DNA from: Clostridia bacterium
GTDB lineage: Bacteria > Bacillota > Clostridia > Christensenellales > Borkfalkiaceae
Reading direction: 5' to 3'
Assembly: GCA_014804995.1 (NCBI GenBank)
Contig: JAAUYS010000031.1
Location: 1-41,002, forward strand
DNA: 41,002 nt
Within the stretch, counting starts at the first letter, position 1. Every line of letters begins with the position of its first letter. The notes below the pieces were generated by a model, which searched no databases, had not been told where the DNA came from, and worked only from the letters and a program-made list of their open reading frames with translations. Position numbers and translations under genes: made by a program. Below are positions 1-41,002 of the stretch, one piece after another.

Positions 1-115
1 CACATAGTTAAGCCACTGGAGAGCCGTATACATGGAGACATGTACGTACGGTTCGGGGGCAGACACTGTGAAACGTGCCGCAGTAATGCGGTTACGCGCT
101 CGGTGTCGAGCCTAC
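1..115 (+). mobile_element. Group II intron, 3' end (domains V and VI)
   Basis: Seen directly: positions 21-54 fold into a textbook 34-nt domain V, with an 8-bp lower stem (21-28 with 47-54), a 2-nt bulge (45-46), a 6-bp upper stem and a GAGA tetraloop; the AGC catalytic triad is at 22-24. Positions 58-112 form domain VI, with GGC/GCC and GACACTG/CGGTGTC helices flanking a bulged A at 109. That A is 7 nt from a 3' end in AC at 115, as expected for a lariat branch point. The intron's reverse transcriptase/maturase and 5' end would lie to the left of the window. The 3' splice site falls inside traE. Confidence 0.92.
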
Positions 116-216
116 AAAATGGCGATCAGGACGTGAAGAAATCCATTATGCTCACTATCGGTGGTTGCGTATCGTTTATCGCTCTTTCAGAGGCGTTGCC
201 CCTGTTCTTCAAGTAA
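116..216 (+). CDS. traE: TraE (DUF4134-like), 3' exon after group II intron
   Basis: After the intron, one frame encodes about 33 residues beginning NGDQDVKKS and ending in a hydrophobic helix and ALPLFFK, stop at 214-216. This matches the C-terminus of the small Bacteroidetes TraE family: a GD-x-D turn followed by the last membrane segment. It lies directly before traF, as in CTnDOT-type operons. The first codon is split by the intron (two bases, 116-117, in this exon). TraE is a short inner-membrane protein in the VirB2/VirB3 region of the operon. The gene can only be expressed if the intron splices. The 5' exon is outside the window, so the assignment rests on the C-terminal third and on gene order. 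Confidence 0.75.
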
Positions 217-231
217 TTGCAGAGACTAATA

Positions 232-519
232 ATGGCTGTGAATCCCGATGGATACCCGGTCTTCAAGGGTTTGCAGAAGCCCTTGGAGTTCATGGGGATA
301 CGCGGTCGCTTCCTTACTCTGGCGGCGGCCGCTATCGGTGTCTCTTTCATTGGGTTTATTGTCTGCTCAATCGTGCTTGGAAAACTTGCCGGATTTATCG
401 CCATGCTCGTTATGGCGGTAGCCGGCCTTCTTACTATATATATCAAGCAGAAAGGTGGACTCCATAATAAGAAAAGACACCGTGGTATTTTCATTTACAA
501 GACTCTATTCAAACAGTAA
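232..519 (+). CDS. traF: TraF, DUF4133 conjugation membrane protein
   Basis: A 95-residue protein with the DUF4133/TraF layout: a short N-terminal KGLQKPLEFMGIRGR segment, two membrane helices (about residues 28-50 and 52-72), then a basic tail ending in IYKTLFKQ. It corresponds to the VirB3-like component of Bacteroidetes conjugation systems, between TraE and the TraG ATPase. I chose ATG 232 over the TTG at 217, because 217 lies immediately after the traE stop and the family starts close to the conserved motif. It sits 15 bp after the traE stop and 15 bp before traG, so it is part of the same operon. Confidence 0.88.
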   Translation: MAVNPDGYPVFKGLQKPLEFMGIRGRFLTLAAAAIGVSFIGFIVCSIVLGKLAGFIAMLVMAVAGLLTIYIKQKGGLHNKKRHRGIFIYKTLFKQ

Positions 520-534
520 CTTTTAGAACAGATA

Positions 535-3381
535 ATGGCAACATCCAAAAAACGTGTATTCGACGGATTATACGCCCAGCTGGAGGAGACGGACGGAAAC
601 GTGGTTCTCTTCTCTGAAAGGGGCGAACCGTCGGTCATCATAAAGATGACCAATCCGGTACAGCAGCTCTGTACCGATTCCGAGCAGTACATGCTGTTTC
701 AGGATGTGCTTTCAAATATTGTCCAGACACTTGGCGAGGGTTACGCCTTACAGAAACAGGATATTCTTTGCCGTCAGGCGTATAACCACGATGTACCCGA
801 AAATGCAGAGTTCCTTACAAGAAGCTATTTTAATTACTTCAAGGGAAGAGAATTTACTGAAATCTCGACTTATCTCATCATCACTCAGGAGGGACAAAAG
901 AGCCGTTTCATCGCTTACGACCCTAAGAAATGGCTTGACTTTCACGCCAAGGTAACCAAGGTCTGTGATATTCTTGCCGACAAGGGAATAGTCTACCGTA
1001 AACTGACGGTTCCTGAAGTTTCGGAATACTGCCACCGCTTTATGGCTTTCCGTTTCAGGTACGGAGCCTTCACAATGAATAATTTCAAGGCTTCCGATGA
1101 ATACCTTAAAATTGGTAATCGTATTGTGAAGTCATACCCCTTGGTGGATATTGACGAGATTAATCTTCCCTCTTGGGTAAAGCCATATACCACAATGGGT
1201 ATCAACGGATATGGTATTGCGACTGACCTTCTCTCATTCCTTACTCAGATTCCCCACGCGGACTGTGTTGTCTATAATCAGGTGGTGCAGATTCCAAATC
1301 AGCGAAAGCTGTTGAGGAAACTTCAAGGGAAGGCTAAACGGCATGGTTCTATGCCTGATCCGAGCAATAAGATTGCGAAGGCGGACATCGAGGAAGTGCT
1401 CAATCTCCTTGCGGTTGATTCTACCCTTCTTGTGCATTCCAACTTCAATATCATTGTGAGTTGTGCCGAGGATAAGGTGACTCCTGTAACATCTTTTCTG
1501 GAGACCAAACTTTATGAGTGCGGTATTATGGGTTCAAGGACGGCTTATAATCAGTTAGAGTTATTTCGTGACTCATTTCCGGGAAACGCTTATGGCTTCA
1601 ATCCCGATTATGACCTATTCCTAACTCTTTCAGATGCGGCTTTGTGCTTCTTCTTCAAGGAACATCTCAAGCAGTCGGAGCAGACTCCGCTTACCACTTT
1701 CTATACTGACCGTCAGGGTCTGCCGGTCTGCATAGACATTACGGGTAAGGAGGGTAGCCTGAAGATGACTGACAACGCCAATTTCTTCTGCATCGGTCCT
1801 TCCGGAAGCGGTAAGTCTTTTCATATGAACTCTGTGGTCAGACAACTCTTGGAACAGGGTACGGATGTAGTGATGGTTGATACCGGTGATTCGTATGAGG
1901 GTATCTGCGGATATTTCGGCGGAACCTATATTACCTACTCCAAGGAGAAGCCTATCTCGATGAATCCTTTCAAGGTAACCGAGGTTGAGTACAATAAGAA
2001 TTTCGGTGAAAAGAAAAACTTCCTCAAATCCCTGATTTTCTTAATCTTCAAAGGGAATGAAATGCCCTCAAAGATTGAGGATATGCTGGTCAATCAGGCG
2101 ATTGTAGAGTATTATGAGGCATACTTCCATCCATTCAAGGCCTTTACAAAGGAGGAACGTGCTGACATCAGACGCAAACTTCTGATTATGGCTAAAATGG
2201 AGAGTCACGAGGATGCGGAAGAGATGTCTCACGAAATGGAGGATATTGAGGAACAGCTCCGGCACGAGCCTCCGAAGATTGAGAAACACGCCCTTATGCT
2301 CCCCTCCGAGGAGAGACGAGACCGACTCCATAGACAGTGTCGCGCTCTTATGGCTATCCTTGATGATGATGCAGCTACCGAATCGGAGAAGGAACAAGCT
2401 ACCACCAAACTTGATAAGTTCAAGAATGAGCTTTACGAGAACTCCAAGATGATCAAGATTGAGAAGCAGATTGACTTCATGGAGGAACAGAAGCGAAGAC
2501 TGAAAGTTCCGGAACTCTCCTTCAACACTTTCTATGAGTTTGCCCTTGAACGTATTCCACAGATTATGCACGAGGAGAAAGTCGCTTTTGAGATTGAGCA
2601 GTTTGCGGCTATCCTCAAACAGTTCTACCGGGGCGGAGAACTTGACACGACACTTAATTCTGACCTTGACGTGAATCTCTTTGATGAGAAGTTCATCGTC
2701 TTTGAGATTGATAAGATTAAGGATGACCCGGTACTCTTCCCGATTGTGGTGCTCATCATTATGGATGTATTCCTTCAGAAGATGCGAATAAAAAAAGGTC
2801 GCAAGGCTCTGATTATCGAGGAGGCTTGGAAGGCTATAGCTTCTCCTACTATGGCGGAGTATATTAAGTATCTATACAAGACGGTGCGTAAATTCCATGG
2901 AATTGCCGGTGTCGTTACTCAGGAGCTTAACGATGTGATAGATTCCCCGATCGTGAAGGAGGCTATCATCAATAACTCCGACATCAAGATTCTTCTTGAC
3001 CAGACAAAATTCAAGGATCGTTACGAGGAGATTGCTGCTATTCTTGGTCTCACTCAGGTCCAGCGTCAGCAGATTTTCACTGTCAACGCACTGAATAACC
3101 ACGAGAACCGCAACTATTTCAAGGAGGTTTGGATATGCCGTGGTCAGGTGTCGGATGTATTCGGTGTAGAGGAACCACCTGAGTGTTACTGGGCTTATAC
3201 TACGGAACGTGCCGAGAAGGAGGCTCTCAAAATTTATCTCCGTCATTACGGCACTATGCAGGAAGCCATAACGCATATCGAGATTGACAGGAAGAAGGCT
3301 GGAATAGCTAAGTATCTGGACTTCGCCCGTAAGATTAATTCTTATCAAAAGGTTATGTCAGAATGGAAAATAACAGGATAA
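535..3381 (+). CDS. traG: TraG, VirB4-type conjugation ATPase
   Basis: A 948-residue ATPase that powers pilus or channel assembly. Walker A GPSGSGKS is at about residues 421-428 and Walker B LIIEEAW at about 758-764; a TQELNDVIDS segment follows, as in VirB4/TraG proteins of Bacteroidetes. The N-terminal 350 residues form the VirB4 N-domain. Between Walker A and Walker B, residues of about 540-690 are very rich in Glu, Lys and Arg and should form coiled coil (for example EEMSHEMEDIEEQLRHEPP). This makes the protein somewhat longer than CTnDOT TraG, which I recall as about 830 residues. The 3' end overlaps the next gene by 19 bp, suggesting translational coupling. Confidence 0.95.
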   Translation: MATSKKRVFDGLYAQLEETDGNVVLFSERGEPSVIIKMTNPVQQLCTDSEQYMLFQDVLSNIVQTLGEGYALQKQDILCRQAYNHDVPENAEFLTRSYFNYFKGREFTEISTYLIITQEGQKSRFIAYDPKKWLDFHAKVTKVCDILADKGIVYRKLTVPEVSEYCHRFMAFRFRYGAFTMNNFKASDEYLKIGNRIVKSYPLVDIDEINLPSWVKPYTTMGINGYGIATDLLSFLTQIPHADCVVYNQVVQIPNQRKLLRKLQGKAKRHGSMPDPSNKIAKADIEEVLNLLAVDSTLLVHSNFNIIVSCAEDKVTPVTSFLETKLYECGIMGSRTAYNQLELFRDSFPGNAYGFNPDYDLFLTLSDAALCFFFKEHLKQSEQTPLTTFYTDRQGLPVCIDITGKEGSLKMTDNANFFCIGPSGSGKSFHMNSVVRQLLEQGTDVVMVDTGDSYEGICGYFGGTYITYSKEKPISMNPFKVTEVEYNKNFGEKKNFLKSLIFLIFKGNEMPSKIEDMLVNQAIVEYYEAYFHPFKAFTKEERADIRRKLLIMAKMESHEDAEEMSHEMEDIEEQLRHEPPKIEKHALMLPSEERRDRLHRQCRALMAILDDDAATESEKEQATTKLDKFKNELYENSKMIKIEKQIDFMEEQKRRLKVPELSFNTFYEFALERIPQIMHEEKVAFEIEQFAAILKQFYRGGELDTTLNSDLDVNLFDEKFIVFEIDKIKDDPVLFPIVVLIIMDVFLQKMRIKKGRKALIIEEAWKAIASPTMAEYIKYLYKTVRKFHGIAGVVTQELNDVIDSPIVKEAIINNSDIKILLDQTKFKDRYEEIAAILGLTQVQRQQIFTVNALNNHENRNYFKEVWICRGQVSDVFGVEEPPECYWAYTTERAEKEALKIYLRHYGTMQEAITHIEIDRKKAGIAKYLDFARKINSYQKVMSEWKITG

Positions 3382-4190
3382 AATATGCTTTATATAGCAT
3401 TATAACCATAGGTATTTTTTTACCGTTAGGTCTTAATGCTCAGTACCGTATAGTGACTGATCCTCAAACAATCGCAACCGTAACGGCTAATCTCGCCTCG
3501 CAGACCGCAATCGAGAATGAGCATAACATACGGCTTGATTCCATTGCATCAAAACAGCAGGCGATTGAGATGTATACTGTAAATATGGCTACCATTGCAG
3601 AGGTTTATCAGATTACAATGGAGAATATCAAAGGATTCGGTGTTGAGAGTCGGTATTACACTGAAATCGGAAGATGCGCCATAGGTATTGTTAACGATGT
3701 TCCGGAGCTGGTAAAGGCTGTAAAGGAATCAAAGTGGAATAATAAGATTCTGTGCATGACCGAGCTTACAGGTATCGTGAACAAGACTCAGCAGTTGGTG
3801 ACTGACTTCGTAAATATTGTCAACAACGGCAAGGTCTCCAATCCACTGAAATCTAAGGCAACCGGTGATTCGGGTAAGAATGACGGCTACAATCTCCTTG
3901 ACCGCTATCAGCGACTATCCATTGCCAACAGGATATATACCGACCTCCTTGAACTGAGATACAAGATTCAGGCTATGACAGCGATGGCGCAGTATGCCAC
4001 TATGCAGGACCTCTTTTTCAAGATTGATCCGGAGGGATGGGCTAATGTGATGGTGATGCAGAATGCCGTGTCGGGACTGATAAACAGCTGGAATAATGCT
4101 ATTCCTACTAATTGGAACTGGGGTAAAGTTGAGATTGATTACAGTAAACTCGACCCGATTCTCAAAGATATTTTAGTAAGTTTCAGATAA
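3363..4190 (+). CDS. Secreted conjugation-operon protein, paralog of gene at 21451
   Basis: A 275-residue protein with a signal peptide (hydrophobic residues of about 8-26, ending LNAQ). The rest is mostly helical and presumably periplasmic. Its position just after the VirB4 ATPase is that of TraI/VirB5-like proteins in Bacteroidetes systems, but I cannot confirm homology. The C-terminus carries a motif of the form F-x-x-DPEGWA-x-VM-x-x-QN-x-V-x-GLI-x-x-WN, found again in the 260-residue protein at 21451-22233. The start overlaps traG by 19 bp. Function is inferred only from location and the signal peptide. Confidence 0.8.
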   Translation: MENNRIKYALYSIITIGIFLPLGLNAQYRIVTDPQTIATVTANLASQTAIENEHNIRLDSIASKQQAIEMYTVNMATIAEVYQITMENIKGFGVESRYYTEIGRCAIGIVNDVPELVKAVKESKWNNKILCMTELTGIVNKTQQLVTDFVNIVNNGKVSNPLKSKATGDSGKNDGYNLLDRYQRLSIANRIYTDLLELRYKIQAMTAMAQYATMQDLFFKIDPEGWANVMVMQNAVSGLINSWNNAIPTNWNWGKVEIDYSKLDPILKDILVSFR

Positions 4191-4198
4191 AGTTGAAT

Positions 4199-4897
4199 AT
4201 GAGAAAGATAATCGTAGTGATGCTACTTACTTCCCTCTTGTCGGAGCTGTCAGTCTATGCCGGTACCTTCGAGCTTCCAAAGGATCTTCCAACATCCGAG
4301 GCTCTGATAGCTCTGCACAAGCAGGTGAAGAAAGATGAAGATGAGGCTCTGAAAAATATTACGGTAAGCATGGGTGAACAGACGCTCGTCTCCAAAGCAT
4401 CTAAGAAGTTTAATGATGTGCGCACCACTCTTGATTCCAAACTCAACAATGTTTATTCCTACGTTATGCTCGGAGCTGCCCTATCTTCTACCTCTATTGC
4501 TCTGGCAAAGGTTTCATCCGATTATGTGAAGTTCAGCAAGAATACTGCTGCAAAGGTGGTGGAGAAACCTTTTGTCGCCTGGTATTATGCCGAGGCTAAT
4601 CACGCTATTGTGCGTGAGGTAAAGCATTGTCAGCAGCTTTATGCTTCTATGGCTGCCGAAGGTCTGAATGTGATGAAAGCCTCTATGAGTGAGAAGCTGA
4701 ATCTGGTTATGACACTCCGGACTTCCGTTGACAGGATTCAGGCAATCATTGATAATGCCAATCTCTATTGCTATCTAATCACCGACGGAGGATGGAAGCC
4801 TGACTATATCTGGGAGATACTCACTTCTGACCTGAAAGATGAGATTGTCAAAGGTCTGGTATATGCGTGGCAGTCCGAAGGGAATCCTGAGAATTAA
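4199..4897 (+). CDS. Hypothetical periplasmic conjugation-operon protein
   Basis: About 232 residues, beginning at ATG 4199 (a TTG two codons upstream at 4193 is also possible). An N-terminal signal peptide runs to about residue 22 (ending SVYAG). The remainder is predominantly helical, with a weakly hydrophobic stretch at about residues 88-108 (YVMLGAALSSTSIALAKV) that could be membrane-associated. I do not recognise the family. It lies 8 bp after the preceding gene and 23 bp before the next, inside the tra operon, so a role in the envelope-spanning channel is likely but not shown. Confidence 0.75.
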   Translation: MRKIIVVMLLTSLLSELSVYAGTFELPKDLPTSEALIALHKQVKKDEDEALKNITVSMGEQTLVSKASKKFNDVRTTLDSKLNNVYSYVMLGAALSSTSIALAKVSSDYVKFSKNTAAKVVEKPFVAWYYAEANHAIVREVKHCQQLYASMAAEGLNVMKASMSEKLNLVMTLRTSVDRIQAIIDNANLYCYLITDGGWKPDYIWEILTSDLKDEIVKGLVYAWQSEGNPEN

Positions 4898-4920
4898 TCA
4901 CTTATAAACATCAATATACA

Positions 4921-5607
4921 ATGAAAAGATTTGATTATAAATTCTCCATTCTGATAATGTTGGTTCTTGCTGTTTTCGGTAAGACTGACGCACAGGTGGT
5001 GGTGCACGATGAACAGAAGAATAAGCAGTGGAAGTCAATGGAGAATGGTCCGTGGGATTTTGCTCCTGACTGGTATTATTATTTCCTGCATAAGAACTAC
5101 TCCGGAGCGGAGATGTACTGGCAATGGCACGGTTTTAATTCCGGCTATAAAGTACGCTTTAAAGAGGAGAAGTCAAATGTGAAACGCATTATGCCTACCC
5201 GTATTGCTTCGGAAGAGATGCAGAGACAGAAAGTCAATCAGGTTGAAAAAGAGCGTGCCTATGTCGAGGAGCTTTGGAAAGAGGATGTAGCTAAGGCGGC
5301 TGACAGGAATGTCGATGCGGCTTATCTTCTTTACAAGGATGAATTCGCCCGAATGGAGAAGGCAATATCGGAAGGTCTTCTATATTGTCATGCAAAGAGT
5401 GACGGCAAGCTCCAGCCTCAGATTGATGAGATCAACAGGGTTTACAGTGTGGTCTGCTCCGATATAGACTATATCCACAAAACGGGTGTCGGCTATGAAC
5501 TGGAGAACGCTAAGCGTCAGAAGGCATACGAGGAGATAAAACAGAAGCTCGGCAGGATTGTGAAACGAACCGCCAATCTTTGCGCAGTTGCATATACTCA
5601 TTATTAA
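4921..5607 (+). CDS. Secreted conjugation-operon protein (DUF5045-like)
   Basis: A 228-residue protein with a signal peptide ending near TDAQ (residue 25). The mature N-terminus is rich in aromatic residues (GPWDFAPDWYYYFLHKNYSG followed by AEMYWQWHG), and a long charged helical region follows at about 85-150. It resembles the DUF5045 proteins I associate with Bacteroidetes transfer operons, but this is from memory and not certain. It is followed almost directly by traJ. The VirB6-like traJ and VirB8-like traK downstream suggest that this protein belongs to the same trans-envelope complex. Confidence 0.75.
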   Translation: MKRFDYKFSILIMLVLAVFGKTDAQVVVHDEQKNKQWKSMENGPWDFAPDWYYYFLHKNYSGAEMYWQWHGFNSGYKVRFKEEKSNVKRIMPTRIASEEMQRQKVNQVEKERAYVEELWKEDVAKAADRNVDAAYLLYKDEFARMEKAISEGLLYCHAKSDGKLQPQIDEINRVYSVVCSDIDYIHKTGVGYELENAKRQKAYEEIKQKLGRIVKRTANLCAVAYTHY

Positions 5608-5618
5608 TCACTATCCCT

Positions 5619-6791
5619 ATGATGTTACTGGATATTTTATGTACGATGGGATTGTCTGCTATTGATGAGAGTCTGGATAAACTATTGGCGATAATGAGCG
5701 GTAAGCATGCAGAATTCCTTGGGTCCGGTGCTGGCATCGCCCGGAGCCTCGGTGTCTGTCTGGCTCTCGGTATCGGTGCATACGAGAGCTGGATGATGAT
5801 GCTTGGAAGACGAGGTATGGATGTGATGAAACTTCTAAGGATTATTATTATTGCTTTCTGTATTGCATATAGCGGTTGGATATGCGGCAATCTGGACAGT
5901 ATAACTTCCGGACTGGAATCAAGTGCTAAAAGTGCCGCAGCATCGGAAAATAAAAAGGTTGCGGCTCTTGAACTCAAAGTCGCTCAACGGCAGGCGGAAT
6001 ATTTGGAACAGCTCCGTGCTATTCAGGATTCAATAGCGACAGCCCAACAGGTTGCTGAAATTGGTGAGGATGCAGATTTCTGGGATGAACTGGTCTATAA
6101 CGTCAAGAACTTGGGGACTACCATAAGTAACTATGCTCAGAGGGCTGCCGTTGCGATGGAAACAAAAGTAAGCGAGTGGATCAACGATATTATAAGATTC
6201 CTCGGGGAGCTTGTATTTCAGATGTCGTATTACGGTATGCTTGTAGCCCAAAGAATATTTATAGCAATTATGACTATGTTCTGCCCCATTATGTTTGCCC
6301 TCTCTCTTGCCCCACCCTGGCGGTCTGCGTGGAGTCAATGGATGTCGAAATACCTTTCTATTTCCTTATGGGGCTTCGTAACCTATACAATTATGTACTA
6401 TGTCGATTATATACTTGAATATAATCTGATGAAGGATCTTGCTGCATATGACCACCTTCTCAATGGTTCAGTAAATAGCTGGTCTCAGATCGGGGCACTC
6501 GGTTTACAAGGTATCGGTTCTAACTGTATGTACGCAATGGGTATGCTGGTTGGTGCCTATATACTCCGATTCGTACCTGAGGTATGCTCCTGGTTGATTC
6601 CGGGCGGTGTCAGCAGTGGTGCAGGTAGCAGTGCAGGTATGGTGGCTATGTCAACTGTCAAGGGTGGTACCTCAATGGCGGCTAATACGACTAAGGTTGT
6701 TTCCGGAGGTGCTACTTCAGTAGCCGCGGGAGCCGGTAGAATGGCATATAAAACCCTATCAGGGAATAAATCTAATCAAAATATAAAATAA
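5619..6791 (+). CDS. traJ: TraJ, polytopic VirB6-like conjugation protein
   Basis: About 391 residues from ATG 5619 (ATG 5622 is equally possible; the in-frame TTG at 5580 overlaps the preceding gene and is less likely). At least five membrane helices are visible, near residues 47-67, 80-100, 206-232, 246-268 and 290-325. A charged, coiled-coil-like stretch (about 112-150) separates the N- and C-terminal membrane blocks. The C-terminus is Gly/Ala/Ser-rich and soluble. The segment FCPIMFALSLAPPWRSAW followed by WMSKYL is typical of Bacteroidetes TraJ, the counterpart of VirB6. traK follows 5 bp later. Confidence 0.9.
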   Translation: MMLLDILCTMGLSAIDESLDKLLAIMSGKHAEFLGSGAGIARSLGVCLALGIGAYESWMMMLGRRGMDVMKLLRIIIIAFCIAYSGWICGNLDSITSGLESSAKSAAASENKKVAALELKVAQRQAEYLEQLRAIQDSIATAQQVAEIGEDADFWDELVYNVKNLGTTISNYAQRAAVAMETKVSEWINDIIRFLGELVFQMSYYGMLVAQRIFIAIMTMFCPIMFALSLAPPWRSAWSQWMSKYLSISLWGFVTYTIMYYVDYILEYNLMKDLAAYDHLLNGSVNSWSQIGALGLQGIGSNCMYAMGMLVGAYILRFVPEVCSWLIPGGVSSGAGSSAGMVAMSTVKGGTSMAANTTKVVSGGATSVAAGAGRMAYKTLSGNKSNQNIK

Positions 6792-6796
6792 TAATT

Positions 6797-7393
6797 ATGC
6801 TTATACAGTCTTTGGCACAGAAGACTAAACTCGCTATGATGACGGTCGTGGTCACTATTTGTGGCTGCGCCCTCATCTGCGGGTTCACCGTCTGGAGTTG
6901 CCTTTCCAAAATTTCAGAGGAACGTCAGCAGATTTATGTGCTTGATGGCGATATCCCTTTCCTTGCCCAGAGGGCTAAACTTGAATCCAACTTCATCATG
7001 GAAGCACGTGCGCATATCCAGCTCTTCCACCAATACTTCTTCAATCTGCCTCCTGACAATGACTATATCAAGTGGACCGTAGGCAAGGCTATGTATATGG
7101 CTGACGGCACTGCCCTTAAACAGAAGCAGGCGATGGATGAGAACGGTTTCTATTCTGATATAATCTCGTCTTCGGCTGTCTGCACAATAATGTGTGATTC
7201 TATCAATTTTGATGAACATAACCGAAAGTTTACCTATTATGGCACTCAGCTTATCAAGCGACGTACCCGGGATGTTAAACGATCTATGGTGACTACGGGA
7301 TTCATCGAGAATGTTCCGCGCACTCAGAATAATCCTCACGGGTTGATGATTACCAACTGGCGTACCATTGAGAATAAGGATCTTGACTTTTAA
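6797..7393 (+). CDS. traK: TraK, VirB8-like conjugation protein
   Basis: A 198-residue protein with one N-terminal membrane helix (about residues 13-33) and a periplasmic domain. Family features are visible: EARAHIQLFHQYFFNLPPD at about 67-85, an AMYMADGTALKQ segment, and a C-terminal block with RRTRDVKRSMVTTGFIENV, all matching Bacteroidetes TraK. TraK corresponds to VirB8, the inner-membrane scaffold that contacts TraM and TraN. It lies between traJ and the small membrane proteins in the conserved order. Confidence 0.92.
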   Translation: MLIQSLAQKTKLAMMTVVVTICGCALICGFTVWSCLSKISEERQQIYVLDGDIPFLAQRAKLESNFIMEARAHIQLFHQYFFNLPPDNDYIKWTVGKAMYMADGTALKQKQAMDENGFYSDIISSSAVCTIMCDSINFDEHNRKFTYYGTQLIKRRTRDVKRSMVTTGFIENVPRTQNNPHGLMITNWRTIENKDLDF

Positions 7394-7401
7394 TATCGGG
7401 T

Positions 7402-7893
7402 ATGAAATCTTTGAAGCAGACTATCAGGGATACAAAAAGCAGGATAAGTAACGCTACCGAACAGTATCTCAGACCGGGTATGGATAAAGTGGGAACACGG
7501 TTGAGATTGCGGGCTCGTATTCGACATCTCAATGCACAGGCTTCCAAGAATCCTACGTGGACTTTCGCCATTGTGGTGGGTTCTCTCCTCTTCTTGACTG
7601 GATTCACTATCCTTACACCGGCAGGCAAATCTGATGGTAAACCTCAGATTGCAACAATCGAGACTGCCGGGATGGACTCGGTTTTTGACGGTTTTCGTGA
7701 AATTCAGGCTAACAAGGACTTTCATCAGAAGCAGGTCAATGAGATGACAATGTCTGGTCAGAGAATACGCCATCGCCTGGACTCGCTCATAGCCATTCCC
7801 CGGAAGTCACACCGTGATTCCATCGAAATTATCCGTCTATATTCACGCCTTGAAAACATTGTGAAATCCTTAAAACATAACGACAATGATTAA
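7402..7893 (+). CDS. Small membrane protein in the traL position
   Basis: A 163-residue protein with a basic cytoplasmic N-terminus (about 45 residues rich in Arg and Lys), one membrane helix (about residues 50-70, TFAIVVGSLLFLTGFTIL) and a periplasmic helical tail. In Bacteroidetes operons a small single-pass TraL protein lies between traK and traM, and this gene holds that place. It is longer than CTnDOT TraL and I see no clear DUF3989 signature, so the symbol is left blank. The end overlaps the next start (ATG at 7886, stop at 7891-7893), indicating coupled translation. Confidence 0.78.
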   Translation: MKSLKQTIRDTKSRISNATEQYLRPGMDKVGTRLRLRARIRHLNAQASKNPTWTFAIVVGSLLFLTGFTILTPAGKSDGKPQIATIETAGMDSVFDGFREIQANKDFHQKQVNEMTMSGQRIRHRLDSLIAIPRKSHRDSIEIIRLYSRLENIVKSLKHNDND

Positions 7894-8212
7894 TATTCCT
7901 TTGGTGTACGCTATCATAATTCCCCTTCTGATATTACTGCTTTGGTCTATTTGCTGCGGTTTATCAGCATATAATAAACGGAATGTAAATGAGGGTTACT
8001 TCAATTCAATCCGAATATCTATATCTTCTATTAATTCTCATCTGCTTTCAAAAGAAAAGCAGAAAGATGATGAAACCCAGAATCTCATCCGCAAACTTGA
8101 AGATTTAGTAGATAGAATGGAGAAAGCAAATGAGGGGTTAGAGAAAAATAACGAGCGACTGAATAGGTTGTTAACACTTCTTTCAATGCTTAAAACAATA
8201 GAAAAACTATGA
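7886..8212 (+). CDS. Small membrane-anchored coiled-coil protein
   Basis: A 108-residue protein with an N-terminal membrane helix (residues 6-28) followed by a hydrophilic region that looks like a coiled coil (about residues 58-106, heptad-like leucines in LIRKLEDLVDRMEKANEGLE and LNRLLTLLSMLK). It overlaps the gene before it by 8 bp and traM by 4 bp (ATGA). I do not recognise a named family. The operon position suggests an accessory part of the secretion complex, perhaps helping TraM or TraK assemble. Confidence 0.75.
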   Translation: MINIPLVYAIIIPLLILLLWSICCGLSAYNKRNVNEGYFNSIRISISSINSHLLSKEKQKDDETQNLIRKLEDLVDRMEKANEGLEKNNERLNRLLTLLSMLKTIEKL

Positions 8213-9447
8213 TACTTAACAAAATCAATTTCAAACAACCGAAGTATATCTTCCCTCTGGTAATATTCATTCCATTGTGTGCCCTGATATACTTTGTGAT
8301 GCAGACCTTCGGTGTCGGTTCGGAGGAGAAAAAGACTGTCGCTACCGACCGCATCAATACAGAGCTTCCTTCCGCCAATGCAGAGGAAGCCCACGACAAG
8401 ATGTTTGAGATGTCTCGCCGATTCAATGACGATGAGGCTTTCACTGCTGTAGGTGTTTTGGGTGAGGAACAGGAAGAGTCCGAGACAATCGATCACGGTT
8501 ATACGGAGGAGGAACTGAACCGTATCGACGCTGCCGAGGCTGAACGTCTTCGTCAGCAGCGTGAGCTGGAGGAGCTTGAAAGGTCACTTGCAGACTCGCG
8601 CAAGCATATCAACTCTTATGCTTACGGGAATGGTAATGATTCCTATTCTCCGGGATATAATAATCCTGCCGGTGGAAGTGGTGGTCACTATTCTTCATCT
8701 GATGATTTCGCTTCTGAACTGGAGGAGATCCAGCGCAGGAGTTATGAGCGTCAGAAGGCTATCGAAGCCGGATTATCTTATAATCCGGAGCAGGAGAAGG
8801 AGATTGCTCTGCATAAGCAACGTAACGATTCCATTGCCAAGGCTAAGGCTGAGGAGCGTGAGCGCAACCGTCCAAAACTTGTCATCAGGTCAACTGAAAC
8901 CAATGTCGATAAGTTCAATACTGTCGGGAGTGCCGTTGAGCAGGCGGACGCATCTCTAATCCGTGCGATGATCGATAAGACTACCAAGGCTCACGAGGGT
9001 ACTCGTCTCCGTTTCAAACTCCTTGATGATGTTACGGTCAACGGTACAAAACTTAAGAAGGGCACCTATCTCTATGGAACGGTTACAGGGTTCGGTCAGC
9101 AACGTGTTCGCGCAGCTGTTACCAGTATCCTGATCGGCGGAAAGTTCATCAATGTAAATCTGTCGGTTTTTGACAATGATGGTATGGAGGGTTTCTATGT
9201 ACCTGAGTCCGCTTTCCGTGACTTTATGAAGGAAGCGGGGGCTAATACTGTTCAGCAGAATATCAGCTTTGACAGTGGTAATGAATCCGGTTATGGTGGT
9301 ATCTCAGGTGAGGCTATAGCTCTTCAGGCGTTACAGAATCTCTATAATTCCGCTACTTCTGCCGTTTCTGCTAATATTAGGAAGAACCGTGCCAAAATCA
9401 AGTATAACACAATCGTTTACCTCATTAATTCTGACGAGGCAAGATGA
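8209..9447 (+). CDS. traM: TraM, VirB10-like conjugation protein
   Basis: A 412-residue protein with one N-terminal membrane helix (about residues 15-33). A long charged linker follows, with Gln/Glu/Arg-rich coiled coil (about 100-130) and a Gly/Ser/Tyr-rich part (about 140-165). The C-terminal domain (about 225-412) contains LLDDVTVNGTKLKKGTYLYG and FDNDGMEGFYVPESAFRDF, diagnostic of Bacteroidetes TraM and analogous to VirB10. It bridges the inner and outer membranes and interacts with TraN. It overlaps the upstream gene at ATGA and is separated from traN by a 114-bp gap with candidate regulatory repeats. Confidence 0.93.
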   Translation: MILNKINFKQPKYIFPLVIFIPLCALIYFVMQTFGVGSEEKKTVATDRINTELPSANAEEAHDKMFEMSRRFNDDEAFTAVGVLGEEQEESETIDHGYTEEELNRIDAAEAERLRQQRELEELERSLADSRKHINSYAYGNGNDSYSPGYNNPAGGSGGHYSSSDDFASELEEIQRRSYERQKAIEAGLSYNPEQEKEIALHKQRNDSIAKAKAEERERNRPKLVIRSTETNVDKFNTVGSAVEQADASLIRAMIDKTTKAHEGTRLRFKLLDDVTVNGTKLKKGTYLYGTVTGFGQQRVRAAVTSILIGGKFINVNLSVFDNDGMEGFYVPESAFRDFMKEAGANTVQQNISFDSGNESGYGGISGEAIALQALQNLYNSATSAVSANIRKNRAKIKYNTIVYLINSDEAR

Positions 9448-9561
9448 TCTATTAATTAGTAAACTATATTACTATTCATATTTATGATTAGTAGTTTAAT
9501 CATATTTAATAATAGTAATATCAATGATAATTCATAAATCAAGATATTAACCAAGATTATT
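9448..9561 (+). promoter_or_regulatory. traM-traN gap with palindromic repeats
   Basis: This AT-rich 114-bp gap is the longest within the tra operon. It holds TTAGTAAACTA at 9456-9466, close to the TTAGTAAACTAA palindromes around parA (27677, 27701, 28516), and a second imperfect palindrome, TGATTAGTAGTTTAATCA, at about 9485-9502. No clear TAnnTTTG promoter box is visible. It may be an operator or an internal promoter region for traN onward. Only the sequence similarity is seen; binding is inferred. Confidence 0.4.
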
Positions 9562-10458
9562 ATGAAACTGAAATTTCTTACGGCTGCTCTCGCCGTTATA
9601 TGCTCTGTTTCCTTAACTTCTGCCAAGGAAAAAATTTTCGTCAACTCCGATGTGACTACCCACATCGTCATGCCGGAGAATATCAAGATGGTGGATATAT
9701 CCACTTCCAAGATTGCCGGTAATCAGTGTGCCGACAATATCGTGCGTATCAAACCTTTCATCGAGGGTCAGGATGAGACTGATCCTGACTTGCGTCCTGC
9801 TCACTATCGGGAACAGGAGCTTATCGGAACGGTGACTCTCATCGGTGAGCGTCATCTCGCTCAGTACGATGTGGTATATACTTCAAATCCTCAGCGAGCC
9901 GCCTCTATTCTTCACGTCCCCTACTCACAGATGGAGTCATACATCAATCCTGATGTCTCTATGCCGGAGTCGGAGATGGCGCGTTATGCCTGGGCTGTCT
10001 ATGGCTCTGACCGGAAGTATAATCAGATTGTATCGAAGAAGCATGGCATGAAAGCGGTGGTCAACAATATCTATTCCGTGGGTGACTATTTTTTCATTGA
10101 TTATTCTCTGGAGAACAAGACGAAGATTCCTTACGCCATTGATGAGATGCGTGTGAAGCTCGTTGACCGGAAGGAGGTCAAGGCTACCAATTCTCAAAGT
10201 CTGGAGCTTACTCCTGCTTTCACACTGAATTTGGCTAAAAAGTTCAAGAAAAATTACCGCAATGTTCTGGTGCTTCCCAAACTGACTTTCCCTGATGAGA
10301 AGATGTTGACTCTCGAAATCTCGGAGAATCAGATAAGCGGTCGTGTGATAACTATGACCATACATTATGAGGATATCCTCAATGCGGACGCTTTTGACAC
10401 TGATATTCTCAATAAGACTCCCTATCATAATCAAACTCATATCTATACTGCCAAATGA
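9562..10458 (+). CDS. traN: TraN, VirB9-like conjugation protein (DUF4138)
   Basis: A 298-residue protein with a signal peptide (residues 1-21, ending TSAK). The mature protein begins KIFVNSDVTTHIVMPENIKMVDIS, and the C-terminal half contains FFIDYSLENKTKIPYAID and LPKLTFPDEKMLTLEIS, matching DUF4138/TraN. TraN is the outer-membrane-associated, VirB9-like component partnering TraM. The stop overlaps the traO start at ATGA (10455-10458), a sign of tight coupling. Confidence 0.93.
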   Translation: MKLKFLTAALAVICSVSLTSAKEKIFVNSDVTTHIVMPENIKMVDISTSKIAGNQCADNIVRIKPFIEGQDETDPDLRPAHYREQELIGTVTLIGERHLAQYDVVYTSNPQRAASILHVPYSQMESYINPDVSMPESEMARYAWAVYGSDRKYNQIVSKKHGMKAVVNNIYSVGDYFFIDYSLENKTKIPYAIDEMRVKLVDRKEVKATNSQSLELTPAFTLNLAKKFKKNYRNVLVLPKLTFPDEKMLTLEISENQISGRVITMTIHYEDILNADAFDTDILNKTPYHNQTHIYTAK

Positions 10459-10952
10459 AAACTGCCGGTAAATTCAAATTATATGTTAAGACTCTTCTTG
10501 TGAGTCTTGTCTGTATGGTAAGCGGACTGTCTGCATCCGCTGATAACAAGTTGACTGTAAATGCAGGTTTCCTTTTCCCCTCTACCCTGAACGCCTCTAT
10601 CGGTTATGAATATCCTTTCTCTTACGGTAAGGCTTTTGAAGCTTTCGGTGAGATCGGAAATCATTGGAAATCCGGTCAGGGTCAGTTCTGGAAAGGATAT
10701 TATTGGGACGGAGGTATTCTCTACAAGCATCAGCTGAAGAGATTCAAGAACGCTAATTTCCGTTTACGTGGCGGTCCGATTTTTGGTGCTACCGAACAAA
10801 AGTTTTTCCTCGGTCTTGAAGCCGGGTTTGAGTATAATTATATCTTCGCAAGCGGTGTGGAGTTCTCTATCATTCAGAAGAACAATGTATGCTTCCTGCA
10901 CGGAGATCTTTTCAAGAACGGACTCCTGGTAGGGGTCACTATCCCCTTCTAA
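10455..10952 (+). CDS. traO: TraO conjugation outer-membrane-type protein
   Basis: A 165-residue protein with a signal peptide (to about residue 29, LSASA). The mature part alternates aromatic and glycine residues in beta-strand patterns (NAGFLFPSTLNASIGYEYPF, GGPIFGATEQKFFLGLEAGF) and ends in Phe, typical of small outer-membrane beta barrels. It matches the TraO family located after TraN in Bacteroidetes conjugative elements. It starts within the traN stop codon. Confidence 0.87.
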   Translation: MKTAGKFKLYVKTLLVSLVCMVSGLSASADNKLTVNAGFLFPSTLNASIGYEYPFSYGKAFEAFGEIGNHWKSGQGQFWKGYYWDGGILYKHQLKRFKNANFRLRGGPIFGATEQKFFLGLEAGFEYNYIFASGVEFSIIQKNNVCFLHGDLFKNGLLVGVTIPF

Positions 10953-10954
10953 AT

Positions 10955-11185
10955 ATGAAGAAATATAAATTTGAACATATGGATGAGCGCGTCATAGATG
11001 ATGTTGTTGATGCCCCAAATAAATTGGTTTATATATTCTCGGAGCATTATCAAAATCTTGCAATTGATACGGAAGAGGATATTTCTCATATATCTGAGGC
11101 TATCAAGAGTTTACGGGAGATATGTAATGAAGGAGTCAGGGAAGTTTTCGGAAGACATAATTCGATTTCTGATTCAGATAGCTAA
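10955..11185 (+). CDS. Small acidic hypothetical protein
   Basis: A 76-residue acidic protein beginning MKKYKFEHMDERVIDD at ATG 10955. No membrane helix or signal peptide is visible. It begins 2 bp after the traO stop and ends 8 bp before the coupling-protein gene, so it is probably cotranscribed with both. A longer frame from 10889 exists but would run through the traO C-terminus and is less likely. Family unknown. Confidence 0.65.
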   Translation: MKKYKFEHMDERVIDDVVDAPNKLVYIFSEHYQNLAIDTEEDISHISEAIKSLREICNEGVREVFGRHNSISDSDS

Positions 11186-11193
11186 AAAATGCC

Positions 11194-13503
11194 ATGAGCA
11201 CAGAAGAAACCAAGGAACAACAAATGATGTATAACTACTTCCGTAGCTGCATCTATATTTTCCTGATTATCGAGATTGTTATGAACCTGCCGATTACGGC
11301 TGATAACCGTATCACTGGATTCATCCTCGAACTTCTCGCAAGATTCAAGATATTTAATTCCGTAGCGGGATGTAAGATTGCTGAACTGGTCTGTATCTGT
11401 ATTGTGGCTATCGGCACCAAGGCGAAGAAAGCAATGAAGTTCAATGTCCGTACTATGGTGGTATATCCGGCTTTGGCAGGTGTGCTTCTCGTAGGATTGT
11501 GCTTTGTATTTCATCACGGTGAATGGGGTGTGTCGATGTTCGGTTTCCCGGCAAACCGTGTACTGTATGCCTTCTGTTCTGTGGTGGGTACTATGCTTTT
11601 CCATCAGGGGCTTGACGGTATAGCTAAGTATTATAATCTTAAGGTCGGCGAGGATCGTTTCAACTTCGAGAATGAATCTTTCGAGCAGTCAACTGTCAAG
11701 GCTGAGACACCTTATTCGGTGAATATCCCTATGCTCTACTATTTCAAGAAGAGGATGCACCAAGGATGGATAAACATTATCAATCCGTTCCGAGGTACTA
11801 TCGTATTGGGTACACCTGGATCTGGTAAGTCATTCGGTATCATTGACCCCTTTATCAGACAGCACGCTGAAAAGGGTTTTGCCATGATGGTTTACGATTA
11901 TAAGTTTCCCACGCTTGCGAAGACACTTTTCTATCAGTTCTGTAAGAACCGTAAGAGTGGAAAATTGCCGAATGACTGCGGCTTCCGTATCGTAAACTTT
12001 ACGGATGTGGAGTATTCAAACCGTATCAATCCTATACAGAGAAAGTACATTCCTGACCTTGCAGCTGCATCTGAGACGGCAGCCACTCTGCTTGCCTCCC
12101 TCAATAAGGGTGGTGGAGAGAAGAAAGGTGGTTCGGAGGCGTTCTTCACCAATTCTGCTGAAAACTTTCTTGCGGCTATCATCTATTTCTTTGTCAATTT
12201 CCACCCTGTCGGTTTCAAGAATGGTCGTAAACTCCGCCGTATGATTTTACATGAGGGAAAGAAATTGGAGATTGTGATACGCAACTGGGATGATTTCAAT
12301 GCTCTTGATGAGAATGGTGAGGTGGTTCTCGATTTCGTGAATGAGGATGGAATCGATGTCTCTACTGATGAGGATAGACTTTTCGTTGACCTTAACGGAT
12401 TTGAATATAAGGACTGCAACGGTAAGCAGATTAAGATTGACCGTTGCTGGTATGAGGATGATAAGGGTAATGAGGTTGAGCCGGACACTATAACCGGTGA
12501 GTTCTCTGATATGCCCCACGTTCTGTCGTTCCTCGGAAGACCTTACGATGAAGTGTTCAATATTCTGATGCAGGATGATAAGATTGCATCTCTTATGGCT
12601 CCCTTCCAGTCCGCTTACAAGAATAAGGCTAATGACCAGTTGGAAGGTATGGTCGGTACGCTCCGTGTCAATGCCGCACGGCTCGTTTCTCCGGAAGCTT
12701 TCTGGGTTTTTACCGGGGATGATTTCGACCTCAAGATTTCAGATCCGAAAAGTCCGAGTTATCTTGTGATTGCCAATGACCCGGAGAAAGAACAGGTAAT
12801 TGGCTCACTTAATGCACTTGTGTTGAATCGTCTGATTACCCGTGTCAATTCCAAGGGGAATATTCCTGTGAGTATCATTGTCGATGAGTTACCAACTCTA
12901 TACTTCCATAAGATTGACCGTCTTATCGGTACTGCCCGAAGCAATAAGGTTGCCGTGACTCTAGGTTTTCAGGAGTTGCCTCAGTTGGAGGCGGATTACG
13001 GCAAGGTGGGTATGCAGAAAATCATCACTACCTGCGGTAATATCTTTATGGGAGCTGCCCGTAATAAGGAAACTTTGGAATGGGCGCAGAATGATGTGTT
13101 CGGTAAGGCGAAGCAGACTTCTACCTCAATCACTATCAATGATTCCAAGGTATCGACTTCTATCTCTGAGAAACTTGATTATTTGGTTCCGGCAGCGAAG
13201 ATTGCTGATATGGCTACCGGCTGGCTGGCAGGTCAGGCTGCGCGTGATTTCACAGCTACCGACAAGTCTATGCTGAATAATTTCGACATCGAGCAGTCGG
13301 AGGAGTTCAAGACCACTAAGTATTTCTGCAAGACCCACTTCGATATGAAGGCTATCAAGGATGAGGAAGACCATTATGTGGAGCTTCCCAAAATCTATGA
13401 GTTCAAGGATGCACGGGAGAAGGAGATTATGCTGAACCGTAACTTCAAGCGTGTCAATCAGGAAGTGGAGTCTATGGTGAAGGAACTTCTCGGAATGGCT
13501 TAA
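11194..13503 (+). CDS. mobC: VirD4-type coupling protein (MobC/TraG family T4CP)
   Basis: A 769-residue coupling protein that delivers relaxase-bound DNA to the secretion channel. It has N-terminal membrane helices (about residues 20-38, 55-72, 87-105 and 113-130), then Walker A GTPGSGKSFG at about 205-214 followed by MMVYDYKFPTLAK. Walker B VSIIVDELPT is at about 559-568, followed by a TLGFQELPQLEADYG segment. This pattern matches the Bacteroidetes 'MobC' coupling proteins. An acidic insert rich in Asp and Glu occupies about residues 355-435. It is downstream of the tra operon, but no relaxase gene lies next to it, where one is often found. Confidence 0.92.
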   Translation: MSTEETKEQQMMYNYFRSCIYIFLIIEIVMNLPITADNRITGFILELLARFKIFNSVAGCKIAELVCICIVAIGTKAKKAMKFNVRTMVVYPALAGVLLVGLCFVFHHGEWGVSMFGFPANRVLYAFCSVVGTMLFHQGLDGIAKYYNLKVGEDRFNFENESFEQSTVKAETPYSVNIPMLYYFKKRMHQGWINIINPFRGTIVLGTPGSGKSFGIIDPFIRQHAEKGFAMMVYDYKFPTLAKTLFYQFCKNRKSGKLPNDCGFRIVNFTDVEYSNRINPIQRKYIPDLAAASETAATLLASLNKGGGEKKGGSEAFFTNSAENFLAAIIYFFVNFHPVGFKNGRKLRRMILHEGKKLEIVIRNWDDFNALDENGEVVLDFVNEDGIDVSTDEDRLFVDLNGFEYKDCNGKQIKIDRCWYEDDKGNEVEPDTITGEFSDMPHVLSFLGRPYDEVFNILMQDDKIASLMAPFQSAYKNKANDQLEGMVGTLRVNAARLVSPEAFWVFTGDDFDLKISDPKSPSYLVIANDPEKEQVIGSLNALVLNRLITRVNSKGNIPVSIIVDELPTLYFHKIDRLIGTARSNKVAVTLGFQELPQLEADYGKVGMQKIITTCGNIFMGAARNKETLEWAQNDVFGKAKQTSTSITINDSKVSTSISEKLDYLVPAAKIADMATGWLAGQAARDFTATDKSMLNNFDIEQSEEFKTTKYFCKTHFDMKAIKDEEDHYVELPKIYEFKDAREKEIMLNRNFKRVNQEVESMVKELLGMA

Positions 13504-13541
13504 CTTAATCCTAACATATATACTTTTTTCATCTCTAACCA

Positions 13542-14258
13542 ATGGCTTCTATGTCATCTTTCAATGTGCCACTCTCGCTCCGGCTGAGCGGGAGTGGTCT
13601 TAAATTAATAGCGGTTATCTCTATGGTAATCGATCATATTGCATGGTTCTTCATAGAACCTGACACTCCGGCTTACCATCTGATGCGTACTGTCGGGAGA
13701 ATTGCCTTCCCGGTATTCGCTTTCCTGATTGCCGAGGGTGCTGCTTATAGTCGGAATCGTTGGCGATACTTCCTTCTACTGTTGGGGTTCGGCTTTGTAA
13801 GTGAAATCCCTTGGATGTTTGCTACCGGTCTTGACGGCAGTCATAATGTGATGTTTACCTTGGCAATGGGTCTATTGGCAATCTGTGTATTTGACCGGCT
13901 GTGTGAACACGGACCGATATGCTTTGTTGCAATGTTATGCTTTTGCGTACTTGCATACTACCTCAGGTCTGATTATGACTGGCGCGGAGTTTTGATGATC
14001 ATCCTCTTCTATATGCTCCGGTTTCAGACTTCTTGCCCTTGGACTCCTAAAAGCCTTATTCATTTTCCCTCACAGTCATTACTCCAGGTCCTATTCACTT
14101 TTCCGCTTATGATGCACTATGGATTTATAGGGGCAATCCTCGCTTCATTCGTAATCATCCTTTATGACGGCTCTCGTGGAAATATTAAAGGCATAGTAGC
14201 TAAATATAGCTTCTACGCCTTCTATCCGGTACACCTACTTTTATTTAGTTATATATAG
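13542..14258 (+). CDS. traX: TraX family membrane acetyltransferase
   Basis: A 238-residue polytopic membrane protein with about seven helices. The N-terminus SGSGLKLIAVISMVIDHIAWFF and the motif GRIAFPVFAFLIAEGAAYS followed by RNRWRY are characteristic of TraX. In F plasmid TraX acetylates the pilin N-terminus; here the substrate is unknown. It starts 38 bp after the coupling-protein gene on the same strand and meets the minus-strand antitoxin gene tail to tail (8 bp gap), so it closes the transfer block. Confidence 0.9.
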   Translation: MASMSSFNVPLSLRLSGSGLKLIAVISMVIDHIAWFFIEPDTPAYHLMRTVGRIAFPVFAFLIAEGAAYSRNRWRYFLLLLGFGFVSEIPWMFATGLDGSHNVMFTLAMGLLAICVFDRLCEHGPICFVAMLCFCVLAYYLRSDYDWRGVLMIILFYMLRFQTSCPWTPKSLIHFPSQSLLQVLFTFPLMMHYGFIGAILASFVIILYDGSRGNIKGIVAKYSFYAFYPVHLLLFSYI

Positions 14259-14265
14259 CCATCCT

Positions 14266-14589
14266 TTATTTTAAAACAGAGGCAACAGTAGGTATGAACT
14301 GTAAGCCTAAGACAGCTGCTATCCTGAAGAAACTTGATAACTGTATATCCGCCTTCCCTTTTTCCACTCTCGCTATATATGTCTGCTCACGACCTATCTT
14401 CTCCGCAACCTCTCGCTGTGTTAATTTCAACTCTCGTCTTCGTTCACGCAGGATTGTTCCATAATACCATGCTATCGCCTTGGCATTAAATTCCTCCCTT
14501 TCAGCAGTTCCGGAGCTGCCATACTTACTGTCAAGCATTTCATCTGCTGTCGGCAATGCTGCCAATTTATTTTCATCTATCTTTATCAT
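14266..14589 (-). CDS. higA: HigA-like antitoxin, XRE-family HTH protein
   Basis: A 107-residue protein with a C-terminal XRE helix-turn-helix: RRRELKLTQREVAEKIGREQ then TYIARVEKGKADIQLSS (about residues 52-90). The N-terminal 45 residues would contact the toxin. The start codon overlaps the stop of the upstream toxin gene (14586-14589), so the order is toxin then antitoxin, as in higBA. It should repress its own promoter. It also gives the element a post-segregational maintenance function (inference from the family). Confidence 0.88.
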   Translation of the reverse strand: MIKIDENKLAALPTADEMLDSKYGSSGTAEREEFNAKAIAWYYGTILRERRRELKLTQREVAEKIGREQTYIARVEKGKADIQLSSFFRIAAVLGLQFIPTVASVLK

Positions 14590-14945
14590 TCTGCATAACG
14601 TTTTAATATCCGTAATCCTTTTTCTATCTCCTTTTTATAATCCTTTGATGATTTCTTTTGAAAGCCATTCAGAAGGATTATGCGTCTTGCCTCTATGAGA
14701 TTGCTGTGATCAATCGCGAACATGACAGTTCTATACTCATTGTTTCCAACAGAAACCCTCATTTCATAGAGTTCAGTTTTTTCTATATGTTTTACAAATT
14801 TTGTGGTTATGTTATAAACTGTGCCAACTATCTGTAGAACATAGTCACATTTCATCTTTACTTTATCCGGCAAAGATTGATAGAACTCCTCAAATTCAGG
14901 TGTTCTATATAATTGTCTAAGTGGTGGTATCTCGTCTTCTTTCAT
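14586..14945 (-). CDS. higB: HigB/RelE-type toxin (Gp49-like)
   Basis: A 119-residue basic protein of the RelE/HigB (phage Gp49-like) family. The core YELRVS-type strand is seen as YEMRVSVGNNEYRTVMFAID (about residues 63-82), followed by ILLNGFQKKSSKD with the conserved F-x-K-K-S/T segment near 94-101 and a basic C-terminal helix. Such toxins cleave mRNA at the ribosome. It is translationally coupled to the antitoxin downstream. Its start is only a few bases from the predicted promoter -7 box, so the mRNA may be nearly leaderless. Confidence 0.88.
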   Translation of the reverse strand: MKEDEIPPLRQLYRTPEFEEFYQSLPDKVKMKCDYVLQIVGTVYNITTKFVKHIEKTELYEMRVSVGNNEYRTVMFAIDHSNLIEARRIILLNGFQKKSSKDYKKEIEKGLRILKRYAE

Positions 14946-14949
14946 AACG

Positions 14950-14981
14950 CAAATATAACTAATTAGTTCTATTTATCCAAA
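14950..14981 (-). promoter_or_regulatory. higBA promoter with palindromic operator
   Basis: Read on the minus strand, TTTG (14981-14978) is followed after 20 bp by TATATTTG (14957-14950), which fits the Bacteroidetes TTTG-N19/20-TAnnTTTG consensus. A perfect 12-bp palindrome, AACTAATTAGTT (14957-14968), lies in the spacer and is a likely HigA operator. The toxin ATG follows within 5 bp of the -7 box. Confidence 0.6.
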
Positions 14982-15018
14982 TATTTTATATTATTTCTGC
15001 TTTGATTCACAAACATTT

Positions 15019-15687
15019 TTATAGTTGTTTCAACACTCTTATCACAGCCTGAATATACCCTTTATCCTCGGCATAGCCAATATCTCGTAGCCAAAGCAGA
15101 TAGTTTCCTCCCTTGTATTTATACTGCACTTTGGAGTAATATGCTGCCACGGATTCTGTCCAGTGGTCAAACTCATAGTAGGTCTTTGTCCGTGGATTGG
15201 TCAGACCGAATAGATTGTTCTTATTCCGACATACTGATGACTTAAACCAACCGGTTTCAAGGATTGCCTGTGCCAGAACTATCTTTGGATATTTAATTCC
15301 ATTATTCTTGATTTCTCTAAGCAAGTTCGGAATGGTTAGTTCCGGCAAGTCATTTCCTACCTTATTATCCCTCTTGGAAGCATTCGTACGTGGTATTCTT
15401 CCCCTTGCTTCTGCGTAAGTTATACCCTTTTCAGAAGACGTGTAAGTGTAACATTTTTGTGCATATACCTTAGTTTTAGGATATTCTGATACCTTATTTC
15501 CATAGGTTTCCGTTACCTGAATACTATCAACACACTCCTCGGTATGAATCATTGTATCAACACTTTGCACCAACTTGCCTTTATTAGAATAAGGGATCTC
15601 ATTCTCTTTGGTAATCGTATAAAATTCCGCTCGTCCCACTAAGGGTATCAGCATCAGCAGAATTACTAATATTTTCTTGTCGCACAT
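15019..15687 (-). CDS. Secreted glucosaminidase-domain muramidase
   Basis: A 222-residue protein with a signal peptide (residues 1-20, LVGRA). The C-terminal half is a glucosaminidase domain (pfam01832 type): KYPKIVLAQAILETGWFKSS at about 138-157, with the family glutamate in the ILETGW motif, then NNLFGLTNPR and an aromatic block ending WLRDIGYAEDKGY. It would open peptidoglycan locally for assembly of the conjugation channel, a role usually filled by a lytic transglycosylase. It is divergent from the 15780 operon and shares a 92-bp intergenic region with it. Confidence 0.87.
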   Translation of the reverse strand: MCDKKILVILLMLIPLVGRAEFYTITKENEIPYSNKGKLVQSVDTMIHTEECVDSIQVTETYGNKVSEYPKTKVYAQKCYTYTSSEKGITYAEARGRIPRTNASKRDNKVGNDLPELTIPNLLREIKNNGIKYPKIVLAQAILETGWFKSSVCRNKNNLFGLTNPRTKTYYEFDHWTESVAAYYSKVQYKYKGGNYLLWLRDIGYAEDKGYIQAVIRVLKQL

Positions 15688-15779
15688 TTCTTTATATCAC
15701 TTTATCGGTGGATAATTTTGTATCGAAATATGCGGTTTAGCCACTGCAAAATTAGTAATCATTTTTGAATAATTAGTAA
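15688..15779. promoter_or_regulatory. Divergent promoter region, 15687 (-) and 15780 (+)
   Basis: Two -7-like boxes are visible: TAATTTTG at 15713-15720 on the plus strand, about 60 bp before the start at 15780, and TAATTTTG on the minus strand at 15754-15747, about 60 bp before the start at 15687. The matching -33 elements are weak. TTAGTAA occurs twice (about 15752 and 15773), resembling half of the TTAGTAAACTAA palindrome seen near parA. Confidence 0.5.
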
Positions 15780-16565
15780 ATGGAAGAGAATAAAAATTCC
15801 ACTGCACTGCCCTATGAGAAGCTACGTTTGCTCGGTATTGATAGGGAAAAGGCAGATTTACTCCCCTCCGATGTTAAGAAGGCTTTGATTTCCGGCGAAG
15901 TCACTCCTTTGTTACAGGTTTCCATCAATGCCAGGAACGGTGATGTAATCACCTTGCCCCTCAAACTCCAGATGACAGCGGACAGTCAGGGGAATCCGGC
16001 TTTGATGGCTTACCCTGTACGCGCTGAACTTGACGAGAGCCGTAACGCATTCCTCCGTCTTACTCCACAGGAGGTGGAGAAACTTAATAAGGGAGATGTG
16101 ATTCAGAAAGCCATTGATGTCAACGGGGAGAAAACTCAGCAGTATCTCCAGCTTGATCCGGAGACCAAATCAATAATCCATAGGCGTATCACCGAAATCA
16201 AGATTGAGGAAAAGGTACGCGAAATGGAGAAGGTCAACGATATTGAGCTTGGTACACAGCAGAAACAGTCTATCCGTGAAGGAAAACCGATGGAACTCAA
16301 TGTCGGCGATCAGAAAGTCACTGTCGGCATAGACCTTAAAGAACCGCAGGGATTCAAGGTTATCCAAGGCGATATGAGGGAGTGGGAACGTCAGCAAAAG
16401 ATTAAGTATGATATGGAACATCCTGAATATGTCGGACTTGTAATGACTGACCGTAACCGATGGGAGTATCAGCAGGTTGTTGACCGTGATTCACGAGACC
16501 GTGCCCTGCGTTTTGACCTCGTAAAAGATCGTAATGAAAAACGCTCTGAAGGAGTGAAACTCTGA
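15780..16565 (+). CDS. DUF4099/DUF3945 domain protein
   Basis: A 261-residue soluble protein. The N-terminus (YEKLRLLGIDREKADLLPSD, then VKKALISGEVTPLL) is the DUF4099 signature. Residues of about 40-120 continue with a beta-rich part, and the C-terminal half has DUF3945-like helical sequence (LGTQQKQSIREGKPMELNVG at about 157-176). These families occur in Bacteroidetes mobile elements next to topoisomerase, primase and antirestriction genes; their function is not known to me. It leads the operon running to 23594 and is followed after 5 bp by a gene of related composition. Confidence 0.8.
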   Translation: MEENKNSTALPYEKLRLLGIDREKADLLPSDVKKALISGEVTPLLQVSINARNGDVITLPLKLQMTADSQGNPALMAYPVRAELDESRNAFLRLTPQEVEKLNKGDVIQKAIDVNGEKTQQYLQLDPETKSIIHRRITEIKIEEKVREMEKVNDIELGTQQKQSIREGKPMELNVGDQKVTVGIDLKEPQGFKVIQGDMREWERQQKIKYDMEHPEYVGLVMTDRNRWEYQQVVDRDSRDRALRFDLVKDRNEKRSEGVKL

Positions 16566-16570
16566 TCGCT

Positions 16571-18172
16571 ATGCCACAGAATCCAAGATTTGCCCCGGAG
16601 GATAAGGAGTTTATCAAGGAATTATTCTCTGTATCCGATAAAATAGCGGACAAGGTAATGAATGAGAAGTCATTCTATAATCCGCTTAATAAGAAGATTC
16701 AGACTAAGGAGGCTTTGTTGAAAGGTAACTTCGAGGGACGTGCCGACAAGATTCAAAAATGGATCGATAAGGAGGTGAAAAGGCTTGAGAATTTTCCCGG
16801 ATATGACGGTATTGAACCATACATCTCATTCTCCAGAGACACCGTGGAGATGATGATAAACCACGCCTGGGAAATCAATAAGGGTAAGTACGCTTCTCAG
16901 GTATTAGGTCTTTCCTCTCCAAGAGAGAAAGAAATCATCGGTCTGCTGAATCAGTATGATCAGATGAAAAGCAAACATCCGGATGCAGTCTTGCTTTTCC
17001 GAGTTAAGGACACTTACCAGTCGTTCAGGGAGGATGCACTCAAATCCCAGCAGATTCTCGACCTTCCGGTAAAAAGTGAGAATATCAAGGGACAGAGCGT
17101 ACCTACAACATCCTTTCCACATCACGCCCTTGACACTTACCTCCCGAAACTTGTGCGAGCCGGTCAGAGAGTCGCGATATGCGAGCAACTTGAAGATCCG
17201 AAAATAAGGAAGAAGGAGGAGACTGACAGAAAAGTTACGGAGTTGGTCTCTCCTGCCGGAAAACCTATACAACAACCCATTAATTCACCCGAAATGCCCA
17301 GAAAGAAGAAAGAGGAAGCCGTAGTGGAGGCTCCCAAGCCGACCAAGGAACAGAAGGTCGAGCAGAAGAATGAGCAGACTCAGGAGACTAAGACCGAGCG
17401 TCAGCAGCGACCACCTCAGATGGTGACTGCCAATGGCGATAAAGTCACTCATGGTCATGCCTTTCAGAGTACCAAGAACCCGGAGGAATGGTATTTTACC
17501 GCCAAACTTAACGGTGAGCAACTAAAACCTCAGAAGATGGATCCGGCTGACCTCGCAGCCTACAAGAATAAGGAGATTTCTGTTCAGTCGCTGATGTGGA
17601 AGTATTATCCATCGAAGATAATGCCGAAATACAATGAGGAAGTATTTAAGGCACCTTATCTACCGACAGGAGAAAAAGGAGAATACAAGAACATTGAGAA
17701 GTTCAATGTCTATAAGGAGAAGAATCCGGAGCATGAGGATTACGGCAAATATAAGTTCTATGCCAAAGTTGACGGCATACAGATGTCAACCGTGGCTTCC
17801 AAAGAGGATCTTAACCACTACTTTGACCGTACAATGACCGCTTCCCAATTAGTACTTAAAAACTTCGGTGATAGGCTTCATCTCAAGTCTCACTATGAAG
17901 AGTTCAAGACTCCTATGGCTATTAAGGAATCGGACTTCGGTCGTGTTACCAAAGACCGCAATGACGGCAAATGGTATGTCTCTGCCGACCTTGGTGAAAT
18001 GGGGAAGACCTCGAAGAAAGAAATCTCCTTTGATGACGGTTACTCACTTTTCAAGACCAAGACTGCCACACGCGACCAGCTCGCGTTGAAGTATCTCGAC
18101 GCGGAGATATGGGAGAAGATTAAAGTGTCGGAAAACCAAAAGCAGGAGAAGAACAAGTCATTGAAAATGTAA
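16571..18172 (+). CDS. Multi-domain DUF3945-like protein with MutS domain I-like segment
   Basis: A 533-residue protein. Residues of about 135-225 resemble the mismatch-binding domain I of MutS: LLFRVKDTYQSFREDA, then TSFPHHALDTYLPKLVRAGQ, then RVAICEQLEDPK and VTELVSP, in the same order and spacing as in MutS. The Phe of the MutS Phe-x-Glu mismatch motif is not in its usual context here, and no MutS ATPase is present. A Lys/Glu/Gln-rich linker (about 235-280) leads to three related modules of about 75 residues (centred near 307, 395 and 468), each with a WY/KFY-x-x-A strand, then helices with an L-x-x-KY/F pattern. The operon context suggests action on DNA entering by conjugation; this is inference. 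Confidence 0.8.
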   Translation: MPQNPRFAPEDKEFIKELFSVSDKIADKVMNEKSFYNPLNKKIQTKEALLKGNFEGRADKIQKWIDKEVKRLENFPGYDGIEPYISFSRDTVEMMINHAWEINKGKYASQVLGLSSPREKEIIGLLNQYDQMKSKHPDAVLLFRVKDTYQSFREDALKSQQILDLPVKSENIKGQSVPTTSFPHHALDTYLPKLVRAGQRVAICEQLEDPKIRKKEETDRKVTELVSPAGKPIQQPINSPEMPRKKKEEAVVEAPKPTKEQKVEQKNEQTQETKTERQQRPPQMVTANGDKVTHGHAFQSTKNPEEWYFTAKLNGEQLKPQKMDPADLAAYKNKEISVQSLMWKYYPSKIMPKYNEEVFKAPYLPTGEKGEYKNIEKFNVYKEKNPEHEDYGKYKFYAKVDGIQMSTVASKEDLNHYFDRTMTASQLVLKNFGDRLHLKSHYEEFKTPMAIKESDFGRVTKDRNDGKWYVSADLGEMGKTSKKEISFDDGYSLFKTKTATRDQLALKYLDAEIWEKIKVSENQKQEKNKSLKM

Positions 18173-18182
18173 AACCTACTAT

Positions 18183-18470
18183 ATGAATTTTCTATTTATG
18201 AGGAATATTGAAAACAACAATAACGAGTCTGAACTGACTCATGCCCCTCTCTCATACGATGAACGTGTACAGCTTCTTCAGGAAGGGAAGATAGGTCATC
18301 TCCGCTTTGTGCTTGAAGGTGATGACGCACAGGAGTTCATTGCATGGTGCGATAGCCATGGTGTAGAGCCTTGCGATGATGCAGCTGAGTTCTATCTGGA
18401 ACAAACAGAGATTGATGCTATGGATATGCAGGTAATCGACAACGAGGAGTATGGCATTTGGAATGAATGA
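18183..18470 (+). CDS. Small acidic hypothetical protein upstream of ardC
   Basis: A 95-residue very acidic protein; the core GKIGHLRFVLEGDDAQEFIA followed by WCDSHGVEPCDDAAEFYLEQ looks like a compact alpha/beta fold. The start may be ATG 18183 or ATG 18198 (MRNIENNNNES), the latter giving 90 residues. Its 3' end overlaps the ArdC gene by 8 to 20 bp depending on that gene's start, so the two are translationally coupled. Acidic small proteins beside ArdC suggest a DNA-mimic or partner role, but that is speculation; the family is unknown to me. Confidence 0.65.
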   Translation: MNFLFMRNIENNNNESELTHAPLSYDERVQLLQEGKIGHLRFVLEGDDAQEFIAWCDSHGVEPCDDAAEFYLEQTEIDAMDMQVIDNEEYGIWNE

Positions 18471-19788
18471 GAATCCTCGTCCGAAGCAGACGGTGGGCGC
18501 GGGTCAGGCTGCGCTCGACCGTTTCGCTCAGATGATGATTGACCGCATGGAGCAGATGAAAGCCTCCGACTGGAAGAAAGGCTGGATCGAGGGTCAGGGC
18601 GGTGGACTCCCCCAAAATATAGGGGGACGTAACTATTCCGGCTCCAACTCTTTCTTTCTCCAGATGCACACCGCCATGAGCGGTTATCAGATTCCTGTGT
18701 ATCTCACCTTTAATCAGGCTCACAATCTTAAGGCCCATGTCCTTAAAGGTGAGAAATCATTTCCGGTGGTCTATTGGGATATGATGATTAAGGATAAGAA
18801 CGGTAAAAAGGTTCAGGAACCTGACTACCGCGCCATGAGCAAGGAGGAACGGAAAGAGCTGACAGTGATCCCATTTATCAAGGCTTTCCCTGTATATAAT
18901 ATCGACCAGACCAATCTGAGGGAGGTTCAGCCTGAACGTGTCCAGAAACTACTCGATAAGTTCAAGGTGCCGGAGTTTTCCGACACCGTAGGGATGTATC
19001 GTCACCCGGCTCTCGATGAGATGATTCGTCAACAGTCGTGGGTCTGTCCGATCAAGGCAGATACTCCGCAAGTAGGTGCATATTATTCTCCGGCACATGA
19101 TATGGTGGTATTACCGATGAAAGCCCAGTTCAACCAGGGAGGAAGTCCGGATGAGATTTACAGGAGCGGTCAGGAGTTCTACTCCACAATGCTTCACGAA
19201 ATGGCTCATTCAACTATGACTCCTGAACGTCTCAACCGCGAGATGGGCGGACGTTTCGGTGATAAGAAGTATGCCAAGGAGGAACTTGTGGCTGAGCTTA
19301 CAGCAGCGATGGTTTCCCATTCTATGGGTTTCGACAAGAAGATTACTGATAACTCGGCGGCTTATCTCGATTCTTGGATTCAGACCTTAAAGGAGGAGCC
19401 AAAGTTCATCACTTCTGTAATGACTGACGTGAATAAGGCTTCCGAGATGATTCTTGACCGTGTGGATGCACAGCAACTTAACCTTGGTGCCACTCCATAC
19501 CTTATCAAGAATGACCCTTTCAGACCCCTTGACCCCAATGAGGAAATTCCATTCAAAAATGCGGCTATCGTCAAGACCAGAGATGGAGGATATGCTCTCC
19601 GTGCGACATTCGATGGTCAGGAGACCGGGTTCAAGCCGATAGAGAAATCAACTGCCAAGACCTATTTCCAACTTACCGATATGAAGGACAAGGAGGCATT
19701 TTTGGCAATGACTGTGAAGAAGCATTTTGAACCGGAACTGGAGAAGATGTCGCAGTCGAATGATAAGAAAAAATCTCTTATACTTTAA
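18451..19788 (+). CDS. ardC: ArdC-like antirestriction protein with zincin domain
   Basis: A 445-residue protein. The N-terminal ArdC domain (about residues 15-140) includes ASDWKKGWIEGQGGGLPQNI, GGRNYSGSNSFFLQMH, and PVYLTFNQAHNLKAHVLKGE then KSFPVVYW, typical of ssDNA-binding antirestriction ArdC. A zincin-like metallopeptidase domain follows, with HEMAHS (HExxH, about residues 249-253) and a downstream EELVAELTAAMVSHSMG helix. A C-terminal extension (about 365-445) resembles the DUF3945-like modules of the gene at 16571. It would protect incoming single-stranded DNA from host restriction. ATG 18463 is an alternative start, 12 bp downstream in frame. Confidence 0.9.
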   Translation: MAFGMNENPRPKQTVGAGQAALDRFAQMMIDRMEQMKASDWKKGWIEGQGGGLPQNIGGRNYSGSNSFFLQMHTAMSGYQIPVYLTFNQAHNLKAHVLKGEKSFPVVYWDMMIKDKNGKKVQEPDYRAMSKEERKELTVIPFIKAFPVYNIDQTNLREVQPERVQKLLDKFKVPEFSDTVGMYRHPALDEMIRQQSWVCPIKADTPQVGAYYSPAHDMVVLPMKAQFNQGGSPDEIYRSGQEFYSTMLHEMAHSTMTPERLNREMGGRFGDKKYAKEELVAELTAAMVSHSMGFDKKITDNSAAYLDSWIQTLKEEPKFITSVMTDVNKASEMILDRVDAQQLNLGATPYLIKNDPFRPLDPNEEIPFKNAAIVKTRDGGYALRATFDGQETGFKPIEKSTAKTYFQLTDMKDKEAFLAMTVKKHFEPELEKMSQSNDKKKSLIL

Positions 19789-19805
19789 CCTAAATTCAGC
19801 GAAAA

Positions 19806-20987
19806 ATGAGCTATAAAGTTGATTTCAAACAACTAAAATCAAGAGTAGGCATAGAGGATGTTGCCTATTCTCTCGGATATAGAGTTGATAGGAAAGCCGG
19901 AGTGGGTAGGTATTTTGAGATGGTACTCGGAGATAGTCACGGCAAATCTGATACTATAGTTATACGTAATGTGAATGATAAATCTTCCCAGACTTTCTTT
20001 CGACGTAATGGTGAGAAAGGTGATGTGGTAACTCTTATCAAGGAGAACCTTAATGCCTTCTTTGTTGACGGGAAAGATGACTGGCAGAAGGTTGCTAAAG
20101 TTTTGGCTCGTTTTGCAAATATGCCTGAATCTGAATATAAATCCAAAGAGGAATATGTCGGGAAAGGACACCAACCACAGGAGTTTGACCCGAAGAGATA
20201 CAAGATAAAGCAGATCGATATGGATTCACTTCCTGCTATCTTCTATCAACGGGGACTATCTAAGGATACGGTCAAAGCCTTCTCTCCTTTCATTTCTCTG
20301 GTACATGATACCAAAAATCAAAACTTCGATGGGTACAATGTAGGCTTCCCATATACTAACTCACAAACAATCGGTATTGTGGGATATGAATTGCGAGGTG
20401 TTGGAGGATATAAGTCAAAGGCTGCCGGCACCAACTCTTCTTCTGCCTGTTGGGTAGCTGACCTTTCAAAAGGGAATACACAGGGGGTTACGGCTATCTA
20501 TTTCTGCGAGTCTGCTTTTGACGCTATGGCTCTTTATCAGATGCGGAACAAGACACTGGATAGAGAGATTGCCTTTGTATCTATCGGAGGGACTTTCTCC
20601 GATGGTCAGGTTAAGGATGTACTGAAACGATTCCCAAATGCAAAGGCTTTCGATTGCTTTGACAATGACCTTCCGGGGCGTACTAACGGATTACGCCTTA
20701 TGGCTATCGCTGAGAATATACCTCTAAAAATCAATAAGACCGATTCTGAGATCTCAGTAGAGATGAAGGGTAAATCTTTCACAGTTGACCCTACAAGACC
20801 AATCTATCCACAGGTTTCAAAGGAGGTGTCAGTTCATCGCAAGATGGGACATCTCCAGCCACCGAGAGATTTCAAAGACTGGAACGACTGTCTATTGAAT
20901 AAGTCCATGGAAGTCTCTTTCTCTCCCTCTAAAACAGAACGCGACCAGAATCTTGCTGAACAAAGAAAATCATCATTAAAATTATAA
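19806..20987 (+). CDS. TOPRIM-domain primase-like protein (DUF3991)
   Basis: A 393-residue protein. The N-terminus (FKQLKSRVGIEDVAYSLGYR and a GxxGDVVTLIKE segment) matches the DUF3991 and primase zinc-domain-replacement region found in Bacteroidetes elements. A TOPRIM domain covers about 225-305: the metal-binding Glu is in FCESAFDAMALYQM (about 233-246) and the Asp pair in DCFDNDLPGR (about 283-292). It probably primes the complementary strand or processes DNA during transfer, like TraP/DnaG-type proteins. The C-terminus PRDFKDWNDCL is also typical. It is in the same operon as ArdC. Confidence 0.88.
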   Translation: MSYKVDFKQLKSRVGIEDVAYSLGYRVDRKAGVGRYFEMVLGDSHGKSDTIVIRNVNDKSSQTFFRRNGEKGDVVTLIKENLNAFFVDGKDDWQKVAKVLARFANMPESEYKSKEEYVGKGHQPQEFDPKRYKIKQIDMDSLPAIFYQRGLSKDTVKAFSPFISLVHDTKNQNFDGYNVGFPYTNSQTIGIVGYELRGVGGYKSKAAGTNSSSACWVADLSKGNTQGVTAIYFCESAFDAMALYQMRNKTLDREIAFVSIGGTFSDGQVKDVLKRFPNAKAFDCFDNDLPGRTNGLRLMAIAENIPLKINKTDSEISVEMKGKSFTVDPTRPIYPQVSKEVSVHRKMGHLQPPRDFKDWNDCLLNKSMEVSFSPSKTERDQNLAEQRKSSLKL

Positions 20988-20989
20988 GT

Positions 20990-21445
20990 ATGAGACAAAT
21001 AATATTTATAGCCAAAGATGATTATGATAATGATGATGATTTCTATGGTGTTCATATTCTACCCTCAGATCTATTCTTCTCGGTCAATTTTTTTTGTCAT
21101 GCAGACGGATTCGATGTTGCATTTTTTAAAGAACTAACGGATTCTGACACCCGAAAGGTCATTTGTAGAACACATATCTGTCCAAGGACATCCGAAAAAT
21201 ATGACTTAGAGGAAGTATGTAGAGCTATCGATTATATAGATCATATCAATATCCATACTGCGATTTCAAGATTTATTATGGATTATATCGGTTCTAAAAT
21301 AGTTAATAACGACTATATAGATGCCGCAAGACTATGCAAAGAGGTTAGAGATAAATATGATAACTATGTCCGTACCTGTCTCAATCTATACACCAATAGG
21401 ATGGAAGGAAACGAAATTATAGAGACTTCTAAAGATAAATCATAA
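20990..21445 (+). CDS. Hypothetical protein, 151 aa
   Basis: A 151-residue soluble protein, 2 bp after the TOPRIM gene. It begins MRQIIFIAKDDYDNDDDFYG, with an Asp-rich N-terminus; the middle contains paired Cys residues (VICRTHICPRTSEKYDLEEV). The C-terminal half is helical. No signal peptide or membrane helix is seen. Its AT-richer codon use differs a little from neighbouring genes, suggesting later acquisition. Family unknown. Confidence 0.6.
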   Translation: MRQIIFIAKDDYDNDDDFYGVHILPSDLFFSVNFFCHADGFDVAFFKELTDSDTRKVICRTHICPRTSEKYDLEEVCRAIDYIDHINIHTAISRFIMDYIGSKIVNNDYIDAARLCKEVRDKYDNYVRTCLNLYTNRMEGNEIIETSKDKS

Positions 21446-21450
21446 AAATT

Positions 21451-22233
21451 ATGACAAATAGAAAATTTTTATCAATAGGCTTGGCAACTCTGTTCATAGG
21501 AATAACCAGTCCGGCATACGCCCAGCAGACTGACCCGGCTCTGACTACAACCGTCTTATTGCAGACCAATGAACTGAAGAATCAGCATACGAAACGCCGG
21601 GATATTCAGCAGAAAATTATTACTGCTGAAACTGCCGTTACTGTGGCTCTTGACCGTGTACATAAGGTGGAGAACAAGATGTTGGAATATCTCTCTAATG
21701 CTCAGGGAGCCATGCAAAATATATATCAGATTAAGCGAGCTGCCGAATTGGTAACGGTAGAGATACCAAAGAATGCTGAACTCTTAGCCAAGTCCGTGAA
21801 AGGGAACTTGAAAGGAACAGCTATCGCAGCTTTAGTATCTCGTGAGATAACGGATGCGACATCTCAAATGACAGCCTTATATCCATTTATGCAACAGCTG
21901 GTCACTTCGGGAACTTACAATGTAACTAATGCCGAGGGGAATACTGAGAAACATAAAGTGAACCTGTTGGATTCGGGGGAGAGATATTATATAGCCAATG
22001 AGGTGGTGACGCGTCTGGAGAATATAAATACTGACCTGTTTATCCTCGCCTGGCAGATTCGCACTCTGTCGTGGAATGACCTTTGGTTTTCTCTTGATCC
22101 GGAAGGATGGGCTACCGTCATGTCTGGACAGAATATAGTCAATGGTCTTATCGCTGACTGGAATCGATCCGGTCTTTCCAGAGATAAAGTACTGAACTGG
22201 AATGCAAGCTTCGGTGACTGGCTATATAAGTGA
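21451..22233 (+). CDS. Secreted paralog of the traG-downstream protein
   Basis: A 260-residue protein with a signal peptide (residues 1-24, PAYAQ). The mature part is helical, and the C-terminus carries FSLDPEGWATVMSGQN followed by IVNGLIADWNR, the same motif as in the protein at 3363-4190 (FKIDPEGWANVM, then QNAVSGLINSWNN). The N-terminal halves are diverged. The first copy lies inside the channel operon, while this one lies 10 kb away among DNA-processing genes. It may be an alternative or regulatory channel component (inference). Confidence 0.8.
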   Translation: MTNRKFLSIGLATLFIGITSPAYAQQTDPALTTTVLLQTNELKNQHTKRRDIQQKIITAETAVTVALDRVHKVENKMLEYLSNAQGAMQNIYQIKRAAELVTVEIPKNAELLAKSVKGNLKGTAIAALVSREITDATSQMTALYPFMQQLVTSGTYNVTNAEGNTEKHKVNLLDSGERYYIANEVVTRLENINTDLFILAWQIRTLSWNDLWFSLDPEGWATVMSGQNIVNGLIADWNRSGLSRDKVLNWNASFGDWLYK

Positions 22234-22305
22234 GGAAAACTCGAGGGACAGGTCAATCCTTAGTTTATTTCCCTTTAGTAAATAATTCAATAATAACCTA
22301 AAATA

Positions 22306-22851
22306 ATGGAACAAGAAAAGAAAATTATCGGGCAATGTCCGATGTGTGGTGGTAGTGTAGTGAAGACATGTAAAGGTTACCGATGCGAGAATGCAATTGG
22401 GGAAACACCCTCATGTTCACTTTACATCAACGGTATATTAGGAAACCGTAAGATGTCAGATGATGAAATTACCATTCTTCTCAAAGATAGAAAGATTATG
22501 CTCGATGGTTTCGCTACCAAAGAGGGTAAGACTTTCCCGACTGTTCTCGAACTTGATCAGAATGGTGCAGTGAATATGCAGTCTGTTATCGGGAAGTGCC
22601 CGAAATGCGGCGGTGATATTCGCGTAGGTGCCAGAGCTTTTAACTGCTCTAACTATTCCAATCAGGAAAATCAGTGTAATTTCTCTATCTGGAGGAACAT
22701 CGGAGGACACCAGATATCCCTTGAAGAAGCAACAGAAATCTGCGAGAAGGGAATGACAACCAAAGAATTGGAAATGTATCGAGATGATGGCTCTATCTAC
22801 CGAAAGCGTCTTGGTCTCTCTCCTGATAAACTTCAAATTGTAAAGATATGA
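22306..22851 (+). CDS. Topoisomerase-type double zinc-ribbon protein
   Basis: A 181-residue protein made of two repeats of the C-terminal zinc-ribbon module of bacterial topoisomerase I/III. Repeat 1 has CPMCGGSVVKTCKGYRCEN then CSLYINGILGNRKMSDDEI; repeat 2 has GKCPKCGGDIRVGARAFNCS then CNFSIWRNIGGHQISLEEA. Each has a CxxC pair, a second Cys pair and the aromatic-glycine stretch, but the topoisomerase catalytic domain is absent. It likely binds single-stranded DNA or acts in trans with a topoisomerase (inference). It overlaps the following lipoprotein gene by 4 bp (ATGA). Confidence 0.82.
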   Translation: MEQEKKIIGQCPMCGGSVVKTCKGYRCENAIGETPSCSLYINGILGNRKMSDDEITILLKDRKIMLDGFATKEGKTFPTVLELDQNGAVNMQSVIGKCPKCGGDIRVGARAFNCSNYSNQENQCNFSIWRNIGGHQISLEEATEICEKGMTTKELEMYRDDGSIYRKRLGLSPDKLQIVKI

Positions 22852-23390
22852 AGACAAGTGGTGTTTTTTCAATGATGGCAATAACCGCTGTCATACTATG
22901 GAGTTCGGTTTTCTGTCTTATCAGCTGTTCTATCGATAAGTCTAAACAAGCTTGCGAGCTGGCACAGAAAGGTCTGCTTGCAACAGTTGATAATCCGGAG
23001 ACCGTGGAGATCATAGCGATTAGTGAACCGGACTCTGTTTTCGGTCGAGATTATATCTCACAGGAGGAGAAAATGAATCTTGCAGTAGCTATGATGAAAG
23101 TTAATCAGAAAGTGATGGAACAGACAGAGAATATGGAGAATTTGGGTGCGCCCAACAGTGGTGTTACCTCCCTTATGGAAAGACAGATGGCTGCTGCCTC
23201 TGCTCTTCGCTCTGTCAATCCTTTCTCCTTGGAGAACTCCAACGAGAAGAAACCTTTCTCCGGTTGGAAAGTCAAAGTGGAATATACCGCAAAGACCTCT
23301 GACGGTCTTCCTTATCATTCGGAATACTGGTGTATTATCGATAAAGATGTTGATTGCGTGGTAAACTCTTTTGATATTCCGATCCTCTAA
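22848..23390 (+). CDS. Putative lipoprotein, 180 aa
   Basis: A 180-residue protein with an N-terminal hydrophobic segment ending in LISC (Cys at residue 27), compatible with a lipobox cleaved by signal peptidase II. The mature N-terminus is a charged helix, followed by a loop region and a C-terminal beta-rich domain (WKVKVEYTAKTSDGLPYHSE, YWCIIDKDVDCVV). Candidate roles are surface exclusion or stabilisation of the transfer apparatus, but nothing in the sequence proves them. The start overlaps the zinc-ribbon gene stop. Confidence 0.72.
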   Translation: MKTSGVFSMMAITAVILWSSVFCLISCSIDKSKQACELAQKGLLATVDNPETVEIIAISEPDSVFGRDYISQEEKMNLAVAMMKVNQKVMEQTENMENLGAPNSGVTSLMERQMAAASALRSVNPFSLENSNEKKPFSGWKVKVEYTAKTSDGLPYHSEYWCIIDKDVDCVVNSFDIPIL

Positions 23391-23417
23391 TATACAATCA
23401 TAAAAATAACTTAAGAT

Positions 23418-23594
23418 ATGAAAGAACTGATAAATCATATCTCAGAATTGGCTGAGAAATTCAAATCTGATGCAACAGCACAGGCTACAAATGGCAATAA
23501 GGCAGCCGGTCTCCGTGCCCGTCGTGTTTCCTTAGAATTGGAACCGCTATTGAAGCAGTTCCGTAAACTATCCTTAGAGGAATCTAAGAAGTAG
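23418..23594 (+). CDS. Histone H1-like (Hc1-type) protein, 58 aa
   Basis: A 58-residue protein beginning MKELINHISELAEKFKSDA and continuing with NGNKAAGLRARRVSLELEPL. This is the compact pattern of Bacteroidetes 'histone H1-like' Hc1 proteins: an N-terminal acidic helix, the N-G-N-K-A-A-G turn, then a basic helix with R-A-R-R. Such proteins bind DNA and may compact or shield it. It is the last gene of the operon starting at 15780; a strong terminator hairpin lies 160 bp downstream. ATG at 23418, stop at 23592-23594. Confidence 0.78.
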   Translation: MKELINHISELAEKFKSDATAQATNGNKAAGLRARRVSLELEPLLKQFRKLSLEESKK

Positions 23595-23753
23595 TAAATC
23601 CCATTATTAATTCACAATAGCTACTTATAACTTCTTTCCTAACAGCTTGATTCATTAGGTTAGTTTTTAAGTTTAAGTAAATAGATGTAAAAATGATAAG
23701 TACTGCTCTTTGCGCGAGATGCGTAGAGAACAGATAAAGAAGTAACTAAACGT

Positions 23754-23797
23754 TTAGCTGGTCTTCACACGTGATGTGCGGAGACCAGCTAATTTTT
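23754..23797 (+). terminator. Rho-independent terminator of the 15.8-23.6 kb operon
   Basis: A 13-bp stem (23754-23766 with 23780-23792, TTAGCTGGTCTTC against GGAGACCAGCTAA, one G-T pair) has a short inner stem and a loop, followed by TTTTT at 23793-23797. The stretch 23595-23753 between the H1-like gene and this hairpin holds no gene that I can support. Confidence 0.85.
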
Positions 23798-23873
23798 CTT
23801 CCATCAATAGAAGATTTCCATATTAAAAATTCTCTGGAACGTGTAGTCTGACAGTTCCAAATGAGAATACTAT

Positions 23874-24701
23874 TTACAATGCCAACCTCATTCCTTCTAC
23901 ATTACATGGCCATATTGACATACTTCTAGCTGTAACTCTACAATGTTCTTCGCCATTATGCCAGTCACCACCTCGGCTTGTGTGGAAAGAACCTCCTAAG
24001 GGTTCTGAATCATAGTGATTTCTCCAGCCTTCTGAAACTCTTTCCTGTACATTCCCTGACATATCATACAATCCAAGTTCGTTTGGAGATTTTAAGCCTC
24101 GATCCTGCCCCTCAAACTCAACGTAGGCTGTATTTACTTTGTACCACCCTACTTCATCAAGATTATCACTTCCGGCAAATGTATATCCGTGAGAATACTT
24201 ACCACCCTTAGCGGCATACTCCCATTCCGCCTCGTAGGGCAATCTGAAAGATAGTCCAGTAATGGAATTCAGTTTATCAATGAAATCAAGACCTTCCTCA
24301 AAACTAATAGTATGAATTGGCTTATTGGGACCTTTGTAGACATCTGCATTCTTCCATGATTCAGGATCTTCACCCATAACCGCCCACCATTCAAGTTGAC
24401 TGAGTTCATATTTGGAAAGATAAAAGTCCTTCACCTTTTCGGTGTGCATCGGAGTTTCATCTCCATAAAGTTCCAATCCGTCATAGACTCCATCAGAACC
24501 CATAGTAAACTCTCCTCCTTCAATCTTTACCATATTACTCACCAACTCTCTAAGGATGGTTTTAACCGTATCTGTAGTTTCAGGTTGCCAATGAATCTCC
24601 AGACCGTTAATCGTTTCTGTTTCAAGTTGAATATCATTGGCTCGGACCATAAAAGATAATCCGAATAAAGCTAAGAATAAAATGAATAGATTTAGTTTCA
24701 T
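23874..24701 (-). CDS. Secreted SUMF1/formylglycine-generating-enzyme-like protein
   Basis: A 275-residue protein with a signal peptide (residues 1-21, MVRA). The SUMF1/FGE-sulfatase domain fills the rest: MVKIEGGEFTMGSDG (about 57-71), FYLSKYELSQLEWWAVMGED, FRLPYEAEWEYAAKGG (about 153-168), LGLYDMSGNVQERVSEGW (about 208-225), RGGDWHNGEEHCRVTAR and a GMRLAL end. The usual GNVWEW box reads GNVQER here. Family members either activate sulfatases by forming formylglycine or act as nonheme-iron or ligand-binding proteins; no sulfatase gene is nearby. It is monocistronic, with its own promoter, and appears to be cargo. Confidence 0.86.
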   Translation of the reverse strand: MKLNLFILFLALFGLSFMVRANDIQLETETINGLEIHWQPETTDTVKTILRELVSNMVKIEGGEFTMGSDGVYDGLELYGDETPMHTEKVKDFYLSKYELSQLEWWAVMGEDPESWKNADVYKGPNKPIHTISFEEGLDFIDKLNSITGLSFRLPYEAEWEYAAKGGKYSHGYTFAGSDNLDEVGWYKVNTAYVEFEGQDRGLKSPNELGLYDMSGNVQERVSEGWRNHYDSEPLGGSFHTSRGGDWHNGEEHCRVTARSMSIWPCNVEGMRLAL

Positions 24702-24728
24702 TTTGCAAATTAAGTATTTTGAGAACTA

Positions 24729-24758
24729 CAAAATTACAAATTTTTGTCTTATGAACAA
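24729..24758 (-). promoter_or_regulatory. Promoter of the SUMF1-like gene
   Basis: On the minus strand, TTG (24758-24756), a 19-bp spacer, then TAATTTTG (24736-24729), 28 bp before the ATG. This fits the Bacteroidetes promoter consensus. Confidence 0.55.
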
Positions 24759-24820
24759 TAATCAGTGAAGCTTTTTACCTGTTTTGTTGTAAGACTTCAC
24801 CGTCAGGACTGCGTTTACCA

Positions 24821-25068
24821 TGCAAAGTTACTGCATCCGGGAGAATCGGCAAGTATCGCTTCGCTTTCCATATTCTTCACTCCCGTGAGCCTCCATATTT
24901 TTTCGTTCCTCAAAAATAGGTATCCCGGTAGTTCCGAATATTTCACACTTGCCTTACTTCTCCCTATTGTCCGCAGTGTGGATTGCATGTAAAACGGCGA
25001 TCCCTGCCGGAGAAGCTCTAACGAGCTAAACAAAAGGGAAAAGAATTGAACATTAAACTTTTGGAACT
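24821..25068 (+). ncRNA. Structured leader, copy 1 (ahead of PcfK/PcfJ cluster)
   Basis: This gene-free stretch is similar in sequence and base pairing to 30064-30320. Paired arms seen here: ACTGC/GCAGT (24830-24834 with 24973-24977), GGGAGAA/TTCTCCC (24839-24845 with 24958-24964), GGCAAGT/ACTTGCC (24848-24854 with 24947-24953) and TATTTTT/AAAAATA within 24893-24920. Near the 3' end are a CGGC/GCCG hairpin, an AGCTC-N4-GAGCT hairpin and the box CAAAAGGGAAAAGAATTG, then the gene starts at 25069. Several pairs differ from copy 2 by compensating changes. The first bases also contain a minus-strand TTG-N19-TAACTTTG promoter match. It could be a cis-regulatory RNA leader or a divergent control region. 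Confidence 0.6.
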
Positions 25069-25557
25069 ATGCACAGCTTAATTTTTCAAGTCAACACAAA
25101 TCCTATCCATAAGGAGGATTTCATTAATCCCGATAGAATCAATGAGGGAGAAATGGCGTACATAGACTATGCGTCAGAACTCAATGAAACCGAACGAAAG
25201 CACCATATCAAGAGGATAGTGGAGAATCTACTTCCCAAAGGAATGTTCACCCTCAATCCCGACGGAGAGTCTGCAACCTATAAGGGGGGATATACAGAGT
25301 GGAGTAAGGAGTATGCAAAGAGAATCCACGAGAGAGCCAATGCAATCAATCCCTGCAATCTGATGAAGGGAGTGGGTCCAGTGTGGCAGTTGCAGAAATA
25401 TATCCTAAATCCACTCGCGACCGATTGTCTTTTTGTTTCAGCTTTCTATGGAGGAGAAGGAACTGCTGAGCGTTCACGTTCACTTATGAAGATTGTAAGT
25501 GAATTGACTATCGGTCAGAAACTCTATTTCGGAGCAGTTTTAGACTATCATTTCTAA
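25069..25557 (+). CDS. Hypothetical protein of the PcfJ/PcfK cluster
   Basis: A 162-residue soluble protein, first gene after structured leader copy 1. It begins MHSLIFQVNTNPIHKEDFIN and contains TYKGGYTEWSKEYAKRIHER and YFGAVLDYHF. I associate it with proteins accompanying PcfK/PcfJ in Bacteroidetes elements, but I know no function. A 31-bp separation from the next gene suggests cotranscription with 25569-27596. Confidence 0.72.
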   Translation: MHSLIFQVNTNPIHKEDFINPDRINEGEMAYIDYASELNETERKHHIKRIVENLLPKGMFTLNPDGESATYKGGYTEWSKEYAKRIHERANAINPCNLMKGVGPVWQLQKYILNPLATDCLFVSAFYGGEGTAERSRSLMKIVSELTIGQKLYFGAVLDYHF

Positions 25558-25568
25558 ATTCATACCTT

Positions 25569-25805
25569 ATGGAGTTTTTCATAGAACCTATTCCTGTATG
25601 GGCTATGTGCTATCTCATTAACGGAGATAGCACAGGCTTAACAGACCAAGAAAAAGCACTTGCCGATGATTGGTGGGAGGGGAATAATGTACAGAATATA
25701 AGTCCGGCATCTGATAATAATGGGACTATACACCCATATTTCACACATTATCCGGCTTTCGGTTTACCCACAGACGTATTGGAATGTAATGTAATGACTT
25801 TTTAA
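25569..25805 (+). CDS. Small acidic hypothetical protein, 78 aa
   Basis: A 78-residue acidic protein, MEFFIEPIPVWAMCYLINGD then STGLTDQEKALADDWWEGNN. The Y-L-I-N-G-D ... L-T-D-x-E ... WW pattern recalls the DUF6926-like proteins of Bacteroidetes mobile elements; this is recalled, not tested. It sits between the 162-aa protein and PcfK with short spacings, so it is part of the same cassette. Confidence 0.65.
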   Translation: MEFFIEPIPVWAMCYLINGDSTGLTDQEKALADDWWEGNNVQNISPASDNNGTIHPYFTHYPAFGLPTDVLECNVMTF

Positions 25806-25824
25806 TCTTTTAGCACAAGGAACT

Positions 25825-26319
25825 ATGAACGAGATTAAGGGTTCAACCCAAACTACACCCACCGCGACTAAGCAGGAGGGAACAAAGAAACTGCCGAGAG
25901 GTACCGAGCGTTTCGGAGTAGTTATCAAGGCTTATCTTGATAAGAGAGCCGAAGAAGATGAACTGTTCAAGGCTAAGTATGAAGCCGTGAACCGACCGAT
26001 TGAGGATATTGTGGCTTATATCATATCGGAGGTTCAGAGGTCGGGAGTGTGTGGCTGGACTGATGATGAAGTGTTCTCGTTTGCCGTCCATGCAGCCGAG
26101 GAAGCCGAGTTGAAGATACCCGATATGAAACATTGTCAAGTTGTGGTGAACCACCATATAGAACTGACGGAGGAAGAGAAAGCGGAGCAGAGAGCGTTGG
26201 CGTTGAAACGATTTCAGGAGGAAGAGTTGGCTAAGGTCAGAGCGCGTAATGCCAAACCAAAAGCAGTCAAACCACAAACACAATCAACCCCCATTCCTTC
26301 ACTTTTTGATGATTTCTGA
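25825..26319 (+). CDS. pcfK: PcfK-like protein
   Basis: A 164-residue protein matching the PcfK family: FGVVIKAYLDKRAEEDELFK (about 31-50), EDIVAYIISEVQRSGVCGWT then DDEVFSFAVHAAEE (about 62-95), and CQVVVNHHIELTEEEKAEQ (about 105-123). The C-terminus, PIPSLFDDF, resembles a sliding-clamp-binding tail. PcfK is named from a conjugative plasmid of Enterococcus and accompanies PcfJ, though its biochemical role is unknown. It ends 2 bp before pcfJ. It starts with the same AAGGAACTATG context seen elsewhere in these cassettes. Confidence 0.88.
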   Translation: MNEIKGSTQTTPTATKQEGTKKLPRGTERFGVVIKAYLDKRAEEDELFKAKYEAVNRPIEDIVAYIISEVQRSGVCGWTDDEVFSFAVHAAEEAELKIPDMKHCQVVVNHHIELTEEEKAEQRALALKRFQEEELAKVRARNAKPKAVKPQTQSTPIPSLFDDF

Positions 26320-26321
26320 TT

Positions 26322-27596
26322 ATGAAGCCACGCACTCAATTTGAAAAGTTGGTCATGATTTCAAATACGAAACTTGCCGACATCACTCCCAAAGCCTATG
26401 ATTGGGCGGTTAGGACACAGATACACCACATCGCTTTCCGCACATCCGGCTCCAAATGCACTTGCGGAGACTGCGGGCACAAATTCAACTATAAGGGAAA
26501 AGGGAAAAGTATCAAATGCCCCCATTGTGGTAGAGTGGTTCATATAATTGACACCAATAAACGCATCTTTTTCCCTTCCGCCTATTTCAATACGACAGAG
26601 GTAGTGGATGAAATGCAGGTTTTAAGGACATACCGATTGAACGCCACATACAGGAAAGGGTTAGTAAGTGATTTTGAAGTCATAGAGGTATGCCGTCTAT
26701 GGCTCAATTCCAAAGGTCAAACCGCAGTCACTTCCCGAAAGAGGTCACTGGGTTATTATCTTGACAATTTCAACTGGAGTTCGGAGATTGAACTTAGAAG
26801 TCTGTCAGAGGTCTATATCACACTTTCCGACTGCAACACATATCATCGTTATTCCGCTATTCCGGAATTAAGAAGAAATGGACTCAAAGGGTCTATTCCT
26901 TATTGCAATCCATTCCTGCTGATGAAGTATCTTCTTACTGATTCAAGGATTGAAACTTTAATGAAGGGAGGTCATATTAAGGCAGTGAGATTCTTCACTG
27001 ACAATCATCACCGTCTCAAAAATTGTTGGGAGTCGCTTAAAGTGGCTTACCGAAAAGGATATGAGCCTTCCGACTATGCCCTATGGTGCGATACAATCTC
27101 TATTCTTGATAAGTTGGGAAAAGACATCCGGAGTCCGAAGTATATCTGTCCCGACAATTTGAAGGAAGCTCACGACCATTGGAGCAGTAAGTATCTTAGA
27201 GCCGAGAAAATCTTAAAAGACCGGGAGCAGATGATTAGGGCAAAAAAAGACGAGAAGAATTTTATCACTGCCAAGAGCCGTTACTTCAATATTGTAATCA
27301 AGGATTCCGATATTACCATTTCCGTACTTAACTCAATAGAAGAATATCGAGCCGAGGGGGAAGCAATGCACCATTGTGTATTCTCCGCATCCTACTATAA
27401 TATCCCCGATTCAGTCATACTATCTGCACGCGATAAAGACGGCAGGAGGATTGAGACCATTGAGTTCTCACTTACGCAGGGGAAGGTAGTACAGAGCCGG
27501 GGAGTCTGCAATAAGAACACTGAATTTCACGACCGCATCGTTAGTCTTGTGAATAATAACGCATTCCTTTTTGAGAAAGCAAAAGAGAGTGCGTAG
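26322..27596 (+). CDS. pcfJ: PcfJ-like protein
   Basis: A 424-residue protein. An N-terminal zinc ribbon (CTCGDCGHKFNYKGKGKSIK then CPHCGRVVH, about residues 46-74) precedes the PcfJ-like body. Near the C-terminus EEYRAEGEAMHHCVFSASYY and VILSARDKDGRRIETIEFSL (about 343-388) form the most diagnostic PcfJ block, with the conserved MHHC. The function of PcfJ is not established; the ribbon suggests nucleic-acid binding. It is the last gene of the cassette, followed by a terminator at 27622. Confidence 0.9.
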   Translation: MKPRTQFEKLVMISNTKLADITPKAYDWAVRTQIHHIAFRTSGSKCTCGDCGHKFNYKGKGKSIKCPHCGRVVHIIDTNKRIFFPSAYFNTTEVVDEMQVLRTYRLNATYRKGLVSDFEVIEVCRLWLNSKGQTAVTSRKRSLGYYLDNFNWSSEIELRSLSEVYITLSDCNTYHRYSAIPELRRNGLKGSIPYCNPFLLMKYLLTDSRIETLMKGGHIKAVRFFTDNHHRLKNCWESLKVAYRKGYEPSDYALWCDTISILDKLGKDIRSPKYICPDNLKEAHDHWSSKYLRAEKILKDREQMIRAKKDEKNFITAKSRYFNIVIKDSDITISVLNSIEEYRAEGEAMHHCVFSASYYNIPDSVILSARDKDGRRIETIEFSLTQGKVVQSRGVCNKNTEFHDRIVSLVNNNAFLFEKAKESA

Positions 27597-27621
27597 ATAG
27601 TTCCTTTAATGTTCTGTAAGT

Positions 27622-27657
27622 CCTGTCTGCATCGGGAGGTGCGGACAGGTATTTTTC
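27622..27657 (+). terminator. Terminator after pcfJ
   Basis: A 10-bp stem, CCTGTCTGCA (27622-27631) with TGCGGACAGG (27640-27649), one G-T pair, followed by TATTTTTC. It separates the PcfK/PcfJ cassette from the parA unit. Confidence 0.85.
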
Positions 27658-27676
27658 TTATTCTTAAGGAAATTAA

Positions 27677-27744
27677 TTAGTAAACTAATAATCTGTTTTA
27701 TTGGTAAACTAATAATAAAATATCAAATATTTTTTGTATCTTTG
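27677..27744 (+). promoter_or_regulatory. parA promoter with two TTAGTAAACTAA-type operators
   Basis: Two near-identical 16-bp sites, TTAGTAAACTAATAAT (27677-27692) and TTGGTAAACTAATAAT (27701-27716), are spaced 24 bp apart. The core TTAGT-AA-ACTAA is a palindrome. A -7 box TATCTTTG is at 27737-27744, 22 bp before the parA ATG. No good -33 element is visible, which would suit a regulated promoter. A further copy follows parA at 28516-28527. Confidence 0.65.
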
Positions 27745-27765
27745 TAAATAAATAACACCATTCTT

Positions 27766-28515
27766 ATGTCAACAAAAATCATAACCATAGCCAATCATAA
27801 AGGCGGTGTCGGGAAAACTACTTCGACCGCTTCGATCGGTTCGGCACTCGCCATCCGTGGAAAGAAAGTTCTGCTGATCGACCTTGACGCACAGCAGAAT
27901 CTTTCCTTTACCCTCACTCAGAATGAAGACCCGGAGCGGAGCGTTTATGACGCTCTTGTGAAGGATGAGCCGTTGCCGATTGTCAAGGTAAGGGAGAATC
28001 TTGACCTCGTTCCGGCTTCTCTGGAACTTGCGAGAGCGGAGATTGATATGGCTACCAAGATTGCGCGTGAGGGAATACTGAAATCTCTTCTGGAGGAACA
28101 TCAAGCCAATTACGATTATATCCTGATTGATTGCCCTCCCTCTTTGGGAATAGTCACGACAAATGCGCTTGTGGCATCTGATGAATTGTTTATACCCCTT
28201 ACAGCCGAGGCTCTGCCTCTGAAGGGTCTGACAATGCTCGATGATGTGGTTAACGAGGTCAGGAAAAGAGTAAACCCGAATCTCAAATTGGGTGGTGTGT
28301 TCTTCACCCGGTTCAATAACCGAAAACTCAATAAGGAGGTGGTCTCGATGATAGAGAGTCGCTATGCCGAAAAGGTTTTCAAGACGAAGATTCGTGAGAA
28401 TATAGCGTTGGCTGAAATGCCATTGTCTGGACAATCAATCTTTGAGTATGACCCGAAAAGTAACGGAGCAGCCGACTATATGGCACTTGCAGACGAGATA
28501 CTTACGAGAAATTAA
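27766..28515 (+). CDS. parA: ParA-family partition ATPase
   Basis: A 249-residue ParA/Soj ATPase. The deviant Walker A KGGVGKTTSTAS is at about residues 9-20, Walker A' LLIDLDAQQNLS at about 36-47, and Walker B YILIDCPPSLG at about 118-128. There is no N-terminal HTH, so it is a small (type Ib or Soj-like) ParA; autoregulation would rely on another protein, likely the small ribbon-helix-helix protein downstream. It ensures inheritance of the element in its circular or plasmid form. Confidence 0.93.
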   Translation: MSTKIITIANHKGGVGKTTSTASIGSALAIRGKKVLLIDLDAQQNLSFTLTQNEDPERSVYDALVKDEPLPIVKVRENLDLVPASLELARAEIDMATKIAREGILKSLLEEHQANYDYILIDCPPSLGIVTTNALVASDELFIPLTAEALPLKGLTMLDDVVNEVRKRVNPNLKLGGVFFTRFNNRKLNKEVVSMIESRYAEKVFKTKIRENIALAEMPLSGQSIFEYDPKSNGAADYMALADEILTRN

Positions 28516-28579
28516 TTGGTAAACTAAATTATTAATCATATTTCCGACTTGATTGTTTGTAATAAAGCAATCAAGTTGG
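28516..28579 (+). promoter_or_regulatory. Intergenic operator and hairpin between parA and its partner
   Basis: TTGGTAAACTAA at 28516-28527 overlaps the end of parA's 3' flank and repeats the operator found before parA. A 12-bp inverted repeat follows (28544-28555 with 28568-28579, CCGACTTGATTG against CAATCAAGTTGG), with a 12-nt loop. This may be a centromere or operator site for the partition proteins (inference). Confidence 0.5.
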
Positions 28580-28595
28580 ATAATCATAATGTAAT

Positions 28596-28970
28596 ATGGG
28601 AAAGAAAAACTTGGCTTCTCTGATGAACGGCATTATGGGAGAGCCTAATCAGGAAGTGATAAAATCCGATAATCAGTTGATTGAACCGTCTGCAGAGCCG
28701 GAATCTTTGGAAGTAACAGAGGAGATGAAGGAGAATCTGGAGACTAAACGATACAGAAATGTTGGGAGACCGAAGAAAGGAACAACCACTTCAAAGAAAG
28801 AGGAAACTCGTGCTACTTTTATTGTTGATCCGGAATTAATCCGTAAGCTAAAATACATCTCACTTGTTGAGAGCAGCCTTCTGAAAGATATTATTTCTGA
28901 AGCACTGACCGGTTACATCAATGAGTGGGAAGAGGAGAATGGAAAGATTAAACTACCGAAGAAGAAATGA
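28596..28970 (+). CDS. Ribbon-helix-helix-like partner of ParA
   Basis: A 124-residue protein. The N-terminal 50 residues are acidic and probably unstructured. Residues 50-70 are basic (YRNVGRPKKGTTTSKKEE), then RATFIVDPELIRKLKYISLV and SSLLKDIISEALTGYINEWE form a strand-helix-helix pattern typical of RHH DNA-binding domains. Bacteroidetes elements often place such a protein after parA, where it would act as ParB/ParG-like centromere-binding factor and repressor. It overlaps the next gene by 4 bp (ATGA). Confidence 0.8.
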   Translation: MGKKNLASLMNGIMGEPNQEVIKSDNQLIEPSAEPESLEVTEEMKENLETKRYRNVGRPKKGTTTSKKEETRATFIVDPELIRKLKYISLVESSLLKDIISEALTGYINEWEEENGKIKLPKKK

Positions 28971-29341
28971 CTTTCGATAACTTAAGAGCAGCAGAAGATA
29001 AAGCTGCAAATGCGATGCTCTCTTTTGTGAAATCAAATAGACGTGCCCCATCCGATGAGGAAAAGAAAACAGTACTCAATGCTCTGAGACTGGCAGGAAG
29101 TCCCAAATACTGGAGGATTGAAGCACTACAGATACTCAGATACTGCATAACCAGTACCTCTCGCCCCGAATTAAAGAAAATTGAGGTAGCAATAATAAGT
29201 ATTGTCTATGCCACTGAGGAGTGGCGATTATTTGGAAGACTAATTGCTCCGCAGGTCGGCAGTAATGGTGACGAACCATATAAATGTGGCGCCACCATTT
29301 TCTGCCACTTGGAAGATAAAGCTGGTGTGATTGCTCCGTGA
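28967..29341 (+). CDS. Hypothetical protein of the parA operon; C-terminus lies in repeat A
   Basis: A 124-residue protein starting within the previous stop codon (ATGA). The first 85 residues (MTFDNLRAAEDKAANAMLSF, LNALRLAGSPKYWRIEALQI) form a helical domain. The last 38 residues, from about 29225 to the stop at 29339-29341, are encoded by the repeat that recurs without coding capacity at 29571. The original C-terminus may therefore have been replaced or extended by the repeat. Family unknown. Confidence 0.65.
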   Translation: MTFDNLRAAEDKAANAMLSFVKSNRRAPSDEEKKTVLNALRLAGSPKYWRIEALQILRYCITSTSRPELKKIEVAIISIVYATEEWRLFGRLIAPQVGSNGDEPYKCGATIFCHLEDKAGVIAP

Positions 29342-29485
29342 TTCTCTCCGAGCAATCTTTCACCGATATATTTAGACTATAAGCCGTTCCGAATATTGTC
29401 AGTAACGCCGAAAAGACCAAGGTTCGCAAGCTTCACTTTGTTCTTTTCCGCGTCGCTGACTTATGAAGATTTAATCTGAATCGAA
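29225..29485 (+). repeat. Direct repeat A, about 260 bp
   Basis: This copy runs from CGATTATTTGGAAGAC to TTTAATCTGAATCGAA and closely matches 29571-29834, with substitutions and a few small indels, many placed in hairpin stems. Its first part encodes the end of the gene at 28967. It includes the second, third and fourth hairpins of module A. Confidence 0.88.
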
Positions 29486-29570
29486 TACACGTCTGAATCG
29501 GTAACTAATCTGAAACGAATATTTGCCGGCACTCCCCAGTCATAGGTTGACACTTATGACTGAGGTGTGC

Positions 29571-29834
29571 CGATTGTTTGGAAGACTAACTACTCCGTAG
29601 GTCGGCAGCAATGGTGACGAACCATATAAATGTGGCGCCACCATTTCACTGCCATTTGGGAGAAAAAATAGGTGAAGATTGCTCCGTGATTCTCACCGAG
29701 CAATACTTCACCGATTTATACAGGAAAGTAAGCCGATTCCGAATTATCAGCAACGCCGAAAAGAACAAGGTTCGCTGAGCTTCACTTTGTTCTTTTCCGC
29801 GTCCCTGACTTACGGTGATTTAATCTGAATCGAA
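29571..29834 (+). repeat. Direct repeat B, about 264 bp
   Basis: Second copy of the direct repeat. The frame used by the gene at 28967 is closed here by a TAG shortly after the start, so this copy is non-coding. In the third hairpin the flanks are more fully paired (GGTGAAG with CTTCACC) than in copy A, suggesting that the structure, not the protein, is conserved. Confidence 0.88.
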
Positions 29835-30063
29835 GACTTTTCCCGGTAATTCACCCAATGCATCTCATAGAGTGAATTGCCGGATTATCATAAGTCGTCT
29901 AATCGCAGTACGACTTCAGTAATGATACCGAAACATCCCGAAGTTCCGTTACACTTCACTTCGGCTTCTTTCCGTATCATCACCATTCTTTTGAATACCC
30001 CGATATCCTTACTTTCTAATTCTCTTGTGAGAGATTGAGTCTCGACAGGGAGCTGTTTTTCTG

Positions 30064-30320
30064 TGCAAAGTTACTGCGGACAGGGGAAACTGCAAGTGAT
30101 CGCTACGCTTGCGGGCGAGGACTGCAACCGTGAGCCTCCCATTTTTATCGTGCCTCAAAAAATGGGTATCCCGGTTTTGTCCGCGCCTGCACACTTGCCT
30201 TTTTCTCCCTTTAGTCCGCAGTTTTTGACTTGCACGAAAAACGGCTTGCCCTGCCGAAGAAGCTCAACTGAGCTTCACAAAAGGGAAAAGAATTGGATTC
30301 AACCCTCTAAATTCAGAACT
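30064..30320 (+). ncRNA. Structured leader, copy 2 (ahead of small-gene cluster)
   Basis: Counterpart of 24821-25068. Pairings: ACTGCGGAC/GTCCGCAGT (30073-30081 with 30214-30222), GCAAGTG/CACTTGC (30092-30098 with 30192-30198), CCCATTTTT/AAAAATGGG (30138-30146 with 30158-30166), then CGGC/GCCG and AAGCTC-N4-GAGCTT hairpins and the same CAAAAGGGAAAAGAATTG box before the gene at 30321. CCGTGAGCCTCC and GGTATCCCGGT are identical in both copies. On the minus strand TTG-N19-TAACTTTG (30095-30066) fits a promoter in both copies. An open frame crosses the region, but the covarying pairing argues for a leader. Confidence 0.6.
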
Positions 30321-30464
30321 ATGGAACAAAAGATATTCACTTATAAGGGGAAGGGCTTCCTATCCACTATCAAGTTTTTGGCTCAGATACTATTAGTTAT
30401 GGGCGTATTCGGTATGCTCTACCTCTTACTTATTATCGGGTTTGCACTCGGCTTCACAATGTGA
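30321..30464 (+). CDS. Small membrane protein, 47 aa
   Basis: A 47-residue protein, MEQKIFTYKGKGFLSTIKFL followed by one long hydrophobic helix (about residues 18-45). It begins at ATG 30321, directly after leader copy 2, with the AACTATG start context also seen at 25069. An in-frame extension upstream to 30063 would run through the leader and is less likely. Function unknown. Confidence 0.62.
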   Translation: MEQKIFTYKGKGFLSTIKFLAQILLVMGVFGMLYLLLIIGFALGFTM

Positions 30465-30470
30465 TTCGCT

Positions 30471-30662
30471 ATGAGAGTAAAGAAAATGACCATTGAACAA
30501 GGGAGAGTGGCACAGTTAAGCCGATTCCCTAATTTCCACCGCACAGGAAGTGTGGCAGGAATGAAGAAACTTTACTATGGGGATAAATGCCTTTTGGTAA
30601 AGTGTGGCGATTACATCTACAATGTGTCGTCAGAACCCGAAATTTATAATCAAGCAAAGTAA
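30471..30662 (+). CDS. Small basic hypothetical protein, 63 aa
   Basis: A 63-residue protein (MRVKKMTIEQGRVAQLSRFP then NFHRTGSVAGMKKLYYGDKC), basic and soluble, with a beta-rich pattern (YYGDKCLLVKCGDYIYNV). It starts 6 bp after the upstream small membrane protein gene. I do not recognise it. The tight spacing supports a real operon gene. Confidence 0.58.
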   Translation: MRVKKMTIEQGRVAQLSRFPNFHRTGSVAGMKKLYYGDKCLLVKCGDYIYNVSSEPEIYNQAK

Positions 30663-30681
30663 TTCATAAATACAGAACAAT

Positions 30682-30849
30682 ATGGAACATGAAGTTTGCA
30701 AGAACTATGGGCGTCAGTGTGAATTGCTGACCCCATGGAGAGGCTACCGCAGAGGAACTATTGTAGGAATGAACGGCTACCGATATGTAGTTCAGTTCAG
30801 TAGTGGCGCGGAGATAGAGGTATATGAAGATGAAATAGAATTTGACTGA
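30682..30849 (+). CDS. Small hypothetical protein, 55 aa
   Basis: A 55-residue protein beginning MEHEVCKNYGRQCELLTPWR and ending EIEVYEDEIEFD. The middle (RGTIVGMNGYRYVVQFSSGA) looks like a small SH3-like or beta-barrel fold. ATG 30682 follows 19 bp after the previous gene; the stop at 30847-30849 is 1 bp before the next ATG. Too short for routine gene callers, but the spacing and composition support it. Confidence 0.58.
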   Translation: MEHEVCKNYGRQCELLTPWRGYRRGTIVGMNGYRYVVQFSSGAEIEVYEDEIEFD

Positions 30850-30850
30850 T

Positions 30851-31213
30851 ATGTGCAGATTACAGACACCACAACTGGAGGAAGCCTTAGAGGGCTTCCC
30901 CCTATATTCCCAAGACGGAAAGGGGAAGGAAGCTATATGTAGAGCGATTTTCGCACTCGGTTCAATCCGATGGTTTATACTTGAGGGGAACAGAGAGGGT
31001 GATGACACTATTATGTTCGGCATTGTCATAGGACTTCTTGAAGATGAATATGGTTACATATCACTTAATGAACTATCAAATATTGCGGTAGATATGACCG
31101 CTCGAGGTTTGGGAGTGCTGAAAGTGAGACAGCAGGAGAATTTTCCTCCAACTCACTTAAAGAAACTCCAAGACAAACGACTACAAGATTTCCTTGCAAG
31201 GTTTGAGAATTAA
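30851..31213 (+). CDS. DUF2958-like protein
   Basis: About 120 residues from ATG 30851. The pattern PLYSQDGKGKEAICRAIFAL, WFILEGNREGDDTIMFGIVI, GLLEDEYGYISLNELSNI is like DUF2958, a family of mobile-element proteins with an L-Y-x-Q N-terminal motif and a W-x-x-x-E-x...D-D-x-x-F-G-x-V-x-G core. The function of the family is unknown. The C-terminus is basic. Confidence 0.72.
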   Translation: MCRLQTPQLEEALEGFPLYSQDGKGKEAICRAIFALGSIRWFILEGNREGDDTIMFGIVIGLLEDEYGYISLNELSNIAVDMTARGLGVLKVRQQENFPPTHLKKLQDKRLQDFLARFEN

Positions 31214-31220
31214 TCAATCA

Positions 31221-31250
31221 GTCAGCCGTGAATCTCTCCTCACGGCTGAC
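31221..31250 (+). terminator. Perfect 11-bp hairpin after the DUF2958-like gene
   Basis: GTCAGCCGTGA (31221-31231) pairs fully with TCACGGCTGAC (31240-31250), with an 8-nt loop. The trailing sequence is only mildly T-rich (ACAACCCTTTTC), so it may be a weak terminator or an mRNA-stabilising hairpin inside the cluster. Confidence 0.5.
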
Positions 31251-31266
31251 ACAACCCTTTTCAAAA

Positions 31267-31581
31267 ATGTATATAGATGACTTGACAGACGCAATAGCAC
31301 ATTGTGCAGAAGCACAAGGATGGAATGTTGACGGAAAAACGTATTACCGTGAACAGTCTACCGAATTTGAGTTTTCCAAGTTCAGTCCTGCCGGTAGAGA
31401 TTTCTCTTTCAGTGTTACATTGAAGAACGCTGATTTTTCAGCTTTTATTAACGAGTTGGAAGATTTCTATGAAGGCTATGATGTCGATTACGAAACATAC
31501 ATCTGGCTTGACGATGAAGGACACGGAAAGAATGGCGCACCTACCGACTTCGAGATGTGCTTGAAGATATGGAAGCAATAG
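31267..31581 (+). CDS. Hypothetical acidic protein, 104 aa
   Basis: A 104-residue acidic protein from ATG 31267: MYIDDLTDAIAHCAEAQGWN, then FSVTLKNADFSAFINELEDF and YEGYDVDYETYIWLDDEGHG. The long run of acidic and aromatic residues with alternating strands resembles small mobile-element proteins of unknown function. An upstream in-frame start at 31228 would fall within the hairpin at 31221-31250, so 31267 is preferred. It overlaps a tiny following frame. Confidence 0.62.
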   Translation: MYIDDLTDAIAHCAEAQGWNVDGKTYYREQSTEFEFSKFSPAGRDFSFSVTLKNADFSAFINELEDFYEGYDVDYETYIWLDDEGHGKNGAPTDFEMCLKIWKQ

Positions 31582-31664
31582 AGAAGATGTTAGGTGAGCT
31601 TCTTGACTCAATTAGGAATCTGGAATTGTCGGAAGAGACAAAAGAATATCTTATCGGATACTAA
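31569..31664 (+). CDS. Possible tiny protein, 31 aa
   Basis: A 31-residue frame, MEAIEKMLGELLDSIRNLEL plus SEETKEYLIGY, starting inside the end of the preceding gene (stop at 31579-31581). It would form one amphipathic helix. The overlap is typical of coupled genes, but the length gives little statistical support. Confidence 0.35.
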   Translation: MEAIEKMLGELLDSIRNLELSEETKEYLIGY

Positions 31665-31739
31665 AATAATTATTAAATTTACAAAGGATAAATAAACTAA
31701 AACTGCCGAGCCAGCAGGATAAAAAAAGGTACAAAAGAT

Positions 31740-31868
31740 ATGACACAAGAAGAGTTATTTGACCTTCTCAGTTTTGAGACCGAACTCAAACAGGTTCAGA
31801 TTGTATCGCAAACGGAGCTAAAGAATGATGCAACATTTATTATAGCAGATCTCGGCTATGACGGGTAA
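31740..31868 (+). CDS. Possible small protein, 42 aa
   Basis: A 42-residue acidic frame beginning MTQEELFDLLSFETELKQVQ and ending ADLGYDG. It lies 3 bp before the next gene's ATG at 31872 and follows a 75-bp gap, so it fits the dense small-gene pattern here. No family recognised. Confidence 0.45.
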   Translation: MTQEELFDLLSFETELKQVQIVSQTELKNDATFIIADLGYDG

Positions 31869-31871
31869 ACG

Positions 31872-32072
31872 ATGAGAGTCCCTTTCATCCACTATGCCGG
31901 GAATAATTGGCTTTTTACTCCGTGGGATTGGCAGGGGTGGCTCCCTTCCGACCCGTCAGAGATAGAAAAGATAGATTGGATGGTGAACGATACAGGAATA
32001 GAAGCGCTGCTGTTTGACGGATTGCCATGCCTTGCTCCATGGACTCCCGATCCTAAAAATATAGCACGATAG
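31872..32072 (+). CDS. Small tryptophan-rich hypothetical protein, 66 aa
   Basis: A 66-residue protein, MRVPFIHYAGNNWLFTPWDW then QGWLPSDPSEIEKIDWMVND, with six tryptophans and no membrane helix. The start follows 3 bp after the preceding frame. Many aromatic residues in a short chain suggest a compact binding domain. Unknown family. Confidence 0.55.
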   Translation: MRVPFIHYAGNNWLFTPWDWQGWLPSDPSEIEKIDWMVNDTGIEALLFDGLPCLAPWTPDPKNIAR

Positions 32073-32081
32073 AATCATTAG

Positions 32082-32417
32082 ATGATAAATGTAAATAATG
32101 TGTTGAATATGGAAACAAACAATGAAAGTGCTATGGTTAAAGGAATTGAGATTGCAAAGATCCTGACAAAGCAAGTTGCCGATATGAAAGATTGGCGTGT
32201 ACGTTCAAAACGGCAGAGAGCGATGAGAGAGATCGCAAGAGAATGGGCAAAAAACAAATGCTACTTTGCCGGAACTCCCCGCGACCTGAGAGATAGATAT
32301 GGCGATCTCGTAGAGATTCACGAAACAGCGGCGTGGAATGATGTAAAATTCATCTGGGCATGTTATAAAAGCCCAATATGTAATAACATAAGTTTTAAAG
32401 CAGTAACGTTATCATGA
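32082..32417 (+). CDS. Basic hypothetical protein, 102-111 aa
   Basis: A basic helical protein. ATG 32082 gives 111 residues; ATG 32109 (METNNESAMVKGIEIAKILT) gives 102 and looks the more natural start. The central part, DWRVRSKRQRAMREIAREWA then KNKCYFAGTPRDLRDRYGD, is rich in Arg and could bind nucleic acid. It overlaps the next gene by 4 bp (ATGA). Unknown family. Confidence 0.58.
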   Translation: MINVNNVLNMETNNESAMVKGIEIAKILTKQVADMKDWRVRSKRQRAMREIAREWAKNKCYFAGTPRDLRDRYGDLVEIHETAAWNDVKFIWACYKSPICNNISFKAVTLS

Positions 32418-32641
32418 GCAGATACGATTTGAAGAAGTCAGCCAATCACCCTAATCATTGGGTGGTTGCTGATACAGAGAGCGGAATGATGTGCACATTT
32501 GTACATCAGAGATTCAACGACACTCAGAGCTTCGGATGGTTTGACGAGCCTAAAACGATGAACCCGACTGAATTGGCGCACACTGCAAGAGAGATGGCGG
32601 ATTGGTTAATAAAGGAGCATCCGGAGGTCTTGTTTGATTAA
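32414..32641 (+). CDS. Small hypothetical protein, 75 aa
   Basis: A 75-residue protein (MSRYDLKKSANHPNHWVVAD then TESGMMCTFVHQRFNDTQSF). The sequence suggests a short beta-hairpin region followed by a C-terminal helix (LAHTAREMADWLIKEHPEVL). It starts in the previous stop codon, so translation is coupled. Family unknown. Confidence 0.6.
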   Translation: MSRYDLKKSANHPNHWVVADTESGMMCTFVHQRFNDTQSFGWFDEPKTMNPTELAHTAREMADWLIKEHPEVLFD

Positions 32642-32699
32642 TCCAAGAAGCACAAACAGAGGTAAGCGTACGGTGAACGTGCTATCCATAAAAGAACGA

Positions 32700-32728
32700 C
32701 TTGCCACATCCATCACGGATATGGCAAG
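32700..32728 (+). repeat. Inverted repeat between two small genes
   Basis: CTTGCCACATCC (32700-32711) pairs with GGATATGGCAAG (32717-32728) except for one mismatch, with a 5-nt loop. There is no T run, so it is not a standard terminator. It sits in the 144-bp gap (32642-32785) that otherwise holds nothing I can support. Confidence 0.5.
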
Positions 32729-32785
32729 CCTGATTGTGTGGAATCTTAGAAACTAACTTTATGGAATCTAAAACCTATAAATAAT

Positions 32786-33175
32786 ATGACTACTATGAAG
32801 ATTAGGGAGATTGCGGAGAAACATAATTGGTCTGTCATCCTTTCCAATTCAGAAGGAGATCAGGGCCTGGACTATTTGGACTTCATTTACATAATGAAGG
32901 ATGGTCAGCCAATGGTCTTCTCCGTTGAAATGGGAATGAATGGATTTCAGTTTATGCTGGATGATATGGAACATTCCATTGCTCGATTTAATGTAGAAAC
33001 CATGATTGAAGAAGTGCTTGAATCAGTAACTACTCTTACGCCTGAAATTTATTTCAATATCCGTAAAGAAGTAGAAACAGCACTTCTTCAAGCCTGGGTG
33101 ATATGGATCGAGTTATCATCGGTGATTGAGGGGAAAGAGGATCTTCTCAATCTTCCTTGGCATTACTGGAATTAG
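32786..33175 (+). CDS. Hypothetical protein, 129 aa
   Basis: A 129-residue soluble protein: MTTMKIREIAEKHNWSVILS, then YLDFIYIMKDGQPMVFSVEM and a C-terminal helical part. It ends tail-to-tail with, and overlapping by 29 bp, the minus-strand HTH gene. A GC-rich hairpin with a T run (33206-33234) just downstream may terminate it. Family unknown; it is the last plus-strand gene of the cluster. Confidence 0.6.
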   Translation: MTTMKIREIAEKHNWSVILSNSEGDQGLDYLDFIYIMKDGQPMVFSVEMGMNGFQFMLDDMEHSIARFNVETMIEEVLESVTTLTPEIYFNIRKEVETALLQAWVIWIELSSVIEGKEDLLNLPWHYWN

Positions 33176-33455
33176 AAGATAACCGATTTTGTGAAGACTT
33201 AAGCCGGCGCCCCCGTTTGGGAGTGCCTTTTTCTTTATATGAAATCAGGACAGATCCTTTTATCTCCAATCGGAAACTTCCGGGGAGACGTACTGCTTCA
33301 AGCGGTTTCTCGGGAGATTCAAGGTATCTGTAAAGAGAGGTACGGTTTATCCCCAGATATTCAGCTGCCTCCTTCAGCGAATAGTAGTAGTCGGGATGGA
33401 TGACACGCGCCTGCTTACACATTCTTTGTTTCAAATATTCTTGTGGAGATTTCAT
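33147..33455 (-). CDS. Excisionase-like HTH protein
   Basis: A 102-residue protein with a winged-HTH/excisionase pattern: YYSLKEAAEYLGINRTSLYR then YLESPEKPLEAVRLPGSFRL (about residues 24-63). The C-terminal 35 residues are basic and Ser/Asn-rich. This architecture is shared by Xis-type recombination directionality factors and small regulators. It is the last gene of the minus-strand block that begins at 37024. Confidence 0.75.
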   Translation of the reverse strand: MKSPQEYLKQRMCKQARVIHPDYYYSLKEAAEYLGINRTSLYRYLESPEKPLEAVRLPGSFRLEIKGSVLISYKEKGTPKRGRRLKSSQNRLSSNSSNAKED

Positions 33456-33465
33456 CTTAAAAGCT

Positions 33466-33582
33466 TTAAATTGTCATTATCAGAGCGCGTACGATGTGCT
33501 GCTGATAGTCTTGGTAGATGTCGGGGTTGCAAACTTGTTGCTTGCGGTAAGTGACAGGAGTGGTACCAATTTGATGTTTCAT
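33466..33582 (-). CDS. Possible small protein, 38 aa
   Basis: A 38-residue frame starting MKHQIGTTPVTYRKQQVCNP and ending QQHIVRALIMTI, on the same strand and 10 bp upstream of the HTH gene. Composition is plausible for a folded peptide. Evidence is only spacing and strand. Confidence 0.4.
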   Translation of the reverse strand: MKHQIGTTPVTYRKQQVCNPDIYQDYQQHIVRALIMTI

Positions 33583-33609
33583 ATCACTTAGTTATTATCT
33601 ATATGAATA

Positions 33610-34086
33610 TTAATCTATAATATCAAAAATGCTCATTTGCCGGGGTCTTTGCTTGTAGAGTTTGGGAAGAGCTTCTGTCGCAGCGCGGACATACAGAGGA
33701 TATGGTGGATGCCCGTGATAGAAACTCATCTGCTTTATATGATTCAGTGCATTCAGAAGGCATTTCCTGAGTGTGCGTGCTTTCTTATGATCCCTCCATT
33801 TCGGGGATGGATAACATCCTCCTCCGTGATCTGGCTCATCCAACTCGTAGCCGTAGTAAAAGAAGCCCTTATCGTCCAATGCCACATGAATGATGAAAAA
33901 ATATCGATCACTATGGGCAAACAGAAACGAACAGTCAGGATGAAGGGCCATTCCATCTATATACTGTTGCGGTCTGAATAGACTCTCGCACTTCGGGTAG
34001 TCCTCGATTAGATACAAAGACAAATCACGCGGAACCTGGCACCACGCTTTTTTATTTTTTAGATTTATAGGGGCTGGAGGAATCAT
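33610..34086 (-). CDS. Hypothetical protein with clamp-binding-like C-terminus, 158 aa
   Basis: A 158-residue protein (CQVPRDLSLYLIEDYPKCES, then SFLFAHSDRYFFIIHVALDD). The extreme C-terminus, RQMSIFDIID, resembles the QxxLF/QLSLF motif by which proteins bind the DNA polymerase sliding clamp. The rest looks like an alpha/beta domain rich in His, Tyr and Pro. Gene context is the minus-strand replication and control module, consistent with a DNA-associated role. No family is recognised. Confidence 0.65.
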   Translation of the reverse strand: MIPPAPINLKNKKAWCQVPRDLSLYLIEDYPKCESLFRPQQYIDGMALHPDCSFLFAHSDRYFFIIHVALDDKGFFYYGYELDEPDHGGGCYPSPKWRDHKKARTLRKCLLNALNHIKQMSFYHGHPPYPLYVRAATEALPKLYKQRPRQMSIFDIID

Positions 34087-34111
34087 TGTCTGCTACTATC
34101 TTTAAGGTTAA

Positions 34112-34459
34112 TTATCCATTGTCTATCACCCAAATCAGAAGCTGGTTGAGCGCGTCTATGAGTTCGGGAGCAACTTTGGTATGATTGCAATATTCAGCGC
34201 AGTTGGTATATCCTACACGCCATTGACCGCAATGATATATCATTGAAAGGGTGTCGCCATCAGGATGAAGTTTTATCTCTTTCGGCAAGATACTGAGGAT
34301 GTCGGTGAGGGTGAAGACACGATACTCCTCATAATCCAAAAAAGATTCAGGGGCGCTTTCGTCTGTCGTATCTATAAACGCCCATGCGCTTGCCAACTTT
34401 GGGTCAACGCCCAACTTTTTCAGGTGTTGACTCTCTTCTATTGTCAGTGTTGTTTTCAT
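34112..34459 (-). CDS. Hypothetical acidic protein, 115 aa
   Basis: A 115-residue acidic protein: MKTTLTIEESQHLKKLGVDP, then VFTLTDILSILPKEIKLHPD and SMIYHCGQWRVGYTNCAEYC. The L-T-D-I-L-x-x-L-P-K-E-I pattern is common in small Bacteroidetes prophage and ICE proteins of unknown function. The start overlaps the upstream gene stop by 4 bp. Confidence 0.65.
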   Translation of the reverse strand: MKTTLTIEESQHLKKLGVDPKLASAWAFIDTTDESAPESFLDYEEYRVFTLTDILSILPKEIKLHPDGDTLSMIYHCGQWRVGYTNCAEYCNHTKVAPELIDALNQLLIWVIDNG

Positions 34460-34845
34460 TCTTCAATTGGTGTTATTGCGATTCTTACTTTCTTTGGTTC
34501 GGTCTCCCAAGTGACGGAGGAGAAAGAATCATGAGGAATTACAAAGTCGTAAACTCCATGCTCCCATACCCCAAAGTTCTCATTCCTTATTGGTTTTTCT
34601 TTATAAAGGAATATATCCGAAGAAAAGAAGTCTTCCTCAAATTCTTTATCTCTCGCCACCCAGCCCTCTAAGGTCACTTTTTCGGGTGTGTCTGAGAGAA
34701 ATTCAAGTTCAGAATGATAATAAATTCTCTCATCAATTCCGGAGGTCTTAATATCACGGTATATTGCCGGTTGAATAGTCTCAACTTTAATGATTTCCCC
34801 AGTGCTTTTTACTATCGCTTTCACCTTCCACCTCCTTTTCCACAC
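34456..34845 (-). CDS. Hypothetical protein, up to 129 aa
   Basis: Up to 129 residues starting MWKRRWKVKAIVKSTGEIIK. The protein has strand-rich stretches (IYYHSELEFLSDTPEKVTLE, HGVYDFVIPHDSF) and no membrane helix. The start overlaps the preceding gene by 25 bp. V-K-A-I-V-K-S-T-G-E-I-I-K-V near the N-terminus resembles small beta-barrel phage proteins; function unknown. Confidence 0.62.
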   Translation of the reverse strand: MWKRRWKVKAIVKSTGEIIKVETIQPAIYRDIKTSGIDERIYYHSELEFLSDTPEKVTLEGWVARDKEFEEDFFSSDIFLYKEKPIRNENFGVWEHGVYDFVIPHDSFSSVTWETEPKKVRIAITPIEE

Positions 34846-35075
34846 TTGCAGTCGGGATTATGCACGATTGATGCGCCACCGTAGCCGTACGCATTTCCAT
34901 AAAGGTCTTTTGCCTTATAGAACCGATAGCACACATAAGAATGTCCTTGGAAATACAGGATCTCCATTTGCTGTTCTCCGGGGATATTTGCTCCCTCTCT
35001 GTTGGAATACTTGAAGCTGCACAGCACCCCGACAATCACGAGTGCCAGCAAGATTAATAAGTGTTTTGGTTTCAT
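34821..35075 (-). CDS. Small membrane-anchored protein, 84 aa
   Basis: An 84-residue protein with an N-terminal hydrophobic segment (KPKHLLILLALVIVGVLCSF, residues 2-21), either an uncleaved anchor or a poor lipobox (VLC). The external part, SYVCYRFYKAKDLYGNAYGY followed by GGASIVHNPDCKCGKGGGR, has clustered Cys and Gly. Unknown family. Confidence 0.6.
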   Translation of the reverse strand: MKPKHLLILLALVIVGVLCSFKYSNREGANIPGEQQMEILYFQGHSYVCYRFYKAKDLYGNAYGYGGASIVHNPDCKCGKGGGR

Positions 35076-35128
35076 TTGCGTCTAAGTACGAGGAAAAGAT
35101 TTCTTCTTGCCATAATTAGAAAAATCAG

Positions 35129-35806
35129 TCATGGAATTTCTCTGTAGGAAGGACCGAGGAATTGAACAGTATGAGCTATTTCGTTCAGTCGATCTGCAAC
35201 TCTATCCCCGTAAATGGGGCGTAATTGTTTAAGAGAAAGATTAGTTGAAATAACTGTGTACTTCATCATGGCATACCGAGATTCCAACAAATCGACGATT
35301 GGCGTATATATAGTCCCGTAATGCATCTTCTCTGCTGGTTCACTACCCAAATCATCTATCATCATCATATCATAATGTTGATAGGTATAACCTTGCTCAA
35401 TTACCTCCTTCACGACATCCTTGGACATAATAATTGGAATCTGTTGATTAAACCTCTTGATATGTCCTATCCCATGATTGCAGGTACTAAATAGGTAATT
35501 GATCATCTTACGGAGAGCCATCATCATTGTAGTCTTACCATTCCCATAAGTTCCATGAAAGATGATTGCAAATTTATGTGATGGCTTCGCCAGAATATCA
35601 GCTATTTGGTAAATCTGCTCCTCCAAGTAATCATCGTAGATTAGCTCACGTTGTCTTGTATCAATAATCTCCATATAGCAGGTATAGAGCATATTTGCGA
35701 TATCCTCTGCAGGGAGTCTGATACTAAAACTTGGTGGTACGTATCCCCGGGTGGTGTTCAGGTGAAGGCGTAACACCTCGTCTCCTATCAATTTCGGTCT
35801 TCCCAT
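35129..35806 (-). CDS. DnaC-like replication ATPase
   Basis: A 225-residue AAA+ protein. Walker A GTYGNGKTT is at about residues 88-96, Walker B MMMIDDLG at about 146-153, and an STNLSLKQLRPIYGDRVADR segment with the sensor and Arg-finger region at about 188-207. This is the pattern of DnaC/IstB helicase loaders in phage and ICE replication modules. The first 27 codons overlap the preceding DnaD-like gene by 83 bp, so its true start may be later (Met near residue 39). It probably loads the host DnaB helicase on the element's origin. Confidence 0.83.
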   Translation of the reverse strand: MGRPKLIGDEVLRLHLNTTRGYVPPSFSIRLPAEDIANMLYTCYMEIIDTRQRELIYDDYLEEQIYQIADILAKPSHKFAIIFHGTYGNGKTTMMMALRKMINYLFSTCNHGIGHIKRFNQQIPIIMSKDVVKEVIEQGYTYQHYDMMMIDDLGSEPAEKMHYGTIYTPIVDLLESRYAMMKYTVISTNLSLKQLRPIYGDRVADRLNEIAHTVQFLGPSYREIP

Positions 35807-36539
35807 TTTGGTTGTTGTTTTGATTATTACTATTCTTTTGCCGGCGTGGTTTTACCTCAAAATGCTTTCGAAGCCAGTTCGTGAGATGACCTCGAATCTC
35901 GCCTCGATCGCCTGTGAAATCCTCTTTGAGCTTTCTCTCACTCAAAAATTTTTCCATTCCCTCTCCAATCTCATTCTCAGATTGAGACAGTAAGGTTCTT
36001 AGATTATTTCTGAACTCTCCATCATTTCTTATTTCTTCAAAAATTTTCAAAAAGTCCTCACGCGAAGAAGATGAAGAAGAAGAAATTATTCTTTCTTCTT
36101 TGTTATTTTCTTCTTTATTCTTTATTAACTGTCCTACTTTACGGTCTAACCTTTGGTCTAACCCTTGGTCGGTTTGACCATATTCACTCTCCTCGCTATT
36201 GCCTTTTCCCTTCTGTTTTGTAGGCTGGAAATTATCATAATCTAAAATGGTTATTATGGTATATTTGGGAGTTACTTCCTTCTCAATCATACCTCCTTCT
36301 TCAAGTACCTTTAAGAACTCAGAAGCGGTCGCTCGGCTACAATCCAACTGATTCTTCAGTGTTCTAAGAGTGGTTAAAATTTGACCTCTCCTCAATTCGA
36401 TAAAGGAATTTCCTACATTTACTCTATCATTAGTCCACTTAGCCATAAAGAGAAGTTTAATCCACATCTTCAGACGGCGTGGATCTGACCATATCCAATG
36501 ATCTTCAATTTCTCTGGATAGCTTAATCCAACCGCTCAT
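35724..36539 (-). CDS. DnaD-like replisome organizer
   Basis: A 271-residue protein. The N-terminus (MSGWIKLSREIEDHWIWSDP then RRLKMWIKLLFMAKW) and the winged-helix part (GQILTTLRTLKNQLDCSRAT then ASEFLKVLEEGGMIEKE) match phage-type replication initiators. A low-complexity linker (Lys, Glu, Ser; ISSSSSSSRED) leads to a C-terminal helical domain and an Asn/Gln-rich tail. It sits directly before the DnaC-like loader, the usual initiator-loader pair. This suggests that the element can replicate autonomously. Confidence 0.8.
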   Translation of the reverse strand: MSGWIKLSREIEDHWIWSDPRRLKMWIKLLFMAKWTNDRVNVGNSFIELRRGQILTTLRTLKNQLDCSRATASEFLKVLEEGGMIEKEVTPKYTIITILDYDNFQPTKQKGKGNSEESEYGQTDQGLDQRLDRKVGQLIKNKEENNKEERIISSSSSSSREDFLKIFEEIRNDGEFRNNLRTLLSQSENEIGEGMEKFLSERKLKEDFTGDRGEIRGHLTNWLRKHFEVKPRRQKNSNNQNNNQNGKTEIDRRRGVTPSPEHHPGIRTTKF

Positions 36540-36571
36540 TTATTCATTGAATTTGTTTTGTGTGGAATCTA

Positions 36572-36769
36572 TTATAGATGACTCTGCCAGAATCTAAGTA
36601 TCTCACTTCCAAGGTAGAATTTCTTGGTTGTAGATTTTCTAATACCTAACTGTATGGCACCAGATTCTGTATAACGCCTTAGAGTATTTCTATGAATACC
36701 CAAAATCTCACAGGTCTGCATCACGGTATATCGTGATGATTGTATTACAACGGGTTGCTCTGTAACCAT
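36572..36769 (-). CDS. MerR/excisionase-type HTH protein, 65 aa
   Basis: A 65-residue HTH protein: SRYTVMQTCEILGIHRNTLR then RYTESGAIQLGIRKSTTKKF, the helix-turn-helix plus wing of excisionase/HTH_17 proteins. It is a candidate recombination directionality factor or regulator. It lies 32 bp upstream of the DnaD-like gene and 9 bp after the Cro-like gene. Confidence 0.78.
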   Translation of the reverse strand: MVTEQPVVIQSSRYTVMQTCEILGIHRNTLRRYTESGAIQLGIRKSTTKKFYLGSEILRFWQSHL

Positions 36770-36778
36770 ATCCTTATC

Positions 36779-37024
36779 TTATTTTTTGTTGGGGAACAGC
36801 GTATTGACATCAAGATTCAATGTCTTTGCTATTATCTCCTGAACTAAAGGTTCAGGTTTGAACTTGCCATTGATCCATAGGCGTACAGTAATGGCGGAAC
36901 GTCCCGTCGCTTTAACAAGATCATCCACCATTTTTTTTGCTGGAGAAGGTTCTAAAAGCTTCTCCTGATAGAGTTCATTCAATGTAATTTTCCGTTTAGC
37001 CATTAAAACTTTTATTTTATTCAT
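36779..37024 (-). CDS. Cro/XRE-like regulator, 81 aa
   Basis: An 81-residue protein with an XRE-like fold: MNKIKVLMAKRKITLNELYQ, then LVKATGRSAITVRLWINGKF and PLVQEIIAKTLNLDVNTLF. The segment GRSAITVRLWINGK is the recognition-helix region. It is the first gene of the minus-strand block, divergent from the repressor at 37180. This is the position of Cro in a phage-like switch. Confidence 0.75.
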   Translation of the reverse strand: MNKIKVLMAKRKITLNELYQEKLLEPSPAKKMVDDLVKATGRSAITVRLWINGKFKPEPLVQEIIAKTLNLDVNTLFPNKK

Positions 37025-37031
37025 TAAATAT

Positions 37032-37179
37032 TTTGTTATATCGTAGATAGTGATTAACTTTGCATCTATTTGTTACTCAAAGCAAATCATTATCATTTAC
37101 CATATAATGATTTCAGACACAAAGTTAATCAATAAATCCGAAAAGTAAATCATTATAGCTAAAAAAGTTTATCATTAAA
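37032..37179. promoter_or_regulatory. Divergent promoters and operator repeats of the repressor switch
   Basis: Plus-strand promoter: TTTG (37032-37035), 19 bp, TAACTTTG (37055-37062). The sequence GATTAACTTTG (37052-37062) recurs inverted as CAAAGTTAATC (37120-37130), giving a minus-strand -7 box (37127-37120) for the opposite operon. Between and beyond these are three operator-like copies: AAATCATTAT at 37084-37093, its inverse ATAATGATTT at 37104-37113, and AAATCATTAT again at 37147-37156; a weaker TTTATCATTAAA precedes the repressor start. The layout is that of a CI/Cro-type switch. Confidence 0.72.
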
Positions 37180-37686
37180 ATGCGCCCAAAAGGTCAACTA
37201 TTTGATATGAAGTCCTTTAGACTTGAAAGAAAAATTACACAGCAAGAGGTTGCTGAGGCTGTCAATGTGAATAAGAGCTTCATAAATGCCATCGAACATG
37301 GTAAACGTTCTGCACCGGCAGGGGTGCTGAATGAATTGGCGCGTATATATCAGGTAGAAGATATTTCGCAATACCTATATGATCCTTCTCCTGCTATGGA
37401 GATAACGAATGTTCGGTCTTCCAATATCAATTCACCGGGAGGAGTAGTCGTACCAAGTGAGACACTTAACAAAGTGCCTAAGGAAGATTTGGAAAGGATC
37501 CTGACTAACAATTCTGACTCCAATACACACGGTACGGATACAACCTCTTCTATGACTGATCGCCTCTTTCAACTACTCAAATTAGCTGAAGATCGTTACG
37601 AACGGGAACGTCAGAAAGCTGATGAACTCACAAAGCGAGTAATTGAGCTTGAAAAGGAAAATGCTCGTCTAAGAGTAAACCAATAA
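37180..37686 (+). CDS. CI-like XRE repressor with C-terminal coiled coil
   Basis: A 168-residue protein. An N-terminal XRE HTH (residues 8-63, FRLERKITQQEVAEAVNVNK then SFINAIEHGKRSAPAGVLNE) is followed by a linker and a C-terminal coiled coil (about 128-168, YERERQKADELTKRVIELEK) that would mediate dimerisation. There is no LexA-like protease domain, so induction must use another route. It is divergent from the replication operon, with operators between them. The tRNA-like attachment site follows 80 bp downstream. Confidence 0.83.
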   Translation: MRPKGQLFDMKSFRLERKITQQEVAEAVNVNKSFINAIEHGKRSAPAGVLNELARIYQVEDISQYLYDPSPAMEITNVRSSNINSPGGVVVPSETLNKVPKEDLERILTNNSDSNTHGTDTTSSMTDRLFQLLKLAEDRYERERQKADELTKRVIELEKENARLRVNQ

Positions 37687-37767
37687 GAAACTATGCGCAT
37701 TTCTATGCACAGTATTAATGAGAGTCTTATAAGATAGTAATTTTCAACGGCTTTTGAGTGATTGTCT

Positions 37768-37814
37768 CCAGACTCATAATCAGGGAGTCCTTGGTTCAAG
37801 CCCAAGTGGGACCA
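37768..37814 (+). other. 3' half of a CAU-anticodon tRNA, candidate attachment site
   Basis: Seen: an anticodon loop CTCATAA (37773-37779), an anticodon 3' strand TCAGG, a variable loop, a perfect T arm (CTTGG-TTCAAGC-CCAAG, 37790-37806), an acceptor 3' strand TGGGACC (37807-37813) and discriminator A. No matching 5' acceptor strand (GGTCCCA) lies upstream, and the anticodon 5' strand CCAGA has one mismatch with TCAGG. The tRNA is therefore cut near the anticodon stem. Elements that integrate in tRNA 3' ends leave this at one junction; the repaired, full tRNA should lie at the other junction outside the window. Confidence 0.62.
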
Positions 37815-37828
37815 CAACTTAAAAATCA

Positions 37829-37866
37829 AGCAGTTACGAACTCAATCGTAGCTGCTTTTTCTTTTA
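37829..37866 (+). terminator. Terminator after the tRNA fragment
   Basis: AGCAGTTACG (37829-37838) pairs with CGTAGCTGCT (37847-37856), 10 bp with one G-T pair, followed by TTTTTCTTTT. It is 15 bp after the tRNA fragment, as expected for the native tRNA terminator. Confidence 0.8.
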
Positions 37867-37868
37867 TC

Positions 37869-37952
37869 TTGAACACAAATCTGAACACAACTCAGCGCCA
37901 ACTCCATTTTGCTATGCCTTACTATGTCTTGTGTTCATCGTATTGTGTTCAA
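37869..37952. repeat. Inverted TTGAACACAA repeats, possible integrase arm sites
   Basis: Two forward copies, TTGAACACAA (37869-37878) and TGAACACAA (37882-37890), face two inverted copies, TTGTGTTCA (37929-37937) and TTGTGTTCAA (37943-37952). Short repeats in this arrangement next to a tRNA-based site resemble the arm-type sites of tyrosine integrases. The integrase itself is not visible. Confidence 0.5.
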
Positions 37953-38060
37953 ATGATAACTTAACGCAATCTCCACTTTCAATCCAATTCCACGACCAGT
38001 TGCCTCTAATGTTGTGTATCTTGCCGACAGTCCCGATGTCAGGAACGCGGCCACATCTTG

Positions 38061-38195
38061 GAGGTATTTGCACGCCCATTCCTTGACAACCGACAGTTCG
38101 ACAAAGGCAGCAAGGAGTTGGATCGCCTGACCTCCAATTTCCCTTCTGTCCTGGAGGAAGTAAACCGGACGCAGAGCAGAGGATTCAGACTGTAA
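38061..38195 (+). pseudogene. C-terminal fragment of an unknown protein
   Basis: One frame reads EVFARPFLDNRQFDKGSKEL then DRLTSNFPSVLEEVNRTQSR and GFRL before a stop at 38193-38195. It has protein-like composition but no start; the upstream part of the frame is Cys-rich and unlike a protein, suggesting truncation or a frameshift near 38060. The source gene is not recognised. The remaining parts of 37953-38250 show no supportable gene. Confidence 0.4.
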
Positions 38196-38249
38196 GCGGT
38201 GCGCGAGCCTCGAAGCTGGACAGTATTTTAAACGAGTTGAAATTAAGGT

Positions 38250-38300
38250 CGGAAAAAGAGAAGTCCATAACTTGCTGAGATTCTCAGCAAAGTTATGGAC
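38250..38300 (-). terminator. Terminator of the minus-strand two-gene cassette
   Basis: GTCCATAACTTGCTGAG (38263-38279) pairs with CTCAGCAAAGTTATGGAC (38283-38300), one bulged base, with a 3-nt loop. On the minus strand the hairpin is followed by TTCTCTTTTTCC, so it ends transcription coming from 39243. Confidence 0.75.
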
Positions 38301-38330
38301 CTTATGACAGTTACGAAAAGACGCGATAAA

Positions 38331-38954
38331 TTAAGCTAATGGATTGTAGTGTTCTTTTATTAAGTCAGTGTCCACTAAGTCGTCTATTCTTGTGGATGTA
38401 AGATATTCATAAATATGTTCAACACTATGTAATAAGTGTGAATCGTTTTTTTTACATTTGTTGAAAACGCCATCCCAAATAAGCCTAAATTCATATTCAT
38501 TAGAATATGAATTTACATACTCACAAACTTGTTTACTTTTATATTGAAAAAGTTGTTTTTGGAACTCTGAAAGACCTTCAATCTGTTTATGTATATATTT
38601 AACAATTATATTGTGCAAGTTGGCACAATTCGGCAGCCACCAGTCACAATTTCTAAATATGAAATTAATTCTATCTATAAGGGTAAAATCTTGCCAAAAG
38701 TTAGTTAAAATTTCTCGTATATGAGATATGGGGAAACCGTGAGTATATAGTTTTTCAGAAAGAAGTTGCTTGAATCTTACATCACAAAAAGCTGACGCTT
38801 CTTCGTCTTGCTCTATAGCATTAATTATTTTATCAACAATTTCAGTTGCCAGTTCAGCGCGAGCTTTCCGTAAGATTGGAGGTTCATACAATTTTCCAGT
38901 CTTAAATTTATCAAGAATTTGAACCAAATTTGGATAATTATCAATATTCCACAT
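38331..38954 (-). CDS. Hypothetical protein, 207 aa, partner of zinc-ribbon gene
   Basis: 207 residues from ATG 38954, which lies 1 bp past the stop of the zinc-ribbon gene (TGATATG). A longer frame reaches 39023 but would overlap that gene and is rejected. The protein is helical, with many Cys, Trp and Asn residues (FRNCDWWLPNCANLHNIIVK at about 124-143) and no membrane helix. No catalytic motif or family is recognised. With the zinc-ribbon protein it forms a self-contained operon with its own promoter and terminator, inserted among gene remnants. Confidence 0.72.
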   Translation of the reverse strand: MWNIDNYPNLVQILDKFKTGKLYEPPILRKARAELATEIVDKIINAIEQDEEASAFCDVRFKQLLSEKLYTHGFPISHIREILTNFWQDFTLIDRINFIFRNCDWWLPNCANLHNIIVKYIHKQIEGLSEFQKQLFQYKSKQVCEYVNSYSNEYEFRLIWDGVFNKCKKNDSHLLHSVEHIYEYLTSTRIDDLVDTDLIKEHYNPLA

Positions 38955-38955
38955 A

Positions 38956-39243
38956 TCAGTCTGCCATGATGTATTCTCCAGTTGCAATAAGATGTGAGTT
39001 GCATTTAGGGCAATGCCCTTCAACTGGATTCCAGTTACTGAGCATATCCGCCTTATTACACTCTGGACATATTAGACTCATCCCTTGTTTTGCCATATCG
39101 AAAACATTTATGGATACAATTTCATCACAATTATGACACCAAAAGTCATAATACTCTCCATCCATAAATGTATCGTGGCCAAGTTGATTTGCCTGAACCT
39201 CATATCCACATTTGGGACACTTGTAAAGTTGTAGTTCTGCCAT
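38956..39243 (-). CDS. Zinc-ribbon protein, 95 aa
   Basis: 95 residues from ATG 39243 (MAELQLYKCPKCGYEVQANQ). Four CxxC pairs are visible: CPKC, CHNC (in FWCHNCDEIVSINVFDM), CPEC and CPKC near the C-terminus (GHCPKCNSHLIATGEYIMAD). This allows two zinc ribbons. A start 21 bp upstream (39264) is possible but overlaps the promoter -7 box. Such proteins often act as substrate- or nucleic-acid-binding adaptors. It is translationally linked to the 207-aa gene that follows. Confidence 0.78.
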   Translation of the reverse strand: MAELQLYKCPKCGYEVQANQLGHDTFMDGEYYDFWCHNCDEIVSINVFDMAKQGMSLICPECNKADMLSNWNPVEGHCPKCNSHLIATGEYIMAD

Positions 39244-39261
39244 ATATAAAAGTTTATTTTG

Positions 39262-39292
39262 CAAAATTACACGTTTTCAGCGACATATCAAA
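39262..39292 (-). promoter_or_regulatory. Promoter of the zinc-ribbon operon
   Basis: On the minus strand, TTTG (39292-39289), a 19-bp spacer and TAATTTTG (39269-39262): a full match to the Bacteroidetes consensus, 19 bp before ATG 39243. Confidence 0.75.
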
Positions 39293-39398
39293 GGAATACT
39301 TCAAGGTCATTGACTTTGAAGATGCAGCCGTCGCGGATTTTGCGACACTCGCCGGAGGAAAGCAACTTGACGTTGCCGACGTTTCCCATACTAAGTAA
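39276..39398 (+). pseudogene. C-terminal fragment of an unknown protein
   Basis: A frame reading FSDISKEYFKVIDFEDAAVA then DFATLAGGKQLDVADVSHTK ends at TAA 39396-39398. It has good protein-like composition but no start of its own, and its 5' part meets the zinc-ribbon promoter, as if the minus-strand cassette had been inserted and removed the rest. Source gene not recognised. Confidence 0.4.
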
Positions 39399-40025
39399 AG
39401 ATTGTATCGAAAGGATCTACAATTCCGGCTAACGAGCCATCAGTATTAATCTATGCTGTAGTGAGCATATGACGGACAAGTCTGATAAATGTACTACAGT
39501 GAAGATGTCGTATATCACCAAGTAGTTTTGACTTAGTTAAGTTAGCAAAGAATTGGTATTCATATTTGGACGCTTATGCAAGATATGTGTATGTCCGACA
39601 TTCGCATTGCTTTTGCTCAACCAAAAACACCCTTGTAAGGTAAACCCCTCGACCCGATTTATCTGGATATAAACGCACTTTGAATCCTTCTTTTCGTTAT
39701 AGTTATATAACTACGACATTGACAATGAAAGAAATCTCCAATTCATACCAGAACTTAGTTCCGTCTGCAAGATATATTCCGGGTAATATCCGGAAGTGGC
39801 ATCGCTTGTGAAGATGTCTTGACATTGGTTGCTTTTATCAATTCTTTCCCTTCTGTTCACGATGTAGAATCTGGAATAATGGACTTGATTCTGAAAGCAC
39901 CACTGGAACGCTTGGAGATTGTTCTTAAAAGATTATATGCAGATTTAGACAGAATAGTTACCTTATATTAAGGATAACAGTATATACTATGATCGTAGGA
40001 ATTTGAGATTTTTTGGGATAAATCG
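39399..40025. other. Gene-poor stretch with a degenerate frame
   Basis: No intact gene is supported. A plus-strand frame from about 39761 to 39971 reads FRLQDIFRVISGSGIACEDV, then LTLVAFINSFPSVHDVESGI and MDLILKAPLERLEIVLKRLY before a stop, but it has no good start codon and is probably a remnant. The remainder shows no clear repeats or RNA signals. Confidence 0.4.
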
Positions 40026-40721
40026 TTGTCGAATGTAGATAATAATATTGAAGTCCAACAAAAGAAAACACAGGCAGCAAGCGACGAACTTAAGGAAGCC
40101 TCTAATTCGTATGAAATGACACCTTTCAATGGCATGTCGCAAGATGAAGTAGCCGTATTGGAACGAAGGGTAGAGAAGCTAACAGCAGAATACCAAATGG
40201 AGAAAGCGAAGCTCCAATACCTTTATGCAAGGAAGAAAAGCCTTGAAGAGAAGAAATGGAGTGTGCCGACTGATATTTTCAAACGGATATATCTGAAATG
40301 TATTGATATTCTCCCCATTGTGGGGAAGTATCATACAGATCCAGTAGAAATAGATAAAGAACAATCAGTACCCATCGACCCATATTTATCAATGACGATT
40401 GTGGCAGCCATCCATGAGCTTTGCAACGGTAGGCTGTTTGAGGATATGTCGGCTATTGATTTTTACAATACTCTAAATCTGCATCAGGGTTCAAAATACT
40501 TGGAGGTGCGCCGACATGAGAAAGTAAGAGTCTGGTATACTATCAATCAACTAAGCGAAAGAATCAATAGCGACAGACGCAATGAGTGGATTGAGGCTAT
40601 GCTTGTCAAGACCGGAATTAAGCCTGATTATTACCGGTCAAAGTATCGCGACCCGGTCAGTGATCTAACAAGCAATAAGAACAAGGAGTTTACAGAAGCC
40701 CTTAAGGAAGTCCTCGGCTGA
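40026..40721 (+). CDS. Hypothetical protein, up to 231 aa
   Basis: Up to 231 residues. The frame opens at a TTG (40026, SNVDNNIEVQQKK); the first in-frame ATG is about 30 codons later, so the start is uncertain and the gene may be 5'-altered. Residues of about 35-75 form a charged coiled coil (EVAVLERRVEKLTAEYQMEK). The C-terminal part (DPYLSMTIVAAIHELCNGRL then FEDMSAIDFYNTLNLHQGSK) is a helical domain I do not recognise. It lies outside the proposed element boundary at the tRNA fragment. Confidence 0.6.
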   Translation: MSNVDNNIEVQQKKTQAASDELKEASNSYEMTPFNGMSQDEVAVLERRVEKLTAEYQMEKAKLQYLYARKKSLEEKKWSVPTDIFKRIYLKCIDILPIVGKYHTDPVEIDKEQSVPIDPYLSMTIVAAIHELCNGRLFEDMSAIDFYNTLNLHQGSKYLEVRRHEKVRVWYTINQLSERINSDRRNEWIEAMLVKTGIKPDYYRSKYRDPVSDLTSNKNKEFTEALKEVLG

Positions 40722-41002
40722 CACTTTACTTTAATATCGTATTCTATATAGACGGCACTAAACTAAAATGGGTGTATAACCGTATTCCTTTTTTTTGGAT
40801 GGAACAAAAGGGAAGAAGAAATTTACCCTTTTATCCATCAGTTCTACCACATAAGGAAAGAGACAATTCAAGATAGAATTTTTAACGAACTATATTAAAA
40901 TCCAAATAAAATGAGGCAAAAATTACATCCACCTTAGATTATTTGAGAATGGTCTTGCCGCAGTCCGCTCTTGGCGGCGGTTTAGGCCGCCCCCGCCGCT
41001 CA
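40722..41002. other. Window end, no gene seen
   Basis: No supported gene. A weak inverted repeat pairs AAAAGGG with CCCTTTT near 40805-40836, and a GC-rich segment with GGCGG/CCGCC pairing lies at 40970-41002, unlike the AT-rich surroundings. It may be the edge of a feature beyond the window. Confidence 0.35.

Follow-up and report, generated by a model that had tools for sequence, protein, structure and literature searches.

Behind the ParA operon of a Bacteroidota-type conjugative element, about 770 bp were found without a convincing gene of their own, which raises the question of what kind of element this DNA represents. The stretch analyzed here (the window, a contig of 41,002 bases) carries genes for TraG, TraM, DUF4138 (TraN-like), a coupling protein, and ArdC-like and primase-like proteins, followed by PcfK, PcfJ, ParA and a small protein (Table 1). 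A PDB match of this small protein to 9kkd was not significant (E 0.97). From the sequence alone, the 770 bp had been described as a three-module array of ordered hairpins, with four guesses at a function: an oriT, a replication origin, a centromere for ParA or a family of structured small RNAs. The element was shown to be real and conserved in structure, and it is most likely an RNA; an undescribed element is thus upheld, while the first three guesses are poorly supported.

Positions 29246-29992 were shown to contain three head-to-tail copies of a module that spans about 300 nt and forms three hairpins. Modules W1 and W2 are near copies, whereas W3 is divergent. A repeat search of the window showed 92% identity over 88 nt between 29213-29300 and 29559-29646 (offset 346), and repeats of 43, 33, and 60 nt further along the array had a spacing of 348-349. 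The plus strand was used to build models R1 and R2, and the minus strand to build R3, a model of H3' plus H2' from 26 modules. W1 scored 140 bits with R3 (29316-29468) and 145 bits with R1 (29255-29379), and W2 scored 129 bits (29663-29817) and 124 bits (29601-29727), respectively, both modules being among the sequences that build R1 and R3. W3, which was left out of the R3 seed, was nevertheless recovered by R3 at 29836-29992 on the minus strand (59 bits, E 6e-13), and was also matched by R2, in whose seed it is included (49.5 bits at 29913-29989). The repeats, the recovery of W3 and the folding of the region bear out the ordered three-module array, in which the loop words and outer arms noticed earlier are indeed shared. 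In addition to what had been described, an extra hairpin (H4) and three short direct repeats lie between the first two copies; H4 was also present in L023, L025, L026, L027, and L068. A 124-aa ORF that ends within W1 gave tblastn matches to module regions in L023, L025, L026, and L027. On the plus strand, two terminator-like sites were found in the region, compared to 1.4 expected from shuffles.

Table 1. Coordinates of the array, its parts and neighboring features (window positions unless a locus is named)
Feature	Position	Strand	Remarks and basis
W1	29246-29468	-	H3' 29393-29465, H2' ~29325-29373, H1' ~29256-29308
W2	29595-29817	-	H3' 29741-29814, H2' ~29673-29720, H1' ~29602-29655; repeat of W1
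W3	29836-29992	-	Same hairpin order as W1 and W2; divergent
Inter-module hairpin H4	29527-29572	-	Between W1 and W2; fold and eight aligned copies
Three short direct repeats (CTGAATCGAATAC-like)	29476-29522	.	17-bp period; between H4 and H3'; reading and repeat search
Terminal hairpin	29209-29226	.	Far end of array; terminator-like scan, plus strand
ORF, 124 aa	28967-29341	+	Last ~40 residues read from W1; translation
Bacteroidota-type promoter motif	30066-30095	-	-7 box TAACTTTG (30066-30073), TTG (30093-30095) 19 nt upstream; would read into array
Promoter block	30033-30326	.	Second copy 24821-25062; two copies in contig C99; blastn of window against L006
ArdC-like gene	18451-19788		
Primase-like gene	19806-20987		
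PcfK	25825-26319	+	Pfam; convergent with array
PcfJ	26322-27596	+	Pfam; convergent with array
ParA	27766-28515	+	Pfam; convergent with array
Small ribbon-helix-helix-like protein	28596-28970	+	Label by eye; convergent with array
c404 and DUF1643-like block	L006 8724-10491; L023 9877-11644; L143 5670-7434		c404 precedes

Folding of 29210-30000 (791 nt) gave -306 kcal/mol on the minus strand (z -13.3) and -293 on the plus strand (z -11.1), and on each strand 0 of 20 shuffles were as good. Alignment A6, which comprises 26 modules and was built without structure, had 91.1% of cells paired compared to 79.8% in shuffles, 108 double-change cells compared to 35.5, double changes in 18 of 32 pairs compared to 13.3 and a covariation score of 0.414 compared to 0.207 (slid controls 0.04-0.15), the structure having been picked on the same sequences. 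When the partners were slid by one to three columns, paired cells fell to 32-50%. The number of pair types, one of five measures of covariation, was no higher than in shuffles (42 compared to 39.9; 112/500). In a model-fitted alignment of 54 distinct rows, one of them an opposite-strand match, 92.8% of cells were paired compared to 75.7% in shuffles, with 301 double-change cells compared to 92, and 23 of the 32 pairs showed double changes. The H1' core was 85.6% paired, with 37 double-change cells compared to 13.3 in shuffles and a covariation score of 0.302 compared to 0.131; for this core, two of the five measures were at shuffle level, namely pairs with double changes (4 compared to 3.6; 266/500) and pair types (295/500). 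A G.G mismatch between CUC and GUG in H2' and the internal loop and mini-hairpin at the top of H3' were nearly invariant. Compensatory changes in a common secondary structure, the mark of a structured RNA, are present. Covariance testing, which had been proposed as a check, thus showed that the stem arms vary with pairing retained across relatives in A6, in the 54-row alignment and in the H1' core.

The minus strand is quite likely the working strand. Energies from alifold (minus/plus) were -9.3/-5.6 for H3, -10.8/-5.8 for H2, -12.6/-5.5 for H1 and -24.5/-20.4 for H4 (8 copies). At paired sites read on the minus strand, G.U exceeded A.C by 97 to 27 in the model-fitted alignment and by 40 to 14 in 25 rows from loci outside the seed, a bias toward which single-stranded DNA of the minus strand would likewise tend, as G.T over A.C. 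Single hairpins folded without alignment were more stable on the minus strand in 22 of 26 cases for H2, 16 of 24 for H3 (where loose motif extraction admitted some foreign segments), 13 of 21 for H1, and 4 of 8 for H4. A structure of H3 derived from the plus strand flips the ratio (G.U 34, A.C 9 for plus) because a few pairs without variation form G.U on just one of the strands. The order of the hairpins noticed earlier is kept, but it is likely to be read in the other direction, as H3'-H2'-H1' from 29992 down to ~29246.

A candidate promoter that fits the Bacteroidota promoter consensus was found on the same strand. In the window, its TAnnTTTG box and TTG sit outside the array at a distance of 73-76 nt; six further loci have a similar box at 72-269 nt on the minus strand, giving 7 of 13 loci in total. 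L068 has a box of different sequence, and no TAnnTTTG-type box was found in L023, L026, L070, L074, and L075 within the stretch scanned, nor in any of the 13 loci on the plus strand up to 420 nt upstream of the array. Over 41 modules, a box within 450 nt was in sense for 16 and in antisense for 8. TAnnTTTG alone is no commoner in the window than chance would give (27 boxes compared to 30 expected), and the weight therefore lies on the conservation of the motif. Judged by this motif, the module probably has its own promoter in this ICE. The motif is part of a block of about 240-290 bp that is present twice in the window, once before an FGE-sulfatase-like gene (23874-24701, minus strand) and once before the array, and both copies carry the TAACTTTG box on the minus strand.

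The array had been placed downstream of parA, and this is the case in the window, in contig C99 and in G061 (L025), but in G935, G961, G892, and G873 it was found upstream of PcfK with unchanged orientation to the operon. In L026 only a remnant of the ParA operon has the array downstream of it. In G062 (L023) the neighbor is a PcfK fragment, and ParA was not found; in G063 (L027) the contig stops before the ParA position, its other flank matching that of the window. Behind the array, the window, L025, and L027 have no ORF in sense, only convergent ones. Elsewhere, 30 modules in 22 other loci were surveyed without a control, using mechanically called ORFs of at least 120 aa and leaving out four weaker or overlapping hits (L140, L152, L153), the L075 module and the ICE arrays. 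In this uncontrolled survey the nearest upstream ORF was in sense for 20 of 29 modules and the nearest downstream ORF convergent for 19 of 28, with both neighbors fitting a location at a 3' end for only 13 of 27. By eye, the neighbors include FMN reductases, dehydrogenases, and regulators of the AraC, HxlR, and MarR types, and many of the modules are in loci that look chromosomal by their neighbors.

Two rearrangements were observed close to modules. In L026 (7614-8339) and L025 (5540-5917), the protein beside the ParA remnant has its C-terminal half swapped; over its first 52 residues it shares 83% identity with the window's small protein, and in L026 SAP_new25-DUF6434 comes next. Also in L026 (8428-8536/9309-9421), nearly 900 bp are inserted into a module between H1 and H2, and the same split was found in L008 (385-495/1370-1556).

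Modules were found to be present in related ICEs, so that the search suggested in the sequence-only reading turned out positive. The genome of the window contains a second related element with four modules on contig C99. A search of genome contigs with the hairpin-2 pattern led to JAAVFG010000014 (Bacteroidales MAG), CAMWXH010000002 (Porphyromonadaceae MAG), and JAIDPP010000379 (Muribaculaceae MAG); L009 (Cyanobium), one of the six loci from the pattern scan, was dropped, since blastn showed no similarity to the modules. In the family of JAIDPP010000379, probably Muribaculaceae, R3 matched 41 of 397 genomes at E<=0.01 and 34 at E<=1e-5, and 24 of these 34 had contributed no sequence to R3. Within the order (393 genomes), R3 matched only G061, the search center, and weakly G701 (E 0.007); both searches ran with stricter filters. 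With R2, the hairpin-3 model, matches were obtained in 14 of 297 genomes from the family, nine of which were retained after reading. Those in G1041, G889, and G923 were set aside as sharing the H3 loop core only, those in G924 and G1083 for want of module architecture, and an R1 match in G762 as having no R2 support. Hairpins that share only the H3 top-loop core (e.g., GAAGTTTCGCAAGCTGCACTTC) were seen in L073, L076, L079 (G1041), L078, and L081; they are REP-like, with eight matches in G1041.

In blastn searches the array had no match among plasmid and phage records, and among 61 genomes (that of the window and 60 relatives) it was found in the genome of the window only, as it was with R1 in 396 genomes of the order of that genome. 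This distribution fits a Bacteroidales element residing in, or misbinned into, a genome of another order. The genome of the window (G000) has a contamination of 6.45%; misbinning of the contig is possible, as is its recent transfer from another family. In viral contigs the H2 and H3 patterns had no matches, the single match to the H1 pattern was without module features on reading, and none of 38 matches to the RNA-sense H2 pattern was supported by R3 (best 17 bits, E 0.02).

No Rfam 15 family, STAXI being among those included in Rfam, matched the array in a scan of the whole window, in which the only match was to a group II intron (RF00029, 57.9 bits) at 19-115. Permissive Rfam scans of window 29000-30400 and of L068 9000-10700 gave three snoRNA/miRNA matches each, far below the cut-off. 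No description of the element was found in the literature searched, and it is called undescribed with respect to that literature and Rfam 15. The nearest idea among known systems is STAXI, followed by GOLLD and ROOL. STAXI occurs as two or three tandem copies near genes for DNA handling, antirestriction, and integration, and its authors leave open whether it acts as RNA or single-stranded DNA, with a preference for RNA (PMC2864571). Both STAXI and the module are structured, in tandem and near DNA-handling genes; however, STAXI is mainly a repeated pseudoknot, often with UUCG loops (PMC2864571), and the module, unlike STAXI, has three long hairpins in about 300 nt per copy and occurs in one Bacteroidota family. 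GOLLD and ROOL are large structured RNAs of phages and prophages that were found by covariation, are of unknown function and often lie near tRNAs in phages, many GOLLD members exceeding 800 nt and one ROOL having 659 nt (PMC12286853), whereas the module, of about 300 nt, is in tandem on ICEs and single elsewhere and has no match in Rfam 15. The rAID arrays of Bacteroidales immunity genes have conserved intergenic motifs, are defined by a tyrosine recombinase and are broadly distributed across Bacteroidales genera (PMC12247911). The modules of L070 and L074 resemble them in ending clusters of small genes, but the module is nearly absent from the 393 genomes of the order. The clusters (L070 1811-4115 and L074 4566-5084) look like orphan immunity genes, and three of their products start with MKLTDKRF-like words.

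Gene blocks were found between modules in several contexts. The gene c404, for which Pfam, NCBIfam, PADLOC, PHROGs, and PDB gave no match, and a DUF1643 gene lie between modules in all three contexts in which c404 was found, namely the ICE of C99, contig C2 of G062 and L143 of G1212, c404 being 87% (G062) and 76% (L143) identical to the C99 copy. A four-gene redox block (AraC-AKR-ADH-FMN reductase by eye) was located between modules in L145 and L141 (module matches of 36-58 bits), and in L156 it has a module on one side and what appears on reading to be a remnant of H1' on the other. L137, L138, L139, and L142 represent a second element type, in which cargo is bracketed by two modules, the cargo of L137 and L142 including a protein of 645/657 aa which we take to be a TetQ-like ribosomal protection protein. 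L148 has a single module between the outer flanks of L137 and L138, sharing 95.6-99.4% identity with L138 in these flanks; the left flank of L148 is also common to L142, and the outer flanks of L139 differ. These arrangements speak for an integron-like folded site of single-stranded DNA, at which blocks between modules in direct repeat would be excised or inserted by a recombinase acting in trans. The attC sites of integrons combine a conserved fold with changing stems, often lie at the 3' ends of genes and flank exchangeable genes in direct orientation, and the module is like them in keeping its structure on a variable sequence and perhaps also in place. However, with about 300 nt and three hairpins it is far longer, and the cargo of L137 lies on the opposite strand. 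In the few pairs compared, the breakpoint is variable: it falls between H3' and H2', behind H2', behind H1' or at a stop codon, as expected from homologous recombination between repeats of 300-700 bp. Furthermore, none of the PF00589 integrase matches listed for 10 genomes lies on the contig of a listed module at a distance of 5 kb or less, the nearest ones (G861 and G1038) being ~7.4 kb away; not every contig is long enough to cover 5 kb, and an integrase acting in trans is compatible with this result. Because the breakpoints are inconstant and no PF00589 match listed for the ten genomes was within 5 kb, homologous recombination between the repeats is the simplest cause of the block exchange, and an integron-like site is possible but rather doubtful. 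A broader form, in which modules would be folded attachment sites with a strand-specific fold for cassette exchange in Muribaculaceae, operons moving between ICE and chromosome through a recombinase in trans and the modules perhaps also acting as RNA, is considered unlikely.

Other roles on single-stranded or double-stranded DNA are less probable. A single-stranded promoter or conversion origin used on entry of the ICE into a recipient, like Frpo or sso, would agree with the strong folding on both strands and with the distance of some 8-11 kb between the array and the ArdC-like and primase-like genes. Conjugative elements are common in the order of the 393 genomes, in which only the search center and one weak match were found, and many modules are chromosomal-looking, beside redox and regulator genes by eye, which makes this role improbable. 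Neither is an oriT favored, since the only PF03432 relaxase match on a module-bearing contig of six genomes searched was ~43 kb from the array (G892 contig C11) and many modules are in chromosomal-looking loci. For a centromere-like array serving ParA and the adjacent small DNA-binding protein speak the 17-bp-period repeats between modules and the presence of ParA, 85-99% identical to that of the window, within a few kb in the window, C99, L025, L068, L069, L071, and L072. The association is not constant, since no ParA was found by tblastn in L023 (PcfK fragment only), L070, L074, and L075, or by eye among the ORFs of 20 further loci; the ParA operon can have modules on either side, and L026 has modules of the same kind despite its SAP-domain swap. 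Short sites on double-stranded DNA, moreover, need no conserved hairpin pairing, and a centromere is very improbable. Finally, the array could consist of decayed protein-coding repeats or of a neutral repeat with fortuitous hairpins, and single modules do have open frames of up to 105 codons, with one ORF of 238 aa running across two modules in L027. In 97 similar module pairs, which share modules and therefore count the same indels more than once, 320 of 328 indels were not multiples of three, so that no frame is kept. Together with compensatory changes far above those in shuffles, this is taken to refute coding or neutral repeats as the main explanation and leaves them exceedingly improbable.

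We therefore favor, with moderate confidence, the explanation that the array is a tandem, undescribed structured RNA module of mobile and accessory DNA, acting as a stand-alone RNA or as a 3' element, with repeats that also serve as exchange points; structured small RNAs had been one of the four original guesses and are the best supported of them. The RNA would be read from the minus strand as H3'-H2'-H1', with loops and internal loops that are conserved and stems that change freely. Transcription in this ICE would start at the TAACTTTGCA motif and proceed leftward, probably yielding a stand-alone RNA of ~850 nt that would run tail to tail into the ParA operon. At other loci, where the module often lies behind the 3' end of a gene, it may be a 3' UTR element or give rise to a 3'-derived RNA. 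The module could act as an RNA domain whose conserved loops bind a partner, tandem copies offering more sites, and the direct repeats would allow gene blocks to be swapped between modules, as a consequence or as a second role.

If the element is an RNA, an undescribed structured RNA is present in 34 to 41 of 397 sampled genomes of a gut-associated family and occurs on ICEs. If the modules also drive the exchange of blocks, which include an apparent ribosomal-protection resistance gene, they would reveal how gut Bacteroidales, a little-cultured group, shuffle their accessory operons.
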